NCBI RefSeq assembly: GCF_000974445.1
Contig: NZ_BBOJ01000014.1
Span: forward strand, 372,001 to 436,000
DNA from: Lentzea aerocolonigenes
Lineage (GTDB): Bacteria > Actinomycetota > Actinomycetes > Mycobacteriales > Pseudonocardiaceae
Reading direction: 5' to 3'
Length of the DNA stretch: 64,000 nt
Below the pieces are notes generated by a model. It searched no databases and was not told the origin of the DNA. It saw nothing but the letters and a program-made list of their open reading frames with translations. Shown here one piece after another: positions 1 through 64,000 of this stretch (its first letter is position 1; each line of letters starts with the position of its first letter). A program made the translations under genes and the position numbers.

Positions 1-80
1 TCTACGAGGAGATCGTCGCGGGAGCCACCGGGTTCGGCGCGCGGACGCTCGTCGAGCTGGCTGAAAAATATTCGCGTTAG
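1..80 (+). CDS. C-terminal end of an unidentified protein (5' truncated by window)
   Basis: The frame is open from the window edge to a TAG at 78-80 and encodes about 25 residues ending in LVELAEKYSR. The amphipathic, alanine- and glutamate-rich end looks like the last helix of a soluble enzyme, but it is too short to place in a family. Nothing resembling a terminator follows before the next gene. Confidence 0.55.
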   Translation, partial: YEEIVAGATGFGARTLVELAEKYSR

Positions 81-159
81 ACCCTACGATCGGCCATACG
101 AGACGGCGAAGTTCCACGGCATGATGTGAGCGCCTTCACACCGTCGTAGAGGAGCTCTC

Positions 160-1758
160 GTGTTACTCCGCCTGGCTCTCGCCGTCTCGCTGGTCATAGC
201 GTCGATATCGCCTGCCGCCGCGGACACGCCCTGGTGGGAACCGGTGGCACGACCGGCTCCGGACTCGCAGATCAACGTGACGGGCGAGCCGTTCAAGGGC
301 ACGGACGGGCAGGGCAGGGTGCGCGGGTTCGTCGACGCGCACAACCACCTCATGACGAACGAGGGCTTCGGCGGCAGGCTGATCTGCGGCAAGCCGTTCT
401 CGGAGCAGGGCATCGCGGACGCGTTGAAGGACTGTCCTGAGCACCACCCGCTGGGCCTCGGCGCGATCTTCGAGGCGATCGTCACGGGAGACTTCGACGG
501 CCACGACCCGGTGGGCTGGCCGACGTTCAAGGACTGGCCGTCCTCCACGACGGTCTCGCACCAGCAGAACTACTACGCCTGGCTGGAGCGGGCGTGGCGC
601 GGCGGCCAGCGCGTGCTGGTGCAGGACCTCACCAGCAACGCCACGCTGTGCATCATCCACCCGTTCAAGGACCGGTCCTGCGACGAGATGACGTCGATCC
701 GGTTGCAGGCCCAGCGGACCTACGAGCTGCAGGCGTTCATCGACAAGCAGTTCGGCGGGACCGGCAAGGGCTGGTTCCGGATCGTCACGTCCGCCGAGCA
801 GGCCCGTGACGTGGTCGCGCAGGGCAAGCTGGCCGTGGTGCTGGGCATCGAGACCTCTGAGCTCTTCGGCTGCCGGACGTTCCTCGACTTCCCGTTGTGC
901 AACAAGGCCGACATCGACCGCGGCCTCGACGAGATGTACGCGCTCGGGGTCCGCAGCGCGTTCCTGTGCCACAAGTTCGACAACGCCCTGTGCGGCGTCC
1001 GGTTCGACTCGGGCACGCAGGGCGGCGTGATCAACGCGGGCCAGTTCCTGCGCACCGGCCAGTGGTGGCAGACCGAGGCGTGCAAGGGACCGCAGCAGGA
1101 CAACCCGATCGGCACGGTCGGCCCGAACGCCCTGATCCCGGCGACCGTCGTGGCGCCCGCGTACGACCCGGCGAAGCGGTGCAACGTGCGCGGCCTGACC
1201 TCGCTCGGCGAGTACGCCGTGCAGGCCATGATGAAGCGGCACATGATGATCGAGATCGACCACATGAGCGTGAAGGCCGCCGGACGCACGCTGGAGCTGG
1301 CTGCGCAGAAGCGCTACCCCGGCATCGTCTCCAGCCACAGCTGGATGGACGCCCAGTGGACCGAGCAGGTCTACCAGCTCGGCGGGTTCGTCGCGGGCTA
1401 CGAGAACGACCCCGGCGGGTACGTCGCGCAGGCCGCCGCCGCGGAACCGTTGCGCCGCAAGTACGACGTGGGCATCGGGTTCGGCTCCGACTACAACGGC
1501 GTGGGCTCGCACCCGGCACCGCAGACCGGCGTGACCTACCCGTTCCGCAGCTACCCCGGCGGCCCGCTGGTCGACCGGCAGCGCACCGGTGAGCGGGTGT
1601 GGGACATCAACGTCGACGGCGGCGCGCACATCGGCCTGCTGCCGGACTGGGTCGAGAAGGTCCGCCAGCTCGGTGGCGACCAGCTGGTGCAGGACATGCT
1701 CGGCGGTGCCGAGTCGTACCTGCGGACGTGGTCGGGGACTCAGCGCTGGACGTCGTGA
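160..1758 (+). CDS. Secreted M19 dipeptidase-like metallohydrolase
   Basis: The product has 532 residues and starts with a signal peptide ending near SPAAADTP, so it is probably exported. It looks like a distant member of the amidohydrolase/renal dipeptidase (M19) superfamily. DAHNHL at about residues 59-64 gives the first metal ligands, GIETSE at about 230 matches the bridging glutamate, and EIDHMS at about 365, VSSHS at about 388 and GFGSDYNG at about 446 match the later histidine and aspartate motifs. It is longer than typical M19 enzymes, and the region between the first motif and the glutamate contains inserts with several cysteines that could form disulfides outside the cell. The GTG start has GGAG 6-9 nt upstream. 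Its 3' end overlaps the convergent LysR gene by 19 nt. The substrate is unknown; an N-acyl amino acid or dipeptide is only a guess. Confidence 0.75.
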   Translation: MLLRLALAVSLVIASISPAAADTPWWEPVARPAPDSQINVTGEPFKGTDGQGRVRGFVDAHNHLMTNEGFGGRLICGKPFSEQGIADALKDCPEHHPLGLGAIFEAIVTGDFDGHDPVGWPTFKDWPSSTTVSHQQNYYAWLERAWRGGQRVLVQDLTSNATLCIIHPFKDRSCDEMTSIRLQAQRTYELQAFIDKQFGGTGKGWFRIVTSAEQARDVVAQGKLAVVLGIETSELFGCRTFLDFPLCNKADIDRGLDEMYALGVRSAFLCHKFDNALCGVRFDSGTQGGVINAGQFLRTGQWWQTEACKGPQQDNPIGTVGPNALIPATVVAPAYDPAKRCNVRGLTSLGEYAVQAMMKRHMMIEIDHMSVKAAGRTLELAAQKRYPGIVSSHSWMDAQWTEQVYQLGGFVAGYENDPGGYVAQAAAAEPLRRKYDVGIGFGSDYNGVGSHPAPQTGVTYPFRSYPGGPLVDRQRTGERVWDINVDGGAHIGLLPDWVEKVRQLGGDQLVQDMLGGAESYLRTWSGTQRWTS

Positions 1759-2651
1759 GTCCTGAGCGCGTGATCACGGAAAGCGCGGACCGCCGGCGGC
1801 AACGGGTGGTCCTTCAACCAGGCCAGCCCGAACACGCGGCTGGCCCGCGGAGCCAGCGGTAGCTCGCGGAGCCCGGCAGGCGGTGTGGTCTCGGCGTGCG
1901 TGAGGAGCGCGACGCCGAGACCCGCCGCGACCAGGCCGCGGACCGTCTCGATCTCCTGGCTCTCGAACGCGATCTTCGGGGTGATCCCGGCGGCGGCGAA
2001 CATGTCGTCGGTGATCTGCCTCAGGCCGTAGCCGTGCTCCAGGACGATGAGTTCCTCGTCTTCGAGGTCCCTCAGCCGCACGGCCCTGCGCGAAGCCAGC
2101 CGGTGCGTGGACGGCACGACGACGATCAGCTCCTGCTCGAAGAGGACCTCGGACGCGAACTCGGGACCGTCCGGCGGCGGTGCGACCAGCGCCAGGTCGA
2201 TCTCGCCGTTCAGCAGCTTGTCGACGACGGTGTAGCGGGCGTTCTGGACCAGGCCGAACCGCACGTGCGGATGCTCGGCGCGGAAGCCGCGGACCAGTTC
2301 CGGCACCACGGACCGGCCGAGCATGTGCAGGAAGCCCAGCACGACCCGGCCCTTCTCGGGGTCGAGCTCCTCCTCGACCTCGCGCAGGCCGGGCTCCAGC
2401 GCGGCCAGCGACCGGGTCGCCGCCTCGGCGAGCAGCCGGCCCGCGCGAGTCAGGCGGACCCGCCGTCCGGTCTTCGTGATGATCGGCGCACCCAGCTGCT
2501 CGCCCAGCTCGGCGAGCCAGCGGCTGACCGTGGGCTGGGGGAGCCCGACCCGTTCCGCGACGCGAGTCACGTGCTCGTCGGCGGCAAGCGCTTTCAGCAC
2601 GGCCAGCTTCGGGGCCAGCTCCAATTCATCCACGAATTGATTCTGACTCAT
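1740..2651 (-). CDS. LysR family transcriptional regulator
   Basis: This 303-residue protein has the LysR layout. An N-terminal winged helix-turn-helix covers about residues 10-75 (VAERVGLPQPTVSRWLAELG is the recognition part), followed by a type 2 periplasmic-binding-like effector domain from about 92 to 295. It is transcribed divergently from the MFS transporter gene at 2686, with only 34 bp between the starts. This is the classical arrangement for a LysR protein that controls its divergent neighbour and itself. The effector is not predictable. The ATG start is well placed. Confidence 0.9.
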   Translation of the reverse strand: MSQNQFVDELELAPKLAVLKALAADEHVTRVAERVGLPQPTVSRWLAELGEQLGAPIITKTGRRVRLTRAGRLLAEAATRSLAALEPGLREVEEELDPEKGRVVLGFLHMLGRSVVPELVRGFRAEHPHVRFGLVQNARYTVVDKLLNGEIDLALVAPPPDGPEFASEVLFEQELIVVVPSTHRLASRRAVRLRDLEDEELIVLEHGYGLRQITDDMFAAAGITPKIAFESQEIETVRGLVAAGLGVALLTHAETTPPAGLRELPLAPRASRVFGLAWLKDHPLPPAVRAFRDHALRTHDVQR

Positions 2652-2672
2652 TTCCGTATTGGACGTATGGCT

Positions 2673-2678
2673 TAGCGT
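2673..2678 (+). promoter_or_regulatory. -10 element of a probable leaderless MFS transcript
   Basis: TAGCGT ends 7 nt before the GTG at 2686. This spacing would place transcription initiation at or next to the start codon. No Shine-Dalgarno sequence precedes the GTG. The -35 region is not recognisable, which fits an activator-dependent (LysR) promoter. Confidence 0.45.
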
Positions 2679-2685
2679 CGACTGC

Positions 2686-3930
2686 GTGAACAGGTTGACC
2701 GCGGCCGTCTCCGCATCCGGGTTCGCGTGTTTCGCGTTGCTCTACACACCGCAGCCCGTGATGCCGCAGATCGCGCAGGACTACGGGCTGGGGCCGAGCG
2801 GTGCGTCGCTCGCGCTCTCGGCCGCGACCCTGGCGCTGGCGGTGGCGGTCGTGCCGGTCGCGATGCTGTCCGAACGGGTGGGGCGCCGGGCGGTGATCGT
2901 GGTCAGCGTGCTGACGGCGGCGTTGCTCGGGCTCGTGCTGCCGTTCGCGCCGGACTACGACGTGTTCCTGGTGCTGCGCGTGCTGCAGGGGATCGCGGCC
3001 GCCGGGGTGCCCGCGGCGTCGATGGCCTACCTCGCGGACGAGCTCGACAACCGGCGGCTCGGCGCCGCGATGGGCGCGATGATCGCCGGGAACAGCCTGG
3101 GCGGCATGACCGGGCGGCTGGTCACCGGCATGACCGCCGACTGGCTGGGCTGGCGCGGTTCCGTGCTGCTCGCGGGTGCGTTCGGGCTGGTCGCGGCACT
3201 GGTCGTGGTGTTCTTCCTGCCCAAGGCCCACGGCCGGCCGAAGCGTGCGCCGCGCGGCATGAAGGCGGCCCTGACGGACCCGGTGCTGCTCTCGCTGTAC
3301 GTGGTGGCCGTGCTGCTCGTCGGGTCGTTCATCTCGTTCTACAACGTCGCGGGTTTCCAGCTGCGCGGTCCGGCGTGGCTGGAGACGCTGGTGTTCCTGT
3401 TCTACGGGTTCGGCAGCACGTCGGCGGCGTTCGCGGGCGGGCTGGCCGACCGCTACGGCCGTGGGCGCGTGCTGCTGCTGTGCATCGGTGTCCTGGCGTT
3501 GGGCGCCGTTGCGAGCGTGATGTGGGTACCGCTCGGGCTGGCGGTCGTCACCGCCGGGTTCTTCGCCGCGCACGCCACCGCGAGCGGCTGGGTCGGCGCC
3601 CGCGCTCCCGAGCACGCCCGCGGCCACGCGTCCGGGCTGTACCTGTGCGGGTTCTACGTGGGCAGCAGCATCGGCGGCACGTCCGGCAGCACCGCGTACG
3701 AGGAGTGGGGCTGGGGCGGGTTGGTGCTCGTCATCCTGGGCTGGCTGGCGCTGGCCGCGATGCTGGCTCAGAACTCCAGCGCGAGGGTGACCCGCGAGTC
3801 CACCGGCGAGATCAGGGTGCGGCCGAGCCTGGGCAGCTCCACCACGCCCTCGACGAGGCCCGCGGAGACCGAGCGGGTGTCCGCCGGGATCTCGACGACG
3901 ATCGCGAACGGCAGCGGCCCGCCGTCGTAG
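2686..3930 (+). CDS. MFS transporter (YnfM-type 12-TM efflux family)
   Basis: The 414-residue integral membrane protein carries the major facilitator pattern. Motif A appears after TM2 (SERVGRRAVIV), a second copy follows TM8 (LADRYGRGRVLLL), and about twelve hydrophobic segments run to about residue 363. It is probably a drug or metabolite exporter. The GTG at 2686 is preferred over an in-frame upstream start at 2659 because a TAGCGT -10 element lies 7 nt before it. The last 40 or so residues, after the final TM segment, are low-complexity and overlap the antisense lipoprotein gene by 163 bp, so this tail is unlikely to be conserved. The divergent LysR gene is the likely regulator. Confidence 0.88.
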   Translation: MNRLTAAVSASGFACFALLYTPQPVMPQIAQDYGLGPSGASLALSAATLALAVAVVPVAMLSERVGRRAVIVVSVLTAALLGLVLPFAPDYDVFLVLRVLQGIAAAGVPAASMAYLADELDNRRLGAAMGAMIAGNSLGGMTGRLVTGMTADWLGWRGSVLLAGAFGLVAALVVVFFLPKAHGRPKRAPRGMKAALTDPVLLSLYVVAVLLVGSFISFYNVAGFQLRGPAWLETLVFLFYGFGSTSAAFAGGLADRYGRGRVLLLCIGVLALGAVASVMWVPLGLAVVTAGFFAAHATASGWVGARAPEHARGHASGLYLCGFYVGSSIGGTSGSTAYEEWGWGGLVLVILGWLALAAMLAQNSSARVTRESTGEIRVRPSLGSSTTPSTRPAETERVSAGISTTIANGSGPPS

Positions 3931-5168
3931 CGAGCGCCGACCTGCTTGGCGGTGGAGCCGTCCGGCAGCGTCACGGTGATCAGGTCCTTGGTCAGGCCGC
4001 CGCCCGCGGTGTCGGGCAGGTCGCCGGTGGCCTCGAACCGCACCTCCAGCAACGCCTTGTCCGCGGCGGAGGCGGTCGCGACGTCGTACTGGCTCTCGCC
4101 GAGCTTGACGGGACGCTGCCTGCCGAGCCGCACGCCGGTGACCTTCAGGCCGAGCGCGCTGCCGCCGTACCTGATCTTCTGGGTGACCTCGGTGAACTGG
4201 GCGGGACCGGCGCCGCGCTGCAGCACGGCCGGCGGGGCGTCGGTGCGCTTGCCGGACGGGACCTCGACGCGCTGCTCCAGCGACTTGGCGCCGAGGGTGC
4301 CGAGCGCGAGCCTCTCGGTGCCCTCCTGCGGGTCGGGCACGGTGTACACGACGAAGACCGAGCCGTTGGCCGGGAGCCGGTCGGCGGGCAGCAGATGGCG
4401 CCTGCCCGGCACCTCCAGCGCGAGCTCGGAGGGCTGCGGGGCGAAACCCTGCCAGTTGGTGCGGTGGAAGCCGCTGTCGATCTCCCAGAGCTTCTCGACC
4501 TTCATCCGGACGACCCGCAGCCGCGCGCCGGTCTCGGCCCGCACCGTGCCGTCGGCCGTGATCCACGTGTCCGGGTTCGCCCAGCCGGTGACGGTGGTGG
4601 CGAGCAGGTCGTCGCGCAGCTTGATGTCAACGTTGCCAAGTCCGAGGTCGGCGTTGTTGCGCTTGCCGTCGTCGGGCAGCACGGCGAGGAAGTCGCGTCC
4701 GGCGGTGAGATCCTGCTGCTTCGACGGGTCGAACTCCTTGCCGTCGGTGCGCACGAGCACCCCGCCCGGAGTGCTGCGCTTGCCGTTCTCCGGCACCTGC
4801 GGCGACTGCACCTCGTACCGGACCTCGTCACCGTTCTTGGTGACTTCCTTGATGGGCACGGGCACCCAGTCGGTGCCGGCGCCGGTTCCGGGAACCTGGA
4901 CCGGTCCGCACCACAGGCGTTTGTCCACCTCGGACTCGACGCCCGTCTTGGCGAACCAGCAGCTGACCGCCGCGGCGCCCGCCCGTGCCACGTAGCCGTA
5001 GTCCAGCGTGTAGGCGAGCTGGGCCTCGGCCTGCGACTGGAGGTCCGAGGCGTCGGCGAGCTTCAGCCCGTCGACGGTGAGCTGCACCGCCTTCTGCTGT
5101 GTCTTGGGGGCTGTGGCGCATCCAGTCACCGCGAGGAGGACCGTCAGACCCAGAACCGCACCACGCAC
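3768..5168 (-). CDS. Putative lipoprotein of unknown function
   Basis: The 466-residue product begins with a lipoprotein signal peptide whose lipobox is AVTGC, so Cys17 is probably lipidated and the protein anchored outside the cytoplasmic membrane. The mature part has an N-terminal segment with two or three cysteines (about residues 65-90) and then a long beta-rich region without an enzyme signature that I recognise. The GTG start has GAGGGG upstream. The gene is convergent with the MFS transporter and overlaps it by 163 bp. I do not recognise the family. Confidence 0.75.
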   Translation of the reverse strand: MRGAVLGLTVLLAVTGCATAPKTQQKAVQLTVDGLKLADASDLQSQAEAQLAYTLDYGYVARAGAAAVSCWFAKTGVESEVDKRLWCGPVQVPGTGAGTDWVPVPIKEVTKNGDEVRYEVQSPQVPENGKRSTPGGVLVRTDGKEFDPSKQQDLTAGRDFLAVLPDDGKRNNADLGLGNVDIKLRDDLLATTVTGWANPDTWITADGTVRAETGARLRVVRMKVEKLWEIDSGFHRTNWQGFAPQPSELALEVPGRRHLLPADRLPANGSVFVVYTVPDPQEGTERLALGTLGAKSLEQRVEVPSGKRTDAPPAVLQRGAGPAQFTEVTQKIRYGGSALGLKVTGVRLGRQRPVKLGESQYDVATASAADKALLEVRFEATGDLPDTAGGGLTKDLITVTLPDGSTAKQVGARYDGGPLPFAIVVEIPADTRSVSAGLVEGVVELPRLGRTLISPVDSRVTLALEF

Positions 5169-5258
5169 AGTCTCGCGCCCCTCACCAGATGAAACGACAA
5201 CGTCACTACTGGTTAAAGGCGGCGTTCACAGTTTGGGGTTGCCCCCGGCGCGTGTGGC

Positions 5259-6410
5259 TCAAATCACACTTCGGTAGACCTCGACGGTCTGCTCGGCCAT
5301 CGCGGACCAGGAGAACTCCTGCTCAGCGCGCTTGCGACCGGCGGCACCGAAGCGCTGGGCGCGATCCGGATCCGCGATCAGCTCGTTAATGGTCTGAGCC
5401 AAATTGTGTCGATATGTCGACAAATCACGCTCGTCGTAGTGGACGAGGAGACCCGTCTCGCCGTGCGCGACGACCTCGGGGATGCCGCCGACGTCGCTCG
5501 CGACGACCGCGGTGCCGCACGCCATCGCCTCCAGGTTCACGATGCCGAGCGGCTCGTAGACCGACGGGCACACGAACACCGTCGCGTGGCTGAGGATCTG
5601 CCGGACCTCGGCGGGCTGCAGCATCTTCTGGATCCAGAAGACCCCGTCGCGCCCGGCCGCGAGCTCGCTCACGGCCTGCCTGGTCTCCTCGGCGATCTCG
5701 GGCGTGTCCGGAGCGCCCGCGCAGAGAACGATCTGCGCGTTCCGGTCGATCTCGTGCGCGGCGGCGACGAGGTGACCGACACCCTTCTGCCGGGTGATCC
5801 GCCCCACGAACGCCACGATCGGCTTCTCCGGATCGATGCCGCGGGACGTGAGCGCGTCCGTCTCCTGCACCGGGTGGTAGGCCGTGGAATCGATCCCGTT
5901 GCGCACGACGTGGACCTTCGCCGGGTCCAGCGCGGGGTAGGCGTCGAGCACGTCGGCCCGCATGCCCTCGCTCACCGCGATGACCGCGTCCGCGTGTTCG
6001 TAGGCAGTCCGCTCGGCCCACGACGAGATCCGGTACCCGCCGCCGAGCTGCTCGGCCTTCCACGGCCGGCGCGGCTCCAGCGAGTGCGCCGTGACGACGT
6101 GCGGGATCCCGTGCAGGAGTTTGGCCAGGTGGCCGCCCATGTTGGCGTACCAGGTGTGCGAGTGGACGATGTTCGCCGTGGACACCGCGGCGGCCATCTC
6201 CAGGTCGACCGCGAGGGTGGTCAACGCCGCGTTCGCCTGCTCCAGGCTGTGCGGAGGGTTGTGAGCCGTGGCGTCGCCGCGCGGCGCACCGAAGCAGTGC
6301 ACGTCGACGTCGACGAGCTCCCTCAGGTGGGGCACGAGGAATCCCACGTGCACACCAGCGCCGCCGTAGACCTCCGGCGGGTACTCCCGCGTCATGAGCG
6401 CAACTCGCAC
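5259..6410 (-). CDS. glgM: GT4 glycosyltransferase GlgM-type (maltose-1-phosphate / glycogen synthase)
   Basis: The 383-residue protein is a GT-B fold, family GT4 enzyme of the actinobacterial 'glycogen synthase, Corynebacterium type'. The N-terminus has the acceptor-side pattern MTREYPPEVYGGAGVH. The C-terminal half has the donor-site motifs FVGRITRQKG and the E-x7-E element in SVYEPLGIVNLEAMACGTAVV. Mycobacterial GlgM makes maltose-1-phosphate from ADP-glucose and glucose-1-phosphate for the GlgE pathway, and the length (387 in mycobacteria) matches. The GTG at 6410 is chosen because upstream in-frame codons would run into the divergent glgC, and because TACGGT sits 6 nt before it. The adjacent glgC provides the ADP-glucose. 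Confidence 0.9.
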   Translation of the reverse strand: MRVALMTREYPPEVYGGAGVHVGFLVPHLRELVDVDVHCFGAPRGDATAHNPPHSLEQANAALTTLAVDLEMAAAVSTANIVHSHTWYANMGGHLAKLLHGIPHVVTAHSLEPRRPWKAEQLGGGYRISSWAERTAYEHADAVIAVSEGMRADVLDAYPALDPAKVHVVRNGIDSTAYHPVQETDALTSRGIDPEKPIVAFVGRITRQKGVGHLVAAAHEIDRNAQIVLCAGAPDTPEIAEETRQAVSELAAGRDGVFWIQKMLQPAEVRQILSHATVFVCPSVYEPLGIVNLEAMACGTAVVASDVGGIPEVVAHGETGLLVHYDERDLSTYRHNLAQTINELIADPDRAQRFGAAGRKRAEQEFSWSAMAEQTVEVYRSVI

Positions 6411-6416
6411 GCCACC

Positions 6417-6422
6417 ACCGTA
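6417..6422 (-). promoter_or_regulatory. -10 element of a probable leaderless glgM transcript
   Basis: On the minus strand TACGGT lies 6 nt before the GTG start of glgM. There is no convincing Shine-Dalgarno sequence, although GGTGG occurs in the spacer. Confidence 0.4.
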
Positions 6423-6445
6423 GATCACAGCGGTCCCCGTTGGGA

Positions 6446-6468
6446 CGAACCAGTTTGCGTCTGGTTCG
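6446..6468. promoter_or_regulatory. Perfect inverted repeat between glgM and glgC (candidate operator)
   Basis: CGAACCAG and CTGGTTCG form 8-bp perfect arms separated by 7 bp. The repeat sits almost midway between the two divergent -10 elements, where the -35 regions of both promoters should lie. A dimeric repressor or activator could therefore control both genes. Confidence 0.5.
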
Positions 6469-6484
6469 AGAACGATCGCACGGA

Positions 6485-6490
6485 TAGGGT
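6485..6490 (+). promoter_or_regulatory. -10 element of a probable leaderless glgC transcript
   Basis: TAGGGT lies 8 nt upstream of the glgC GTG. The -35 region is weak and overlaps the right arm of the inverted repeat. Confidence 0.4.
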
Positions 6491-6498
6491 CACATGCT

Positions 6499-7713
6499 GT
6501 GAAGGGGCAGCCGCACGTTCTCGGAATTGTGCTTGCCGGTGGTGAAGGCAAGCGCCTGTGGCCACTGACGGCCGACCGCGCGAAACCGGCTGTGCCCTTC
6601 GGGGGCAACTACCGGCTGGTCGACTTCGTGCTGTCGAACCTGGTCAACGCGGGGCTCGCGAAGCTCTGCGTGCTGACGCAGTACAAGTCGCACTCGCTGG
6701 ACCGCCACATCTCGACGACGTGGCGCCTGTCCAATGTGCTCGGTCAGTACGTGACGCCGGTGCCGGCCCAGCAACGCCTGGGCCCGCGCTGGTACACGGG
6801 CTCCGCCGACGCGATCTTCCAGTCGCTGAACCTCGTCCACGACGAGAAGCCCGACCACGTCGTGATCTTCGGTGCCGACCACGTGTACCGGATGGACCCC
6901 GGCCAGATGATTTCGCAGCACATCGAGTCCGGCGCGGCGGTGACCGTCGCCGGCATCCGCGTGCCGCGAGCCGAGGCCAAGGCGTTCGGCTGCATCGACT
7001 CGGACGCGTCCGGGAAGATCACGCGGTTCCTGGAGAAGCCGTCCGAGCCGCCGCACGTGCCAGACGACCCCGAGGTGACGTTCGCGTCGATGGGCAACTA
7101 CGTGTTCACGACCGAGGCGCTGCTGGACGCGCTGCGCGGGGACGCGTTGAACCCGGACTCCGACCACGACATGGGTGGCGACATCATCCCCATGCTGGTC
7201 GACCGGGGTAAGGCGCACGTCTACGACTTCCAGGACAACGAGGTGCCCGGCGCCACCGACCGGGACCGCGGCTACTGGCGGGACGTCGGAACGATCGACG
7301 CCTACTACGACGCGCACATGGACCTCGTTTCGGTCCACCCGATCTTCAACCTCTACAACCAGCTCTGGCCGATCCGCACGGCCACTCCGCCGTTGCCGCC
7401 CGCGAAGTTCATCGCCGGTGGGTCCGCTGAGGACTCGATGGTCGGGCCCGGGTCGATCATCTCCGGGAAGATCCACGGGTCGGTGATCTCGTCGGACGTC
7501 ACGGTCGAGGTCGGGTCCGTGGTGCAGGGGTCGGTGCTGCTGCCCGGGGTGCGGATCGGGAAGGGTGCCGTGGTGCGGCGGGCGATCCTGGACAAGAACG
7601 TCGTGGTGCCCGACGGGGCGTTGATCGGTGTGGACGCGCCGATGGACCGTGAGCGCTACACCGTGTCCGCTGGCGGCGTCACCGTCCTAGGCAAGGGCGT
7701 CCGCGCCTACTAG
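6499..7713 (+). CDS. glgC: Glucose-1-phosphate adenylyltransferase
   Basis: The enzyme makes ADP-glucose from glucose-1-phosphate and ATP in the cytoplasm. The 404-residue length is normal. The nucleotidyltransferase signature [20 protein letters not shown] is at residues 9-28, the catalytic-region sequence ADHVYRMD is at about 125, and the glucose-1-phosphate site is FLEKP at about 175. The C-terminal third has the hexapeptide (left-handed beta-helix) pattern with [19 protein letters not shown]. The GTG start is fixed by a stop in the alternative ATG frame just upstream and by the leaderless -10 element. It is divergent from glgM, its metabolic partner. Confidence 0.95.
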
Positions 7714-7726
7714 CTGTCTGCTCGAC

Positions 7727-7777
7727 GCACGCGGGGCCCTTCCGTGCACTCCTGGTGAACGAAAGCTCCCCGCGTGC
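7727..7777. terminator. Bidirectional terminator-like inverted repeat
   Basis: Arms GCACGCGGGG (7727-7736) and CCCCGCGTGC (7768-7777) pair perfectly over 10 bp around a 31-nt loop. They lie between the convergent glgC and methyltransferase genes. There is no T-run, as is usual for GC-rich actinobacterial terminators. Confidence 0.5.
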
Positions 7778-7782
7778 ACTTC

Positions 7783-8415
7783 CTAAGGACGGCGCGCGGC
7801 CACTAGGAGGCCGTCGCCCAGCGGGAGGATCACCGGCACCAGGCGGTCGTCCTCCCTCACGAGCCGCGCGATGTCCCGCATCGCCTGGGTCGACTCGTCC
7901 CGCTTGGTGGGATCCACGACGGCGCCGTGCCACAGGACGTTGTCGAACGCGATGACCCCGCCCGGCCTGAGCATGCGGACGCCGTGTTCCAGGTACTTCG
8001 GGTACTCGGGTTTGTATGCGTCGACGAAGACCAGGTCGTAGGCCGCGTCGGTCAGCCTCGGGAGGACGTCCAGCGCCTTGCCCATGATCAGGCGCGTGCG
8101 GGACGGGGAGATGCCTGCCGCGGCGTAGGCCTCGCGGGCCGCCCGTTGGTGCTCCGGGGCCACGTCGATCGAGGTCAGGATTCCCGAGGCCGGCATGCCC
8201 GCCAGGAGGTAGAGGCCGCTGGTGCCCGCGCCGGTGCCGATCTCCACGACCGCACGCGCCTGGAGTGCTGTTGCCAGGAAGCGGAGAGCGGCGCCTCCAC
8301 CAGGGCCGATGGGCACGCAGCCCAGTTCCTGGCCGCGTGCTCGTGCGGCCAGGTGCACGTCGTCCTCGGGGAGGTACTGCTCGACGTACTCCCGCAGGGC
8401 CGATTCCGAGGTCAC
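7783..8415 (-). CDS. SAM-dependent O-methyltransferase (Rv1220c-like)
   Basis: The 210-residue protein belongs to the catechol/caffeoyl-CoA-type O-methyltransferase family. The SAM-binding motif VVEIGTGAGTSGLYLLAG is at about residue 58, the acidic end of the next strand is SIDVAP, and the metal/substrate loop is VFVDAYKPEYPKYLE. The same family member sits next to sigE in mycobacteria. GTG at 8415 is preferred to the more upstream in-frame GTG/ATG codons because TAACCT lies 7 nt before it. It is divergent from sigE. The natural substrate is unknown. Confidence 0.88.
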   Translation of the reverse strand: MTSESALREYVEQYLPEDDVHLAARARGQELGCVPIGPGGGAALRFLATALQARAVVEIGTGAGTSGLYLLAGMPASGILTSIDVAPEHQRAAREAYAAAGISPSRTRLIMGKALDVLPRLTDAAYDLVFVDAYKPEYPKYLEHGVRMLRPGGVIAFDNVLWHGAVVDPTKRDESTQAMRDIARLVREDDRLVPVILPLGDGLLVAARRP

Positions 8416-8422
8416 GGGGTGC

Positions 8423-8428
8423 AGGTTA
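8423..8428 (-). promoter_or_regulatory. -10 element of a probable leaderless methyltransferase transcript
   Basis: Minus-strand TAACCT is followed by 7 nt and then the GTG at 8415. Confidence 0.4.
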
Positions 8429-8556
8429 GTGCCAGACGTGCCCAAAACGGGTGAACGCGGCCCGAACCGAGATTCTCAGGGTGCTCTCAGCCAGTTCTCA
8501 CGATCGTTTAAAGAGCGCGGGAGAAGGTACAGAAGCAACAAGCCAGGCTCTAGGCG

Positions 8557-8582
8557 GGAACAAGCCGGACCCGCCGTCCGTT
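8557..8582 (+). promoter_or_regulatory. ECF-type (SigE-like) promoter upstream of sigE
   Basis: GGAAC (8557-8561) and CGTT (8579-8582) are separated by 17 bp. This is the usual group IV sigma factor pattern (GGAAC, 16-18 bp, CGTT). Initiation about 8 nt downstream would give a short leader before the ATG at 8613. It suggests autoregulation by SigE or control by another ECF factor. Confidence 0.55.
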
Positions 8583-8612
8583 GAGCCGCATAAGGGTCGC
8601 CGGGCGGCCCAC

Positions 8613-9215
8613 ATGGAGGTGCCGAAACACCTGATGCGCACGCAGTCGAGTTCGCCGGAGGCCGTCGCGCCCATCGAGACGGCCGACTGGACGCCGCCCT
8701 CGTGGGACGCCATCGTCCGCGAGCACGCGGACAGGGTCTACCGGCTCGCTTATCGCCTGACCGGCAACCAGCACGATGCCGAGGACCTGACCCAGGAGAC
8801 GTTCATCCGCGTCTTCCGGTCGCTCGCGTCCTACAAGCCGGGCACCTTCGAGGGGTGGCTGCACCGCATCACCACCAACCTCTTCCTCGACATGGCTCGC
8901 CGTCGCAGCCGTGTCCGCATGGAGGCGCTGCCCGAGGACAACGACCGCCTCGAGGGTGACGACCTGTCCCCCGAGGAGATCTACGACGAGAACCACCTGG
9001 ATCCCGATCTGCAGGCCGCGCTGGACGAGCTCCCGCCGGAGTTCCGCGCCGCTGTGGTCCTGTGTGACGTGGAAGGTCTCTCCTACGAGGAGATCGGCGC
9101 CACGCTTGGGGTGAAGATGGGTACCGTGAGGAGCAGGATCCATCGGGGCCGCCAGGCTCTGAAGGTCGCGCTCGAACGCCGTCGTCAGGAATCGTTGCTG
9201 GAGGACTCTGCATGA
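8613..9215 (+). CDS. sigE: ECF RNA polymerase sigma factor SigE
   Basis: This extracytoplasmic function sigma factor has region 2 at about residues 35-105 ([20 protein letters not shown] and the -10 recognition helix) and region 4 at about 135-190 ([20 protein letters not shown]). The sequence is very close to mycobacterial SigE in the conserved parts. The ATG at 8613 lies downstream of an ECF promoter. An in-frame GTG at 8451 would add 54 residues, and an ATG at 8634 has GGAGGTG 11 nt before it, so several starts are possible, as is known for mycobacterial sigE. The stop overlaps the start of rseA (ATGA), so the sigma and anti-sigma factors are translationally coupled. Confidence 0.93.
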
Positions 9216-9742
9216 CCGACCTCCGTGGTTGGGGCCTGCCTGAGCAGCACCTCTTGCCGGACGCCGTGGTCGCGTTCGTGGACGGAGAACTGTCCTCGAC
9301 CGCCCACGAGCGAGCTTCAGCGCACATCCAGCGCTGCGGCTTCTGCGCGTTCGAGACCTACACCCAGCAGCAGGCGCGCGCTGCCGTGCGCACCGCGTCG
9401 GCGCCGACGGCGTCGGCGTCGTTGCTGGACAGGCTCGGTGCCATCCCGCAGGAGGTCGACCTGCCGTCCGCTCCGGACGGGCTCGCGATCACCGAGGACG
9501 GTCAGTTCGTCGCCGTGCAGCGCACGGACAAGCCCGCGTTCGGCTCCGGGCCGGTGCTGGGCTCTTCCAGACCTCTGGGCAGCAACGGCTGGTTCAGCGG
9601 CCGTCGTGCCCGCCAGGGTGCCGGGGTCGTCGTGAGCGGCATGCTGCTCGGCGCCCTCGCTTTCACCACCCCTGAGAGCGAAGCGCCTCCCGCGCCCTCC
9701 GCTCCGCAGAACGCCGGCGCGGTCTTCGCGACCACCCCCTGA
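9212..9742 (+). CDS. rseA: Anti-sigma-E factor RseA (zinc-binding ZAS type)
   Basis: The 176-residue anti-sigma factor has an N-terminal ZAS domain with the H-x3-C-x2-C signature in AHIQRCGFC at about residues 38-46. This domain holds SigE inactive. A hydrophobic stretch near residues 132-147 ([14 protein letters not shown]) could be a membrane segment. The family is released by redox change or regulated proteolysis. The gene overlaps sigE by 4 nt and is followed by htrA, giving the sigma/anti-sigma/protease order found in mycobacteria. Confidence 0.9.
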
Positions 9743-9807
9743 CAGTCATTTCACTGTTCGTGAGGCAGGCTGTAACTCAGCACTCCTAGCGGAAAATTCG
9801 GGGAGAG

Positions 9808-11328
9808 ATGAGCCAGCAGTCGCCCAACGGCCAGACGCCCACGCCCGTTTCCGGAGTGGACGACGGAGCGCACCGCAGGCTCCGGCCACGCCCCCTGGTG
9901 CAGCCGCCGGTCGACCCCGCGTACGCCTCCGCCTTCGGCCGCCCGGACGGTGTGGCAGGCGCGTTCGCCACGCGTGACGTGCCCGTGCCCGCCGTGCAGT
10001 CGGCGCCGCCGCCTCCCGAGTCCCTCGCGACCGCGTTCGGCCGTCAGGGCTCGTCGGAGCTGTTGCAACGTCCGCCGCAGCCCGTCTCCGACCCCGATCC
10101 CGACATCGACCCGGTGTTCTGGGGCGACAAGCCGGCGGGTGACCCGTGGCGCGACCCGGCCTCCGGTGCCGTGATCGGTCCGCCCGCCGTCGGCGAGGAC
10201 CCGCCGGGCGAACCTGAGAAGAAACCCGAGCCGGGTCCGCAGCTGAGCGTTCCCGAGCTGATCTTCGGCCGTCGCGTGAAGCCGACCGCGCTCGCGCTGC
10301 TGCTGACCGTCGCGCTCCTCGTGGGCGCCGCCGGTGGCCTGGTCGGCTGGCTGATCGGACGCGCGGGCAACCCGCTGACCGACTCGACCGTGACCCTGGC
10401 CGAGATCGAGCAGGGCAAGGAACGTCCGGCCGGATCGATCTCCGACATCGCCAAGCGCGTGACGCCCAGCGTCGTGTCGATCGAGTTCAAAGGCGCCAAC
10501 GTCGCGGGCGTCGGCTCCGGCGTCGTCATCGAGGGCGGCGGCTACATCCTGACCAACGACCACGTGGTCGCCCCGGCGGCGCAGGACTCGTCGGCCAAGC
10601 TCAGCGCCGTCTTCACCGACGGCACGCGCGCCGCGGCCCGCGTCGTCGGCCGCGACCCCAAGACCGACCTCGCGGTCATCAAGGTCGAGGTCACCAACCC
10701 CACGGTCCTGCAGTTCGGCAACTCCGACGAGCTCCAGGTCGGCGACAGCGTGATCGCCATCGGTTCGCCGCTGCAGCTGTCCAACACCGTCACCGAGGGC
10801 ATCGTCTCCGCGCTGCACCGCCCCGTGACGGCGGCGGGTGAGAACGGCGGCCCCCAGGTCACCTACGACGCGATCCAGACCGACGCGGCCATCAACCCAG
10901 GCAACTCGGGCGGCGCGCTGGTCGACTCACGCGGCGCGCTGGTCGGCATCAACTCCTCGATCCGCACCGAGACGGGCGGTTCGGTCGGGCTCGGCTTCGC
11001 GATCTCCGGCAACCAGGCCCGCAAGATCAGCCAGGAGCTGATCCGCAACGGCTCGGTGAAGCACGCGGACATGAACGTCAACGTGAAGTCCGTGTCCGCC
11101 GAGACCTCCGAGGGCGCTCAGGTGCAGAACGTCCCCGCCGGTGGAGCCGCCGCGGCCGCCGGCATCCAGGAGGGCGACGTGATCACCAAGGTCGGCAACC
11201 GCATGGTCCGCAACGCGGCCGAGCTCGTCGTGGCCGTCCGGGAGCACGAGATCGGCCAGACCGTCCAGGTCACGCTGGCCCGCCAAAGCCGCGAGCTGAA
11301 ACTCGACGTGACATTGAAGAGCGACTGA
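9808..11328 (+). CDS. htrA: Membrane-anchored HtrA-family serine protease with PDZ domain
   Basis: The 506-residue protein has a proline-rich cytoplasmic part (1-155), one TM segment (about 160-182, [20 protein letters not shown]), a trypsin-like domain (about 205-400) and a C-terminal PDZ domain (about 410-500). The catalytic triad is visible as His in LTNDHVV, Asp in KTDLAVIKV and Ser in GNSGGALV. It faces the outside of the membrane and degrades or refolds damaged envelope proteins. The ATG start has GGGGAGAG just upstream. It follows sigE-rseA and is probably co-regulated with them. Confidence 0.93.
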
Positions 11329-11333
11329 GAAGT

Positions 11334-11339
11334 AGGCTG
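11334..11339 (+). promoter_or_regulatory. -10 element of a possible separate leaderless tatB transcript
   Basis: TAGGCT ends 6 nt before the tatB GTG. tatB could therefore be made from its own leaderless message as well as by read-through from htrA. Confidence 0.3.
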
Positions 11340-11345
11340 GGACCT

Positions 11346-11720
11346 GTGTTCGACAGCATCGGATGGGTAGAGATCCTCATCATCGTCGTCGCGGGTCTCT
11401 TCATCCTGGGGCCCGAACGCCTGCCGTCCGCCGCGGCCTGGCTCGGCAAGACGGTGCGCCAGGTCCGCGAGTACGCGACGGGCGCGCGCGAACAGCTCAA
11501 GCAGGAGATGGGCCCGGAGTTCGAGCAGCTCCGCAAGCCGCTCGAGGACCTGCGGGAGCTGCGCAACTTCGACCCGAAGCGCGCGGTGACCAAGCACCTG
11601 TTCGACGACCCCGAGCCGACCAAGGCGAACGGCTACCCGACGCCGTCGACGCCGCCCGCGCCGGAGCAGCGGCCGCTGGCGCCTGGTGAGCGTCCGCCGT
11701 ACGACCCGGACGCGACCTGA
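11346..11720 (+). CDS. tatB: Sec-independent translocase subunit TatB
   Basis: The 124-residue protein has the TatA/B fold. It has a short N-terminal TM helix ([20 protein letters not shown], with the conserved GPERLP hinge), an amphipathic helix to about residue 60 and a polar, proline-rich tail. TatB forms the Tat receptor with TatC for folded, twin-arginine substrates. The position after htrA is the same as in mycobacteria. tatC is not in this window. The GTG start is 17 nt after the htrA stop. Confidence 0.92.
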
Positions 11721-11726
11721 TTTTTT

Positions 11727-11749
11727 GGTACGCGGGAGCCCCGCGTACC
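11727..11749. terminator. Perfect hairpin, first of a tandem pair between tatB and mrp
   Basis: GGTACGCGGG, a 3-nt AGC loop and CCCGCGTACC form a perfect 10-bp stem. The site lies between convergent tatB and mrp. A run of six Ts precedes it on the plus strand. Confidence 0.65.
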
Positions 11750-11754
11750 GCACA

Positions 11755-11781
11755 GGGTTACGCGGGGCTCCCGCGTAACCC
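11755..11781. terminator. Perfect hairpin, second of a tandem pair between tatB and mrp
   Basis: GGGTTACGCGGG, a GCT loop and CCCGCGTAACCC form a 12-bp perfect stem. The core is the reverse complement of the first hairpin, so the two can also pair with each other. It is probably a bidirectional transcription stop. Confidence 0.65.
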
Positions 11782-11793
11782 TGAAAGCAGGGG

Positions 11794-12939
11794 TTAGCGG
11801 CCTGCGGGGGAGACGTTCAGCAGGCGGCCCGCAAGGCCGCGCGACTTCACGGTCAGCTTCTTCGCCACATCGCTCAGCACCCCGGCCGCGGGCGAGTCCG
11901 GCACCGCCTGCACGATCGGGGTGCCCGTGTCGCCGTTCTCGCGCAGGCGCGGGTCCAGCGGAACCTGGCCGAGCAGGGGCACCTCGGAGCCGATGGACTT
12001 CGAGAGCGACTCCGCGACGGCCTGGCCGCCGCCGGAACCGAAGACCTCCATGCGCGAACCGTCGGGCATCTCCATCCACGACATGTTCTCGATGACGCCC
12101 GCGACCCGCTGACGGGTCTGCAGCGCGATCGACCCGGCGCGCTCGGCCACCTCGGCGGCGGCCTGCTGCGGGGTGGTGACGACCAGGATCTCGGCGTTCG
12201 GGACCAGCTGGGCCACGGAGATCGCCACGTCGCCGGTGCCGGGCGGCAGGTCGAGCAGCAGCACGTCCAGGTCGCCCCAGAAGACGTCCGCGAGGAACTG
12301 CTGCAGGGCGCGGTGCAGCATCGGGCCGCGCCACACGACGGGGGTGTTGCCCGGCGTGAACATGCCGATCGAGATGACCTTCACGCCGTGCGCCTGCGGC
12401 GGCATGATCATCTTCTCGACCTGGGTGGGTTTGCCGTCGGCGCCCAGCATGCGCGGGATCGAGTGGCCGTAGATGTCCGCGTCGACGATGCCGACCGACA
12501 GGCCGCGCGCCGCCATCGCCACGGCGAGGTTCACCGTGACCGAGGACTTGCCGACGCCGCCCTTGCCGGACGCGACGCAGTACACGCGCGTCAGCGAGCC
12601 CGGCTGGGCGAACGGGATGACGGGCTCCTCGGTGCCGCCGCGCAACGTCTTGCGGAGCTCGGTGCGCTGGGCGTCGCTCATGACGTCCAGGTCGACGCGC
12701 ACGGACGAGACGCCGTCGAGCGCCTCCACGGCCGCGGTCACGTCCTTGGTGATCTTGTCCCGCATCGGGCAGCCCGCGACGGTCAGGAAGACACCCACGA
12801 CCACGGCGCCGTCGGCACCCACCTCGACGTCCTTGACCATGCCGATCTCGGTGATCGGGCGCCGGATCTCGGGGTCCTGCACACCGGAGAGCGCCTTGCG
12901 GACGTCCTCGACGGTGGGGAGGGGCTGCGTGGTGGTCAC
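11794..12939 (-). CDS. mrp: Mrp/ApbC-family iron-sulfur cluster carrier ATPase
   Basis: The 381-residue cytoplasmic P-loop ATPase has an N-terminal MIP18/DUF59 domain (about 8-90) and a ParA/MinD-like ATPase domain. The deviant Walker A is ASGKGGVGKSS at about residue 122, followed by GIVDADIYGHSIPRMLG. The C-terminal part has the DLPPGTGD switch. Such proteins bind and transfer Fe-S clusters. The GTG at 12939 has TAGCAT 6 nt upstream on its strand, suggesting a leaderless message. The mycobacterial counterpart (Rv1229c) lies in the same neighbourhood. Confidence 0.92.
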   Translation of the reverse strand: MTTTQPLPTVEDVRKALSGVQDPEIRRPITEIGMVKDVEVGADGAVVVGVFLTVAGCPMRDKITKDVTAAVEALDGVSSVRVDLDVMSDAQRTELRKTLRGGTEEPVIPFAQPGSLTRVYCVASGKGGVGKSSVTVNLAVAMAARGLSVGIVDADIYGHSIPRMLGADGKPTQVEKMIMPPQAHGVKVISIGMFTPGNTPVVWRGPMLHRALQQFLADVFWGDLDVLLLDLPPGTGDVAISVAQLVPNAEILVVTTPQQAAAEVAERAGSIALQTRQRVAGVIENMSWMEMPDGSRMEVFGSGGGQAVAESLSKSIGSEVPLLGQVPLDPRLRENGDTGTPIVQAVPDSPAAGVLSDVAKKLTVKSRGLAGRLLNVSPAGR

Positions 12940-12945
12940 CCGGCC

Positions 12946-12951
12946 ATGCTA
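12946..12951 (-). promoter_or_regulatory. -10 element of a probable leaderless mrp transcript
   Basis: Minus-strand TAGCAT, then 6 nt, then the GTG of mrp. Confidence 0.4.
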
Positions 12952-13028
12952 CGTCCGGTTCACGCCCGTCCTACCGGCCGGTCACTTTTGACCGGAGGGC
13001 CAGGTCGTAGCCGGGCCGGAGCTGTCCG

Positions 13029-13034
13029 TAACAT
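13029..13034 (+). promoter_or_regulatory. -10 element of a possible leaderless MarR transcript
   Basis: TAACAT lies 8 nt before the GTG at 13043. No Shine-Dalgarno sequence is visible. Confidence 0.35.
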
Positions 13035-13042
13035 CGACGCCC

Positions 13043-13510
13043 GTGCCGGAATCGGGTAGTTCCCGGTTGCCCACCCGTGTCGAGCTAGGGGTGTGGCGAT
13101 CGTTCCTCCGCGCGCATGCACGGATCACGAGGGTCCTCGAGGCCGAACTGATTGCTGAGCAGCGCCTTTCGCTCGCGGCGTACGACGTGCTGGTTCAACT
13201 GGCCGAGACGCCTTCCATGCGCATGCGCATGACTGAACTGGCCGATGCCGTCCTGCTGTCCCGCTCTGGCGTGACCCGCCTGGTGGACCGTCTGGAACGT
13301 GCGGGCCTCGTCGGGCGGGAACGCGCCGACGGTGACGGACGCGGCATCGTGGCCGTGCTCACACCACTTGGTGCCGAGCGCCTGCGCAGTGCCTCCACCA
13401 CCCACCTCGCCGGCGTCGCCGAGCACTTCGGGGAGAGCTTCGGCCCCGGTGAGCTCGAGGCGTTCGGCCGCACCTGTGATCGGCTGGCCGCGGACGACGT
13501 GTTCCCGTGA
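13043..13510 (+). CDS. MarR family transcriptional regulator
   Basis: The 155-residue protein has the MarR winged-helix layout: a first dimerisation helix (about 10-40), the helix-turn-helix at about 60-90 (MTELADAVLLSRSGVTRLVD) and the wing with RADGDGRG. MarR proteins usually repress genes for stress or drug export and respond to small phenolic ligands. The stop overlaps the start of the Nudix gene (GTGA), so the two form an operon, and the regulator may control this operon itself. Confidence 0.88.
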   Translation: MPESGSSRLPTRVELGVWRSFLRAHARITRVLEAELIAEQRLSLAAYDVLVQLAETPSMRMRMTELADAVLLSRSGVTRLVDRLERAGLVGRERADGDGRGIVAVLTPLGAERLRSASTTHLAGVAEHFGESFGPGELEAFGRTCDRLAADDVFP

Positions 13511-13905
13511 TCACGGTGGTGGGACTGGTGCACGTCGAGGCTGGCCGCCTCCTCGTTGTGCGCTCACGCAACAAGAAGGCCTTCTACCTCCCCGGCGGGA
13601 AGATCGAGCCTGGTGAGAGCCCTGCCGAGGCGCTTGTTCGCGAGGTTCGGGAGGAGCTCGGGATCGGGCTGGCACGGCCGGAGGTCCTGAAGCGCTACGT
13701 CGCCCCCGCGTACGGCGAGGGGGAGGGCGCGATGGTCGACATGACCTGTTTCACGGCGTCGCTGCTCGGGACACCGGCACCCACGAGCGAGATCGCCGAG
13801 CTGACGTACGTGACCCGTGACGAGTACCGGGCGCACGTGGAGACGGCGCCCGCGATCCACGAGGTGCTGGACGACCTCGTCGCGAGCGGCCGCGTCAGGC
13901 CGTGA
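13507..13905 (+). CDS. Nudix hydrolase
   Basis: The 132-residue product has a complete Nudix box, GKIEPGESPAEALVREVREE followed by LGI, at about residues 36-58. The box coordinates the metal that hydrolyses nucleoside diphosphate-X substrates. The family member looks like the small MutT/YfcD-type house-cleaning enzymes, but the substrate cannot be read from the sequence. It is coupled to marR by a 4-nt overlap, and its stop lies 6 nt from the convergent DUF1003 gene. Confidence 0.88.
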   Translation: MITVVGLVHVEAGRLLVVRSRNKKAFYLPGGKIEPGESPAEALVREVREELGIGLARPEVLKRYVAPAYGEGEGAMVDMTCFTASLLGTPAPTSEIAELTYVTRDEYRAHVETAPAIHEVLDDLVASGRVRP

Positions 13906-13911
13906 TGCGGC

Positions 13912-14397
13912 TCAGGGCCTGACCTTCCTCAGGTTGTTCTGCTCCTTCACCAGCTTCTCCAGCTCCCCGCGGATGAAGTCGCGCGTCGCCACCTCCCCGA
14001 CGGCCAGCCGCAGCGCCGCCAGCTCACGGGCCAGGAACTCGGTGTCGGCCTTGGTCTGCGCCGCCCGCGCCCGGTCCTCCTCCAGCGACACCCGGTCCCG
14101 GTCGTCCTGCCGGTTCTGCGCGAGCAGGATCAGCGGCGCGGCGTAGGCGGCCTGGGTCGAGAACGCCAGGTTCAGCAGGATGAACGGGTACGGGTCCCAC
14201 TGCAGCGACACCGCGACGAGGTTCACCGTGATCCACGCGACGACGACCAGCGTCTGCCAGAACAGGAACTTGCCGGTGCCGAGGAAGCGCGCGAGGCGTT
14301 CGGAGAACTGACCGAACGCGTCCGGGTCGATGGACAGGCGGAAGCCGCGTGGCTCGCGCGGCTGGTCGAGGCGGCGCCGGGGCAGCAGTTCAGGCAT
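13912..14397 (-). CDS. DUF1003 membrane protein (Rv1231c-like)
   Basis: The 161-residue protein has two central TM helices (about residues 42-62, LFWQTLVVVAWITVNLVAV, and about 68-88, FILLNLAFSTQAAYAAPLIL) followed by the charged NRQDDRDR segment typical of DUF1003. The C-terminal half is probably coiled coil. The start codon lies inside the 3' end of the MgtE-N/CBS gene (8-nt overlap), so the two are co-translated. The function is unknown. The partner suggests a role around divalent cations or membrane stress. Confidence 0.85.
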   Translation of the reverse strand: MPELLPRRRLDQPREPRGFRLSIDPDAFGQFSERLARFLGTGKFLFWQTLVVVAWITVNLVAVSLQWDPYPFILLNLAFSTQAAYAAPLILLAQNRQDDRDRVSLEEDRARAAQTKADTEFLARELAALRLAVGEVATRDFIRGELEKLVKEQNNLRKVRP

Positions 14398-15643
14398 GGC
14401 TCAGTCCCGTCTCGCGCCAGTTGTCCGGCAGCAGGTGGTCCAGCACGTCGTCCACGGTGACCGCGCCGAGCAGGTGCTCGGTCTCGTCGAGGACCGGTGC
14501 GCACACGAGGTTGTAGGTGGCGAAGTAGCGCGTCACGTCGCTCAGCGAGGCGTTCGGCGACAGTCGCGCCATGCTCGTGTCGAGCACGCCGGCGACCAGG
14601 TCGAACGGTGGTTCGCGCAGCAGCCGCTGGATGTGCACGCAGCCGAGGTAGCGGCCGGTCGGGGTCGCGGACGGCGAGCGGCACACGAAGACCATCGACG
14701 CCAGCGCCGGGGTGAGGTCCGGGTTTCGCACGCGTGCCAGCGCTTCCGCGATGGTCGCGTCCGGGGTGAGGATGATCGGTTCCGGCGTCATGAGACCGCC
14801 GGCCGTGTCGAACGAGTACTCGAGCAGCCGCCGGACCGGTTCGGACTCCTCGGGTTCCATCAGCTCCAGCAGCCGGTCCTTGGTGCCCTCGGCCAGCTCG
14901 CCCAGCAGGTCCGCCGCGTCGTCCGGGTTCATCGCCTCCAGGACGTCCGCGGCGCGTTCCTCGTCCAGGTGCGACAGGACGTCCTTCTGGTCCTCTTCGG
15001 ACAGTTCCTCGATGACGTCCGCGAGCCGTTCGTCGTCCAGCGCGTCGGCGACCTCGTAGCGGCGCTTGGGAGGCAGCTCGTGCAGGGCGTTCGCCACGTC
15101 GGCGGCGCGCATGCCCTCGAACACCGCGACCAGCTGCTGCGCGCCCTGCGGCTGACCCGCGATCTCGTTCACGCTGAGCCCGCCGACGTCCTCCCACCGC
15201 CACACCTGCACCGGGCCCTTGAGCCCGAACCTGCCGGTGCGCTCCCGCCCGGCGACGCGGACCACGCGCCAGTCGCGGGTGCGGGTCAGCTCCATCGCGG
15301 CGTCCACGACGACCGCCGTGCCACCGTCGGCGAGCTCGATCTTGGCGTCGAGCAGCTCGCCGATCACCATCACCTCGTTGACGCGCTGGTGGAACGGCCG
15401 CAGGTTCACCGATCCCGTCGCGAGCGTCACGGCGTTCGGCTCGATCGAGGTGAGCCGCAGCATCGGCACGAAGATCCGCCGGCGCGTCACCAGCTCGACG
15501 ACGAGGCCCAGCACGCGCGGCGGCTGGCGGTCGATCCGGAGGCTGATCACGACGTCGCGGGCCTTGCCGACGGGTTCGCCGTCGGGACCGAACACGGGGA
15601 GTCCGGCCAGCTGAGCGATGTAAACCCGGTTCACAGCCACCAC
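14390..15643 (-). CDS. MgtE N-domain / CBS-pair cytoplasmic protein (Rv1232c-like)
   Basis: The 417-residue protein lacks the TM domain of true MgtE channels. It has a PRC-barrel-like N-terminus (about 1-75, with a second barrel to about 150), the MgtE N-terminal helical repeat (about 165-280, with LSHLDEERAADVLEAMNPDD) and two CBS domains (about 285-410). In MgtE these parts sense Mg2+ and nucleotides and gate the channel, so here they may act as a free sensor or partner. The downstream DUF1003 gene overlaps by 8 nt. The mycobacterial order is the same. Confidence 0.85.
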   Translation of the reverse strand: MVAVNRVYIAQLAGLPVFGPDGEPVGKARDVVISLRIDRQPPRVLGLVVELVTRRRIFVPMLRLTSIEPNAVTLATGSVNLRPFHQRVNEVMVIGELLDAKIELADGGTAVVVDAAMELTRTRDWRVVRVAGRERTGRFGLKGPVQVWRWEDVGGLSVNEIAGQPQGAQQLVAVFEGMRAADVANALHELPPKRRYEVADALDDERLADVIEELSEEDQKDVLSHLDEERAADVLEAMNPDDAADLLGELAEGTKDRLLELMEPEESEPVRRLLEYSFDTAGGLMTPEPIILTPDATIAEALARVRNPDLTPALASMVFVCRSPSATPTGRYLGCVHIQRLLREPPFDLVAGVLDTSMARLSPNASLSDVTRYFATYNLVCAPVLDETEHLLGAVTVDDVLDHLLPDNWRETGLSHA

Positions 15644-15658
15644 AGTGACCAGGCTAGA

Positions 15659-16498
15659 TCAGGTTCTGGCCGCCCACCGGGCGATCTCGGCGCAGAAGAC
15701 CGCAAAGTCCTCCAAGTCCTCTTCCAGGCACCACACCCAGTTCGCGACCGCCCGGTAGAGCGTCCAGTCCCGCGCCTTCGCCACGTCGAGCTCGCCGGCG
15801 TCGCAGATCGCGAGGAAGCGGTCGGTCAGGCCCTTGCGGCCGTCGAGCTCGTCGAACCTGTTCCACAGCAACGGGATCACGCTGTACTCGCGATCACCGG
15901 ACAGCGGCTTCGGGTCGATCATCAACCACGGTTCGCGGTCGCCGCGCAGCACGTTCAGGAAGTGCAGGTCCTCGTTCACCAGCGTGGTGCCCATGGTCCT
16001 GGTGTCGGCAACATCACGTGCGGCGTCGAACAGTGCGCGCGGGATCGCGGGGTGATCCCGCAGCTCGCCCTCGAACCGGCGGATCTCGGCGGGCGCGGTC
16101 AGGTCGCGGTGACGGCGCAGCAGCCCGCAGATCACCCCGATCGCCTTGTCGATCGGCTCGTCGTCCAGCGAGTGCGTGTGGTCGAGGCGTTCGAGCAGCA
16201 ACGCGCCGAGCTCCTCGTCGTGGTCGAGCAGCCGCACCGCGCCGTCGCCGTTGTAGAGGCGCAGGGCCAGCGGTTCGTTCTCGGTTTCCTCGCCGACCCA
16301 GGTGATCTTGAGGGCCGCCGGGTGGCCGTCGGCCTGGCGGACCGGGAGCACGATGGCGCACATCCCGTTCATCAGCGGCCCGTCCGGGGTCAGCCGCCAC
16401 CGCGCGCACGCCTTGGTGGCGAGCTTCGGCAGTGAGGCCACCCACTCGTCGGCACGTTCGCCGAGAGCCTTTCCGAAGCCTTCCGGAACCGTGATCAT
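15659..16498 (-). CDS. APH(6)/hydroxyurea-type phosphotransferase family protein
   Basis: The 279-residue protein matches the aminoglycoside/hydroxyurea antibiotic resistance kinase family. The catalytic loop is VNEDLHFLNVL at about residue 183 (usual HGDLHxxN), and the metal-binding DPK of the family is MIDPKPLSGD at about 203. The first catalytic-loop residues differ from the HGD form: the histidine is replaced by asparagine (N-E-D), but Asp and Asn needed for catalysis are present. It may phosphorylate streptomycin-like compounds or an unknown substrate. The start is fixed by a 4-nt ATGA overlap with the upstream PNPOx-like gene. Confidence 0.82.
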   Translation of the reverse strand: MITVPEGFGKALGERADEWVASLPKLATKACARWRLTPDGPLMNGMCAIVLPVRQADGHPAALKITWVGEETENEPLALRLYNGDGAVRLLDHDEELGALLLERLDHTHSLDDEPIDKAIGVICGLLRRHRDLTAPAEIRRFEGELRDHPAIPRALFDAARDVADTRTMGTTLVNEDLHFLNVLRGDREPWLMIDPKPLSGDREYSVIPLLWNRFDELDGRKGLTDRFLAICDAGELDVAKARDWTLYRAVANWVWCLEEDLEDFAVFCAEIARWAART

Positions 16499-16833
16499 GC
16501 GCTGAACTCCAAGCGGTACACGGCATCCCACTCCGGCTTGGTGTTGAGGCGTGCTGTTCTCAGCGCCTGAGCCGTCTCCTCGTCCGGCTCGGTCAGGTGC
16601 GCGACGGCCTGAGCGTCGATGAGGTGCGAGTGCGTGCTGGGGGAGCGGACGGTCACCGTGACCTGTGCCTGGTCGGTCAGGCCGGGCACCTGCTGCTCGG
16701 TGCCGCCGGTGATGACCCAGAGCGCGTCGTCACGCCAGTGCGCGTGCACGAGACGGGGTTCGTGGCCGGGCGAGGTGATCCACACGGCCGCCGCCTTGCG
16801 CAGCGCCGCGTCCAGAACTCGAGTGATCTCCAC
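16495..16833 (-). CDS. Pyridoxamine 5'-phosphate oxidase-fold protein
   Basis: The 112-residue product has the split-barrel pattern of flavin/F420-binding PNPOx-like proteins: a strand with RLVHAHWRDDALWVITGG, a dimer-interface strand with AQVTVTVRSPSTHSHLIDAQ and a helix before the last strand. It is small even for the family and may bind a flavin as a dimer. It is the first gene of a two-gene operon with the APH-like gene (4-nt overlap). Confidence 0.65.
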   Translation of the reverse strand: MEITRVLDAALRKAAAVWITSPGHEPRLVHAHWRDDALWVITGGTEQQVPGLTDQAQVTVTVRSPSTHSHLIDAQAVAHLTEPDEETAQALRTARLNTKPEWDAVYRLEFSA

Positions 16834-16943
16834 CGGTTCAGCCTGCCAGGCTTTGTGAGACCGGACTCAGCGAATATGCGCCCGGAGATGATGCGTGCCA
16901 CTGTGGCGCACATAGTTACCGGCCGGTACGAGGAGGTACCCCA

Positions 16944-17903
16944 GTGGTCGACCAGCAGCGTCCCCGTCGCTCGTGTCTGGCGGTCCCCGGCTCGAGCCAG
17001 AAGATGATCGACAAGGCGCGCACGCTGCCGGCGGACCAGGTGTTCCTGGACCTCGAGGACGCCTGCGCCCCGCTGGCCAAGCCCGACGCCCGCAAGACCA
17101 TCGTCGCCTCGTTGAACGAGGGCGGCTGGGGCGACAAAGCCCGCGTCGTGCGCGTCAACGACTGGACGACGGAGTGGACCTACCGCGACGTCACCGAGGT
17201 CGTCGAGGGAGCGGGCGCGAACCTCGACTGCATCATGCTGCCGAAGGTCCAGACGCCCGAGCAGATCGTCGCGCTCGACTTCCTGATCACGCAGATCGAG
17301 AAGACGATGGGCTACGAGGTCGGCAAGATCGGCATCGAGGCGCAGATCGAGAACGCCCTGGGCCTGAACAACGTCAACGCGATCGCCACCGCGTCCCCGC
17401 GCGTCGAGACGATCATCTTCGGTCCCGCGGACTTCATGGCGTCCATCAACATGAAGTCGCTGGTCGTCGGCGAGCAGCCGCCCGGCTACGACGTCGGCGA
17501 CGCCTACCACTACATCCTGATGCGGATCCTGATGGCCGCGCGGGCTCACGACAAGCAGGCCATCGACGGCCCCTACCTGCAGATCCGCGACGTCGAGGGC
17601 TACAAGCGCGTCGCCGGTCGTTCCGCGGCGCTGGGCTTCGACGGCAAGTGGGTGCTGCACCCCGGCCAGATCGACGCGGCCAACGAGGTCTTCAGCCCGA
17701 AGCAGGACGACTACGACCACGCCGAGAACATCCTCGACGCGTACGAGTTCTACACGTCCGAGGCGGGCGGTAAGCGCGGCGCGGTGATGCTCGGTGACGA
17801 GATGATCGACGAGGCGTCGCGCAAGATGGCGTTGGTGATCTCCGGCAAGGGGCGCGCCGCGGGCATGTCGCGGTCGAACGTCTGGACTCCGCCGGAGGAC
17901 TGA
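16944..17903 (+). CDS. HpcH/HpaI-family CitE-like lyase (malyl/citramalyl-CoA lyase type)
   Basis: The 319-residue TIM-barrel protein has CitE-family motifs. CLAVPGSSQKMIDKA at the N-terminus binds the phosphate, VFLDLEDACAP and IGIEAQIENALGL supply the acidic metal ligands, and IIFGPADFMAS is the third signature. Enzymes of this family cleave malyl-CoA or citramalyl-CoA into acetyl-CoA and a keto acid. The GTG start has GAGGAGG upstream. An acyl-CoA dehydrogenase (18811) and a MaoC dehydratase (50268) of matching type occur in the window. In mycobacteria equivalent genes are adjacent (Rv2498c-Rv2500c). Confidence 0.87.
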   Translation: MVDQQRPRRSCLAVPGSSQKMIDKARTLPADQVFLDLEDACAPLAKPDARKTIVASLNEGGWGDKARVVRVNDWTTEWTYRDVTEVVEGAGANLDCIMLPKVQTPEQIVALDFLITQIEKTMGYEVGKIGIEAQIENALGLNNVNAIATASPRVETIIFGPADFMASINMKSLVVGEQPPGYDVGDAYHYILMRILMAARAHDKQAIDGPYLQIRDVEGYKRVAGRSAALGFDGKWVLHPGQIDAANEVFSPKQDDYDHAENILDAYEFYTSEAGGKRGAVMLGDEMIDEASRKMALVISGKGRAAGMSRSNVWTPPED

Positions 17904-17910
17904 TCTCGTT

Positions 17911-18002
17911 ACGGATTGTGTGCCATTTCACCTGAACCGTCACTGAAAGTGTTCAACCGTTACAGGTTGCGTTCAAAACCGGTGAGGTGGCGCACAATCC
18001 GT
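17911..18002. repeat. Long imperfect inverted repeat with internal hairpins
   Basis: A 22-nt left arm (17911-17932) pairs with a 22-nt right arm (17981-18002) through 19 Watson-Crick and 3 G-U pairs. The 48-nt interior has two smaller stems (TGAA..TTCA with CACT/AGTG, and AACC/GGTT). The predicted fold is a small three-way or cloverleaf structure. It begins 8 nt after the CitE-like stop. It could be a terminator, a structured RNA or a MITE-like remnant. Confidence 0.6.
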
Positions 18003-18048
18003 CACCGGGGTTTGCGATCGGGCCCCCGGTGCGGTGCATGCTCGGGGC

Positions 18049-18225
18049 ATGTCACGTTCGAGTAACGGCAAGGCGAGCAGACGGCTGCGGCTCTTCAAGC
18101 GCCGCGAGGACGACCTGCTCGAGCGCAGCTTCCGCAGCTGCCCGGGATGCGATGCCGACGTCCACGTGTTCGCCGACGTCTGCCGCCACTGCGGCGACTC
18201 CCTGGAGATCGTCCTCGCGAGCTGA
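18049..18225 (+). CDS. Small zinc-ribbon protein
   Basis: The 58-residue basic protein has two CxxC knuckles, SCPGCD and VCRHCGDS, about 14 residues apart in the C-terminal half, preceded by an Arg/Lys-rich segment. This fits a single zinc ribbon. The ATG at 18049 is preferred because the codons upstream belong to a likely untranslated region. An in-frame ATG at 18034 is possible. The function is unknown; nucleic-acid or protein binding is plausible. Confidence 0.65.
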   Translation: MSRSSNGKASRRLRLFKRREDDLLERSFRSCPGCDADVHVFADVCRHCGDSLEIVLAS

Positions 18226-18231
18226 GTCTCG

Positions 18232-18609
18232 CTACCGGATGCCCTGGTTGGCCGCCGCGATGATCGCGATGATGATGATCGCCAGGTAGAGCAACCACCC
18301 AACGATCACGACGTAACCGATGATCACGCCCGCGAGCGCCATGCCGCGGCCGTCCTCCTCGCCCCGCTTGATCCGCCCCATCGCGATGTGGCCGAAGATG
18401 ACGCCGGCGATGGCCGTCACGCCACAGGTGGCAAGTCCCACGCACGACAGCACGAGCGCGAGGATCGCGTTCGTCTGCGGCTTGGGCGCTGCCGGGTAGC
18501 CGTAGCCGCCGTACATGGGCTGCTGGCCGTACGGGCCGGGCTGGCCGTAGGGCTGCTGCTGGCCGTACGGGTCCCCCGGCTGCTTCGGGTTGTACGGGTC
18601 GTAGGTCAT
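18232..18609 (-). CDS. DUF4190 membrane protein with Pro/Gly/Tyr/Gln-rich N-terminus
   Basis: The 125-residue product has a cytoplasmic N-terminus of about 45 residues built from PYGQQ-type repeats. It is followed by a TM segment (AILALVLSCVGLATCGVTAI), the conserved GHIAMGRIKRGEEDGRGMAL loop of DUF4190, and a second TM segment (VIIGYVVIVGWLLYLAIIII). The ATG at 18609 has AGGGGG upstream. The position between the MgtE-N and lpqY-sug parts matches mycobacterial Rv1233c, so it is probably part of the old backbone. It is convergent with the zinc-ribbon gene. Confidence 0.82.
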   Translation of the reverse strand: MTYDPYNPKQPGDPYGQQQPYGQPGPYGQQPMYGGYGYPAAPKPQTNAILALVLSCVGLATCGVTAIAGVIFGHIAMGRIKRGEEDGRGMALAGVIIGYVVIVGWLLYLAIIIIAIIAAANQGIR

Positions 18610-18810
18610 CGGGGTCCCCCTAGGTCTGGTGAGCGGGGATCTTAAGGTCCCCACGCGATCCTCGTCGCGTGCGGGTGCGCGATTCCACCGGTGAGTGATG
18701 CTGTTTCGGTACAGCGGGCATCACCGTGTTGCGGAGAGCACACCGCGGTCGCAAACGAGCGTTAACCGGTCCATACTCGCCGGTAACTCTTGCTTTGGAA
18801 GGGAAGTGCG

Positions 18811-20007
18811 ATGGCGCGCCTCGCCCAGACCGCGGGTCTCACGGACATCCAGGAAGAAATCCTCGCGACCGTTCGCACGTTCGTGGACAAGGAGATCATT
18901 CCGCACGCCCAGACGCTGGAGCACGGCGACACGTACCCCGCCGACATCGTCGAGGGCATGAAGGAGATGGGCCTGTTCGGCCTGACGATCCCGGAGGAGT
19001 ACGGCGGCCTGGGCGAGTCCCTGCTGACCTACGCGCTCGTCGTCGAGCAGATCGCGCGCGGCTGGATGAGCGTCTCCGGTGTCATCAACACCCACTTCAT
19101 CGTGGCGCACATGCTCAAGCAGCACGGCACGCCCGAGCAGAAGGAGAAGTACCTGCCGCGGATGGCCGCGGGCGAGGTGCGCGGCTCGTTCTCCATGTCC
19201 GAGCCCGAGCTCGGCTCCGACGTCGCGGCGATCCGCACCCGTGCCGTGAAGGGCGACTCCGGCTACACGATCAACGGCCAGAAGATGTGGCTGACGAACG
19301 GTGGCACGTCGAACCTCACCGCCGTGCTGGTGAAGACGGACGAGGGCGCCGACAAGCCCCACCAGAACCTCACGACGTTCCTGGTCGAGAAGCCCGAGGG
19401 CTACGGGGAGGTCCTGCCGGGCCTCACGATCCCCGGCAAGATCGACAAGATGGGCTACAAGGGCGTCGACACCACCGAGATGGTGTTCGACGGCTTCGAG
19501 ATCGCCGCCGACCAGATCCTCGGCGGGGTGTCCGGCCAGGGCTTCCGCCACATGATGGACGGCGTCGAGGTGGGCCGCGTGAACGTGGCCGCCCGCGCGT
19601 GCGGCATCGCGATCCGCTCGTTCGAGCTCGCCATCGACTACGCCCAGCAGCGCAAGACGTTCGGCAAGGCCATCGCCGAGCACCAGGCCATCGCCTTCAA
19701 GCTCGCCGAGATGGCCACCAAGGTCGAGGCGGCGCACCTGATGATGGTCAACGCGGCCCGCCTGAAGGACTCGGGCCAGCGCAACGACGTCGAGGCCGGC
19801 ATGGCCAAGCTCATCGCGTCGGAGTACTGCGCCGAGGTGACGCAGGAGGCGTTCCGCATCCACGGCGGCTACGGCTACTCCAAGGAGTACGAGATCGAGC
19901 GCCTGATGCGCGAGGCGCCGTTCCTGCTGATCGGCGAGGGCACGTCGGAGATCCAGAAGACGATCATCTCGCGCGGCCTGCTCCGCGAGTACCAGTCGCG
20001 CGGCTGA
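18811..20007 (+). CDS. Acyl-CoA dehydrogenase
   Basis: The 398-residue flavoprotein follows the family domain order: N-terminal helical part, central beta domain with SMSEPELGSDVAAIRT and QKMWLTNGG, and C-terminal helical domain with GGYGYSKEYEIERLMREA. The catalytic glutamate is probably that of GEGTSEIQ near residue 385. It oxidises an acyl-CoA to the 2-enoyl-CoA with ETF as acceptor. The ATG at 18811 is preceded by GGAAGGGAAG. It lies near the CitE-like lyase, which supports a role in branched or dicarboxylic acyl-CoA breakdown. Confidence 0.92.
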   Translation: MARLAQTAGLTDIQEEILATVRTFVDKEIIPHAQTLEHGDTYPADIVEGMKEMGLFGLTIPEEYGGLGESLLTYALVVEQIARGWMSVSGVINTHFIVAHMLKQHGTPEQKEKYLPRMAAGEVRGSFSMSEPELGSDVAAIRTRAVKGDSGYTINGQKMWLTNGGTSNLTAVLVKTDEGADKPHQNLTTFLVEKPEGYGEVLPGLTIPGKIDKMGYKGVDTTEMVFDGFEIAADQILGGVSGQGFRHMMDGVEVGRVNVAARACGIAIRSFELAIDYAQQRKTFGKAIAEHQAIAFKLAEMATKVEAAHLMMVNAARLKDSGQRNDVEAGMAKLIASEYCAEVTQEAFRIHGGYGYSKEYEIERLMREAPFLLIGEGTSEIQKTIISRGLLREYQSRG

Positions 20008-20015
20008 AGGTTCGT

Positions 20016-20059
20016 CCGTTAGGGGTCAATCTTTCACGGGACTGGCCCCTAACGGTTTT
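20016..20059 (+). terminator. Intrinsic terminator after the acyl-CoA dehydrogenase gene
   Basis: CCGTTAGGGG (20016-20025) and CCCCTAACGG (20046-20055) form a perfect 10-bp stem, followed directly by TTTT. Confidence 0.75.
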
Positions 20060-20087
20060 CGCCTGGGACCCATAGGGTTCGCTCACT

Positions 20088-20909
20088 TTGAGCACAGATC
20101 TGACGCTGCCGGGACCTGTGTCGCCGCCGCACGTCGTCCGCATGGAGCTGGACACGTTCTCCGGTGTCGACCGTTCCGCGCTGGCCAAGTGGTTCGCGGC
20201 CCTCTTCGACGACCTGCTGGCACCTCTGTGTCCCGCGTCCGTGCGGGAGCTGGTGTCGGTGGCCCGCGACTACGTTCCATCCGACACAACTCCCTGGGGC
20301 CCGCCGGGTTACGCGCGGCTGCTGCTCTCTTCGGGTGACTTCACCCCGTCGTCGTGGGACGAGGCACTGTCGGACCTGCCGTCGTTCCTGCGCGTGCAGC
20401 TCGTCCAGCTCGACTTCCAGGGCCTGCCGCTGGTCGACGGCGGCTGGTGCGCGGAGGTCCTGCTGAAGGACGACCCGTCGTTCCCGCACCAGATCGTGGT
20501 CACCGCCTCGCGAACCCTCTTCGGCGGCTGGATTTCCCGTGTGGTGCAACAGGAGTGGCTGTCGGCGTTCCGGTCGGGAGCGTCGCTGGTGCGGGCGTCC
20601 GGTGGCTGGATCACGCTGGACAGGGTCGGCGTGCGGACCGCGCACGAGGTGGCCGTGGGCGTGGGGCTCGACGAATCCCTTTTCACGGCAGCGGAGTTGG
20701 CCCGCGGACCGCACTGGGCGACGCTGCTCGGCCCGCGTCAGGTCGCCGCTTTGGGTGGCGTGCAAGAGGTCTGCGCTTCCGCACCGTGCTTCTCCGTTGA
20801 GCACCTGGGTGGTGGCCGCATACTTCTGCAGCTGACGGAGCACCTGGACGAGGTGCCGCAGGACGCGGTGGAGAAGCTGACCAAGTTCCTCCAGCCGGTC
20901 CTGCACTGA
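20088..20909 (+). CDS. Conserved hypothetical protein
   Basis: The 273-residue soluble protein is rich in Trp, Leu and Val with no signal peptide or TM helix. I see no catalytic motif. The TTG start at 20088 sits 9 nt after TAGGGT, so the message may be leaderless; an ATG at 20142 is the main alternative. It follows a terminator and is in the same direction as the DUF4304-like gene 38 nt downstream. It may be an actinobacterial lineage-specific gene. Confidence 0.65.
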   Translation: MSTDLTLPGPVSPPHVVRMELDTFSGVDRSALAKWFAALFDDLLAPLCPASVRELVSVARDYVPSDTTPWGPPGYARLLLSSGDFTPSSWDEALSDLPSFLRVQLVQLDFQGLPLVDGGWCAEVLLKDDPSFPHQIVVTASRTLFGGWISRVVQQEWLSAFRSGASLVRASGGWITLDRVGVRTAHEVAVGVGLDESLFTAAELARGPHWATLLGPRQVAALGGVQEVCASAPCFSVEHLGGGRILLQLTEHLDEVPQDAVEKLTKFLQPVLH

Positions 20910-20947
20910 CCCTGCCGAGCGCGGTCATCGGTGGGACGCTGTCGTCC

Positions 20948-21547
20948 GTGAGACCTTCCCCGAAAACCGACGTGCTGGTGGCCGTGGACACCGCACTGCG
21001 CCCGACGGGCTTCGTCCGCCGCGGCCACGTCTGGCTGCAGAACCGCGGTGACGGCGTTTCCGGCTGGCTCGGCTTCGGCGTGTCCGGGTCTCTCGAGCTC
21101 ACCCCGCTGGTGGGCGTGTGTTTCCGCCGCTACGACGAGGTCTGCCGCGCGTTGGGCGTCGGGATTCCGGGGATGCCCCTGGTCTCGGCGCCACTCGGCT
21201 CGCTGATGGGGGACAAGCCCGTCTGGCGGTGGACGTTCGAGCCGGGCGGTGACCACGCGGCGGCCGCTTCGGAGCTGGTCGCCGCGTTCGTCAAGCACGG
21301 CCTGCCGTACATCGACAAGCACGCGAAGTGGGACGCGCTGGCTCGTGAGCTCGTCGCGAAGCCGGAGTCGTTGCTCGACTTCGAACGGGCGCGCAAGCTC
21401 GCGATCATCCACGTGCTGGGTGGGAACGCCGGTGCCGCTCGTGAGGTGTTGAAGAAGGAGCGGGAACGGGTGGCGGACAGCGCCGACGTCTACGCACGGT
21501 CGTACCGGGCTTTCGCGCACCGGTTCGAGCTGACGTTTCGAACCTGA
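20948..21547 (+). CDS. DUF4304-like hypothetical protein
   Basis: The 199-residue protein begins with a pattern like that of DUF4304 proteins (ALRPTGFVRRGHVWLQNRGD, then beta strands with conserved tryptophans). The C-terminal 90 residues are helical and charged. Several family members occur near contact-dependent toxin loci as immunity-like proteins, but that is a weak inference. Here the gene ends 212 bp upstream of the LamG/RHS module. The GTG start is 38 nt after the previous gene. Confidence 0.6.
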   Translation: MRPSPKTDVLVAVDTALRPTGFVRRGHVWLQNRGDGVSGWLGFGVSGSLELTPLVGVCFRRYDEVCRALGVGIPGMPLVSAPLGSLMGDKPVWRWTFEPGGDHAAAASELVAAFVKHGLPYIDKHAKWDALARELVAKPESLLDFERARKLAIIHVLGGNAGAAREVLKKERERVADSADVYARSYRAFAHRFELTFRT

Positions 21548-21553
21548 CCAGTC

Positions 21554-21569
21554 TCGAACACGTGTTCGA
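21554..21569. promoter_or_regulatory. Perfect LexA (SOS) box
   Basis: TCGAACACGTGTTCGA is a perfect 16-bp palindrome and matches exactly the actinobacterial SOS-box consensus TCGAAC-N4-GTTCGA. It lies 6 bp after the stop of the gene ending at 21547 and 189 bp before the LamG gene. This suggests DNA-damage control of the secreted module. Confidence 0.6.
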
Positions 21570-21640
21570 TCATTTCGGCCCAATCAAAGCTGGCTGAACG
21601 GTATTTCTCCGAATTGTCCGAACTCACACTTCGCTCACAC

Positions 21641-21654
21641 GTGATCGGTATCAC
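21641..21654. promoter_or_regulatory. Palindrome upstream of the LamG gene
   Basis: GTGAT-CGGT-ATCAC is a perfect inverted repeat with 5-bp arms, 11 bp before a TATAGG -10-like element at 21665-21670. It is a candidate operator for the LamG-RHS operon. Confidence 0.4.
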
Positions 21655-21758
21655 CCAGTTGGACTATAGGTAACCCCAGCACCGTTTGTGACTATTCGCG
21701 GGTCGATGTTTAGTCCGCGTGTTGTCGGGGGACATGCGCGTGACCACGGGGGATCTAC

Positions 21759-24700
21759 GTGTTCAACCGCCGCCCTGCGGCGAGGCAGTCATGCCTGCGC
21801 GCGCCCAGAAACGCAGTAGCGGCGCTTCTCGCCGTGACCATGGCGGCCACCGCCGTGGTCGTCACCGCGAGCGCGCCGCAAGCGCCGCCCGTGGCAGTTC
21901 CGATCACCGAGGCCCCCGACACCGGCAGCGCGCTGGTCGCCGCCCGAGCTCAGGGCACCGAGGTCGAGGCGATCAGCATGCGGACATCGACGCGTGAGGT
22001 GTTCGCTCAGCCGAACGGACAGCTCAAGGCCCTCCTTTCCGCTGTTCCGCAACGGATTCAGCGCGACGGCAAGTGGTTGCCGATCGAGACCGCGCTCGAG
22101 CCGGGCAGCGACGGCATCACGCCCAAGGCCACCGAGACCGGCCTCACCTTCTCCCGCGGCGGCACCGAAGAGCCGCTCGTGCGGCTGCGCAAGGACGGCA
22201 AGTCGTTCGCGCTCACTTGGCCGGGCACCCTGCCCGCGCCGGCGCTCGACGGTCCGAACGCGACCTACACCGAGGTCCTGCCCGGCGTCGACCTGCGGAT
22301 GATCGCGCGGAACGACGGGTACCAGCAGCTGATCATCGTGAAGAACCGTGAGGCGGCCCGGCACGTCGAGCGCGTCCGGCTCGGCGTGAAGACCGACGGG
22401 CTGGAGCTGAAGCCCGCCGAGAACGGCGCGTTCACCATGGTCGACGCCGCGGGCGCCAAGGTGTTCGAGGTGCCCACCTCGCTGATGTGGGACTCGAAGA
22501 AGCAGGAGAACCCGGACGCGCCGCGCACCGACCAGCAGCCGGTCGGGGTGGAGATCGCGGCCGACGCCCTCACACTGGTGCCCCACCAGGGAATGCTCGC
22601 CGACAGCGCGACCGTCTACCCGGTCTACATCGACCCGGCACCGCACGTCGGGGTGAACGACGGCTGGACGACCGTCTACGACGACGGCACCAACGCGATG
22701 CGCGAGGGCAAGCACTGGAACGGCTACGACACCGAGGCCGAGAAGCCGGAGTACTGGTGGATCGGCGTCAGCCCCACCGCGCGGTCCGGCCGTGCCTACG
22801 GGTGGAACCTGAAGACCAGGACGTACTTCCAGTACAACACCAGCTTCCTCGGCAGCAAGGACATCTCCTCCGCCCGGCTCGACGTCGAGGTCGTGCACTC
22901 GCCCACGTGCAACGTGGAGCACAACCACCGCCTGTACCAGTCCCGGTGGGACGTCGACTGGAACACGAACTGGAACAACCAGCCCGCCGACTGGGGTGTG
23001 ATCAGCGAGATCTCGGTGCCGTCGGTGTACAGCAACTGTTCCGGGCACAAGGCGCTCTCCTTCACCAGCCCCAACTTCCCGGCCCAGATCGACAAGACCG
23101 GCAACTCGACGTTCTCGATCCGCGCGGCCGACGAGGGCAACCAGGACTACTGGCGGAAGTTCGATCCCGGCAAGACGAAGCTGGTCATCTACTACAACGG
23201 CACGCCGAACACGCCGGAGGAGCCGTCGACGGACCTCAACCTCCAGGCGTGCGCCAACTGCGCAGGCATGCCCTGGGTCGGCGACTCCACCATCCAGCTG
23301 CGCGCGAAACTGTCCGATCCGGACGGTGACCAGGTCAACGGCATCTGGGACGTCTACGACGACGTCGTCCCCGGCGACCCGGCGAAGCAGAACAAGCGCG
23401 TGTTCACGTCCGGCCCGCACGGTTCCGGGACGACGGCGGCGAAGGACGTGCCGCTCTCCGGCGTCGCGGACGACCGCCTGATCACGTGGTTCGTGGCGGC
23501 GAGCGACGGTGACAAGAAGGGCGGGTACGTCATCGGTCCGAAGCAGTTCCGGATCGACCGCACCGCACCGGTGAACCAGCCGGACGTCAGCAGCCTCGCC
23601 TACCCCGACGACAACCGCTGGCACGGCGGCACCACCGTGCCCGGCGCGTTCACGTTCACCGCGAAGGACGCCGACGTCGACAGGTTCGACTACGGCTGGG
23701 ACGACGCCATGACCAACTCGGTCGTCGCGAACGGCCTCGGCGGCAAAGCCACCGTCACGCTGACGCCGCCGGGCGACGGCCCGCGCGACCTGTTCGTCCG
23801 GTCCAGGGACAAGGCGGGCAACCCCGGTCCGAAGCGCGTGCACCACATCTACGTCCGCGCGGGCAGCGGTGCGATCTCGCAGTACACGTTGGACGGCAAC
23901 GTCAACGACAGCGCGTACCTCGGTGACCGCCACGGCACCACGCACGGCAACGTGAGCTACGTGTCCGGCCCGCTGGGTTCCGCGCTGAACCTGGACGGCT
24001 CGGGAGGACACATCACCGCGCCCACCGCGGTGCGCACGGACGCGAGCTTCTCGGTGTCCGCCTGGGTGAAGGTGGACGCCGTCGACGGGAGCTGGGGGAC
24101 CGCGGTCTCCCAGGTGGGCAACGAGACGTGCGGGTTCTGCCTGCGCTACGAGGGCGGCTCCCGGCGTTGGGTGTTCTTGATGCCGCACAAGGACTCCATC
24201 ACGGACAACCAGGTGGTCTTCGTGCGGTCGACGGAGGAGCCCACGGCGGGAGCGTGGACCCACCTCACGGGTGTGTACGACGCCGGCAACTCCCAGTTGA
24301 AGCTGTACGTCAACGGCGTGTTGCAGGGCACCTCACCGGGGAGCCCCACACCGTGGAACGCGGCGAGCGAACTGCGCATCGGTCAGTCGAAGGCCGGCAG
24401 CGTCAGCGACACCTGGTGGCGTGGCGGGATCGACGAGGTCCGCGTCTACGACCGCCCGCTCACCGACGCCGAGGTGCGCGGTGAGGTCCGGCGCGACAAC
24501 GTCCAGGCGGGCCACTGGCGCTTCGAGGAGGACCTGGCCACCGTCGCGCGCAACTCGGTGACCAATGGCGAGTCCGCGATGTTGTCCGGCGGTGTCTCGT
24601 TCTTCGAGCAGCGCCCGCAGCCGAAGAACCACGCACTGCGCTTCGACGGCACCGGCCAGGTGCGCACCACGGGGCCCGTTGTCCGCACGGACAAGAGCTT

Positions 24701-27700
24701 CAGCGTCTCCGGCTACGTCACGCTCGCGGACACGAACGGCACGATGACCGTGCTGTCCCAGGACGGCCCGGACTCCAGCGGGTTCGTGCTCCAGCAGAAG
24801 GACGGCCGCTGGCAGTTCGGCATGACCGAAGGCAACGGCAGCACCGCGTGGAACGTGCTCGCGCAGACCGCTCCGGGCACCGCCGTCGCGAACACTCCGA
24901 CGCACCTCGCGGCGGTCTTCGACTCGGTCACCAAGAAGGCGTCCCTGTACGTCAACGGCGGGACACCCGCGGAGAGCGCCGCGGCGACCAAGCCGTTCTG
25001 GGACTCCGCCGGCGCGTTCGTCATGGGCAACGACCAGCAGGGCGCCGCCCTGCGCGGTGACCTCGACGACGTCCGGGTGCACAGCAGGGCCCTGGCGGCG
25101 GACGAGGTCGCCGACATCGTCAAGCTCGACGCCGACCCGGTCCGCCAGTGGCGGCTCGACGGCGACGGCCTCGACACGTCCGGCTACAACGGCACCGCGT
25201 CGCTCGGCGACCAGGTCAGCTGGGGCAGCGGGCAGAGCGACAACTCCGACCCGAAGGACCTGAGCCTGCGCATCAGCGGTGTCCCCGGTGCGTCGCTCTA
25301 CGCCTCGCACGTCCTCGACACGTCCCGCAACTTCTCGGTCAGCGCCTGGGCGCGGCTCGACAAGCTCGTCGACGGTCAGTCGCCGACGGTGCTGTCGCAG
25401 GACGGCACCACGACGAGCGCGTTCCAGCTCCAGGCGACGCCGGACGGCCACTGGGCGTTCGCGATGTTCCAGACGGACCAGGCGGGAGGCGGCGCGCGGC
25501 ACGACCGGGCGATCGGCGCGGTGGCCCAGCTGGGCGTGTGGACCCACCTCGTGGGCACCTACGACGCGGCGCGTGACGTGATGACGTTGTACGTCAACGG
25601 TGTTGAGGCCGCCACGGTCGCACACCCCGACGCGTGGAACCACCCGACGGGCCAGTTCCGGATCGGCCGCGGGCTGTGGGACAGCAAGCAGGCCGACTAC
25701 TTCCCCGGTGCGATCGACGACGTCGAGGTGCACACCCGCGTGCTGTTCGCGGACGAGATCCGCGACAAGGCGGGCCGCGACCTCAGCCTCGTGCACAAGT
25801 GGCAGTTCGACGAGGGCACCGGCACGAACGCCGCGGACTCGGTCGGCGGCAAGGCGGGCACGCTGACCAACGCCGCGTTCGGCGTGGGCAGGCTCGGCAA
25901 CGCCGCGACGTTCAACGGCACCAACGCAGAGGTCTCGACCGGAGCCGTCGTGCGCACCGACCAGAACTTCACCGTGTCGGCGTGGGTCAAGATGCCCGAG
26001 CCCTGTTCCGCGAACTGCAAGCGGGTCGCGGTGAGCCAGGAAGGCGAGCACAACAGCAAGTTCCGCCTCGGGTTCCTCAAGGACCGCGACCACCTGGGCA
26101 ACTGGGTGTTCGAGATGACCGAGGACGACACCGACGCCACCAAGGTGACCGTGGCCGCGGTGTCTGCGGAGGTCGAGGACTTCACGGAGTGGGTGCACCT
26201 CGTCGGTGTGTACGACCGCGCCGCGAAGCAGGTGCTGCTGTACGTGCAGGGCAACCGCGTCGGCGACGGCGTGGTCAACTCGGTCTGGCAGGCGAACGGT
26301 GGCCTGCAGATCGGCCGCGCCAAGCTCCGCAGCGCCCCCGCCGAGCGCTGGGCGGGATCGATCGACGACGTCCGCTTCTACACCGGTGCCCTGGACAACG
26401 AGGGTGTGTTCGGCCTTTTCCGGTCGTACCCGGAGAAGGACCAGCCCGCAGCGACCCTGCCTGCGGCGGATGCCGGTCACTGGAAGCTGAACGACGGCAG
26501 CGGCACGACCGCGGTCGACAGCAGCGGCCGCAACAACACGATGACGTTCACCGGCACCGCCCCCACTTGGATCGGCGGGCGCAACGGCGCCGGTGTCTCG
26601 CTCGACGGTTCCACCGCCTCGGCCGAGACCGCGGGGCCGGTCATCGAGGACACGTCGCGCAGCTTCACCGCTTCCGCCTGGGTGTACGCCCAGGCCGGCG
26701 TCACCGGCCGCCGAGCCGTCCTGGCGCAGGACGGCACCAGGATGAGCGCGTTCTCGCTGTCCTACGACGGGGACTCCGGAAAGTGGGCGGTGGTCCAGTC
26801 GAGCAAGGACGAGGACGGGGCGCCCTCCGCGGTGCTGCTCTCGACGGAGCTCGCCAAAACCGACCGGTGGACGCACCTCGCGGTCGTCCACGATGCCGCC
26901 TCGAAGCAACTTCGCCTGTACGTCAACGGTGTGCTGTCCGCGGTCAACGTCGGCGTGGTCATGTGGAAGGCCGACGGACCGTTCGTCATCGGCCGCAACA
27001 AGGTGAACGGCGTGAAGGGCAGCTGGTTCTACCGCGGCATCGACGACGTGCGCGTCTTCGGCAGCGCGCTGACGGCGGGCGAGGTCGGCAAGGTCCACGA
27101 CGACGCGCCGTTCAACGACAGCGGACTCTGGAAGTTCGACGAGAACAGCGGCAATGACAGCACGTGGCGCAACAACACCGCCACGACCTCTGGCAACGCC
27201 TCGTACGTGCCCGGGGTGATCGGCAACGCCCTCAAGCTGGACGGCTCGGCGTCCGCTGCGGCGCAGTGGCACGGCGTCAACACCCGTGACAGCTTCACCG
27301 TCGAGGCGTGGGCGCGGCTGGAGCGCGACGACAAGACCTACACCGTGCTCGGCCAGAACGGCACCAGCGTCAGCACGTTCGTCCTGCAGTACCGGCCCGA
27401 GTCCAAGCGGTGGGTGTTCGCTGCGCCCGTCCAGGACTCCGACCAGGCGCCGCTGGTGAAGGCGCAGTCCGCGGAGCCGGCCGTCACGTGGCGCTGGACC
27501 CACCTCGCCGGCGTGTACGACCACGTTGCCGGGCAGCTGCGGCTCTACGTCGACGGCAAGCTCGCCGGAAGCGAGTCGGCCAGGCTCTGGCCGTCCGACG
27601 GCGGGATGACGATCGGCAAGGGCAGGTGGCAGGGCAAGGACGCCGACCTCTTCGCGGGTCTCGTCGACGAGGTGCGCGCGGTGGAAGGCGCGGTGACCGA

Positions 27701-28496
27701 GGCGAAGATCCTCGAACACGCCTCGCGCCCGTTGCCGGCCGCGGGCCAGCTCGGCCGCTACGTCAGCATCAACGGCACCGGCGAGCACTACACGGGCCTC
27801 ACCTCCGTGCCGCCGCTGCCCAACTACCGCTACGAGGGCGTGGCGGGACAGCCGGTGTCACCGACGGAGCCGAACACGCAACGGCTGTACTCGTGCAAGT
27901 CGGGCACCGACCACTTCAGCTCGACCGCGGCGGACTGCGAGGGCGCGACGCTGATCGGTGAGACCGGCGCGGTCTACTCCGTGAAGCCGGTCAACATCCC
28001 CACCGTCGAGCTCAACCTGTGCGTGGTCAACGCCGACCGGTTCACGTCCCTGGCGTCCGACTGCGAGGGCCAGACCAAGGTCAAGCGCCTGGGTTACCTG
28101 CGGGCTTACGCACCGCTGGTCCGCTACCTCACCACGCAGTTCCCCTGGGACCACTGGAGCACCACCCAGGGCGTGCTGCCCGGCTACAAGTCGGAGGGCG
28201 TCCTGGGCTACCTCGCCATGACCGGTGAGCCGGGCACCACGACGCTCTGGGTGTGCCGCGAGGGCACCGACACCTTCAGCTCGCTGGACTCCACCTGCGG
28301 CGGCAAGCAGAAGATCGGCAGCGCGGGCAACATCTGGACCACCGCACCGGCCGACAAGCCGTCCAAGGAGCTGTTCCGCTGCCGTGCCAACGGAGTCGGC
28401 AACAGGTTCGACTCGTTGAGCTGCGAAGGCCACCCGGTCGAGCAGTCGCTCGGCTTCGTACTCGTGAGCCCGCCGGCCACCGCCGCGACGTTCTGA
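21759..28496 (+). CDS. Giant secreted protein with six LamG domains
   Basis: The 2245-residue protein has a signal peptide (hydrophobic AVAALLAVTMAATAVVV, about 20-36). A beta-rich N-terminal region (about 65-250) is followed by a DNRLRE-like module (about 285-490) and an Ig-like region (about 500-690). Six LamG/concanavalin-type domains begin near residues 701, 915, 1125, 1343, 1570 and 1786. Each has the typical strands W-x-F/L-D-E/G, FSVSAWVK, WTHLVGVYD and LYVNG. The last 250 residues carry four Cys-pair repeats (such as LYSCKSGTDHFSS..DCEG). Such proteins bind carbohydrates or surface partners outside the cell. The GTG start follows GGGGGA. The RHS gene starts 20 nt after its stop, so the two are one operon. 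Confidence 0.87.
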   Translation: MFNRRPAARQSCLRAPRNAVAALLAVTMAATAVVVTASAPQAPPVAVPITEAPDTGSALVAARAQGTEVEAISMRTSTREVFAQPNGQLKALLSAVPQRIQRDGKWLPIETALEPGSDGITPKATETGLTFSRGGTEEPLVRLRKDGKSFALTWPGTLPAPALDGPNATYTEVLPGVDLRMIARNDGYQQLIIVKNREAARHVERVRLGVKTDGLELKPAENGAFTMVDAAGAKVFEVPTSLMWDSKKQENPDAPRTDQQPVGVEIAADALTLVPHQGMLADSATVYPVYIDPAPHVGVNDGWTTVYDDGTNAMREGKHWNGYDTEAEKPEYWWIGVSPTARSGRAYGWNLKTRTYFQYNTSFLGSKDISSARLDVEVVHSPTCNVEHNHRLYQSRWDVDWNTNWNNQPADWGVISEISVPSVYSNCSGHKALSFTSPNFPAQIDKTGNSTFSIRAADEGNQDYWRKFDPGKTKLVIYYNGTPNTPEEPSTDLNLQACANCAGMPWVGDSTIQLRAKLSDPDGDQVNGIWDVYDDVVPGDPAKQNKRVFTSGPHGSGTTAAKDVPLSGVADDRLITWFVAASDGDKKGGYVIGPKQFRIDRTAPVNQPDVSSLAYPDDNRWHGGTTVPGAFTFTAKDADVDRFDYGWDDAMTNSVVANGLGGKATVTLTPPGDGPRDLFVRSRDKAGNPGPKRVHHIYVRAGSGAISQYTLDGNVNDSAYLGDRHGTTHGNVSYVSGPLGSALNLDGSGGHITAPTAVRTDASFSVSAWVKVDAVDGSWGTAVSQVGNETCGFCLRYEGGSRRWVFLMPHKDSITDNQVVFVRSTEEPTAGAWTHLTGVYDAGNSQLKLYVNGVLQGTSPGSPTPWNAASELRIGQSKAGSVSDTWWRGGIDEVRVYDRPLTDAEVRGEVRRDNVQAGHWRFEEDLATVARNSVTNGESAMLSGGVSFFEQRPQPKNHALRFDGTGQVRTTGPVVRTDKSFSVSGYVTLADTNGTMTVLSQDGPDSSGFVLQQKDGRWQFGMTEGNGSTAWNVLAQTAPGTAVANTPTHLAAVFDSVTKKASLYVNGGTPAESAAATKPFWDSAGAFVMGNDQQGAALRGDLDDVRVHSRALAADEVADIVKLDADPVRQWRLDGDGLDTSGYNGTASLGDQVSWGSGQSDNSDPKDLSLRISGVPGASLYASHVLDTSRNFSVSAWARLDKLVDGQSPTVLSQDGTTTSAFQLQATPDGHWAFAMFQTDQAGGGARHDRAIGAVAQLGVWTHLVGTYDAARDVMTLYVNGVEAATVAHPDAWNHPTGQFRIGRGLWDSKQADYFPGAIDDVEVHTRVLFADEIRDKAGRDLSLVHKWQFDEGTGTNAADSVGGKAGTLTNAAFGVGRLGNAATFNGTNAEVSTGAVVRTDQNFTVSAWVKMPEPCSANCKRVAVSQEGEHNSKFRLGFLKDRDHLGNWVFEMTEDDTDATKVTVAAVSAEVEDFTEWVHLVGVYDRAAKQVLLYVQGNRVGDGVVNSVWQANGGLQIGRAKLRSAPAERWAGSIDDVRFYTGALDNEGVFGLFRSYPEKDQPAATLPAADAGHWKLNDGSGTTAVDSSGRNNTMTFTGTAPTWIGGRNGAGVSLDGSTASAETAGPVIEDTSRSFTASAWVYAQAGVTGRRAVLAQDGTRMSAFSLSYDGDSGKWAVVQSSKDEDGAPSAVLLSTELAKTDRWTHLAVVHDAASKQLRLYVNGVLSAVNVGVVMWKADGPFVIGRNKVNGVKGSWFYRGIDDVRVFGSALTAGEVGKVHDDAPFNDSGLWKFDENSGNDSTWRNNTATTSGNASYVPGVIGNALKLDGSASAAAQWHGVNTRDSFTVEAWARLERDDKTYTVLGQNGTSVSTFVLQYRPESKRWVFAAPVQDSDQAPLVKAQSAEPAVTWRWTHLAGVYDHVAGQLRLYVDGKLAGSESARLWPSDGGMTIGKGRWQGKDADLFAGLVDEVRAVEGAVTEAKILEHASRPLPAAGQLGRYVSINGTGEHYTGLTSVPPLPNYRYEGVAGQPVSPTEPNTQRLYSCKSGTDHFSSTAADCEGATLIGETGAVYSVKPVNIPTVELNLCVVNADRFTSLASDCEGQTKVKRLGYLRAYAPLVRYLTTQFPWDHWSTTQGVLPGYKSEGVLGYLAMTGEPGTTTLWVCREGTDTFSSLDSTCGGKQKIGSAGNIWTTAPADKPSKELFRCRANGVGNRFDSLSCEGHPVEQSLGFVLVSPPATAATF

Positions 28497-28516
28497 CTTC
28501 TGGGGAGACGAACACC

Positions 28517-31500
28517 ATGAAACTGAAGCGCGCCCTCATGAGAGGGATGGCGGTCTGCCTGGCGCTGACCGCCGTCACCGCGACCGTCGAACAACAGGCG
28601 ATCGCCGCCCCCGGCCCGTCGGTCAACGCGCCGGACGTCCAGTCCGTGCCCGTCACCAACGGCTCCCTCGCGTCCCGCGGCCCCGACGAGGCAACGTCGC
28701 GAGCGCTGTCGGGCAACCAGCCGGCGGCGAGCAGCACACCGGGCGGTGGTTCCTTCGCCGCCACACCGTTCTCCGCATCGGCGTCGTGGGAGGTGTCGAA
28801 GCAGAGCGGTGACTTCAGCTGGTCGTACCCGCTTCGGGTGCCGCCGGCGCCGGGCGGCTTCGTCCCCTCACTGGGCCTGTCGTACCGATCGTCCGCTGTG
28901 GACGGTCTGACGTCGGCGACGAACAACCAGCCGTCGTGGATCGGCGACGGCTGGGACCTGTCGGCCGGCTACGTCGAACGCGCCTACGGTGCCTGTGCCA
29001 CCGACACCGAGGGCGGTACGACACCGCCCAAGACCGGCGATCTCTGCTGGCGCAGCGACAACGCCACGGCGTCGTTCGGCAGCAAGGGCGGCATGCTGAT
29101 CAAGGACGACCAGTCCGGTGCCTGGCGCATGAAGCAGGACGACCGATCCCGCATCGAGCGGCTGTCGACCGCTGGCAACGGCGATCGCTTCAACGAGTCG
29201 TGGAAGATCACGACGGTCGACGGCACGCAGTACTTCTTCGGCTCCCGGGTCGACTCGAAGTCGACCTGGACCGTGCCGGTGTTCGGTGACGACGCCGGGG
29301 AACCGTGCCACGAAAGCACTTTCGAGGCGTCCTCGTGCGACCGGGCGTGGCGCTGGAACCTCGACAAGGCCATCGACCCGCGCGGCAACGTGATCCTCTA
29401 CAACTACGACACCGAGACCAACAAGTACGGCAAGAACCTGACGGACACGGCCGTTGCGTACGTGCGTGCCGGCACGTTGAAGTCGATCGAGTACGGCCTG
29501 CGCGACGACGTGAACGCCCCGGCCGCGGGTCGTGTCGAGTTCGGCCTGGCCGACCGCTGCGTCAAGAGCAGTGAGTGCACCTTCGCCAAGAAGGAGAACT
29601 GGCCGGACGCCGCGGTGTCGGAGAACTGCGATGCCGCCACCTGCAAGGACAAGTACAGCCCGACGTTCTGGTCGACCAAGCGCCTGTCGACGATCACCAC
29701 GCAGGTGCGCAGCGGTGACGGCTACCAGAACGTCGACCGCTGGACGTTGCAGCACGAGTTCCCCAAGACCGATGACGCCTACCAGGCCGCCCTGTGGCTG
29801 AAGAGCATCCAGCACACCGGTCTCGTCGGCGGTGAGATCCCGCTGCCGGAGGTGACGTTCGAAGGCGGCAAGAAGCCGAACCGCGTCGACACGCCGACCG
29901 GAATCGGTCCGCTGAACCGCTACCGCGTCACCGGTGTGGTGTCCGAGGCCGGCGGCGTCACGCAGGTCAAGTACGCGGAGCCGGACTGCGTGCCGGGCAC
30001 CTCGATGCCCACCAACCCCGAGTCCAACACCCTTCGCTGCTACCCCGTGAAGTGGACGCCGGACAACGGTGTGGAGCGCGAGGACTACTTCCACAAGTAC
30101 GTCGTCGAGTCGGTCTCGACGTCCGACCGCGTCGCGGCGAGCGCCGAACAGCTCGTCCGCTACGAGTACCTGGACGGTGCCGCCTGGCGGTACGACACAT
30201 CGGAGTTCAGCAAGGACGACAAGAGGACTTGGAAGGAGTTCCGCGGCTACGGGCGGGTGCGCACCCGCATCGGCAGCGAGAACGACGCTGCCGGTCCGGT
30301 CACGATGACCGAGGAGCGCTTCTACCGCGGCATGCACGGCGACAGGTTGCCGAACAACGGCACCCGCTCCGTGAACGTCACCGACTCGGAGGGCGGCGGA
30401 CGCGAGGACTCGGACTGGCTGCAAGGAATCAAGTTCGAAAGCCAGGGACACGACGGCACCGGGGAGAGCGTTCTCGCCAAGACGATCTCGACGCCGACCT
30501 GGGCCGGTCCCACTTCGACCCGCGGTGCGTACAAGGCGTACTGGGTGGGCGCGGGATCTTCGACCAGCTACACCGCACTCCGCGCGGGAGGGTGGCGGAT
30601 CACGAAGGTCGAGAACACCTACGACGACCACGGCCAGATCGTCCGGACCAACGATCTCGGCGATCTCGGTGTGGCGACGGACGACCGGTGCACCAGGACG
30701 TCCTACGCGCAAAACGAGGCCAAATGGATGTGGTCCTACCCCTCGCAGAGCGAGACGGTCGGCGTCCACTGCGGAGCGGAGGCGTTGTTCCCCGACGACG
30801 CGCTCGTGGGTTCACGGGTCGCTTATGACGGGCGTCAACCCGGCGAGGCACCGATGTCCGGCATGGTCACCAAGCAGGAGGTGTTGTCGGCGCGGCCCGC
30901 TTCCGGGCCCGTTTTCGAGACGGTGTCGACGAGCAGCTTCGACGACTACGGACGGCCGCTTGCGGTCGCGGACGCGCTGGGCAACACGGCCCGTACCGCC
31001 TACACCCCGGCTTCAGGAGGCCCGCTGACCGGAACCACGGTCACCGACGCCGCAGGCCACGTCACCACGTCGACGTTCGAGCCTGCGTGGGGTCTGCTGA
31101 CCAAGTCCGTCGACGCGAACGGGAACACCACGGAGGCCACGTTCGACCCGATCGGTCGCTCGACGCAGGTCTGGCACCCGAACCGGCCCCGTGAGGAGTT
31201 CTCCGACCGTCCCAGCCAGACTTTCGCCTACGACGTTCAGCGCGATGCTCCTACCTCTGTGACCACCACCCAGGTGAACGCGAACGGCAACTACCTGGCT
31301 CAGACGACTGTCTACGACGGGCTGTACCGGGTCAGGCAGGTGCAGACCCCGACAGACGGTGGCCGCTTGGTGGCGGACACGAGGTACGACTCCCAGGGGC
31401 GTGTGGTCCGCTCCACGCAACCGTTCTTCAACGCAGGGGCGGTGGACAAGAACCTGCTGATGTTCTCCGAGTCCGACGTGCCGGGGCTGACGCGCAGTGA

Positions 31501-34500
31501 GTTCGACGCGTCGGGCAGGCCGAAGCACTCGATCTTCCAGGGCGGCGGCCAGGAGAAGTGGCGATCCACCATCGCCTACGGAGGAGACCGGACCGACGTC
31601 ACGCCGCCACAGGGAGGCACGCCGACGACGACCATCACGGACGCGCGCGGCCTCGTGACGGAACTCTGGCAGTACAAGGGATCTGCCGCGGCCGGTGACC
31701 ACGAGACCTCCAGGTACGGGTACACCCGAGCGGGTCTGCTCGCCTCCACGACCGACGCGATGGGCAACAGCTGGCGCTGGAGCTACGACCTGCGAGGGCG
31801 CCGCACGAAGTCCGAGGACGTCGACAAGGGAACGACCACGACGACCTACGACGCAGCAAGCCGCGTCGCGTCGGTCACGGACGCCCGTGGAACGACCCTG
31901 ACTTACGCGTATGACGCTTTGGGGCGCAACACGACGGTGAAGTCCGGCGCGACCGTGTTGCAGGAGTCCAAGTACGACACCGCCCAGTACGGCAAGGGGC
32001 TTCTGGAAAGCGCCACGCGGTACGTGAACGGCCAGGCGTACGTCAACCGGGTCAAGGCTTACACGTCGTTGAACAAGCCGATGTCCACAGAGACCGAGAT
32101 CCCGGCCGCCGAAGGTCCGTTGAAGGGCATCTACAAGACCAGCTACGTCTACAAGCCCAACGGCAATGTGGCGAGTGAGACGCTCGGTGCGGTTGCCGCG
32201 GCCGGTATCGCTTCCGAAACCGTCCTGCACGAGTACGACAACTTCGGTCGCCAGGTGAAGACGTCCGGTGGTCTCAGCGGTGCCGGCACGGACACGTTGG
32301 TCAACAGCACCCTCTACACCCGTCTGGGCGAGATGTACCGGCTCGAGTTGGGCACGGTGGGCAAGCGGACGTGGTTGTCGTACTACTACGACGACAACAC
32401 ACGCAGAATGAACCGCTACATTGTGGACGCTGAGGTGGCGTCCCCGATGCAGGCCGACGTCAACTACTCCTACGACGCCGTCGGCAACATCCTGTCGAGC
32501 ACCGACGCTCCCGCGGGCCAGGCGGCGGACAGGCAGTGCTTCCGTTACGACCACCTGCGTCGGCTGACCACCGCGTGGACGCCTTCAGGCACTTGCACGG
32601 CGGATCCGGCGGTGGGGGCCCTCGCGGGACCGGCGCCGTACTGGCACTCGTACGCCTACGACGCGTCAGGAAACAGGACGGCGGAGGTTCAGCATGCGGC
32701 GTCGGGCGATCTGACGCGCACCTACACCTATCCTGCCGCCGGGTCACCGCGGCCGCACGCGGTCGGGTCGGTGACCACGACAGGTCCCGGCGTGAACCAG
32801 GTCGACCAGTTCACGTACGACGAGACCGGGAACACTGCGACTCGCAAGGTGGCTGGAGGGAACCAGACGCTCGACTGGGACGCCGAAGGCCGTGTGGTCA
32901 AGGTGACCGATGGTACGAACGTCTCAGAATTCCTCTACGACGCTGACGGAACGCGGTTGATCCGGCGTGCCTCCGATGCGACCACGTTGTACGTCGGTGC
33001 TCAGGAGGTCCGCCTCGCGAAGGGGGCGACGACCCCGACCGTGACGCGGTACTACACGCACAACGGCAAGACCGTCGCGATGCGCGAGGGAAAGACCAAG
33101 CTCACGTGGCTCGCCGGCGACTACCAGGGCACGACCCAGCTCTCCGTGGACAAGGCGACGATGCAGGTGCAGCGCAAGAGGCAGCTGCCGTTCGGCGGCT
33201 CCCGTGGCGCTGCGTCGGCCATTCCAGGTGAACGAGGGTTCGTCGGCGGTACCAACGACGCCTCCACCGGGCTGGTGCACATCGGCGCCCGGCAGTACGA
33301 CGCGACGCTCGGCAAGTTCCTGTCCGCTGACCCGATCATGAGCGCCGGCGATCCGCAGCAGTGGAACGCGTACGCGTACGGCAACAACAGCCCGATCACC
33401 TTCAGCGACCCGACCGGCGAGCACTACTGCGACAGCCACGTCTGCCGCGGCGACCCCGGCTACGTCGACAGGTGCGCGAACTGCATCAAGGACAGTGAAC
33501 TGGGTGGTGGCGACAAGGCCACCTACAACAACGGCACTACGGCGATGACCGGGGTCCGGGGTGAGCAGTACATCAACGGCATCGTCTACCCGAAGCTGAA
33601 CAAGGCCCCGTCGGCTCACGCGGTGGCGAAGAAGATCGATGCCCAGTTGAAGAACTACCGGCGAGATCAACCGACCTACTACCCGCCGGAGGAAGATCTC
33701 GTCAACCGCATCCTCGCGATGTGCGACTCCGATCGCGAGTTCTGCGGTGACCTGTTCGACTGGGCGTACGGCGCCCAGTTGCGCGGCTACACCGAGAACG
33801 AGTCCGTGATGGGTGGCGGCAACAGCGGCGGGATCGACCGCGTTGAACTGGGCCAGCGCTGGGGTATCGGCAAGTACGCGACCAAGGCTTCGCCCGAGTC
33901 CTTCAAACCCGGTTTCAACGGGAAGCAGGACACCCGGAACCCGAAGGGCGTCACCTGCAACTGCTTCCCCGCCGGTACGTCCGTGTCGACGGAGAGCGGG
34001 GCGAAGCCGATCGAGCAGATCGAGGTCGGTGACCGCGTCTGGGCGCGAAACCTGATCACGGGCAAGTCCGAGCTGCGCACGGTGGTCGGCCTGTTCAACA
34101 AGCAGGCGGGCACTTTGCTGACCATCGTGGCGGGCGGTGTCCAGGTGCAGGTCACGCCGGAACATCCGTTCTGGGTTCCCGGCAAGGGATGGGTCAACGC
34201 GGGTCAGCTGCAGGCCGGTGACCGGCTGACGTCGTTGACCGGCCCTGACGTCGAGATCAGCTCCATCACCTCGAACACGGCGGGCACCACCGTCTACAAC
34301 TTCGAGGTCGAAGGACTCCACAACTACTACATCAGCGAGTCCCAGCTCCTCGTACACAACTGTGCTGCGAAGAAGAAGGGGAAGCAGCGGTGGGACGACG
34401 AGGATGAATATGACGGCTACAACACCCCAGGAGACAACCAGAGGCAGAACAGGCAGGCGGCCGACGCGATCAGGACGGGCGAGCGCAGCATCGGCCGAAC

Positions 34501-34600
34501 GCTGACCGACAAGGAGAAGCGGCGGGTTCACGACGAAATCACCGGACAGGGCCTGACCTACCACCAGATCGTCGAAACCGTTGAGACCCTGTTCGGATGA
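28517..34600 (+). CDS. Secreted RHS-repeat polymorphic toxin with Hint domain and variable C-terminal tail
   Basis: The 2027-residue protein has a signal peptide (1-32), an SpvB/TcdB-like beta-propeller part (about 90-650) and YD/RHS repeats from about 790 to 1590. The RHS core motif GKFLSADPI..NAYAYGNNSPITFSDPTG spans about 1600-1635, where the encapsulating shell usually ends. A Hint (intein-like) autoprotease domain spans about 1814-1950: it starts NCFPAGTSV, contains TPEHPFWV and ends LLVHNC. The last 77 residues (KKKGKQRW to VETLFG) are the predicted effector, with the motif RRVHDEITGQGLTYHQIV. The ATG at 28517 has GGGGAG upstream. The stop overlaps the next gene by 4 nt. This order is that of polymorphic toxins used against competitors. 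The toxin activity itself is not recognisable. Confidence 0.88.
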   Translation: MKLKRALMRGMAVCLALTAVTATVEQQAIAAPGPSVNAPDVQSVPVTNGSLASRGPDEATSRALSGNQPAASSTPGGGSFAATPFSASASWEVSKQSGDFSWSYPLRVPPAPGGFVPSLGLSYRSSAVDGLTSATNNQPSWIGDGWDLSAGYVERAYGACATDTEGGTTPPKTGDLCWRSDNATASFGSKGGMLIKDDQSGAWRMKQDDRSRIERLSTAGNGDRFNESWKITTVDGTQYFFGSRVDSKSTWTVPVFGDDAGEPCHESTFEASSCDRAWRWNLDKAIDPRGNVILYNYDTETNKYGKNLTDTAVAYVRAGTLKSIEYGLRDDVNAPAAGRVEFGLADRCVKSSECTFAKKENWPDAAVSENCDAATCKDKYSPTFWSTKRLSTITTQVRSGDGYQNVDRWTLQHEFPKTDDAYQAALWLKSIQHTGLVGGEIPLPEVTFEGGKKPNRVDTPTGIGPLNRYRVTGVVSEAGGVTQVKYAEPDCVPGTSMPTNPESNTLRCYPVKWTPDNGVEREDYFHKYVVESVSTSDRVAASAEQLVRYEYLDGAAWRYDTSEFSKDDKRTWKEFRGYGRVRTRIGSENDAAGPVTMTEERFYRGMHGDRLPNNGTRSVNVTDSEGGGREDSDWLQGIKFESQGHDGTGESVLAKTISTPTWAGPTSTRGAYKAYWVGAGSSTSYTALRAGGWRITKVENTYDDHGQIVRTNDLGDLGVATDDRCTRTSYAQNEAKWMWSYPSQSETVGVHCGAEALFPDDALVGSRVAYDGRQPGEAPMSGMVTKQEVLSARPASGPVFETVSTSSFDDYGRPLAVADALGNTARTAYTPASGGPLTGTTVTDAAGHVTTSTFEPAWGLLTKSVDANGNTTEATFDPIGRSTQVWHPNRPREEFSDRPSQTFAYDVQRDAPTSVTTTQVNANGNYLAQTTVYDGLYRVRQVQTPTDGGRLVADTRYDSQGRVVRSTQPFFNAGAVDKNLLMFSESDVPGLTRSEFDASGRPKHSIFQGGGQEKWRSTIAYGGDRTDVTPPQGGTPTTTITDARGLVTELWQYKGSAAAGDHETSRYGYTRAGLLASTTDAMGNSWRWSYDLRGRRTKSEDVDKGTTTTTYDAASRVASVTDARGTTLTYAYDALGRNTTVKSGATVLQESKYDTAQYGKGLLESATRYVNGQAYVNRVKAYTSLNKPMSTETEIPAAEGPLKGIYKTSYVYKPNGNVASETLGAVAAAGIASETVLHEYDNFGRQVKTSGGLSGAGTDTLVNSTLYTRLGEMYRLELGTVGKRTWLSYYYDDNTRRMNRYIVDAEVASPMQADVNYSYDAVGNILSSTDAPAGQAADRQCFRYDHLRRLTTAWTPSGTCTADPAVGALAGPAPYWHSYAYDASGNRTAEVQHAASGDLTRTYTYPAAGSPRPHAVGSVTTTGPGVNQVDQFTYDETGNTATRKVAGGNQTLDWDAEGRVVKVTDGTNVSEFLYDADGTRLIRRASDATTLYVGAQEVRLAKGATTPTVTRYYTHNGKTVAMREGKTKLTWLAGDYQGTTQLSVDKATMQVQRKRQLPFGGSRGAASAIPGERGFVGGTNDASTGLVHIGARQYDATLGKFLSADPIMSAGDPQQWNAYAYGNNSPITFSDPTGEHYCDSHVCRGDPGYVDRCANCIKDSELGGGDKATYNNGTTAMTGVRGEQYINGIVYPKLNKAPSAHAVAKKIDAQLKNYRRDQPTYYPPEEDLVNRILAMCDSDREFCGDLFDWAYGAQLRGYTENESVMGGGNSGGIDRVELGQRWGIGKYATKASPESFKPGFNGKQDTRNPKGVTCNCFPAGTSVSTESGAKPIEQIEVGDRVWARNLITGKSELRTVVGLFNKQAGTLLTIVAGGVQVQVTPEHPFWVPGKGWVNAGQLQAGDRLTSLTGPDVEISSITSNTAGTTVYNFEVEGLHNYYISESQLLVHNCAAKKKGKQRWDDEDEYDGYNTPGDNQRQNRQAADAIRTGERSIGRTLTDKEKRRVHDEITGQGLTYHQIVETVETLFG

Positions 34601-35133
34601 GTGAAGACCCGACGAAAGGCGCGCTGTCCGTGATCGAGGCAGCGCGCCGGTCCTTGGAGAAGCTGATCGGCGAGCGGTGGCACGCTCTCGGGCGTGCCGC
34701 CGACCTCGTCTGGCTTGAGTTCGGCCCGCGTCGCGATGTGGTCGACCACCGAGGTGAAACCCGCGAGGTGGGCGAGTACGCACTGCACGTGCAGTGCCCG
34801 TGGCGGGTGCTCGACGAGGACCAGCTCGTCACCGGCTCCGCCGACATCTACCGTCCGCGGCCGGGCTGGACCGGTGACGGTGACTTCGACTGGGGCGTGC
34901 AAGGCGCCACCAGGTTCGATGTTCGAGCCGGGAAGCTGAGAGCGTACCTGGCCGACGAGCCGGTCGTCGTGACGTCTGTCGAGGTCACTGCATGGGGTGA
35001 CCTGGTCATTTCGCTCTCACACGGCTTCCGGATCGACGTGTTGAGGACCGGTTCGGTGCGGGAGGAGGACTGGCGGTTCTTCCGGCCGTACCGCGATGAC
35101 GAACACGTGGTCGTGTTCGAGCCTCGCCGCTGA
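34597..35133 (+). CDS. Candidate immunity protein for the RHS toxin
   Basis: The 178-residue soluble protein has no signal peptide or TM helix. It mixes helices at the N-terminus with beta strands (GEYALHVQCPWRVL, VTGSADIYRP) and has many Trp and Asp/Glu residues. It starts inside the stop codon of the toxin gene (ATGA overlap), which is the usual place for a cognate immunity gene. I know this sequence type only as a hypothetical protein. It is the last gene of the module; the next gene belongs to the conserved backbone. Confidence 0.65.
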   Translation: MSEDPTKGALSVIEAARRSLEKLIGERWHALGRAADLVWLEFGPRRDVVDHRGETREVGEYALHVQCPWRVLDEDQLVTGSADIYRPRPGWTGDGDFDWGVQGATRFDVRAGKLRAYLADEPVVVTSVEVTAWGDLVISLSHGFRIDVLRTGSVREEDWRFFRPYRDDEHVVVFEPRR

Positions 35134-35223
35134 ACCCGGCAAACCACCCGTAGGCGTCTGAGCACGCCGCACCGGGCACTGGCAGGATGGAACGATCAGC
35201 GCGTCGCGACAGAGGTGGTCCCT

Positions 35224-35748
35224 GTGACGAGTCCGTTCGCCAGCTCGAACCGGCCCGGTGTCCCGCCCCGCCTGCCCACCCCTCCGACGGGGTGGCCCAT
35301 CGGCTCGTACGCCACGTACGAGGAAGCGCAGCGTGCCGTCGACTTCCTCGCCGTCGAGGACTTCCCGGTGCAGGACGTCATGATCGTCGGCGTGGACCTG
35401 ATGCTCGTCGAACGCATCACCGGGAAGCTCACCTGGGGGCGCGTTCTGGCGACCGGTGCGGCCAGCGGTGCCTGGTTCGGGTTGTTCGTCGGTCTGCTGC
35501 TCACCCTTTTCAGCACCGAGCCCGGGGTCACGATCGGGCCCGTGCTGACCGGTCTGATCACCGGTGTGTTCTTCGGGCTGGTCTTCGCGGCGGTCGGGTA
35601 CGGGTCGGCTCGTGGCAAGCGGGACTTCCAGTCGGCCAGTCAGCTGGTGGCCGGCCGGTACGACGTGCTTTGTCACCCGAAGTCGGCCGAGAAGGGGCGT
35701 GACCTGCTCGCCAAGCTGGCGATGAGGCCCGTCAACCCCGGCAGCTGA
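35224..35748 (+). CDS. General-stress-type membrane protein (Rv1234-like)
   Basis: The 174-residue product has the GSP17M-like N-terminal domain (GSYATYEEAQRAVDFLAVED followed by FPVQDVMIVG) and two TM helices in the middle (ATGAASGAWFGLFVGLLLTL and VLTGLITGVFFGLVFAAVGY). The C-terminal tail is cytoplasmic and basic. GTG at 35224 is preferred because AGAGGTGG lies 5 nt before it; an upstream GTG at 35215 is part of that Shine-Dalgarno sequence. The same gene precedes lpqY in mycobacteria. Confidence 0.85.
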   Translation: MTSPFASSNRPGVPPRLPTPPTGWPIGSYATYEEAQRAVDFLAVEDFPVQDVMIVGVDLMLVERITGKLTWGRVLATGAASGAWFGLFVGLLLTLFSTEPGVTIGPVLTGLITGVFFGLVFAAVGYGSARGKRDFQSASQLVAGRYDVLCHPKSAEKGRDLLAKLAMRPVNPGS

Positions 35749-35783
35749 CCCCTGAAAAACGCTCAGTTCGGCCAACGATCGAT

Positions 35784-35804
35784 AACGATTGGTTCTGAAT
35801 CGTT
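35784..35804. promoter_or_regulatory. Inverted repeat upstream of lpqY (candidate operator)
   Basis: AACGATT-GGTTCTG-AATCGTT has 7-bp perfect arms. It lies 11 bp upstream of the -35 element of the lpqY promoter and follows another partial copy of the half-site (AACGATCG). A sugar-responsive regulator is a plausible ligand. Confidence 0.5.
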
Positions 35805-35815
35805 GCTCCTCTTGG

Positions 35816-35844
35816 TTGCGGCTCCTGATCACCGGGCCTAGGTT
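35816..35844 (+). promoter_or_regulatory. SigA-type promoter of the lpqY-sugABC operon
   Basis: TTGCGG (35816-35821) and TAGGTT (35839-35844) are separated by 17 bp. Transcription would start near 35851, giving a leader of about 90 nt that ends in the strong GGAGG site before lpqY. Confidence 0.5.
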
Positions 35845-35940
35845 CGGTTGACCGGTCTGCCCGGTGCGGCCGGTGGCACGACGAGGTGCCGGGCGCTGGC
35901 GGTCTGGCTCCTCCGTGTAGTCGGGAAGGAGGCAGGGCCG

Positions 35941-37194
35941 ATGGGTGCGACACGGCGCTATCGACTCGCCGTCGGGGCGGGGGCCGCATTGCTCGCGGCG
36001 ACAACGCTCACGGCGTGCGGGTCTGGCGGCCAGGGCATCACCGTGAACGTCTACAAGTACAACCAGGAGAACTTCCAGGCCATCGTCGACAGCTGCAACG
36101 CGAAGGCCGGCGGGCGTTACAACATCGTCTACAACAAGCTGCCGCGTGAGGCGGACGGTCAGCGCGAGCAGATGGTGCGCAGACTCGCCGCCGAGGACGA
36201 CAGCATGGACGTCCTCGCGCTCGACGTCACGTGGACCGCGGAACTCGCGAAGGCCGGGTGGATCAAGGAGTTCACCGGCTCGGTCAAGTCGCAGGTGGAG
36301 ACCGGCACGCTGCAGACGCCGCTCGACACCGCCACGTACGAGGGCAAGTTGTACGGGGCTCCGGACAACACCAACGTCCAGCTCCTCTGGTACCGCTCGG
36401 ACCTCGTGCCCACGCCGCCGAAGACGTGGGACGAGATGATCTCGATGGCCGAATCCCTGGTCGCACAGGGAAAGCCCGGCCTGATCGTGGGACAGGGCAA
36501 GCAGTACGAGGGGCTCGTCGTGCTGTTCAACACCCTCGTCAACTCCAACGGCGGCACCATCCTCGACGAGAACGGCACCAAGGCCGTCGTCGACGACAAG
36601 GCCGTGGAAGCGTTGGGGGCGTTGAAGAAGCTCGCCACCTCGAAGGCGATCGACCCGTCGTTCTCCAACTCCACGGAGGATCCCGCACGCCTCCTCATGG
36701 AGTCCGGCAAAGCGGCGTTCGAACTGAACTGGCCGTACGTCTACGCGGCCGCGCAGAAGAAGCCGGACTTCGCGAAGAACTTCAAGTGGGCGCCGTACCC
36801 CACCGTGAGCGGTGACGCCGCGAAGGTCACCGTCGGCGGCATCAACTACGCCGTCAGCAACTACACCACGCACCCGGACGAGGCCTTCGACGCCGTGCTG
36901 TGCCTGCGCGGTGCGGAGAGCCAGAAGCTCGCCGCCCTCAAGGACGGTGTGCCGCCGACCATCAAGTCCGTCTACGACGAGCCCGAGATGGTCGACGCGT
37001 ACCCGATGAAGGACGACATCCTCAAGACGCTGGAGAGCGCCAGCGTGCGGCCGCGCACGCCCGCCTACCAGAACGTCTCGACGGTGATCTCCACGATCCT
37101 GTCGCCGCCCGCGAGCATCGACCCGAAGGCGACGGCGGACCGGTTGCGCGAGGAACTCCAGAACGCACTCGACTCCAAGGGGGTGCTGCCGTGA
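35941..37194 (+). CDS. lpqY: Trehalose-type ABC transporter substrate-binding lipoprotein LpqY
   Basis: The 417-residue lipoprotein has a signal peptide ending in the lipobox TLTAC (Cys near residue 26) and the type 1 solute-binding (MalE-like) two-lobe pattern: [15 protein letters not shown] at the first strand, [14 protein letters not shown] and [15 protein letters not shown] later. In mycobacteria LpqY delivers trehalose to SugABC for recycling. The ATG at 35941 follows GGAAGGAGG; an in-frame start at 35848 is less likely. It overlaps sugA by 4 nt. Specificity for trehalose is inferred from gene order and family. Confidence 0.88.
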
Positions 37195-38153
37195 GTCACG
37201 CGACCACGGAGGACACGGGGACATCCGACCTGACCGCCGCGCAACCCGTCGCCCCCAAGAAGAAGGCCGCGCTGAGCGAGGGCAAGAAGGCCGAGCGCAG
37301 ACTCGGCTGGCTGCTCTGCGCGCCCGCCGCGCTCACCATGATCGCGGTGACCGGCTGGCCGATCCTCTACTCGATCCTGTTGTCGATGCAGCGGTTCGAC
37401 CTGAAGTTCCCCGACCGCACCGAGTGGATCTGGTTCGACAACTACGTCACCGTGCTCAGCAGCCCGTACTGGTGGGACGCGGTGTGGGTGACAGTGCTGC
37501 TCACGGTGGTCACCGTCGCGGTCGAACTGGTGCTGGGCATGGCGCTCGCGCTGATCATGCACCGGGCGCTCGTCGGCCGCGGCATCGTGCGGACGACGTC
37601 GCTGATCCCGTACGGCATCGTCACGGTCGTGGCCGCGTTCTCCTGGCGGTTCGCCTGGACGCCCGGCACCGGCTACCTCTCCGAGGCACTGGGCAGCGAG
37701 CCCGTGCTCACGGAGAAGATCCCTGCGCTGATGGTCGTGGGTCTCGCGGAGATCTGGAAGACCACGCCGTTCATGGCCCTGTTGCTGATGGCGGGGCTGG
37801 CCCTGGTGCCGGACGACCTGCTCAAAGCCGCCGCGATGGACGGCGCGAGCGCGTGGCAGCGGTTCATCAAGATCACCGTGCCGATCATGAAGCCGGCGAT
37901 CCTGGTGGCGTTGCTGTTCCGCACGCTGGACGCGTTCCGCATCTTCGACAACCTCTTCGTGCTCACCGCGGGTTCGCAGGGCACGTCGTCGGTGTCGATG
38001 CTGACCTACAACAACCTCATCAAGGGCTTGAACCTCGGTATCGGATCGACGATGTCGGTGCTGATCTTCCTCATGGTCGCGCTGATCGCGTTCGTCTTCA
38101 TCAAGCTCTTCGGCACCGCTGCGCCCGGCAGCGACGACGGGGGGAAGCGCTGA
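37191..38153 (+). CDS. sugA: ABC transporter permease SugA
   Basis: The 320-residue permease has a charged N-terminus (to about 38) and six TM helices. The binding-protein-dependent transport EAA loop is [24 protein letters not shown] at about residues 205-230. It corresponds to MalF-type subunits, which pair with SugB in the membrane. The GTG start overlaps the lpqY stop (GTGA). Confidence 0.9.
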
Positions 38154-38998
38154 TGGCTGGCATCGGAGGAGCCGACACCACCGGCAAGAAGGTCGGTTGG
38201 GGCCTGCTCAACACGGTCGTCGTGATCTACGCGCTGATCCCGGTGCTGTGGATCGTGTCGCTGTCCTTCAAGTCGTCGAAGACGTTGGCGGACGGCAACT
38301 TCATCCCTCGTGAATGGAGCCTGGAGAACTACCAGAACATCTTCTCGACGTCCGAGTTCACGCGGGCGCTGGTCAACTCCATCGGCATCGCGATCATCGC
38401 GACCGCGATCGCCGTGGTGTTCGGCACGATGGCCGCCTACGCCATCGCGCGGCTGGACTTCCCCGGCAAGAACCTGCTGGTCGGCGTCTCGCTGCTGATC
38501 GCGATGTTCCCGCAGGTCTCGCTGGTGTCCCCGTTGTTCGAGATCGAGCGATCGCTCGGCTTGTTCGACACGTGGCCCGGCCTGATCCTGCCGTACATCA
38601 CGTTCGCGCTGCCGCTCGCGATCTACACCCTGTCGGCGTTCTTCCGCGAGATCCCCTGGGAGCTCGAGAAGGCGGCCAAGATGGACGGTGCGACGCCGGG
38701 GCAGGCGTTCCGTCGCGTCATCGCGCCGCTGGCCGCGCCGGGTGTGTTCACGACGGCGATCCTGGTGTTCATCTTCTGCTGGAACGACTTCCTGTTCGCG
38801 ATCTCGCTCACCTCGACCGAGCAGTCGCGGACCGTGCCGGTGGCGCTGTCGTTCTTCACCGGCAGCTCGCAGTTCGAGGACCCGGCCGGGTCGATCGCGG
38901 CGGCCGCCGTGGTCATCACGATCCCGATCATCCTCTTCGTGTTGTTCTTCCAGCGCCGGATCGTCGCCGGCCTGACCTCCGGCGCCGTCAAGGGGTGA
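38153..38998 (+). CDS. sugB: ABC transporter permease SugB
   Basis: The 281-residue permease has six TM helices and the EAA loop [22 protein letters not shown] at about residues 168-189. It is the MalG-type partner of SugA. The start shares one base with the sugA stop (TGATG), so translation is coupled. The long 5' ORF in the same frame is not coding. Confidence 0.9.
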
Positions 38999-39006
38999 GT
39001 TGACCA

Positions 39007-40191
39007 ATGGCAGAAATCGTTCTGGACCAGGTGACCAAGAGGTATCCCGACGGCGCACTGGCCGTGCAGGAGGTCAACCTGGAGATCGCCGACGGCGAGT
39101 TCATCATCCTGGTCGGACCGTCCGGCTGCGGGAAGTCGACCACCCTCAACATGATCGCGGGCCTGGAGGACATCACCGAGGGCGAGCTGCGCATCGGCGG
39201 GCAGCGCGTCAACGAGAAGGCGCCCAAGGACCGCGACATCGCGATGGTGTTCCAGTCCTACGCGCTCTACCCGCACATGACGGTGAAGGAGAACATGGCC
39301 TTCCCGTTGCGGCTGGCCAAGGTGGACAACGCGACCGTCGAGAAGAAGGTGCGCGAGGCAGCCGAGATCTTGGACCTCACGCAACACCTTGAACGCAAGC
39401 CGTCCAACCTGTCCGGTGGCCAGCGGCAGCGCGTGGCGATGGGCCGCGCGATCGTGCGCAACCCCAAGGCGTTCCTCATGGACGAACCGCTGTCCAACCT
39501 GGACGCCAAGCTGCGCGTGCAGATGCGGACCTCCGTGTCGCGCCTGCAGAAGCAGCTCGGCACGACCACGGTGTACGTGACGCACGACCAGACCGAGGCG
39601 ATGACCCTCGGCGACAGGGTCGTGGTCATGCGCGGCGGGGTCGTGCAGCAGATCGGCGCGCCTCAGTTCCTCTACGACCACCCGGCGAACCTCTTCGTGG
39701 CGGGCTTCATCGGCTCGCCGTCGATGAACTTCGTGCCGGCGACGCTGGAGAACGGCTCGCTGCGGTCGGTCCTCGGCGACTGCACGCTGACGGACCGGGT
39801 GCGGCAGCTGGTGGAGGGTGCCGACGCGCCCCGCGAGGTGATCATGGGCATCCGCCCCGAGCACTTCGAGGACGCGGCACTGGTCGACGCGGCCGCGCTG
39901 TCGTCCGGCGGCAAGTTCACGTCCCCGGTGGACGTGCTGGAGTCGATGGGCTCGGACAAGTTCGCCTACTTCAACCTGACCGGTGAGCAGGCGGCGTCGG
40001 CCGAGCTGCAGGAGCTCGCGGCGGACGCTGGGTCGGACGACGTGCCAGGTGACGGCATCTCGCTCGTGACGCGCCTGTCGTCGGCGTCCGGCGCGGTGGA
40101 GGGAGCCTCGGCGGACATCTGGTTCGACGCGGACAAGATCCAGCTCTTCGACCCGTCCAGCGGCAGGAACCTCACCTACACGGAACGCTGA
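39007..40191 (+). CDS. sugC: ABC transporter ATP-binding protein SugC (MsmK/UgpC type)
   Basis: The 394-residue ATPase has Walker [10 protein letters not shown] (about 38-46), Q-loop [12 protein letters not shown], signature [12 protein letters not shown] (about 136), Walker [13 protein letters not shown] and H-loop VTHDQ. A C-terminal OB/TOBE regulatory domain follows (about 240-394). It energises uptake by LpqY-SugAB. The ATG start is 8 nt after sugB. A strong terminator follows, so it is the last gene of the operon. Confidence 0.93.
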
Positions 40192-40203
40192 ATTCTCGTT
40201 TTC

Positions 40204-40243
40204 CGGGCCGCCTTCCCGCGTCGTGGGGAGGCGGCCCGTTTTT
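40204..40243 (+). terminator. Intrinsic terminator after sugC
   Basis: GGGCCGCC (from 40205) pairs with GGCGGCCC, extended inward by TTCCC/GGGGA pairing, and is followed by TTTTT at 40239-40243. It closes the lpqY-sugABC operon. Confidence 0.85.
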
Positions 40244-40442
40244 GTCACTCGTTCGGGTTAGGGCCGATTAGTCGGGACCATCTGCCGGGCCGAACTCGGT
40301 TCGCCATTGGGCGCTCGGCAGCGACTTCTCAACGAAACATCTACTTCAGGGCTTCGTTTGGTCAGCACGCTGGTCGAAGGCGGATACAGGACCACAGGGG
40401 GGTTCCGGGGAGCCGCCGCCGAGTGATGAAAGAGAGCGTGCA

Positions 40443-41330
40443 ATGGGGATCCTGGACGGAAAAGCGGTCGTCATCACGGGGGCGGGCCGAGGTCTCGGCG
40501 AGGCCTACGCGATGCACGCGGCCCTCGCGGGCGCTTCGGTGGTGGTCAACGACAACGACGGTGACCTGGCGGAGCGGGTCGCGGAGCACATCCGCGGGTA
40601 CGGCGGCCGTGCCGTCGCCTCGACCCACACGGTCGCGGACCCGAGCGAGGCCGCCAAGATCGTCGACCTGTGCGTCGACGAATTCGGCCGCGTCGACGGC
40701 TTGGTGAACAACGCGGGACTGAACTACGAGACCGCGCCCTGGGAAGACGACCCAGAGACGATCAAACACGTTGTCGAGGTGAACGTCCTCGGCGTCATCT
40801 ACGTCGGAATCGCCGCGATGAGGGCGATGCGTTCGTCCGGCGGCGGCTCCATCATCAACATTTCCTCCGGCGCCTCCTTCGGTCAGCGCAAACTCGCCAC
40901 GTATTCGGCGACCAAGGGCGCGGTGGCGTCCTTGAGCTACTCGTGGGCTCTCGACCTGGAGTCGGAAGGCATCCGCGTGAACGCCGTGTGCCCGGTCGCG
41001 CACACGCGGATGGTGTGGAAGTCGGAACGGTCCCTGCGCGCGATTCCGGCGGACCGCACGCCGGGCAAGGTGGCGCCGCTGGTGCTGTTCCTGCTCTCGG
41101 ACCGCTCCGAGGGCATCACCGGGCAGGTCATCCGCTGCAACGGGCGTCAGCTCCACATCGTGGGGCAGCCGTACTTCAAGCAGCCGATCCTGGAGAGCGA
41201 CAACTGGGACACCGCTTCGGTCGAGCGGGCGTTCACGGGCGTGCTGCAGGCTCACCTCGAACCGTACGGGTTGGAGAAGAGGATGCCTCCCCGGCTCCGT
41301 GCGCTGGTGGAGCCGTCGCAGACCGCCTGA
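40443..41330 (+). CDS. Short-chain dehydrogenase/reductase
   Basis: The 295-residue protein has the SDR cofactor motif TGAGRGLGEAY near residue 12, the NNAG strand at about 92, Ser in INISSGASFG and the catalytic YSATK at about 158-162. The acidic VVNDND after the second strand suggests NAD rather than NADP. It is longer than minimal SDRs, with an extra 45-residue C-terminal region. It resembles the 17-beta-HSD4/FabG-like branch common in actinobacteria. The ATG follows AGAGAG. The substrate is unknown. Confidence 0.88.
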   Translation: MGILDGKAVVITGAGRGLGEAYAMHAALAGASVVVNDNDGDLAERVAEHIRGYGGRAVASTHTVADPSEAAKIVDLCVDEFGRVDGLVNNAGLNYETAPWEDDPETIKHVVEVNVLGVIYVGIAAMRAMRSSGGGSIINISSGASFGQRKLATYSATKGAVASLSYSWALDLESEGIRVNAVCPVAHTRMVWKSERSLRAIPADRTPGKVAPLVLFLLSDRSEGITGQVIRCNGRQLHIVGQPYFKQPILESDNWDTASVERAFTGVLQAHLEPYGLEKRMPPRLRALVEPSQTA

Positions 41331-41338
41331 GCCCGCGG

Positions 41339-41378
41339 GAGGGGAGGCGTCGCTCCGCCCTGGGCGGCGTCTCCCCTC
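41339..41378 (+). terminator. Terminator-like hairpin after the SDR gene
   Basis: GAGGGGAGGCG and CGTCTCCCCTC pair with one G-U, and an inner CCGCC/GGCGG stem lies between them. There is no T-run. Confidence 0.5.
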
Positions 41379-41391
41379 GCTACCCGGTCGC

Positions 41392-41397
41392 TAGGTT
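41392..41397 (+). promoter_or_regulatory. -10 element of a probable leaderless nucleotidyltransferase transcript
   Basis: TAGGTT, then 7 nt, then the ATG at 41405. The spacer GGAACGC has no real Shine-Dalgarno sequence. Confidence 0.45.
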
Positions 41398-41404
41398 GGA
41401 ACGC

Positions 41405-42244
41405 ATGCCCAACAGTGATCTTCCGATCCTGGTCGGCCGGACCGTGGACCTCTTCCTGACGACGGTGGACGAGCTGGCGCCGGGCTTGGTCACCGGCTTC
41501 TACCTGGTCGGCTCGGTGGCCTTCGGGGACTTCCAGCCGCACGGCGGCCGGGGGCGGCTCAGCACCGCCAGCGACGTCGACTTCGTCGCGGTGACCGACC
41601 GCCGGGTCGAACCCGAGTCGCGCGAGATGGCGGCGCTGGCCGAGGCGCACGCCCGCACCGCGGCCCGGTTTCCCCGGCCGCACTTCGACGGTGCGGTGCT
41701 CACCTGGAGCGACCTCGCTGCCGGGCCGGACCGCTGCCCCGACGTTCCCTGCGCGCAGGAAGGCCGCTTCGTCCCGGCCGGACGGTCCGGGATCAACCCG
41801 GTGACGTTCTGCGAGCTGGCCTGGCACGGCGTCCGGGTGCGCGGGCCCGAGCCGGTCGACGTGTGGGCCGACCTGAACGCCTTGCGCGCGTTCACGGTCG
41901 ACAACCTCCGCACCTATTGGCGGCCCTGGTGGCAGCAGAAGCGGCAGCGCAGCGCTCTGTCGCTCGCGATCGGGCTCAGCGCGTGGTTCCCGGTGTGGGC
42001 GGTGCTGGGCGTGAGCCGGCTGCACCACGTTCTCGCCACCGGGAAGATGACCTCCAAGACCGGAGCCGGCCGGTACGCCCTGACGGCGTTCGATCCGCGC
42101 TGGCAGCGCATCGTCGCCGAGAGCCTGAGCCTGCGCACCGGTGGTGCGGAGGGGCGTCGCGGCTACCGCGACCCGCTGGCCCGCCGCCGCGACACCCTCG
42201 CCTTCCTGGACGCGACGATCGACGCGGCCCTCGCGTTGCCGTGA
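41405..42244 (+). CDS. Nucleotidyltransferase-domain protein (aminoglycoside adenylyltransferase-like)
   Basis: The 279-residue protein has the NTase core: helix LTTVDELAPGLVTGFYLVGS, then GDFQPHGG and the metal-binding SDVDFVAV (D-x-D) at about residues 57-62. The C-terminal half is helical like the nucleotide/drug-binding part of AadA-type enzymes. It may adenylylate a small molecule. The ATG at 41405 is supported by the leaderless -10 element. It is convergent with the SRPBCC gene, 4 nt apart. Confidence 0.8.
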   Translation: MPNSDLPILVGRTVDLFLTTVDELAPGLVTGFYLVGSVAFGDFQPHGGRGRLSTASDVDFVAVTDRRVEPESREMAALAEAHARTAARFPRPHFDGAVLTWSDLAAGPDRCPDVPCAQEGRFVPAGRSGINPVTFCELAWHGVRVRGPEPVDVWADLNALRAFTVDNLRTYWRPWWQQKRQRSALSLAIGLSAWFPVWAVLGVSRLHHVLATGKMTSKTGAGRYALTAFDPRWQRIVAESLSLRTGGAEGRRGYRDPLARRRDTLAFLDATIDAALALP

Positions 42245-42248
42245 CCGT

Positions 42249-42749
42249 TCAGCGCCAAGCCGGGTAGTTCGGTGCGACCTCGGCGTAGCGCTCGCTCCAG
42301 TTCGGCGGCTCCTCGTCGTTCAGGTGCGCCTGGAGGCGGTCGAGGAAGGCGTGCGTGCCGGGGACGAAGCCGAGCGCGTTGCGTTCGGACAGTCCGCGGT
42401 GGGTGAACGTCAGCAGGGTGTCGTCGCCGTCGGCCGTGAGCTCGTAGCGGACGACGCCGTCCTCGACGATCCGTTGCCGCCACTCGTGTTCGAAGACCGC
42501 GTGGCCGTTGTCCGGCGGCTGCCAGGTGAGGATGCGACCCGTGACTCTTTTCGCTTCCGCTGGAGCGGGCGGGTCCTCCGGCTCGATGACGATGGTGCCG
42601 TCGTCGACGTGCGTCGTGCCGAGCCAGGCTTTGCGTTCTTGCGGGTCGGTGATCGCGGACCAGACCTTCTGGATCGGGAACTTGAGCCTGCGCTCGAACG
42701 TGAGGGTGGCGTGGTCGCCGGTCGTGGTCACGGTGCCGAGGTCGTTCAC
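42249..42749 (-). CDS. SRPBCC (AHSA1-like) domain protein
   Basis: The 166-residue protein has the START/Bet v1 helix-grip pattern of AHSA1-like proteins: LTFERRLKFPIQKVWSAITD at the N-terminus and a C-terminal helix after GTHAFLDRLQAHL. It probably binds a hydrophobic ligand. The GTG start overlaps the ArsR stop (GTGA). Such ArsR-SRPBCC pairs are common in actinobacteria, where the regulator controls the pair. The longer upstream reading of this frame is not coding. Confidence 0.85.
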   Translation of the reverse strand: MNDLGTVTTTGDHATLTFERRLKFPIQKVWSAITDPQERKAWLGTTHVDDGTIVIEPEDPPAPAEAKRVTGRILTWQPPDNGHAVFEHEWRQRIVEDGVVRYELTADGDDTLLTFTHRGLSERNALGFVPGTHAFLDRLQAHLNDEEPPNWSERYAEVAPNYPAWR

Positions 42750-43048
42750 TGGTTCTCCAGGTGCTGTTCGAGTGCGGTGAGGTGGTCGCGCCAGAAGCGG
42801 CGGTACGGGGTGATCCAGTCGTCGATGCGTTGCAGGCCATCGGGTCTCAGGGCGTAGACGCGGCGCTGGCCGTCCGGTCGCGCCTCGACGAGGCCGACTT
42901 CCCTGAGGATGCGCAGGTGGCGGGACACGGCCGGTTGGGTGAGGGCCGGCAGGCTGTCGACCAGTTCGCCCGCGGTGTGGTCGCGTTCGGACAGCAGACT
43001 GATGAGGTGGCGGCGGGTCGGTTCGGCCACGGCTTCGAAGACGTCCAC
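42746..43048 (-). CDS. ArsR family transcriptional regulator
   Basis: The 100-residue winged-helix regulator has the HTH at about residues 30-60 (AGELVDSLPALTQPAVSRHL) and the wing RPDGQRRVYAL. No cysteine cluster for metals is present, so it is of the non-metal SdpR-like type. I choose the GTG at 43048 because a -10 element lies 7 nt before it with a -35 at 17 bp spacing; an in-frame start at 43084 would lie inside the promoter. It overlaps the SRPBCC gene by 4 nt. Confidence 0.85.
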   Translation of the reverse strand: MDVFEAVAEPTRRHLISLLSERDHTAGELVDSLPALTQPAVSRHLRILREVGLVEARPDGQRRVYALRPDGLQRIDDWITPYRRFWRDHLTALEQHLENQ

Positions 43049-43051
43049 GGG

Positions 43052-43084
43052 TAGTTGTATAACTAACTGCGTATATAAGCGCAA
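43052..43084 (-). promoter_or_regulatory. ArsR promoter with overlapping operator
   Basis: On the minus strand, TTGCGC (43084-43079) and TATACA (43061-43056) are separated by 17 bp, and the GTG is 7 nt further. The palindrome TAGTT-GTAT-AACTA (43052-43065) covers the -10 element. ArsR autorepression at a leaderless promoter is the simple reading. Confidence 0.6.
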
Positions 43085-43167
43085 GCGTATAAGGCGTTCT
43101 GGTGACGTTTTCGCACGTCACACGGATGGCTGCCGAAATTGTCAGGGGTGCCTGTCACCATCGGGAC

Positions 43168-44160
43168 ATGGCTGAGCGCAAACCCAGAGTCACCGACTGG
43201 CGACTCGTCGTGCAGTCCCGGTTGGACCGGGTCCGCGCGGATCTGGCTGCGCTCGGACCGTCCGACCCCGTCGATCCCGAGGGTGACGTGTGGCGGCGCA
43301 CCGCCGAGGAGCAGGCCGCGGTGGTGGACCGGATGCTCAGCGACCGCGAGCCGTGGTGGCGCATGCTGCCGTCGTGGTGGTCGGGCTGGCACATCGAACG
43401 GGCCTGGCGCGCGCTGCACGAGGCCGAGGTGGCGACGATCTCGGCGGAGCGCGGCTTCCTCGGCAGGTTGCCCGGTCTCCAAGCGCGCGTGGCGCAGTAC
43501 CTCGACGACGACGATCCGCGCCGCCGAGCCCTGGAGGCGTTGCGGCCGGGGGAGTTCACGCCCGCCGTGGAACGCGCGATCGTGGTGGACGCGCTGCGAG
43601 CGGCCTACGACAACTCGGACTTCGCCCACGCCGGCTCCCGCGCTTTGCGCAACAAGCTGATCGCGGCGTCGCTGGTGCTGTTCGTGATCAACACTGTGCT
43701 CGGCGTGGTCGGCATCGTGAAGCCGGGCATCATCCCGCTGTGCGTGGACCCGAAGGAGAACGCGCTGCCGACGGTCTGCCCCGGTGGCACCACGAAGGCG
43801 TCCGGCGTGGACGTGTGGCTGGTGCAGGTCCTCGGCTCGTTCGGCGCGGTGCTGGCCGCCGTGGTCCTGCTCTTACGCCGCCGGCCATCGCTCTCGCCGT
43901 ACGTGATGATCGGCTACCAGGCCCTGATCAAGATCATGCTCGGCGCGGCACTGGCGGTGGTCGGCATTCTGGCTCTCGGCGCAGGGGTCACGAGCGGGCT
44001 GATAGGCATCCCGTCCGCGGCCGCGCTGCTGCTGTGGGCGGTGATCTTCGGGTACGCGCAGCAGATCGGCACGCGGCTGCTGGACAAGTACACCGACGAG
44101 GTGCTGGACCAGGCGCGACCACTGCCGGACGCGGACGGGCCGCGGGTGGCGCCGCGGTGA
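43168..44160 (+). CDS. Multi-pass membrane protein of unknown function
   Basis: The 330-residue protein has a long cytoplasmic N-terminal part rich in Arg, Glu and Trp (1-155), then four TM helices (about 165-185, 215-240, 250-275 and 280-300) and a short polar tail. I see no catalytic motif. The loop between TM1 and TM2 has two cysteines and could be extracellular. The ATG at 43168 is chosen over in-frame upstream codons that overlap the ArsR promoter region. Confidence 0.7.
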   Translation: MAERKPRVTDWRLVVQSRLDRVRADLAALGPSDPVDPEGDVWRRTAEEQAAVVDRMLSDREPWWRMLPSWWSGWHIERAWRALHEAEVATISAERGFLGRLPGLQARVAQYLDDDDPRRRALEALRPGEFTPAVERAIVVDALRAAYDNSDFAHAGSRALRNKLIAASLVLFVINTVLGVVGIVKPGIIPLCVDPKENALPTVCPGGTTKASGVDVWLVQVLGSFGAVLAAVVLLLRRRPSLSPYVMIGYQALIKIMLGAALAVVGILALGAGVTSGLIGIPSAAALLLWAVIFGYAQQIGTRLLDKYTDEVLDQARPLPDADGPRVAPR

Positions 44161-44473
44161 GTTCGCCGCGTTGTGGTGCGAGTGTGCGTCCGGGTTGTGG
44201 CGGCGGCTGGGTTCGGTTGGTGCCCAGTTGCGGGTCAGGTTCCGGCGTGGGTCGGGCTGGTGCCGGACCGGGTCGCGGATGTCGCCCCGATGAGCGTACC
44301 GGGATGCGGCGTGGTGACTTTGCCGTCTGGTCGAGTTGGGCGTGGATTGGTCTGCAGTCGGGCGGGAACAGGTTTGGAGTTGGTGTCTTGGTGAACGTTC
44401 TTGGTCTGGCCGGCAACAGCGCGGGTGATGAGCCGGGCCAGCTGCGGCTGTTACCGGGAACGGACGTGCCGCG
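44161..44473. other. 313-bp stretch without a recognisable gene
   Basis: The sequence is G/T-rich on the plus strand with a less marked codon-position bias than the genes around it. Open frames exist but none has a credible start, ribosome site or protein pattern. I see no strong hairpin, tRNA or promoter. It may be a decayed gene. Confidence 0.5.
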
Positions 44474-44749
44474 GTGAGCGTGTCGAACCGGATCTCCGCG
44501 CGCATCGCCCGCGACTTCGGCGCCGACGCCGGTGAGGCGTTGGACGCGCTCGCCCTGGCCGAGTCCGGCAGCCAGGAGGTGGAACGCGTGCACGCCGCCC
44601 TCGTGCTGATGGCGGAGGGCAGCGTGGAGCGGTTGTGGCAGGCCGTCGAACTGAGCGCGCTCGACTGGCGCGACGTGCTCGTGAACGGCGGCATGGCGGA
44701 ATGGGACTGGCCCGCGGTCCTGGACCGCGAGTTCGGTCCGGTCAGCTGA
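44474..44749 (+). CDS. Small hypothetical protein
   Basis: The 91-residue acidic, helical protein (ARIARDFGADAGEALDALAL, later ALDWRDVLVNGGMAEWDWP) is soluble and lacks known motifs. Its composition and third-position GC look like real coding sequence. The GTG start has no clear ribosome site. Its 3' end overlaps the convergent acetyltransferase by 8 nt. The function is unknown. Confidence 0.6.
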   Translation: MSVSNRISARIARDFGADAGEALDALALAESGSQEVERVHAALVLMAEGSVERLWQAVELSALDWRDVLVNGGMAEWDWPAVLDREFGPVS

Positions 44750-45218
44750 CGGTGCGCTGGTAGCTGACCAGCTCGTCGGTCGCCGCGCACCGGCTGAAAC
44801 CCGCCTTCTCCAGCACGCGCGCGGAGGCCGGGTTCGACGGCTCGACGTTGGCGTGGACGGTGTGCACGTCGTCCAGCGACAGCGCGAACCCGGTCAGGGC
44901 GGCGGCCGCCTCCGACGCGTAGCCACGCCCCTGCCGGGAGGGCACGACGCCGTAACCGATCTCCACCCGTCCCTCGGAAGGAGGCCAGAACAGGCCGAGA
45001 GAACCCACAACTTCAGACGTCGAGCGCTCGATGATCAGACGGTGGCCGTACGGCGAGAGCCAGTCCGGGTTCTTCGCGATCACGCCGGCGATCACCGCGT
45101 CGCCCTCGGAGGGGAAGTCGGCGGCCCACGACGGTTGGCGCGCCTCTTCCACCACGGCCTTCACGTCGAGCTCGGACCAGGGGCGGAGGATCAGGCGGTC
45201 GGTTACAAGATCGGTCAC
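44742..45218 (-). CDS. GNAT family N-acetyltransferase (RimJ/RimL-like)
   Basis: The 158-residue protein has the GNAT pattern of the RimJ/RimL branch: TDRLILRPWSELDVKAV at the N-terminus, the acetyl-CoA loop VVPSRQGRGYASEAAAAL (Q-x-x-G-x-G/A) at about residues 88-105, and NVEPSNPASARVLEKAGFSR at the C-terminus. It transfers an acetyl group to an amine of unknown identity. The GTG at 45218 lies 6 nt after a TAGCGT -10 element. Confidence 0.88.
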   Translation of the reverse strand: MTDLVTDRLILRPWSELDVKAVVEEARQPSWAADFPSEGDAVIAGVIAKNPDWLSPYGHRLIIERSTSEVVGSLGLFWPPSEGRVEIGYGVVPSRQGRGYASEAAAALTGFALSLDDVHTVHANVEPSNPASARVLEKAGFSRCAATDELVSYQRTVS

Positions 45219-45224
45219 CGGCGC

Positions 45225-45230
45225 ACGCTA
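45225..45230 (-). promoter_or_regulatory. -10 element of a probable leaderless GNAT transcript
   Basis: Minus-strand TAGCGT, 6 nt, then the GTG at 45218. Confidence 0.4.
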
Positions 45231-45277
45231 GCCACGGCGGAGGCGGCGGGGCGAGCGAGTTTCGCGCACGGTGGTGA

Positions 45278-45457
45278 TCAGCCGTCGGGACTGTCACGCC
45301 GCCGCGACGGAAACCGCCGCTGATAGACGTGCCTCGCGATGTCCGGCAGGTCGTCCGGCTTGGCGCGCCTGGTGAACTCGCGCACCGTCAGATAACGGAA
45401 CGCGGCTGCGCCGATGCCGGAGAGCGCCACCGCTGCGGCTGCGATGATCTCGACCAC
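45278..45457 (-). CDS. Small single-TM protein
   Basis: The frame encodes 59 residues with a hydrophobic N-terminus (VEIIAAAAVALSGIGAAAF) that could be a TM helix or uncleaved signal, followed by a basic tail with REFTRRAKPDDLP and SRRRD. The pattern (short TM plus Arg-rich cytoplasmic tail) and codon bias fit a real small gene. The GTG start has no strong ribosome site. The function is unknown. Confidence 0.5.
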   Translation of the reverse strand: MVEIIAAAAVALSGIGAAAFRYLTVREFTRRAKPDDLPDIARHVYQRRFPSRRRDSPDG

Positions 45458-45479
45458 TACCGAGGGCCTTTCGCCTCAT

Positions 45480-45512
45480 CTGGTCGAGCAGGCCGCAGCT
45501 CAGCTCGACCAG
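45480..45512. repeat. Inverted repeat CTGGTCGAG / CTCGACCAG
   Basis: Perfect 9-bp arms enclose 15 bp. It lies 22 bp upstream of the start of the small TM protein, in the 282-bp gap that extends to 45739. The gap otherwise holds no gene that I can support. An operator or hairpin in the leader is possible. Confidence 0.45.
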
Positions 45513-45739
45513 TGCGTTCACTGGTTCGAACTGAGGTCGGCCTCGGCAGAAGGACCCTCGTTAGCCGCCCTACGGATGCGTGCGGCTCGCCGGGAAGACA
45601 GAACTCTCAGGTGGTGCTGTCACGGGATGGAGTCTTAGCCGGCCGTCGAAGCCCAGCTCTTCCGAACGTCTTGCGGAGGTCAGCAGCTCTGCCGTTCTGC
45701 CCGCCTCACCACCACGGTACCTCGGCAGCGGCGGCTGAA

Positions 45740-46597
45740 CTAGCGGCGCCCGTGCCCCTGGGCCTCCTCCCGCACCGCGTTGATCACCTCCGCGTCCCAC
45801 CGGTGCGTCCGGATCAACCGGTACCGCTCCGCCGCCACCCACATGTAGGCCTCGGTCTCCGTCCGGTCGCCGATCATGTCGGCCTGCCGCAGCATCGCCA
45901 CGACGGGCTTGTACTCATCCGCGTACCACCGCCGCGCGACCTCGCCGCGGTCCAGGAACGAGCCCGTGTCCTGCATGAGGCGGAACCCCCACGCCTCGAC
46001 GGTCTCGCCGAGCTCGGCGTAGTTCCACGGGTCGGAGAGCACCACGGCGGCGCGGGCCTCGCCGGTCAGGGGGACGCGTTCCAGGAACAGGCGGCGGTAG
46101 TCCTTCACGATCAGGTCGCCGCGGTAGCGGATGCCGGAGGCGTTGATGCGGGTGACCACCTGGGTCACGTAGGCGTCGATCGTCGACTGGCCCATCGCGT
46201 GCGCCACGGACACGCGGTGGTGGCCGTCGACGATGAAGTGCAGCTCGCCGATCCGGTACACCTCGATCGGCGGGACGTTCTCGCCGCGGCGCTGGGCCAG
46301 GGCGAGGCGCTGCCAGCGTTCGCGCACTCGGCCCGAGGTGGGGCGGAAGCGGCGGTCGAAGTCGCGGGTGCGGTCGACGCTGCCGACGATCGAGTCCAGG
46401 CGGATCGACTGCAGGCCCAGGCGTTTCTCCGACACCATGCCCAGGGCCTCCACGACCTCGTGGAACGGCAGCATGATGTTCACGTCGTCCGGCTCGCGGC
46501 GCAGCCAGGCCGCGAGGCGGGACATCACCTGGCGGCGGCGAGCTCTCAGGAAGTCGTTCTCGGCGTCGGCCACGGGAAAGCCGGTGTCACGTCTCAT
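45740..46597 (-). CDS. ParB-like nuclease-fold protein
   Basis: The 285-residue protein carries the ParB/Srx signature region: PPIEVYRIGELHFIVDGHHR, then VSVAHAMGQ, at about residues 109-138 (DGHHRV is the usual ATP/CTP- or phosphate-binding motif). The rest is helical with an Arg-rich N-terminus. It lacks the HTH of chromosome-partitioning ParB, so it is not the genomic ParB. Proteins of this type are widespread in actinobacteria with unknown function. Its start overlaps the 3' end of the metallophosphoesterase gene by 11 nt, so the two are an operon. Confidence 0.8.
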   Translation of the reverse strand: MRRDTGFPVADAENDFLRARRRQVMSRLAAWLRREPDDVNIMLPFHEVVEALGMVSEKRLGLQSIRLDSIVGSVDRTRDFDRRFRPTSGRVRERWQRLALAQRRGENVPPIEVYRIGELHFIVDGHHRVSVAHAMGQSTIDAYVTQVVTRINASGIRYRGDLIVKDYRRLFLERVPLTGEARAAVVLSDPWNYAELGETVEAWGFRLMQDTGSFLDRGEVARRWYADEYKPVVAMLRQADMIGDRTETEAYMWVAAERYRLIRTHRWDAEVINAVREEAQGHGRR

Positions 46598-47255
46598 CGC
46601 GAACCCCCGAAATCTCCAGCACCTTGTGCGGAACCACGTTGATCACGCGCGTCGAGCCCAGAACCCGGTCCGGGCGTGGCACCCCGTGCGGGTGGATGTG
46701 GCCGTGCAGCAGGTACGAAGGCTGCAGCCGCGAGACGAGCGAACCGAGGCAAGCGAAGCCGCGGTGTGGTGCGTCGGGTTCGTCGCCGCAGCCGAGCGGC
46801 GGTGAGTGGGTCAGCAGCACGTCCACGCCACGTCCGTCCCGCAGCCTGCGCCACCCGGCCAGCCGGGACACCCGGCGGGCGCGGCGGGCCTGCTGCCGTT
46901 CCGTCCACTGGTTCGGGCCCTTGTTGTAGCGGATCGAACCACCGAGACCGGCGATGCGCAGGCCGGCGACGTCGACCACGCGTTCGTCCGCGTTCACCGC
47001 ACCGGTTGGACCTGGCCAGCGCACCGGTACGCCCGCCTTGGTCCACAGGCCGCGCACGTTCGAGTAACCCGAGAGGTCGACGTCGTGGTTGCCGGGGACG
47101 AACACGAGCGGTCTGTCCAGCGCGTTGGTGAGGAACTCCAGGTAGTCGAAGGGAAGATCGCCCGCCGCGACGATCAGGTCCACCTCCAGGGAGTGCACCT
47201 GATCAGTCCACAGCTGTTCGACGATCTCGTCCGCCACCGCGAGCACCCGAACCAT
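46587..47255 (-). CDS. Calcineurin-like metallophosphoesterase
   Basis: The 222-residue protein has the metallophosphoesterase blocks GDLPFDY, GNHDVDLSG, LTHSPPLGCGD and HGHIHPHG. The first block, normally D-x-H, reads ADE here, so one metal-binding histidine is absent. ATG at 47255 is supported by TACGCT 6 nt upstream on its strand. It is the first gene of an operon with the ParB-like gene. The substrate is unknown. Confidence 0.85.
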   Translation of the reverse strand: MVRVLAVADEIVEQLWTDQVHSLEVDLIVAAGDLPFDYLEFLTNALDRPLVFVPGNHDVDLSGYSNVRGLWTKAGVPVRWPGPTGAVNADERVVDVAGLRIAGLGGSIRYNKGPNQWTERQQARRARRVSRLAGWRRLRDGRGVDVLLTHSPPLGCGDEPDAPHRGFACLGSLVSRLQPSYLLHGHIHPHGVPRPDRVLGSTRVINVVPHKVLEISGVRDET

Positions 47256-47261
47256 TCCAGC

Positions 47262-47267
47262 AGCGTA
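47262..47267 (-). promoter_or_regulatory. -10 element of a probable leaderless metallophosphoesterase transcript
   Basis: Minus-strand TACGCT, then 6 nt, then ATG at 47255. It faces the DUF2332 promoter on the other strand. Confidence 0.4.
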
Positions 47268-47283
47268 ATGACGCAGTCCGCAG

Positions 47284-47312
47284 ATGACGCGGGACAGCGC
47301 TGCCACTAGCGT
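47284..47312 (+). promoter_or_regulatory. Promoter of the first DUF2332 gene
   Basis: ATGACG (47284-47289) and TAGCGT (47307-47312) are separated by 17 bp, and GTG follows after 7 nt. The ATG at 47284, a possible start in the same frame, would then be part of the -35 element. Confidence 0.45.
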
Positions 47313-47319
47313 CAACGCC

Positions 47320-48396
47320 GTGCTTGCCGAGCTGTTCGCCGCGGCCGCGAACGGGTGCCGCGACCGCAGTCCACTGACCCAGCGACTCCTCGACGAGGCT
47401 GCCGCAGACCTCCGGCAGGGCGGCGTCACCGCCAGGATCATGGCGGGCTCCGAACGCGACCGGGAGGGCCAGGTGCCCGGACTGCGGTTCGCGGGCGCCG
47501 TGCACCGGCTCGTGCTCGAAGGGCGCGCGCCGGACCTCGCGAAGCACTACCCGTCCGTCGGCGGCCGGCCGCACCTGCCGACGCTGTGGCAGGACGCGTT
47601 GCCCGCCCTCACCGAGCACGCCGACCTGCTCCGGCACCGCGTTCAGGCAACTGTCGTGCAGACCAACGAACCCGGCCGCAGCGCGCCCCTCTACGGCGGC
47701 CTGGTGGTCGCCGCGCAGGAAGCCGCGAAGGCCGCGAACAGGCACGTGCCGTTCTGCCTGCGGCTGCTGGAGATCGGCGCGAGCGGCGGGCTCAACCTGC
47801 GCCCGCACCACGTCGGCTACCGGCTGGAGGACGGCGTTCTCGGCGACCCGGACAGCCTCCTCGTCCTCGACCCGCAGTGGACCGGCAGGCCGCCCGCCGA
47901 CCTCAGCCACCGGCCGCGCGTCGTCGGCAGGGCCGGGTGCGACCTCAACCCGGTCGACGTGTCCACAGAGGACGGACGGCTGCACCTGAGCTCGTTCGTC
48001 TGGGCCGACCAGCTCGACCGGTGGAACCGGCTCAGGGACGCCCTGGACCTCGCCGCCACCGACCCGGTCAGGGTGGACCGGTCGGCCGGCCCGGAATGGC
48101 TCGCCAAACAGCTCGCCCGCGTCGAACGCGACGTGCTGACGGTCGTGTGGCATTCGGTGGTGTGGCAGTACGTCTCGCCCGCCGACCGGGCGATGGGCAG
48201 GGCAGTCCTGGCCGACGCGGCGGCGAAGGCGACACCCACGACACCGTTGGCACTGCTGGTGTACGAGCCGCGCCGGGAGATCGACTACAAGTTCGCGCTG
48301 ATGCTCAAGGTGTGGCCGGCCGGGGTCTCGCTGTGCCTCGGCGTCGGTGAAGGGCACGGCATCCCCTTCACCTGGAACGTCACCCCGTGGGAGTGA
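47320..48396 (+). CDS. DUF2332 family protein
   Basis: The 358-residue protein has the DUF2332 pattern: KHYPSVGGRP, TNEPGRSAPLYGGLVVAA, LLEIGASGGLNLRPHHVGYR and a C-terminal VVWHSVVWQYV. The EIGASGGL stretch resembles a nucleotide-binding turn like that of methyltransferases, so a SAM-type fold is possible. The GTG at 47320 follows a leaderless promoter. A second, more divergent DUF2332 protein lies at 50789. The gene overlaps the convergent membrane protein gene by 17 nt. Confidence 0.82.
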   Translation: MLAELFAAAANGCRDRSPLTQRLLDEAAADLRQGGVTARIMAGSERDREGQVPGLRFAGAVHRLVLEGRAPDLAKHYPSVGGRPHLPTLWQDALPALTEHADLLRHRVQATVVQTNEPGRSAPLYGGLVVAAQEAAKAANRHVPFCLRLLEIGASGGLNLRPHHVGYRLEDGVLGDPDSLLVLDPQWTGRPPADLSHRPRVVGRAGCDLNPVDVSTEDGRLHLSSFVWADQLDRWNRLRDALDLAATDPVRVDRSAGPEWLAKQLARVERDVLTVVWHSVVWQYVSPADRAMGRAVLADAAAKATPTTPLALLVYEPRREIDYKFALMLKVWPAGVSLCLGVGEGHGIPFTWNVTPWE

Positions 48397-48757
48397 CGAG
48401 CGGGTTCACGACGAACCGCCCGTCCCGCACCTCGACCGGCAACCGGAACTCCGCACGGGTGCCGTCGTGCGTGTACTCGACGACGACGGCACCGTCGCGG
48501 TAGACACCGCGCTCCACCTGCGCGGCCTGGAAACGCTCGACGGTCGACTTCGCCACGTCCTCGCCGCCGACCGCGAGCAACGGCTTCAACTTGTGGAAGT
48601 CGTGTGCGCGCAACGCGTTCGTCACCTCGACGGCCAGCTCGTCCGGCGACTCCTCGCCCGGCTCCGGCCAGAACGCGATGAACACGAACACCATCAGCAG
48701 CCAGCCCACGGCGAACACCATGATCCAGAACCGCAGGTTGGTCAGCTGGCGGTGCAC
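48380..48757 (-). CDS. Small membrane protein with extracellular domain
   Basis: The 125-residue protein has a TM segment right at the N-terminus (LTNLRFWIMVFAVGWLLMVF) and an outside domain of about 90 residues that looks like an NTF2/DUF4878-type fold with a helix pair and three strands. The GTG start is 1 nt after the stop of the tiny TM gene at 48759, and the two N-termini are clearly similar. The function is unknown. Confidence 0.7.
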   Translation of the reverse strand: MHRQLTNLRFWIMVFAVGWLLMVFVFIAFWPEPGEESPDELAVEVTNALRAHDFHKLKPLLAVGGEDVAKSTVERFQAAQVERGVYRDGAVVVEYTHDGTRAEFRLPVEVRDGRFVVNPLVTPTG

Positions 48758-48758
48758 G

Positions 48759-48854
48759 TCAGGGCGTTCCGCTGATCAGGACGAACACGGTGGTGATCCA
48801 GCAGAGCAGGAACGCGAGGATCCAGAAGCGGATGTTGGTGAGCAATCTGGTCAT
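48759..48854 (-). CDS. 31-residue single-TM peptide paralogous to the next gene's N-terminus
   Basis: The ORF encodes M-T-R followed by LLTNIRFWILAFLLCWITTV and a short end, SGTP. Its TNIRFWI core matches TNLRFWI of the 125-residue protein directly downstream, over a length of about 27 residues. An AGAAGGG site lies about 7-13 nt upstream of the ATG. The stop and the next GTG are 1 nt apart. The similarity suggests an ancestral duplication of the TM anchor, and the peptide is probably translated. Confidence 0.6.
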   Translation of the reverse strand: MTRLLTNIRFWILAFLLCWITTVFVLISGTP

Positions 48855-48896
48855 GACGAAGCCCTTCTACAACGAACAAAGCGAGCGAAACCGGGA

Positions 48897-49976
48897 CTAC
48901 AGCCAGCGATTTCGGCGCAATATTCGGTAGAGCGTCAGGCAGGCCACGAGGACCAGGCTCATGATCAGCGGGTAGCCGAACTTCCACTTCAGCTCCGGCA
49001 TGTAGTCGAAGTTCATGCCGTAGACACCGACGACCATCGTGGGCACGGAGATGATCGCGACCCACGAGGTGATCTTGCGCATGTCGGTGTTCTGCTGGAG
49101 CGTGATCTTGGCGAGCGTCGCGTCGACGAGCGTGGTCAGCAGCTCGTCGAACGCCGTCACGCGCTCGGACACCTCGGTGAGGTGGTCGTCGACGTCGCGG
49201 AAGAACGCCCGCACCTGCTCGGGGATGAGCGGCGTGTAGCCCTCCGCCAAGCGCCGCAACGGGTTCGCGAGCGGCATCACCGCGCGGCGCAGCTCGACGA
49301 CCTCGCGCTTGAACATGTAGATCTGCTCCGCGCTCACCTCGGTGCGCGGCGCGAAGACCCGTTCCTCCATGCGGTCGATGTCGTCCTCGATGTGGTCGGT
49401 GACCTCGAGGTAGTTGTCGACCACCTGGTCCGCGATCGCGTGCATCACCGCGGCCGGGCCGATCTCCAGTCGCTCCGGGTCGGCCTCCAGCACGTGCCGC
49501 AGCTTCGAGAGCCCGGAGTGGTTGCCGTGCCGCACGGTGATGACGAAGTCCTTGCCGAGGAACACCATGATCTCGCCGGACTCGACGATCTCGTTGGCGG
49601 TGTCGGGGGACTCGTTGGTCACGTAGCGGACGGTCTTGAAGACCATGAAGAGCGTGTTGTCGTACCGCTCGAGCTTCGGGCGCTGATGCGCGTGCACGGC
49701 GTCCTCGACGGCGAGCTCGTGCAGCCCGAACGTCTCCGCGATGCCCTCGATCTGCTCGGCGTCCGGCTCGTGCAGGCCGATCCACACGAAGCCGTCGCCC
49801 CGCTTGCGCACCTCTTTGACCGCGTCGGTGTGCGTCCACCGGCCGGGCAAGCGCTTGCCGTCCACGTACACCGCGCAGTCGACCACGTAGTGGGAGAGCG
49901 GGACGGGGACGTGCGGAACTTGCCCTGCTGGGCCGCGCTGGGAGCCTCGTCCGCGGATCGAGGGCAGGCTGGGCAT
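48897..49976 (-). CDS. corA: CorA-family magnesium transporter
   Basis: The 359-residue protein has the long cytoplasmic CorA funnel domain (about 30-290, including the helix ADQVVDNYLEVTDHIEDDID) and two C-terminal TM helices with the GMN filter YGMNF between them. It forms a pentameric channel for Mg2+. The ATG at 49976 has GGAGGAACTC before it; an in-frame ATG at 49997 is too close to that site. The order after the sug operon matches mycobacterial Rv1239c, but a dozen genes are inserted here. A candidate leader peptide lies upstream. Confidence 0.93.
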   Translation of the reverse strand: MPSLPSIRGRGSQRGPAGQVPHVPVPLSHYVVDCAVYVDGKRLPGRWTHTDAVKEVRKRGDGFVWIGLHEPDAEQIEGIAETFGLHELAVEDAVHAHQRPKLERYDNTLFMVFKTVRYVTNESPDTANEIVESGEIMVFLGKDFVITVRHGNHSGLSKLRHVLEADPERLEIGPAAVMHAIADQVVDNYLEVTDHIEDDIDRMEERVFAPRTEVSAEQIYMFKREVVELRRAVMPLANPLRRLAEGYTPLIPEQVRAFFRDVDDHLTEVSERVTAFDELLTTLVDATLAKITLQQNTDMRKITSWVAIISVPTMVVGVYGMNFDYMPELKWKFGYPLIMSLVLVACLTLYRILRRNRWL

Positions 49977-50057
49977 GGTGAGTTCCTCCAGGTACACACG
50001 CCGGCGTGGAAGTGCGGAAGCACGACGGGCGTCCTGACCAGGTGGAACTTCAGAACT

Positions 50058-50075
50058 TTCTAGATGGATCTAGAA
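50058..50075. promoter_or_regulatory. Palindrome over the leader-peptide stop codon
   Basis: TTCTAGAT-GG-ATCTAGAA has 8-bp perfect arms. On the minus strand it overlaps the TAG that ends the candidate leader peptide. The two-base centre makes a protein-binding site more likely than an RNA hairpin. Confidence 0.5.
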
Positions 50076-50129
50076 GGCCACCTCGGTGAGGACGCGCTTG
50101 GTACTGGCAGGGTGGGGGTCCTTGCTCAT
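50070..50129 (-). CDS. Candidate 19-residue leader peptide of corA
   Basis: The ORF reads M-S-K-D-P-H-P-A-S-T-K-R-V-L-T-E-V-A-F and stops with TAG. It has a strong ribosome site, GGAGGTGAGG, about 9 nt before ATG. The segment GGTGAGGAC of this site (50136-50144) is perfectly complementary to codons 13-15 of the ORF (50085-50093), so the site can be hidden by a 9-bp stem. The early Asp-Pro-x-Pro recalls the Mg2+-sensing leader peptides mgtL and corL of enterobacteria, where Pro and acidic residues stall or destabilise ribosomes at low Mg2+. The ORF is about 93 nt upstream of corA. Confidence 0.5.
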   Translation of the reverse strand: MSKDPHPASTKRVLTEVAF

Positions 50130-50144
50130 TTAGGGGTCCTCACC
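50085..50144 (-). promoter_or_regulatory. Stem sequestering the leader ribosome site
   Basis: Minus-strand GGTGAGGAC (50144-50136) and GTCCTCACC (50093-50085) are perfect 9-bp complements with 42 nt between them. Ribosome progress through the leader would open the stem. The rest of the 291-bp gap between corA and the MaoC gene has no other gene. Confidence 0.5.
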
Positions 50145-50267
50145 TCCTCGAGGCGTTGGGCACGGGTGGTGGAAATCCTCACACACCGGTTGCCGAGGGT
50201 ACTCCCTCCGTGTGAAGACTGTCTCCCCACCCGAGACAGATCTCGATCACACGTAGTTGGAGGCGCG

Positions 50268-50774
50268 GTGCAGTTCGGTCGGTACTACGAGGAGTTCGAG
50301 GTCGGAGCGGTCTACAAGCACTGGCCTGGCAAGACGGTGACGGAGTACGACGATCACCTGTTCTGCCTGCTCACGATGAATCACCACCCGCTCCACATGG
50401 ACGTGAACTACGCGGAGAACACGACGGACTTCAAGAAGAACGTCGTCGTCGGCAACTACATCTACTCGTTGCTGCTGGGCATGTCCGTGCCCGACGTCTC
50501 CGGCAAGGCGATCGCCAACCTGGAGATCGAGTCGCTGCGGCACGTGAAGCCGACGTTCCACGGCGACACGATCTACGGTGAGACGGAGGTGCTCGACAAG
50601 ACGCCGTCGAAGTCCAAGGACGACCGGGGCGTGGTCTACGTCGAGACGCGCGGTTACAAGCAGGACGGCACGGTCGTGTGCATCTTCCGGCGCAAGGTCA
50701 TGGTGCCGAAGAAGTCCTACGGTGACGCGCGTGGCGGCGAGCAGCCCGGGCGCCCCGAACCTGCATCCGACTGA
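50268..50774 (+). CDS. MaoC-family dehydratase
   Basis: The 168-residue hot-dog-fold protein has the MaoC/R-hydratase pattern: RYYEEFEVGAVYKHWPGKTV, DHLFCLLTMNHHPLHMDVNYA with the catalytic-type N/H residues, and NLEIESLRHVKPTFHGDTIY. It resembles the mesaconyl-CoA hydratase-type proteins encoded with CitE-like lyases (Rv2499c in M. tuberculosis). It would hydrate or dehydrate an acyl-CoA. The GTG at 50268 follows GGAGG by 4 nt. It is divergent from corA and 14 nt upstream of the second DUF2332 gene. Confidence 0.9.
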   Translation: MQFGRYYEEFEVGAVYKHWPGKTVTEYDDHLFCLLTMNHHPLHMDVNYAENTTDFKKNVVVGNYIYSLLLGMSVPDVSGKAIANLEIESLRHVKPTFHGDTIYGETEVLDKTPSKSKDDRGVVYVETRGYKQDGTVVCIFRRKVMVPKKSYGDARGGEQPGRPEPASD

Positions 50775-50788
50775 TTTGGGGTAGTGAC

Positions 50789-51784
50789 GTGACCTCTCTG
50801 GATCTGGCACAGCGGCGCCTGCGCGAGTTCGCCGCCCAGGCGGCGGGTGTCTCGCCGCTCTACGAGCACCTCGCGTCGCGTGCCGCCGAGGATCCGGAGG
50901 TCGCCGACCTGCTGACCGCCGCCAGCGAGGACAACGCCACGGGCGAGCTCCTGCTGGCGGCGGCGCACCGGCTGGTGCAGGCCGAACCGTTCCACCAGCT
51001 CTCGAACTACTACCCGTCGCTCGGCGGGACCTACGGCGCGGACGAGAGCACCTGGCCGCTGTTCCGGGACTTCCTGCTGGAGCGCGGCGACCGGGTGAGA
51101 TCGCTCGTCGGCTCACAGGTGATCCAGACCAACGAGGTGCGGCGCGCGGCCCTGCTCTACCCGGCCGTGGCCGCGGCGGCGAAGCAGGCCGGCGGGCCGA
51201 TCGGGCTCGTGGAGGCCGCCACGACGGCGGGCCTGCTGCTCGGGCTCGACCAGTACTCGTACCGCTACCAGACCGCGGAGGCCGGCCAGCTCGTCGCCGG
51301 GCCCGCCAAGGCCGCGCTGGGCCTGCACTGCGCGCTGGAGCTCGCACCGGGCGCGGTGCTGCCGAAGCTGCCCAAGACGGTCAAGGTGGCCGCGAAGGCG
51401 GGCATCGGGGTGGCACCCGCCGACCTGGCCGACGAGGACGCGTACGCCTGGCTGGAGGCGTGCGTGTGGGCCGACCAGCCGGAGCGACTGCGCCTGTTCG
51501 GCGTCGCCTGCGGGGTGCTGCGCAAGAACCCGCCGCGGCTCGTCACCGGTGACCCGGTCGCGGACCTCGCCAAGGCCGTCGAGCCGATCGACGCGCCGCT
51601 CGTCGTGATCACCAGCGGGTCCGGGCTCGACCTCGTGCCCGCGCTGTCGGCCCTGGGCAGGCCCGCGTGGTGGGCCGCGCACGAGGACGGTGAGGTCACG
51701 CTCGCCCAAGTGCGTGACGGCGAGGTTTCGAGGACCACCCTGGCGACCACGGAGGCCCACGGGCAACGTCTCGTTTGGCGCTGA
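50789..51784 (+). CDS. DUF2332 family protein (second copy)
   Basis: The 331-residue protein shares with the copy at 47320 the blocks NYYPSLGGTYG, TNEVRRAALLYPAVAAAA, and LVEAATTAGLLLGLDQYSY, but the EIGASGG loop is changed to VEAATTAG, and the C-terminal part is different. A changed loop suggests a different ligand or loss of activity. It is co-directional with the MaoC gene 14 nt upstream, so it is probably in an operon with it. The function is unknown. Confidence 0.78.
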   Translation: MTSLDLAQRRLREFAAQAAGVSPLYEHLASRAAEDPEVADLLTAASEDNATGELLLAAAHRLVQAEPFHQLSNYYPSLGGTYGADESTWPLFRDFLLERGDRVRSLVGSQVIQTNEVRRAALLYPAVAAAAKQAGGPIGLVEAATTAGLLLGLDQYSYRYQTAEAGQLVAGPAKAALGLHCALELAPGAVLPKLPKTVKVAAKAGIGVAPADLADEDAYAWLEACVWADQPERLRLFGVACGVLRKNPPRLVTGDPVADLAKAVEPIDAPLVVITSGSGLDLVPALSALGRPAWWAAHEDGEVTLAQVRDGEVSRTTLATTEAHGQRLVWR

Positions 51785-51812
51785 GGGGCCGCCCCGATCG
51801 CGTGAACCCTGA

Positions 51813-52232
51813 TCAGGCCCTGGGCAGGCAGTTCCAGTCGGAAAGCGCTTCCAGCAGGCCGGGAGCGGTCTGAAGTGTGGCCAACGTCGCACTGTCCACC
51901 CAAGCGACATCCGATGCGTCGTCGCCCGCTCGGAGCACACCCGACGTGACCTGGCATTCGTAGTCGAAGATCAAGAAAACCCCGTTCGGGGCCGGTCGTT
52001 CGACGCTGCCGACGAGACGGCCGACGGTGACGGAGAGTCCCGTTTCCTCGACGAGTTCCCTAGTCACGGCTGCCTCATCCGTCTCATTCGGCTCCACGCG
52101 CCCACCTGGTATCGACCACGTGCCCTCACCAGGCGGATTGGCTCGTCGCACGAGCAGGAGTCGCCCGTTCGAGTCATGCACGACGGCTCCGACGCAACGG
52201 ATCGTGCGCTCACTGCTGGCGGTCACGATCAC
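51813..52232 (-). CDS. Nudix hydrolase
   Basis: The 139-residue protein has a full Nudix box, GGRVEPNETDEAAVTRELVE followed by ETGL, at about residues 43-66. It resembles ADP-ribose/8-oxo-dGTP-type pyrophosphatases. A second in-frame GTG at 52226 lies 8 nt after TACGCT and may be the true start. It is convergent with the DUF2332 gene. Confidence 0.87.
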   Translation of the reverse strand: MIVTASSERTIRCVGAVVHDSNGRLLLVRRANPPGEGTWSIPGGRVEPNETDEAAVTRELVEETGLSVTVGRLVGSVERPAPNGVFLIFDYECQVTSGVLRAGDDASDVAWVDSATLATLQTAPGLLEALSDWNCLPRA

Positions 52233-52367
52233 GAAGCGTAGTCACACCGGAACGGCGGTGCTGTGGACTACCCCGGCTGCGGTACAAATCTCCCAAGGTC
52301 CTGAATCGTGCTGTACAACGGTCACGAACGGCGCCAAACGGGTGCGAACGCGGACGGGGTGGACACC

Positions 52368-52526
52368 GTGAACTTGAAGAAGATTCTCACTTTCGCCGGA
52401 ATCGCCTTGCTGCTGTTCTTCCTCATCGCGGAGCCACAGCAAGCCGCACAGCTGGTCACGAACATCCTCAACTCGCTGCGAACTGCGGCTGAGGCCCTGA
52501 TCACCTTCGTGCGACAATTGTTCTAG
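52368..52526 (+). CDS. Small membrane peptide
   Basis: The 52-residue product has one TM helix (ILTFAGIALLLFFLIAEP) and an amphipathic C-terminal helix (LVTNILNSLRTAAEALITFV). The GTG at 52368 is about 10 nt downstream of GGGG; an in-frame start at 52308 is less likely. It resembles small actinobacterial membrane proteins of unknown role found before PH-domain genes. A CCCGG-TTCG-CCGGG hairpin (52530-52543) follows. Confidence 0.6.
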   Translation: MNLKKILTFAGIALLLFFLIAEPQQAAQLVTNILNSLRTAAEALITFVRQLF

Positions 52527-52590
52527 TCACCCGGTTCGCCGGGAGGCAGGGACAGAGCACTGGCTGGCACCAGGAAAGGGCTGGTAGCGC

Positions 52591-53151
52591 ATGTTCGCAC
52601 CACGTGATCCGGACGACTACCTGCTCTCGAGCGAGCGTCGGGTCATCCGGGTGCGCAGGCACTGGTCCTACCTGATCTGGGACGTGCTCGAGGCCGGGGC
52701 GCTGCTCGCCGGCTTCATGATGATCTCGTACCTGCTTCCCGCCGACGCGGGACTGTTCCAGAACGTGTTGTGGTACGGCGGGCTGCTCGTGCTGCTGCGG
52801 CTCGCCTACTTCATCATCGAGTGGTGGGTCGAGCGCATCGTCGTCACCGACAAGCGGTTCATGCTGACATCGGGCGTCTTCGAGACCAAGGTCGCGATGA
52901 TGCCCATCAGCAAGGTCACCGACCTCACGTACGAACGCACCGTGGGCGGACGCATGTTCGGCTACGGCACGTTGATCGTGGAGTCGGCCGGTCAGATCCA
53001 GGCGTTGAACCGCCTGGAGTTCCTGCCGGACCCCGAAGAGGTGTACGACGCCATCTCGGAGCTGACCTTCGGTGACAAGAAGGCGCAGGCCGAGCGGTTC
53101 TCGATGATCAAGGCGCAGCGGGCCGCGCGCGGCAAGAAGATGGTCCCGTAA
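52591..53151 (+). CDS. Bacterial PH-domain membrane protein
   Basis: The 186-residue protein has two TM helices (about 28-48 and 55-78) followed by a bacterial pleckstrin-homology (bPH2, YdbS/YdbT-like) domain at about 80-155 with RIVVTDKRFMLTSGVFETKV and MPISKVTDLTYERT. The C-terminal tail is basic. The function of the family is not well defined; a role at the membrane is inferred. The ATG has GGAAAGGG upstream. Confidence 0.85.
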   Translation: MFAPRDPDDYLLSSERRVIRVRRHWSYLIWDVLEAGALLAGFMMISYLLPADAGLFQNVLWYGGLLVLLRLAYFIIEWWVERIVVTDKRFMLTSGVFETKVAMMPISKVTDLTYERTVGGRMFGYGTLIVESAGQIQALNRLEFLPDPEEVYDAISELTFGDKKAQAERFSMIKAQRAARGKKMVP

Positions 53152-53187
53152 CGCGGTCCTCGCACGACGTCGTCCACACTGGACGAC

Positions 53188-54045
53188 GTGGTCATCGATC
53201 TGCACACCCATTCGTCCGAGTCCGACGGCACCGACAGTCCTGCCGAACTGGTGAGGGCTGCGGCGAAAGCCGGGCTCGACGCGGTGGCGATCACCGACCA
53301 CGACACGGCGGCCGGCTGGGCCGAGGCCGCTGCCGCACTGCCTCCTGGCCTGCGGCTCGTGCGCGGAGCCGAGCTGTCGTGCGCGTGCCCTGACGGCCGC
53401 GGCCGCACGATCACCGTGCACCTCCTCGCGTACCTCTACGACCCGACGCACGCGGCGTTGATGGCCGAGCAGTCGCGGTTGCGGGAGGAGCGCCGCTACC
53501 GGCTGCAGAAGATGGCCGAGATGATGAAGGCCGACGGGTTCCCCATCGACCCGGTCGACCTGATGGCGCGGCTGCCCTTCGACGCGCCCGCGGGCCGTCC
53601 GCACCTGGCGCAGGCGCTGATCCGCGCCGGCATGGTCGAGTCGGTGGACGAGGCCTTCGCGACGTACCTGACCGGTGGGCGTTATTACGTGGGGCGCACC
53701 GACACGCCCGTCGAGCGCGCCATCGAGATGATCACCGAGGCTGGCGGCGTGACGGTGCTGGCGCATCCCTTCGCGGTGTCGCGCGGCCCGATCGTGACGG
53801 CGGACGTCGTGCGTTCGTTGACTGCCGCCGGGCTGGCGGGCATCGAGGTGGACCACCCCGATCACGATGCTGCCACCCGTGAGTCGTTGCGGTCGCTGGC
53901 GTCGTCGCTGGGGCTGATCGTCACCGGGTCGAGTGACTACCACGGCACGAACAAGACGGTGCGGCTCGGCGCGGAGACGACGGCGCCGGAGATGCTGGAT
54001 GCTCTGGCCGAGCGGGCGACCGGCGGCAAGATCCTCGTGGGGTAG
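53188..54045 (+). CDS. PHP-domain phosphoesterase
   Basis: The 285-residue protein has the PHP motifs: DLHTHSSESDGT at residues 4-15, ITDHDTAAGW near 35, a Glu/His pair in GAELSCACP, AHPFAVSRG at about 193, and the terminal SSDYHG at about 251. These coordinate a metal cluster used in 3',5'-nucleoside bisphosphate phosphatases or 5'-3' exonucleases of the YciV/RNase AM type. The start of the MarC gene follows its stop directly. Confidence 0.9.
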   Translation: MVIDLHTHSSESDGTDSPAELVRAAAKAGLDAVAITDHDTAAGWAEAAAALPPGLRLVRGAELSCACPDGRGRTITVHLLAYLYDPTHAALMAEQSRLREERRYRLQKMAEMMKADGFPIDPVDLMARLPFDAPAGRPHLAQALIRAGMVESVDEAFATYLTGGRYYVGRTDTPVERAIEMITEAGGVTVLAHPFAVSRGPIVTADVVRSLTAAGLAGIEVDHPDHDAATRESLRSLASSLGLIVTGSSDYHGTNKTVRLGAETTAPEMLDALAERATGGKILVG

Positions 54046-54663
54046 GTGGCGTCAGTGTTCAACTTGCGGCTGTTCATCGAGGCCTCGATCACGCTGCTGG
54101 TGATCATGGACCCGCCCGGCACCGTGCCCGTGTTCCTGGGCCTGGTGGGCCGCAAGTCGCGAGACGCGCGCAAGCGGGCCGCGCGGCAGGGTGTGCTGGT
54201 GTCGTTCCTGGTGATCACGTTGTTCGCGGTGGCGGGCAACTCGATCCTGGCGTACATGCACATCGGCATCCCCGCCCTGCAGGGCGCGGGCGGGTTGCTG
54301 CTGTTGCTGATCGCGCTGGACCTGCTGACCGGCAAGGGCGCGACGCAGCATCCCGAGGTCGAGGACGTGAACATCGCCCTGGTGCCGCTGGGCACGCCGC
54401 TGCTGGCAGGCCCCGGCGCGATCGCCGCGACGATCGTGTTCGTGCGTCAGGCCGACGGTTGGGGCTCTTACCTCGCGTTGGCCGCGGCGATCGTGGCCGT
54501 GCACCTGATCCTGCTGGGGACGCTGCGGTCCGCCGGCCTGCTGATCAAGGTGTTCAAGGAGAGCGGGATCCTGCTCATGGCCAAGATCGCCGGTCTGCTG
54601 CTGGCCGCGATCGCCGTGCAGCTGGTGGCGTCGTCGGTGCAGGGCTTCATCTCTGGCGCTTAA
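54046..54663 (+). CDS. MarC family integral membrane protein
   Basis: The 205-residue protein has six TM helices with the family sequence ITLLVIMDPPGTVPVFLGL in the first and PLGTPLLAGPGAIAATIVFV in the middle. The function of MarC/UPF0056 proteins is unknown. The GTG begins immediately after the TAG of the PHP gene, so they are co-transcribed; GTG at 54055 is an alternative. It overlaps the convergent ArsC-like gene by 4 nt. Confidence 0.88.
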   Translation: MASVFNLRLFIEASITLLVIMDPPGTVPVFLGLVGRKSRDARKRAARQGVLVSFLVITLFAVAGNSILAYMHIGIPALQGAGGLLLLLIALDLLTGKGATQHPEVEDVNIALVPLGTPLLAGPGAIAATIVFVRQADGWGSYLALAAAIVAVHLILLGTLRSAGLLIKVFKESGILLMAKIAGLLLAAIAVQLVASSVQGFISGA

Positions 54664-54962
54664 CGCTCGATGTGCGCCTTGTCGCCGTCGATGATGATGG
54701 GGCGCTCGATGAGGCTCGGGTTGGCGACCATGTGCGCGATCCACTTGGCGCGGTCGTGCTCCAGCAGCTTCGGGTACGCCGCTTCCTTCGTGCGCGCGAT
54801 CTCCCACGGCTCCTTGTCGAGGAGCTTCAGGACGTGGTCGAGCTCCTCGGCGGTGGGGGCGTCGTCGAGGTAGCGGCGTTCGGTGTACTCGATGCCCTCG
54901 TCGTCGAGGCGAAGCTTTGCGGCGCGGCTCTTGGAGCAGCGCGGGTTGTGCCAGATCTCCAT
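54660..54962 (-). CDS. ArsC/Spx-family protein (arsenate reductase-like)
   Basis: The 100-residue thioredoxin-fold protein has IWHNPRCSKSRAA at residues 3-15, where Cys9 would be the redox residue, and RPIIIDGDKA near the C-terminus, as in ArsC/YffB proteins. It is shorter than classical ArsC (about 115-140), so a reductase role on arsenate is uncertain. The ATG at 54962 fits the family N-terminus; an upstream extension is not coding. Confidence 0.85.
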   Translation of the reverse strand: MEIWHNPRCSKSRAAKLRLDDEGIEYTERRYLDDAPTAEELDHVLKLLDKEPWEIARTKEAAYPKLLEHDRAKWIAHMVANPSLIERPIIIDGDKAHIER

Positions 54963-55059
54963 GCCCCGAAATGTAGCGACCGACTTCCGGGCGAACTCGT
55001 CGCCATCTCGGAGCAGGGGCGATCCGAAACTGTCAGGGGTGCTGAGTAACTTGGTTGGG

Positions 55060-55896
55060 GTGGAACAACTCGGCTTCGACTTCGGTGTACAGCCCCGTCG
55101 GCTGGTGCGCGTCACGCCCGCGAAGCTCGCGACGTGGACGGACTGCCCGCGCCGCTTCCGCATGACGTACCTGGACCGCCCGACCCCACCCCGCGGCGGC
55201 GCCTGGGCGCACAACACACTGGGCGCGGTGGTGCACAACGCCCTGAAGGCGCTGTTCGACCTGCCGGTGGAGAAGCGCACGCCGGACCAGGCCGTGGCGC
55301 TGGTGAGCAGGCAGTGGAAGTCCGAGGGTTTCCGCGACGTGGACCAGGCCGCCGAGTACAGGTCGCGCGCGCAGCGGTGGGTGCACGACTACGTGGCGGG
55401 GTTGGACGTCGCCTTCGAGCCGCTCGGCGTGGAGCGCTGGGTGTCCTCCCCGACCGAGCGAATCGTGGCCGAGGGCCGCGTGGACCGCATCGACTACCGC
55501 GACGGCGAACTCGTGATCGTCGACTACAAAACCGGCCGCCACGTCCTGACCTCCGACGACGCCCGCGGCTCCCAGGCACTGGCCCTCTACGCCCTGGCGG
55601 CCCGCCGAACGCTGCGCAAACCGTGCCGCCGCGTGGAACTCCACCACCTGCCGTCGGGCTCGGTGGCGGTCTGGGAACACACGGAGGAGTCGCTGGCACG
55701 GCACGTCCGTCGCGCGGAGGAAGCGGCGGACGAGATCGACCTGGCCACGGAGACGCTGAAGGCCGGCGGGGATCAGGAGATCCTGTTTCCGCCGGTGACG
55801 GGGCGGCAGTGTCAGTGGTGCGATTTTCGGCGGAGTTGTCCGGAGGGGCAGGCGGCGGCGCCTTCGTTGGAGCCGTGGGATTTGCTGGCTCCGTGA
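55060..55896 (+). CDS. RecB-family PD-(D/E)XK nuclease with Cys cluster
   Basis: The 278-residue protein has the RecB/AddB-like nuclease core: LATWTDCPRRFRMTYLDRP at about residues 25-43, GAVVHNALKALF at about 55, and the catalytic GRVDRIDYRDGELVIVDYKT at about 145-165 (D-x..D-Y-K). Cys in DCPRRF and three C-terminal cysteines (CQWCDFRRSCPEG) fit a 4Fe-4S cluster that pins the ends. It is a stand-alone nuclease without helicase domain, probably in DNA repair. The GTG start at 55060 lies downstream of GGGG. Confidence 0.88.
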   Translation: MEQLGFDFGVQPRRLVRVTPAKLATWTDCPRRFRMTYLDRPTPPRGGAWAHNTLGAVVHNALKALFDLPVEKRTPDQAVALVSRQWKSEGFRDVDQAAEYRSRAQRWVHDYVAGLDVAFEPLGVERWVSSPTERIVAEGRVDRIDYRDGELVIVDYKTGRHVLTSDDARGSQALALYALAARRTLRKPCRRVELHHLPSGSVAVWEHTEESLARHVRRAEEAADEIDLATETLKAGGDQEILFPPVTGRQCQWCDFRRSCPEGQAAAPSLEPWDLLAP

Positions 55897-56094
55897 GGGG
55901 CGGCCAGTCGGGGGCGGCGGGGCTTGGTGGGGCGGCTGGTGGTGCGGTCGCCGGAGGTTGCTGGCTTGTGGGGTGGCCGCCTTGGTCGGAGTCTCTGGGA
56001 GTTGCCGGCGCCCGTGAGAAGGCTGAGGCTGCGTAGGAGCCCTGATGAGCGGCGAGCGGTGCGGCTTTTGCCGTGGTTGTTTGGAGGGTCGCCG

Positions 56095-56115
56095 GGCCCT
56101 GGCCGCCCCAGGGCC
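56095..56115. terminator. Hairpin GGCCCTGG / CCAGGGCC
   Basis: The 8-bp perfect stem with a 5-nt loop lies in the 242-bp gap between the nuclease and the small membrane gene. It may be a terminator for the nuclease. No other gene is supported in this gap. Confidence 0.4.
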
Positions 56116-56138
56116 AGCGGCCCCGTAGGGTGGCTGGG

Positions 56139-56441
56139 GTGGACGTGGAAGCAGCAAAGCGGCCGTCGCGGACCTACGGAATCCTGCGTGCCGTGAGCGG
56201 TGTGCTCGCGGTGGGCTTGGTGCTGCTCGCACTGGGGAACATCGGCGTCCAGTTCTACGCGAACTCCCGCGACCTGCCCGGACCCGGCACGTTGTCGGTC
56301 ACGGCGCACGTTGTGGCGGCGCTGTTCGCCGTGGCGGGCCAGATCGTGGCTGACCGGTACGCGGACTGGAGGGCGCCGGTGGCGTCGCTCGTGGTGCTGG
56401 CGGTGGCGGGCGCGACTCTGTGGACGTTTTGGTGGGCTTGA
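56139..56441 (+). CDS. Small three-TM membrane protein, 3' end abutting an IS605-type element
   Basis: The 100-residue protein has three hydrophobic helices (VSGVLAVGLVLLALGNIGVQ, LSVTAHVVAALFAVAGQIVA, VASLVVLAVAGATLWTFWW). The TGA stop at 56439-56441 lies exactly where the IS605 right end begins (TTGACATCC), so the last codons or the stop may have been supplied by the element. The GTG start at 56139 is chosen from an upstream-extended frame. The function is unknown. Confidence 0.65.
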   Translation: MDVEAAKRPSRTYGILRAVSGVLAVGLVLLALGNIGVQFYANSRDLPGPGTLSVTAHVVAALFAVAGQIVADRYADWRAPVASLVVLAVAGATLWTFWWA

Positions 56442-57690
56442 CATCCTCTCCGCTCTGAAGGGCGGAGATTCCCTCCACGCTGCGCGTGGATCGCGCCGCG
56501 TGTGGGTGGGTTACCGCTTCATGGCGCGGTGCCGACATGGATGCCGGTCTTATCTGCGCTCCACGGTCGTTTGAGTTGTCCGCCTGCCCGGCGGCCAACA
56601 CGTTCTTGGCGGCGTTGATGTCCCGGTCGTGGGTGGCGCCGCACGGGCACGTCCACGACCGCACGGACAGCGGTTTCGGCCCGTCGATCCGTCCGCACTG
56701 CGAGCACGTCTGCGACGTGGGTGTGAACCGGTCGATCCGGGCGAACACGCGTCCGTACCTCGCCGCCTTGTACTCCAGCATGCCGGTGAAGCCGGACCAC
56801 CCGGCGTCGTGCACGGACTTGGCCAGCCTCGTGCGGCCGAGACCGGCCACGCACAGGTCCTCGACGTACACCGCTTGGTTGTCGCGGATGATCGCCGTGG
56901 ACAGCTTGTGCTGCCAGTCCCGCCGCGTGTCAGCCACCCGCGCATGCGCGCGGGCGACCTTCACGACAGCCTTCTTGCGGTTGTTGGAGCCCTTGACCTT
57001 GCGGCTCACTGCTTTCTGCAACCGCGCCAGCCTGCGGGCCGCCTGCCGCAGGAACTTCGGCGCGGTCACCTTCGTGCCGTCCGAGAGCACCGCGAAATGC
57101 GTCAGCCCCAGGTCGATACCGACCTCGGACCCGGCCGCCGGCAACGTCTCGTCCTCCTTCGTCGTGACGACGAAGGAAGCGAAGTACCGCCCGGCCGCGT
57201 CCTTGATGATTGTGACCGAGGACGGTTCGGCCGGCAGCTGACGCGACCAGCGCACGGGAAGGTCGCCGATCTTCGGCAATCGCAACCGCCCGTTGCCCAG
57301 CACTGTGAACCGGGCGTTGCGGGTGAACCGGATGGCCTGCCGGTTGTCCTTGCGGGACCGCAACCGCGGCGGGGCGACCTTGCGGCCCTTGCGGGTGCCC
57401 GTGACCGAGGCGAAGAAGTTGCGGTACGCGGTGTTCAGATCCGCCAGCGACTGCTGCAACACCACCGCCGACACCTCACCCAGCCACGCCCGCTCCGGCG
57501 TCGCCTTCGCCAGCGTGATGACCCGCTTGGACAATTCACCGTCCGAGGGGTACGGCTCACCGTGCTCATGGGCGGTCCGGCGTGCGCGCAGCGCGTCGTT
57601 GAACACCACCCGCGCACACCCGAAGGTCTGCGCCAGCGCGTCCCGCTGACTGGGCTCCGGGTAGACGCGGAAGTTGTACCGCAGCTGCAC
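56299..57690 (-). CDS. tnpB: TnpB: RNA-guided nuclease of an IS200/IS605 element
   Basis: The 463-residue protein has the TnpB layout: N-terminal RuvC-associated helical part, OrfB-type conserved core and a split RuvC nuclease with all three acidic residues, Asp in GIDLGLTHFAV, Glu in YVEDLCVAGL and Asp in HDRDINAAKN. The zinc finger CSQCG..CPCG is intact. The GTG at 57690 begins VQLRYNFRVYPEPSQRD. Near the C-terminus, GISALQSGEDVK is encoded by the right-end hairpin, and about 45 further residues are read through into the flanking gene (antisense) before a stop at 56299. TnpB uses a guide RNA from the right end. It is intact while its tnpA is not. Confidence 0.9.
   Translation of the reverse strand: MQLRYNFRVYPEPSQRDALAQTFGCARVVFNDALRARRTAHEHGEPYPSDGELSKRVITLAKATPERAWLGEVSAVVLQQSLADLNTAYRNFFASVTGTRKGRKVAPPRLRSRKDNRQAIRFTRNARFTVLGNGRLRLPKIGDLPVRWSRQLPAEPSSVTIIKDAAGRYFASFVVTTKEDETLPAAGSEVGIDLGLTHFAVLSDGTKVTAPKFLRQAARRLARLQKAVSRKVKGSNNRKKAVVKVARAHARVADTRRDWQHKLSTAIIRDNQAVYVEDLCVAGLGRTRLAKSVHDAGWSGFTGMLEYKAARYGRVFARIDRFTPTSQTCSQCGRIDGPKPLSVRSWTCPCGATHDRDINAAKNVLAAGQADNSNDRGAQIRPASMSAPRHEAVTHPHAARSTRSVEGISALQSGEDVKPTKTSTESRPPPPAPRATPPAPSSPRTGQPRSGPPRRTAPPQRAP
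56448..56467 (-). repeat. Right-end hairpin / omega-RNA region
   Basis: CTCCGC and GCGGAG form a 6-bp stem around an 8-nt loop. On the minus strand it lies in the 3' part of tnpB and would be the 3' end of the omegaRNA scaffold. The guide would be read from the flanking sequence beyond about 56440. Confidence 0.65.
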
Positions 57691-57716
57691 GACCTGACCG
57701 TATCGGATTGACCCAA

Positions 57717-58132
57717 ATGACGGATCTCGCGGGTGTTCGTACCGGCGAGCACCCCATATTCGAGCTACAGGCACACTTGGTTTCGCGACGAAGTACCGGC
57801 ACAAGGTGTTCAGTGACCGGCATCTGACCCGGCTGGAAGAGATCATGTGAGCGGTCTCCGCCGACTTCGAGATCGAACTGGCCGAGTTCAACGGCGAACA
57901 CAACCACGTGCACCTGCTCGTGAACTTTCCGCCCGAGGTCGCGGCCTCGAAGCTGGTCAACTCCCTCAAGGGCGTCTCGTCCCGCCGGATGCGGCAGGAA
58001 TTCCCCGAACTCGCCTGCCACTACTAGCGGGCACAACGCCTGTGGTCGGGCTCCTACTTCGCCGATTCGGCCGGCGGCGCCGCGATCTCCGTACTGCGCC
58101 AGTGCATCGAGCAGCAAAGCCGACCGGTCTGA
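57717..58132 (+). pseudogene. tnpA: Degenerate IS200-type Y1 transposase TnpA
   Basis: Reading ATG at 57717 gives MTDLAGVRTGEHPIFELQAH, then one missing base after LV shifts the frame. The next frame gives FATKYRHKVFSDRHLTRLEE, a TGA at 57848-57850, then the HUH region EFNGEHNHVHLLVNFPPEV and NSLKGVSSRRMRQ, a TAG at 58025-58027 where a Trp is expected (HYxRAQRLWSGSYF), and SVLRQCIEQQ. The catalytic tyrosine of the Y1 family, normally RQYIEQQ, is a cysteine here. The gene thus has a frameshift, two stops and a lost catalytic residue, so it cannot encode an active transposase. Confidence 0.9.
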
Positions 58133-58179
58133 TCAGGACACGTCCGGCCGTGACCGGCCTCCCGCGCGAGCCTTCACCA

Positions 58180-58195
58180 CCGGGCTGAAGCCCGG
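58180..58195. repeat. Left-end hairpin of the IS605-type element
   Basis: CCGGGC-TGAA-GCCCGG is a perfect 6-bp stem with a 4-nt loop, 47 bp after the pseudo-tnpA. IS605-type left ends carry such sub-terminal hairpins for TnpA recognition. Confidence 0.65.
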
Positions 58196-58302
58196 CGCAC
58201 CGGCCCGCATTACCGGTAGCCCGGTCGGCCTGACGGCGGGGACCGGGGCGAGGAGTTCGCTGGTTCTGGCCAGTGTGACGTGGGGACCGGCTGGCAAAGG
58301 GC

Positions 58303-58947
58303 TCACGCGCTCGCCGCGTCGCTCTTGATCAGGCCGTTCCTCAACGCCGCCATCAGCGCCTGCGCCCGGTTCGAGGCTCCCAGCTTCTCGTACAGGCGGG
58401 ACACGTAGGTCTTGGCCGTCGAGGGGGAGACGTACAGCGTGCGGGCGATGGCCGGGATGGACACGCCGTCGCGCAGGAGCATGAGCACCTCGCGTTCGCG
58501 TGGGCTCAGGGCCAGGCGGGCTGCTGTGGACTGGCGGCGGGCCATGGCGGTGGCCAGGCCCGCTGCGGTGAAGGACGAGGCTGCCACTGCGGCGTGTCTG
58601 ATGGCGCAGAGGATTTCTTCCACCGGGGCGGTCTTGCCCACGAAGGCCGAGGCGCCGGTTTCCAGGGCTCGGAACAGCACGTCGTCCTCGCCTTGGGCGG
58701 TCAGCACGACTATGCCCAGCGCCGGGTAGCGGTCGCGGAGGTCGCGGGCCAGGCGGAGGCCGTCGGCGTCGGGGAGGCCCACGGCCACCGTCACGACGTT
58801 TGGGGAGGCTGCCGCGATCACGTCTGGGGCCTCGGCTGCTGTGCTCGCCTCCGCGACCACCTCCAGGTCGGGGTGCGCGGCGGCGAGCGTTGTCAGGCCG
58901 AAGCGGGTGAGCGTGTGTCCGTCGACGACGACAACTTTGATCGCCAT
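58303..58947 (-). CDS. LuxR-type regulator with a degenerate (pseudo-)receiver domain
   Basis: The 214-residue protein looks like a NarL-family response regulator: receiver at about 1-120 and LuxR HTH at about 145-205 (LSPREREVLMLLRDGVSIPA and AIARTLYVSPSTAKTYVSRL). In the receiver the usual phospho-acceptor Asp is Ala (VTVAVGLPDADG instead of VLLDxxLPDxDG), and the second acidic residue of the N-terminal pair is Gly (VDGHTL). The switch Thr and Lys (VVLTAQ, VGKTAP) are kept. It cannot be phosphorylated in the usual way. GAGAGGGGGC precedes the ATG. It follows the tad genes on the same strand. Confidence 0.87.
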   Translation of the reverse strand: MAIKVVVVDGHTLTRFGLTTLAAAHPDLEVVAEASTAAEAPDVIAAASPNVVTVAVGLPDADGLRLARDLRDRYPALGIVVLTAQGEDDVLFRALETGASAFVGKTAPVEEILCAIRHAAVAASSFTAAGLATAMARRQSTAARLALSPREREVLMLLRDGVSIPAIARTLYVSPSTAKTYVSRLYEKLGASNRAQALMAALRNGLIKSDAASA

Positions 58948-58962
58948 GAGTCGCCCCCTCTC

Positions 58963-58976
58963 GTTGAAGGTTCAAC
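58963..58976. promoter_or_regulatory. Palindrome upstream of the pseudo-receiver regulator gene
   Basis: GTTGAA-GG-TTCAAC is a perfect inverted repeat with 6-bp arms, 15 bp before the ATG of the regulator. It may be an autoregulatory operator. Confidence 0.4.
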
Positions 58977-59055
58977 CCGCATGTCGTATCGGACGTCTCC
59001 GTTGGTTACACCGAAGGGACCAATAGAGCCTTTGGTCCCATCGGGGTAGGGGCTG

Positions 59056-59943
59056 TCAGAGGCTCGTCAGGACTCGGGCGATGCTGATCACGCCTGGGCC
59101 GATGATGATGACGAACATGGCCGGGAACAGGCACGCGATCAGCGGGAACAGGATTTTCACCGGGACCTTCTGGGCCTGTTCCTCCGCTCGCTGGCGGCGG
59201 CGGACGCGCATTTCGCGGGCCTGTTCGCGCAGAACCGCGGCGATCGGGACACCAAGTTCACCCGCTTGAGCGAGGGCCGAGACGAACGATCGGAGCTCCG
59301 GGACGGTGGTTCGTGCGGTCAGGGCGCGCAGGGCCTCGTTGCGCGACTTGCCGATCTGCATCTCCTGCAGGACGCGGGCGCACTCCTGGGCCAGCGGGCC
59401 CGCGGTGTTGCGGGCGACCTGGGCCAGGGCCGCGTCGAAGCCCAGGCCTGCCTCGACGCACACGGTCAGCATGTCGAGGGCGTCCGGCAGCGCTCGCCTG
59501 ATCAGGGTCTGGCGCTTCTGGCCCGCGTTGAGCAGCAGCAGGTCGGGCAGGAAGAACCCGAAGACCGCGCCGACCGCCAGGCCGGTGATCAGCCAGCCCG
59601 CCGAACGGAGGCCCAGCACGCCACCGAGGCCGGCGCCTACCAGCAGGCAGAGGCCCTTGGCGGCGAGCACTCGGTCCGGGGTCCAGGTCGGCGGGTTGCC
59701 GGCCAGGTCGAGGCGGCACTGCAGCCGGTTGGTCACGCCGGCCGGGGACAGCCTCAGCGCGATCAGCCGCAGCCAGCTCGGCGAGACGACGGCGGCCTGG
59801 TCGGTCGAGACGACGGACGCCGAGTAGCTCGTCTCGATCAACGCCAGGGAGCCGGCGGCCGTGACGCGCGGCTTCAGCACGATGGCGACGACGCCCAGGG
59901 CGAGAGCGAGCAGAAGGCAGCCCAGTCCGATGACAAGCGCCAT
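59056..59943 (-). CDS. tadC: Tad secretion inner-membrane protein TadC
   Basis: The 295-residue protein has an N-terminal TM segment, a central T2SSF (GspF-like) domain (about 130-290, with LPDALDMLTVCVEAGLGFDA) and TM helices at both ends. It forms the platform of the type IVc (Tad) pilus system with TadB. ATG is 1 nt after the VWA-TadB stop, so the genes are co-translated. No pilin, TadE or TadF gene follows in this direction. Confidence 0.88.
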   Translation of the reverse strand: MALVIGLGCLLLALALGVVAIVLKPRVTAAGSLALIETSYSASVVSTDQAAVVSPSWLRLIALRLSPAGVTNRLQCRLDLAGNPPTWTPDRVLAAKGLCLLVGAGLGGVLGLRSAGWLITGLAVGAVFGFFLPDLLLLNAGQKRQTLIRRALPDALDMLTVCVEAGLGFDAALAQVARNTAGPLAQECARVLQEMQIGKSRNEALRALTARTTVPELRSFVSALAQAGELGVPIAAVLREQAREMRVRRRQRAEEQAQKVPVKILFPLIACLFPAMFVIIIGPGVISIARVLTSL

Positions 59944-59944
59944 G

Positions 59945-61561
59945 TCACACCTCCACGCGCACGAGTTTGCGCATCCACAACGAGCCGAGGACGACCATCA
60001 CGGCGGCGAACGCGAGCATCACGATGCCGATCAACGTCGTGTAGAGCGGCCGCATGTACTCCGGCCGGATCCAGAACAGGAACGCGGCCAGGCCGATCGG
60101 CAGACCGACCAGGACGTAGGCGGACAGGCGGCCCTCCGCCGACAGCGCGCGGACGTGCCGCCGGGTCTGGGACCGGTCGCGCATGGTCGTCACGGTGGTC
60201 ATCAGCACCTCGGCGAGGTTGCCGCCGACCTGGCGCTGGATCCGGACCGCCATCACGACCCACGAGAGGTCCGCGCTGCGCATCCGAAGCGCCACGAGGT
60301 CGAGGGCGTCCTCCAGCTCGGCGCCGATGCGGGTGGCGGCCAGCGCGCGGGAGAACTCGCCCGCGGTCGGCTGGGTGTCGTCCCGCACGACCGCGTCGAT
60401 GGACTGGGCCAGCGAGAAACCCGAGCGCAACGAGCTCGCGATCAGCTGCAGCACGTCCGGCAGCTGGTCGGCGAACGCCGCACGGCGCTTGGAGGTCCGC
60501 ATCTTCATCACCAACGCCGTCGCGAGCCAGCCGAGCAGCGCGCCCACCGGCACACCGATCCACCCGGTCGTCACCACGGTGAGCAGCGCGGCGAGCCCCG
60601 CTGCGGTGCAGATCCGCAGCAACGTCCACTCCGCCGGGCTCGCCTTCATCCCCGCGAGGTCCAGCCGATCGGACAGACGGGCAGCGCTGACGTCGCTCAT
60701 GATCCGGCGTGTCCACACCACGGCGGTCTGCGCTGCCTGGTTCTCCTCCGGTGCGGCGGCGGCTTCCTGCGCGCCGTAGTGCTCCAGGTGCCGTTCGAGC
60801 TTGCGGCCCGTCGCGGAACGACGCGGCGTCAGCATCGTCATCACGACGACGAACACCACGAGGAACGTGCCGGCGATCAGCGTCATCGTCTGCCAGTTCA
60901 GCCCCGGCGTCGGAGCGGGCACGGCGACGGGCGCGGGCGCCGGCTCAGGCGTCGCGACAGCGGTGGGCTCAGGAGGAACCGAGGACGGCACGACCAGCGC
61001 GGCGAACGCGGCGGCCAGTGCGGAGGCGTCCGAGGCCGTCAGCAGACGTCCACCCGCCGCCGCGGCGATCCGGCCCAGCGCGTCGTCGCTGTACTGGAAC
61101 CCGATCACGTCGGTCGGCACACCGGCGGCGGCGACAGCGGAGACCGCAGCGTCCACAGTGGACTTGCTGACCGTGTCCTCGCCGTCGGACACGATCACCA
61201 TCCGCCGCTCCGAGATGCCCTGCAACGCGGACAGCCCGACCGGGACGGCGTCGAACAACGACGTGTCTCCCTTTGCCTGCAAGCGATCCAGTGCCGCACC
61301 CACCGCACCGCGGTCCGCGGTCGGTGCCAGCACGAGCGACGGCTGTGAGGAGAACGTCACGAGACCGACCTGCACGTCCGCGGGCAGACCCGAGACGTAG
61401 GTCGCGATCGCCTGTCGTGCCACCACGATCCGGTCCGGTGCCATCGAGCCGCTGGTGTCGAGCAGCACGACCACCCCGCGAGACGGTGCGGCAGAAGCGA
61501 AAGCCGTGAACACGAACGTCAGCAGCGCGCCGACGAGGAACCCCGCGAGAACCCGCTTCAT
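59945..61561 (-). CDS. tadB: VWA-TadB fusion protein
   Basis: The 538-residue protein has a signal peptide (1-24), a von Willebrand factor A domain (about 28-190) and a proline-rich linker. A TM segment follows (about 225-245, TLIAGTFLVVFVVVMTMLT), and then the TadB-type T2SSF platform domain (about 330-535). The metal-ion-dependent adhesion site is complete: LLDTSGSM, GDTSLFD and VSDGEDT. The VWA part should sit outside the cell and the T2SSF loops inside. Most TadB proteins lack this N-terminal domain. It overlaps tadA by 4 nt (ATGA). Confidence 0.88.
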   Translation of the reverse strand: MKRVLAGFLVGALLTFVFTAFASAAPSRGVVVLLDTSGSMAPDRIVVARQAIATYVSGLPADVQVGLVTFSSQPSLVLAPTADRGAVGAALDRLQAKGDTSLFDAVPVGLSALQGISERRMVIVSDGEDTVSKSTVDAAVSAVAAAGVPTDVIGFQYSDDALGRIAAAAGGRLLTASDASALAAAFAALVVPSSVPPEPTAVATPEPAPAPVAVPAPTPGLNWQTMTLIAGTFLVVFVVVMTMLTPRRSATGRKLERHLEHYGAQEAAAAPEENQAAQTAVVWTRRIMSDVSAARLSDRLDLAGMKASPAEWTLLRICTAAGLAALLTVVTTGWIGVPVGALLGWLATALVMKMRTSKRRAAFADQLPDVLQLIASSLRSGFSLAQSIDAVVRDDTQPTAGEFSRALAATRIGAELEDALDLVALRMRSADLSWVVMAVRIQRQVGGNLAEVLMTTVTTMRDRSQTRRHVRALSAEGRLSAYVLVGLPIGLAAFLFWIRPEYMRPLYTTLIGIVMLAFAAVMVVLGSLWMRKLVRVEV

Positions 61562-62919
61562 CGCACACCACCCACGAACAGGTGCGGAGGAACGTCGACC
61601 CCGCGGTCCCGCAACCGTTCCACGAAGTGCGGCCGCAGCCCGGTCGACTGGAGCTGGCCCCGGTAGAAGCCGCGCTCGTCGACCCCGGCGTGGAAGTCGA
61701 ACTGGAAGATGTCCTGCAGCGTCACGATCTCGCCCTCCATCCCGATGACCTCCGTGATGTGGGTGATCCGCCGCGTGCCGTCCTTGAGCCGCGACTGGTG
61801 CACGATCACGTCGATCGCGGACGCCATCTGCTCGCGGATCGCCCGCGCCGGCAGGTCGACGCCCGCCATCAGCACCATGGTTTCCAGGCGGGACAACGAG
61901 TCGCGCGGCGAGTTCGAGTGCACCGTGGTGATAGAGCCGTCGTGACCGGTGTTCATGGCCTGCAACATGTCCAGCGCGGCACCGTCGCGCACCTCGCCGA
62001 CGATGATCCGGTCCGGCCGCATGCGCAGCGCGTTGCGGACCAGGTCCCGCACGGCCACCTCACCGCGCGACTCCACGTTCGGCGGGCGGGCCTCCAGGCG
62101 CAGCACGTGGTCCTGGCGCAGCTGGAGCTCGGCGGCGTCCTCGATGGTGACGATGCGTTCGTCGGCCGGCACGAACGACGACAGCACGTTCAGCGACGTC
62201 GTCTTGCCGGAGCCGGTGCCGCCCCCGATCAGGATGTTCATCCGCCCGTGCACGCACGCCTGGAGCAGGTACGCGGTCGCGGGCGTCAGCGTGCCGAAGC
62301 CGACCAGGTCGTCGACGGTGAACGGGTCCGCGGCGAACTTGCGGATCGTCAGCACCGAGCCGTCCAGCGCGATCGGCGGCACGACGGCGTTGACGCGGCT
62401 GCCGTCGGGCAGGCGGGCGTCGACCATCGGCGAGGCCTCGTCCACCCGGCGGCCGACCTTGGCGACGATCTTGTCGATCGTGCGGCGCAGGTGCGACTCG
62501 TCGGCGAACGCCACGGGCACCGGTTCCAGCCGGCCCGCGCGTTCCACGTAGACCTGGTCGTGGCCGTTCACCATGATCTCGGAGATGCCGGGGTCCCGCA
62601 GGTAGGGCTCCAGCGGGCCGTGACCGAGGATCTCGTCCAGCACCTCCAGGGCGATGCGGGCCCGGTCGGCGTTGGTCAGCGGCGTCTCGTCGCGTTCCAG
62701 CACGGCCTGCAACGTCTGGCGCACACGGGTTTCCAGCTCGCGCTGGTCGAGGTGCGCGTCGTAGAGCTTGGGGCCGAGCACCTCCAGCAGACCCGCGTGC
62801 ACGCTGCGCTTGACCTCGGCGAACGGGTCCGCGGCACGGGTGTGACGGCGCGCCACCGGTGTGGGCGACACGGATTCCCGTTGTGCGGCAATGCGATTGG
62901 CCAGGCTCAACGGAACCAC
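61558..62919 (-). CDS. tadA: Tad/CpaF secretion ATPase TadA
   Basis: The 453-residue hexameric ATPase has an N-terminal helical domain and the GspE/VirB11 core. Walker A is GGGTGSGKTTSLNVL at about 228, the Asp box is around IVTIEDAAEL, Walker B is RIIVGEVRDGAALDML, and the His box is GHDGSITTVHSNS. It powers Tad pilus assembly at the cytoplasmic side. The GTG start lies 12 nt inside the tadZ 3' end, so translation is coupled; a TTG just downstream is an alternative. Confidence 0.92.
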   Translation of the reverse strand: MVPLSLANRIAAQRESVSPTPVARRHTRAADPFAEVKRSVHAGLLEVLGPKLYDAHLDQRELETRVRQTLQAVLERDETPLTNADRARIALEVLDEILGHGPLEPYLRDPGISEIMVNGHDQVYVERAGRLEPVPVAFADESHLRRTIDKIVAKVGRRVDEASPMVDARLPDGSRVNAVVPPIALDGSVLTIRKFAADPFTVDDLVGFGTLTPATAYLLQACVHGRMNILIGGGTGSGKTTSLNVLSSFVPADERIVTIEDAAELQLRQDHVLRLEARPPNVESRGEVAVRDLVRNALRMRPDRIIVGEVRDGAALDMLQAMNTGHDGSITTVHSNSPRDSLSRLETMVLMAGVDLPARAIREQMASAIDVIVHQSRLKDGTRRITHITEVIGMEGEIVTLQDIFQFDFHAGVDERGFYRGQLQSTGLRPHFVERLRDRGVDVPPHLFVGGVR

Positions 62920-64000
62920 CTCTTCGAGGACTTCGCGGCGACGACGGGCTCGGCGAGCACGTGCTCGCGGGCGAACCGCGAGATGGCCTCGCTCACCGGG
63001 TGCTTCGGCAGGTCGAGGACGATCGGGTTGCCCTTGTTGACGGAGATCGGCACGTCCCGGCTGGACGGCACGTGCGCGCGGATGTCGCTGCGCACAACGC
63101 GGTCGATGTCGTCCATCGTCAGGCCGACTTTCGCGTCGGACCGGTTCAGCACGACCGACCGGATGTCGTGCGCGTACGACAGCAGGTCCAGCATGTCGAG
63201 CGTCACGCGCAGGTTCTTCAGCGCGGGCACGTCCGGCGTGGTCAGCAGGACGTGGTGGTGCGAGGCGTCCATCGCGGCCAGCACGTGCTCGCTGAACGCG
63301 GACGGCGTGTCCACCACGACGTAGTCGAACATCGTCGGCAGCACCTCCAGCAGCTCGCCGACCAGCGACGCCGGAATCCGTTCCGCGTCACCGGGTTCGA
63401 CGGGCGCGAGCAGCGCGCTCAGCCCCGGCCGGCACGCCGTGAGCAGCGACGACGCGCCTGTCACGTCGACGTGACCGAGCATGCCGAGCCCGTGCACGAT
63501 CGTGCGGACCGGCTCCGCCCGCAGGCAGATGCCGACGTCGCCGAACGCGAGGTCGAGGTCCACCAGGCACACCGACCGCGCACCACCGGCGGCGAGCACC
63601 GAGGCGAGGTTCACCGCGAGCGTGGTCTTGCCGCACCCGCCCTTCGCGGAGAAGACCGTGATCACCTGGCCGTGCCTGCGCTCGTCGACCCGGGGCTGCG
63701 GTACCCCGGTGACCTGCGCGGACAACGCCCGCGAGCGAGCACAGGCATCGGCCAGGGACGCGAGGTCGTCCCGCGCGACAACCTCACGAACACCCGCGCG
63801 CAACGCCCGCGTCAGCACCCCGACGTCGAGCACCTCGCGCAGCAGCACCACGCCGACCACGGGACGGTCGACCCGCAGCGCCTCGGTGAACGACAGCGCC
63901 TCGTTCAGGTCGATGGCCGCGCCGATGACGACGAGCAGCTCAGACGGGTCGGCGGCGAGCAACCGGCCGGCTTCGGAGAGCGTGGCCGCGGTGAGGACGT
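62907..64000 (-). CDS. tadZ: TadZ/CpaE-like ATPase (5' truncated by window)
   Basis: The reading frame is open to the window edge, so the true start lies beyond 64000. The visible 364 residues show an ARD/receiver-like N-terminal domain and a ParA/MinD-type ATPase with SAKGGCGKTTLAVNLASVLA (deviant Walker A) and CLVDLDLAFGDVG. A switch region FDYVVVDTPSAFSEHVLAA follows. TadZ places Tad machines at the cell pole. It overlaps tadA by 13 nt and is the first visible gene of the operon. Confidence 0.9.
   Translation of the reverse strand, partial: VLTAATLSEAGRLLAADPSELLVVIGAAIDLNEALSFTEALRVDRPVVGVVLLREVLDVGVLTRALRAGVREVVARDDLASLADACARSRALSAQVTGVPQPRVDERRHGQVITVFSAKGGCGKTTLAVNLASVLAAGGARSVCLVDLDLAFGDVGICLRAEPVRTIVHGLGMLGHVDVTGASSLLTACRPGLSALLAPVEPGDAERIPASLVGELLEVLPTMFDYVVVDTPSAFSEHVLAAMDASHHHVLLTTPDVPALKNLRVTLDMLDLLSYAHDIRSVVLNRSDAKVGLTMDDIDRVVRSDIRAHVPSSRDVPISVNKGNPIVLDLPKHPVSEAISRFAREHVLAEPVVAAKSSKRWFR

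Follow-up and report, generated by a model that had tools for sequence, protein, structure and literature searches.

The closest described relatives of the locus analyzed here are the RHS/Hint polymorphic toxins (Zhang et al. 2012, PMC3482391), in which, according to the available parts of that work, an exchangeable C-terminal domain follows RHS repeats and a PT-HINT domain, an immunity gene adjoins the toxin gene, and immunity genes also occur without toxins in so-called polyimmunity loci. Our locus lies in a 64,000-nucleotide stretch of DNA (the window) from the 10.7 Mb genome of a Lentzea, a soil actinobacterium, and shares this layout: it is a candidate toxin–immunity cassette of a known kind, with a tail outside the named families. 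In the accessible portion of Table 2 of PMC3482391, no toxin family clearly fits the tail; the nearest, compared by description only, are Ntox16 (alpha-helical, with R and [DNE]xxH), Tox-HTH and Tox-LatrotoxinCTD. We consider it probable that the cassette encodes a secreted polymorphic toxin and its immunity protein. Three features bearing on this reading were observed directly: how the genes are built, that tails are exchanged at the locus, and that tail and partner are linked.

The candidate toxin gene (28,517..34,600, plus strand), delineated from its open reading frame and from Pfam and NCBIfam matches, encodes 2027 residues. As in polymorphic toxins, the protein combines RHS repeats (Pfam RHS_repeat, E 7e-20) and an RHS core (TIGR03696, residues 1558–1634, E 7e-18) with a PT-HINT domain (PF07591, E 1.9e-17; residues 1823–1948; 33,983..34,360, plus strand), which starts near CNCFPAG and ends in VHN. 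An intein C-terminal motif (TIGR01443) at residues 1926–1949, ending VHN-C, scored 22.7 bits against a cut-off of 15.6; PF07591 likewise exceeded its cut-off. These matches bear out the initial annotation, which had named RHS repeats with the core motif and a Hint domain running from NCFPAG to VHNC. The presumed auto-cleavage site, placed by these motifs, lies between Asn1948 and Cys1949. A short tail after the Hint domain is thus present as proposed, yet a cut at this site would give it 79 residues (1949–2027) rather than 77. The N-terminus holds a hydrophobic stretch ending in AIAA (judged by eye). Upstream, a multi-LamG protein of 2245 residues (21,759..28,496, plus strand; Laminin_G_3, E 5e-148) ends 20 bp before the RHS start; it is likely a partner of RHS-Hint genes in the genus, and the RHS toxin and immunity genes are probably co-transcribed with it. 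LamG-type sequence lies upstream of RHS in the window and in six of the six other Lentzea RHS loci read that far (L112, L113, L118, L122, L128 and L129, the last two being other RHS loci of the window's own genome), which suggests that LamG and RHS form a two-gene delivery unit. A term search of the available part of PMC13018210 found no passage linking the two.

For the candidate effector tail (34,361..34,597, plus strand), structure prediction gave a low-confidence linker followed by a three-helix bundle of about 54 residues (tail residues 25–78). The domain is very small, all-helical by prediction and near neutral in charge; its alignment holds one invariant histidine (His2005, tail H57) plus a conserved polar NNxxQN segment, and the nearest folds include protein A domains and affibodies, binding-type bundles whose likeness is generic. 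PT7, which we take to be a short DNase, is absent from the fold matches listed for the tail. Nor was the PT7–PIM7 toxin–immunity pair (PDB 8owu) matched in sequence by tail or immunity profiles among the PDB matches listed (best 60 of 66, one search). The earlier description of the tail as unassigned holds: nothing exceeded the curated cut-offs of Pfam and NCBIfam, PADLOC, for which curated cut-offs do not exist, returned nothing for tail or partner up to E 1, and a single-query search of PDB sequences returned none at E up to 10. Candidates set aside as weak and scattered were PseudoU_synth_1 (0.12, and 0.072 in another search), Med12-LCEWAV (0.0067), BssS (0.0096) and lip_kinase_YegS (0.15), together with the sigma factor FliA in the PDB, whose best E for tail profiles was only 0.18. 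Literature searches covering open-licence papers found no description of the tail.

As first noted, the next gene starts inside the toxin stop codon, its ATG overlapping the TGA (ATGA). This candidate immunity gene (34,597..35,133, plus strand) encodes an alpha+beta protein of 178 residues, for which Pfam and NCBIfam held nothing over cut-off. Eight of 13 homologues match Pfam DUF6188 weakly (best E 0.0026), and the window protein falls below the gathering cut-off (14.3 versus 27.1 bits); one of the 13 matches Imm1 (PF14430, E 0.002), unlike the window protein, which together with 11 other homologues was not listed for Imm1 at E up to 1. We rejected WD40 chains in the PDB (best E 0.0057 for the immunity profile, spread over repeats) as well as weak, scattered rows for the homologues (dCO2ase_PEP1 at 0.02 and others).

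Among 30 distinct tail loci, 25 have a homologue of the small downstream gene no more than 46 bases from where the tail match ends, and 12 of these are independent of the immunity profile (built from 13 of the 30 loci). The profile search found no immunity homologue beside the tail in L053, L056, L067 and L074, and L010 gave a weak match only (E 0.31), in a tandem pair of other proteins. The initial expectation that the tail recurs after different RHS/Hint cores, always beside this immunity type, therefore stands as to recurrence on varied carriers, and the "always" falls to these five loci. Left out of the count were L014–L018 (E 0.0015–0.0056, non-RHS carriers), L054 (a sigma factor), L059 and L060 (E 0.16 and 0.61) and two weak tail matches in the window's own genome (L007 and L008, E 0.24 and 0.60), apart from which tail and 178-residue gene are single-copy there. 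Repeats of one place were dropped too (L006; L011–L013, equal to L050, L049 and L051; L057, L064, L073 and L130–L132; L076, equal to L041; and match H4, on the same plasmid). Across 19 pairs, the distances between tails correlate with those between immunity proteins (r 0.92, P 2e-4; L045, L049, L052, L069, L070 and L072 omitted as broken, partial or near-identical, and proteobacterial rows cut to at most the final 175 residues of their open frame); this shows co-transmission, short of proof of contact. In 16 of 19 tail–partner pairs, the immunity protein is net negative.

Comparison of the window with Lentzea aerocolonigenes gave dN 0.087 and dS 0.55 for RHS-Hint, 0.23 and 1.29 for the tail (72 codons), and 0.19 and 0.80 for the partner (178 codons). 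Tail and partner diverge more quickly than the core, yet the values suggest constraint on both, the tail figure coming from 72 codons. Since the pair recurs in two phyla and dN/dS suggests constraint, the pairing of tail and next gene is more than chance.

The tail travels on varied carriers. Genome contigs were scanned with one short peptide pattern around the conserved histidine, which misses relatives lacking the pattern; of the 12 tail loci found, 11 are actinobacterial (Lentzea, Streptomyces, Actinopolymorpha, Actinophytocola, Actinokineospora) and one is from Paraburkholderia, and in each of the 12 the tail is followed immediately by a homologue of the 178-residue gene. RHS-Hint carriers with both parts matched by search are L041 (as L112), L046 and L010; a Hint domain precedes the tail in L042, L043, L047 and L048, where Hint alone was looked at, L050 and L051 have an RHS carrier without a convincing Hint, and L044 is a Hint–tail cassette on a 313-residue frame. 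In Caballeronia, a protein of 227 residues carries the tail, and its gene overlaps the next one by ATGA, as in the window. In Agrobacterium larrymoorei, the tail lies on a plasmid behind a Tox-PAAR-like domain; the genes there run VgrG, DUF2169, PAAR-like and hypothetical protein, the last not recognizably of the window's immunity family. The tail is present in 10 of 200 genomes of the family to which the Paraburkholderia genome belongs, in one case on a frame of 2997 residues with a CdiA-like appearance (judged by eye); the window's own family gave matches at E 0.01 in 10 of 249 genomes, five of which we judge convincing. Beyond these two families the tail is rare in the samples searched, with 14–15 candidates scored per genome: matches came from three of 396 genomes of the phylum (the window's own, one truncated tail and one sigma factor) and one of 398 Pseudomonadota genomes (the centre genome itself), so the idea of a very common tail was not borne out. 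In Actinophytocola (L049, 5847–6162) and Paraburkholderia (L052, 5318–6100), the tail cassette is frame-broken and the immunity frame behind it is open, as expected if the tail were costly and immunity useful. In L045 (2–6189), a large RHS-like frame that ends differently is followed by a transposase-like frame and then by a displaced short Hint-end/tail/immunity cassette.

Within Lentzea, the gene downstream of the cassette (35,224..35,748) is present in 24 of 24 genomes, and we compared this site across the window and a further 23 genomes (matches at E 1e-8; two of the stretches, L106 and L125, are short and lie at contig ends). LamG-RHS occupies it in five of the 24, namely the window and G844 with this tail, and G848, G204 and G845 with three unlike tails that match no Pfam family above cut-off, on RHS cores 51%, 73% and 72% identical over the aligned part. 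Four genomes (G847, G140, G849, G105) lack RHS at the site and keep an orphan immunity homologue there (57–60% identical), and the other 15 have neither, LamG-like matches being found in L111, L119 and L125 among them. Related cores thus bear exchangeable C-terminal domains, and the pattern is that of a polymorphic toxin locus; it also offers a natural series—this toxin, other tails, orphan immunity only, or neither—for the exchange of tails and the persistence of orphan immunity genes. Across the genus, a Hint-containing query matched at E 1e-10 in 22 of 24 genomes, with many different tails. Besides a GIY-YIG-like one, two nuclease-like Lentzea tails were tried, giving one EndoU and one HNH match above cut-off.

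These comparisons also bear on whether the tail is a toxin at all. It might instead be a structural or targeting end of RHS proteins, being short, outside any named family and placed behind Hint or RHS sequence in most actinobacterial loci. We regard this as very improbable, however, since the tail is also found on Tox-PAAR-like proteins and, judged by eye, on CdiA-like and small non-RHS ones, related cores bear other tails at the same site, and in most loci the partner gene adjoins or overlaps the tail sequence; the non-toxic RHS end that would have counted against the initial annotation is not what we find. A second question is whether the 178-residue protein is an immunity factor or a neighbour with a role of its own, which the orphans would carry. 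Searching 249 family genomes with it gave matches in 19 at E 0.01 and in 13 at E 1e-5 or better; four of these 13 (G000, G066, G078, G167) have the tail beside it and nine do not, so that in the window's family the gene is commoner without the toxin than with it. Orphans without recognized RHS or tail include L106, L108, L116 and L124 at the window's toxin site and L019, L020, L023 and L024; across the 483 aligned bases, the copies at the site are free of stop codons, and six pairs gave dN/dS of 0.33–0.73. The initial annotation had taken a downstream gene found mostly without the toxin as a sign against it, and formally this one survey returns that result. We do not take it as refutation because toxin-less immunity genes, as in the polyimmunity loci of the available parts of PMC3482391, are a described feature of such systems. 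The gene's position directly downstream of the tail in most loci, in two phyla and behind different carriers, also argues against an independent neighbour, which we judge improbable despite the nine tail-less genomes and the four genus genomes that keep the homologue alone at the site. Linkage, varied carriers and tail exchange together support the proposal of an RHS-Hint toxin candidate with a candidate immunity gene.

Read as such a toxin, the protein would be exported by its N-terminal signal, displayed or shielded by LamG and the RHS repeats, by analogy with known RHS proteins, and cut by the Hint domain after VHN1948, as its motifs indicate. The 79-residue tail, with its predicted bundle as folded part, would then be released, enter a competitor cell and kill it, and the 178-residue protein, to judge from linkage, would bind and block the bundle in producer and kin. 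The weakest step is activity. Toxins of the polymorphic class are often nucleases and, as the tail has a single invariant histidine and the NNxxQN segment, we favor, with a little less than even confidence, a small nuclease using His2005 with that segment. The tiny size and near-neutral charge of the tail would also suit a protein-binding inhibitor: the bundle would bind and block an essential protein or complex, with its partner as a competitor for that surface. This reading, to which an all-helical domain with one invariant histidine and the protein A and affibody folds (generic as they are) lend support, seems to us rather unlikely, as the conserved polar NNxxQN and histidine suggest a site and not a surface only. 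A bolder reading, which we judge less likely than not, is of a very small three-helix toxin domain of about 54 residues, with one invariant histidine and NNxxQN and of an undescribed catalytic or binding type; together with its immunity gene it would have moved as one unit between Actinomycetota and Pseudomonadota, carried by Hint-RHS, PAAR (T6SS) and CdiA-like proteins. If toxic, the tail would define an undescribed toxin and immunity family using several delivery systems in two phyla, and it is small enough for synthesis and structure solution.

At some loci, the immunity candidate behind a tail relative is of another sequence type, possibly related at most (L010, 1684–2655, reverse complement; L067, 1647–2162; L056, 4162–4671). 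The L010 pair matched the immunity profile at E 0.0016 but with a probability of 16%, and profile comparison did not support the L067 and Agrobacterium L056 partners as remote immunity homologues. Two different immunity proteins against one toxin have a precedent in the available part of PMC13392607. In L050 (6195–7224), two immunity homologues stand in tandem behind one toxin.
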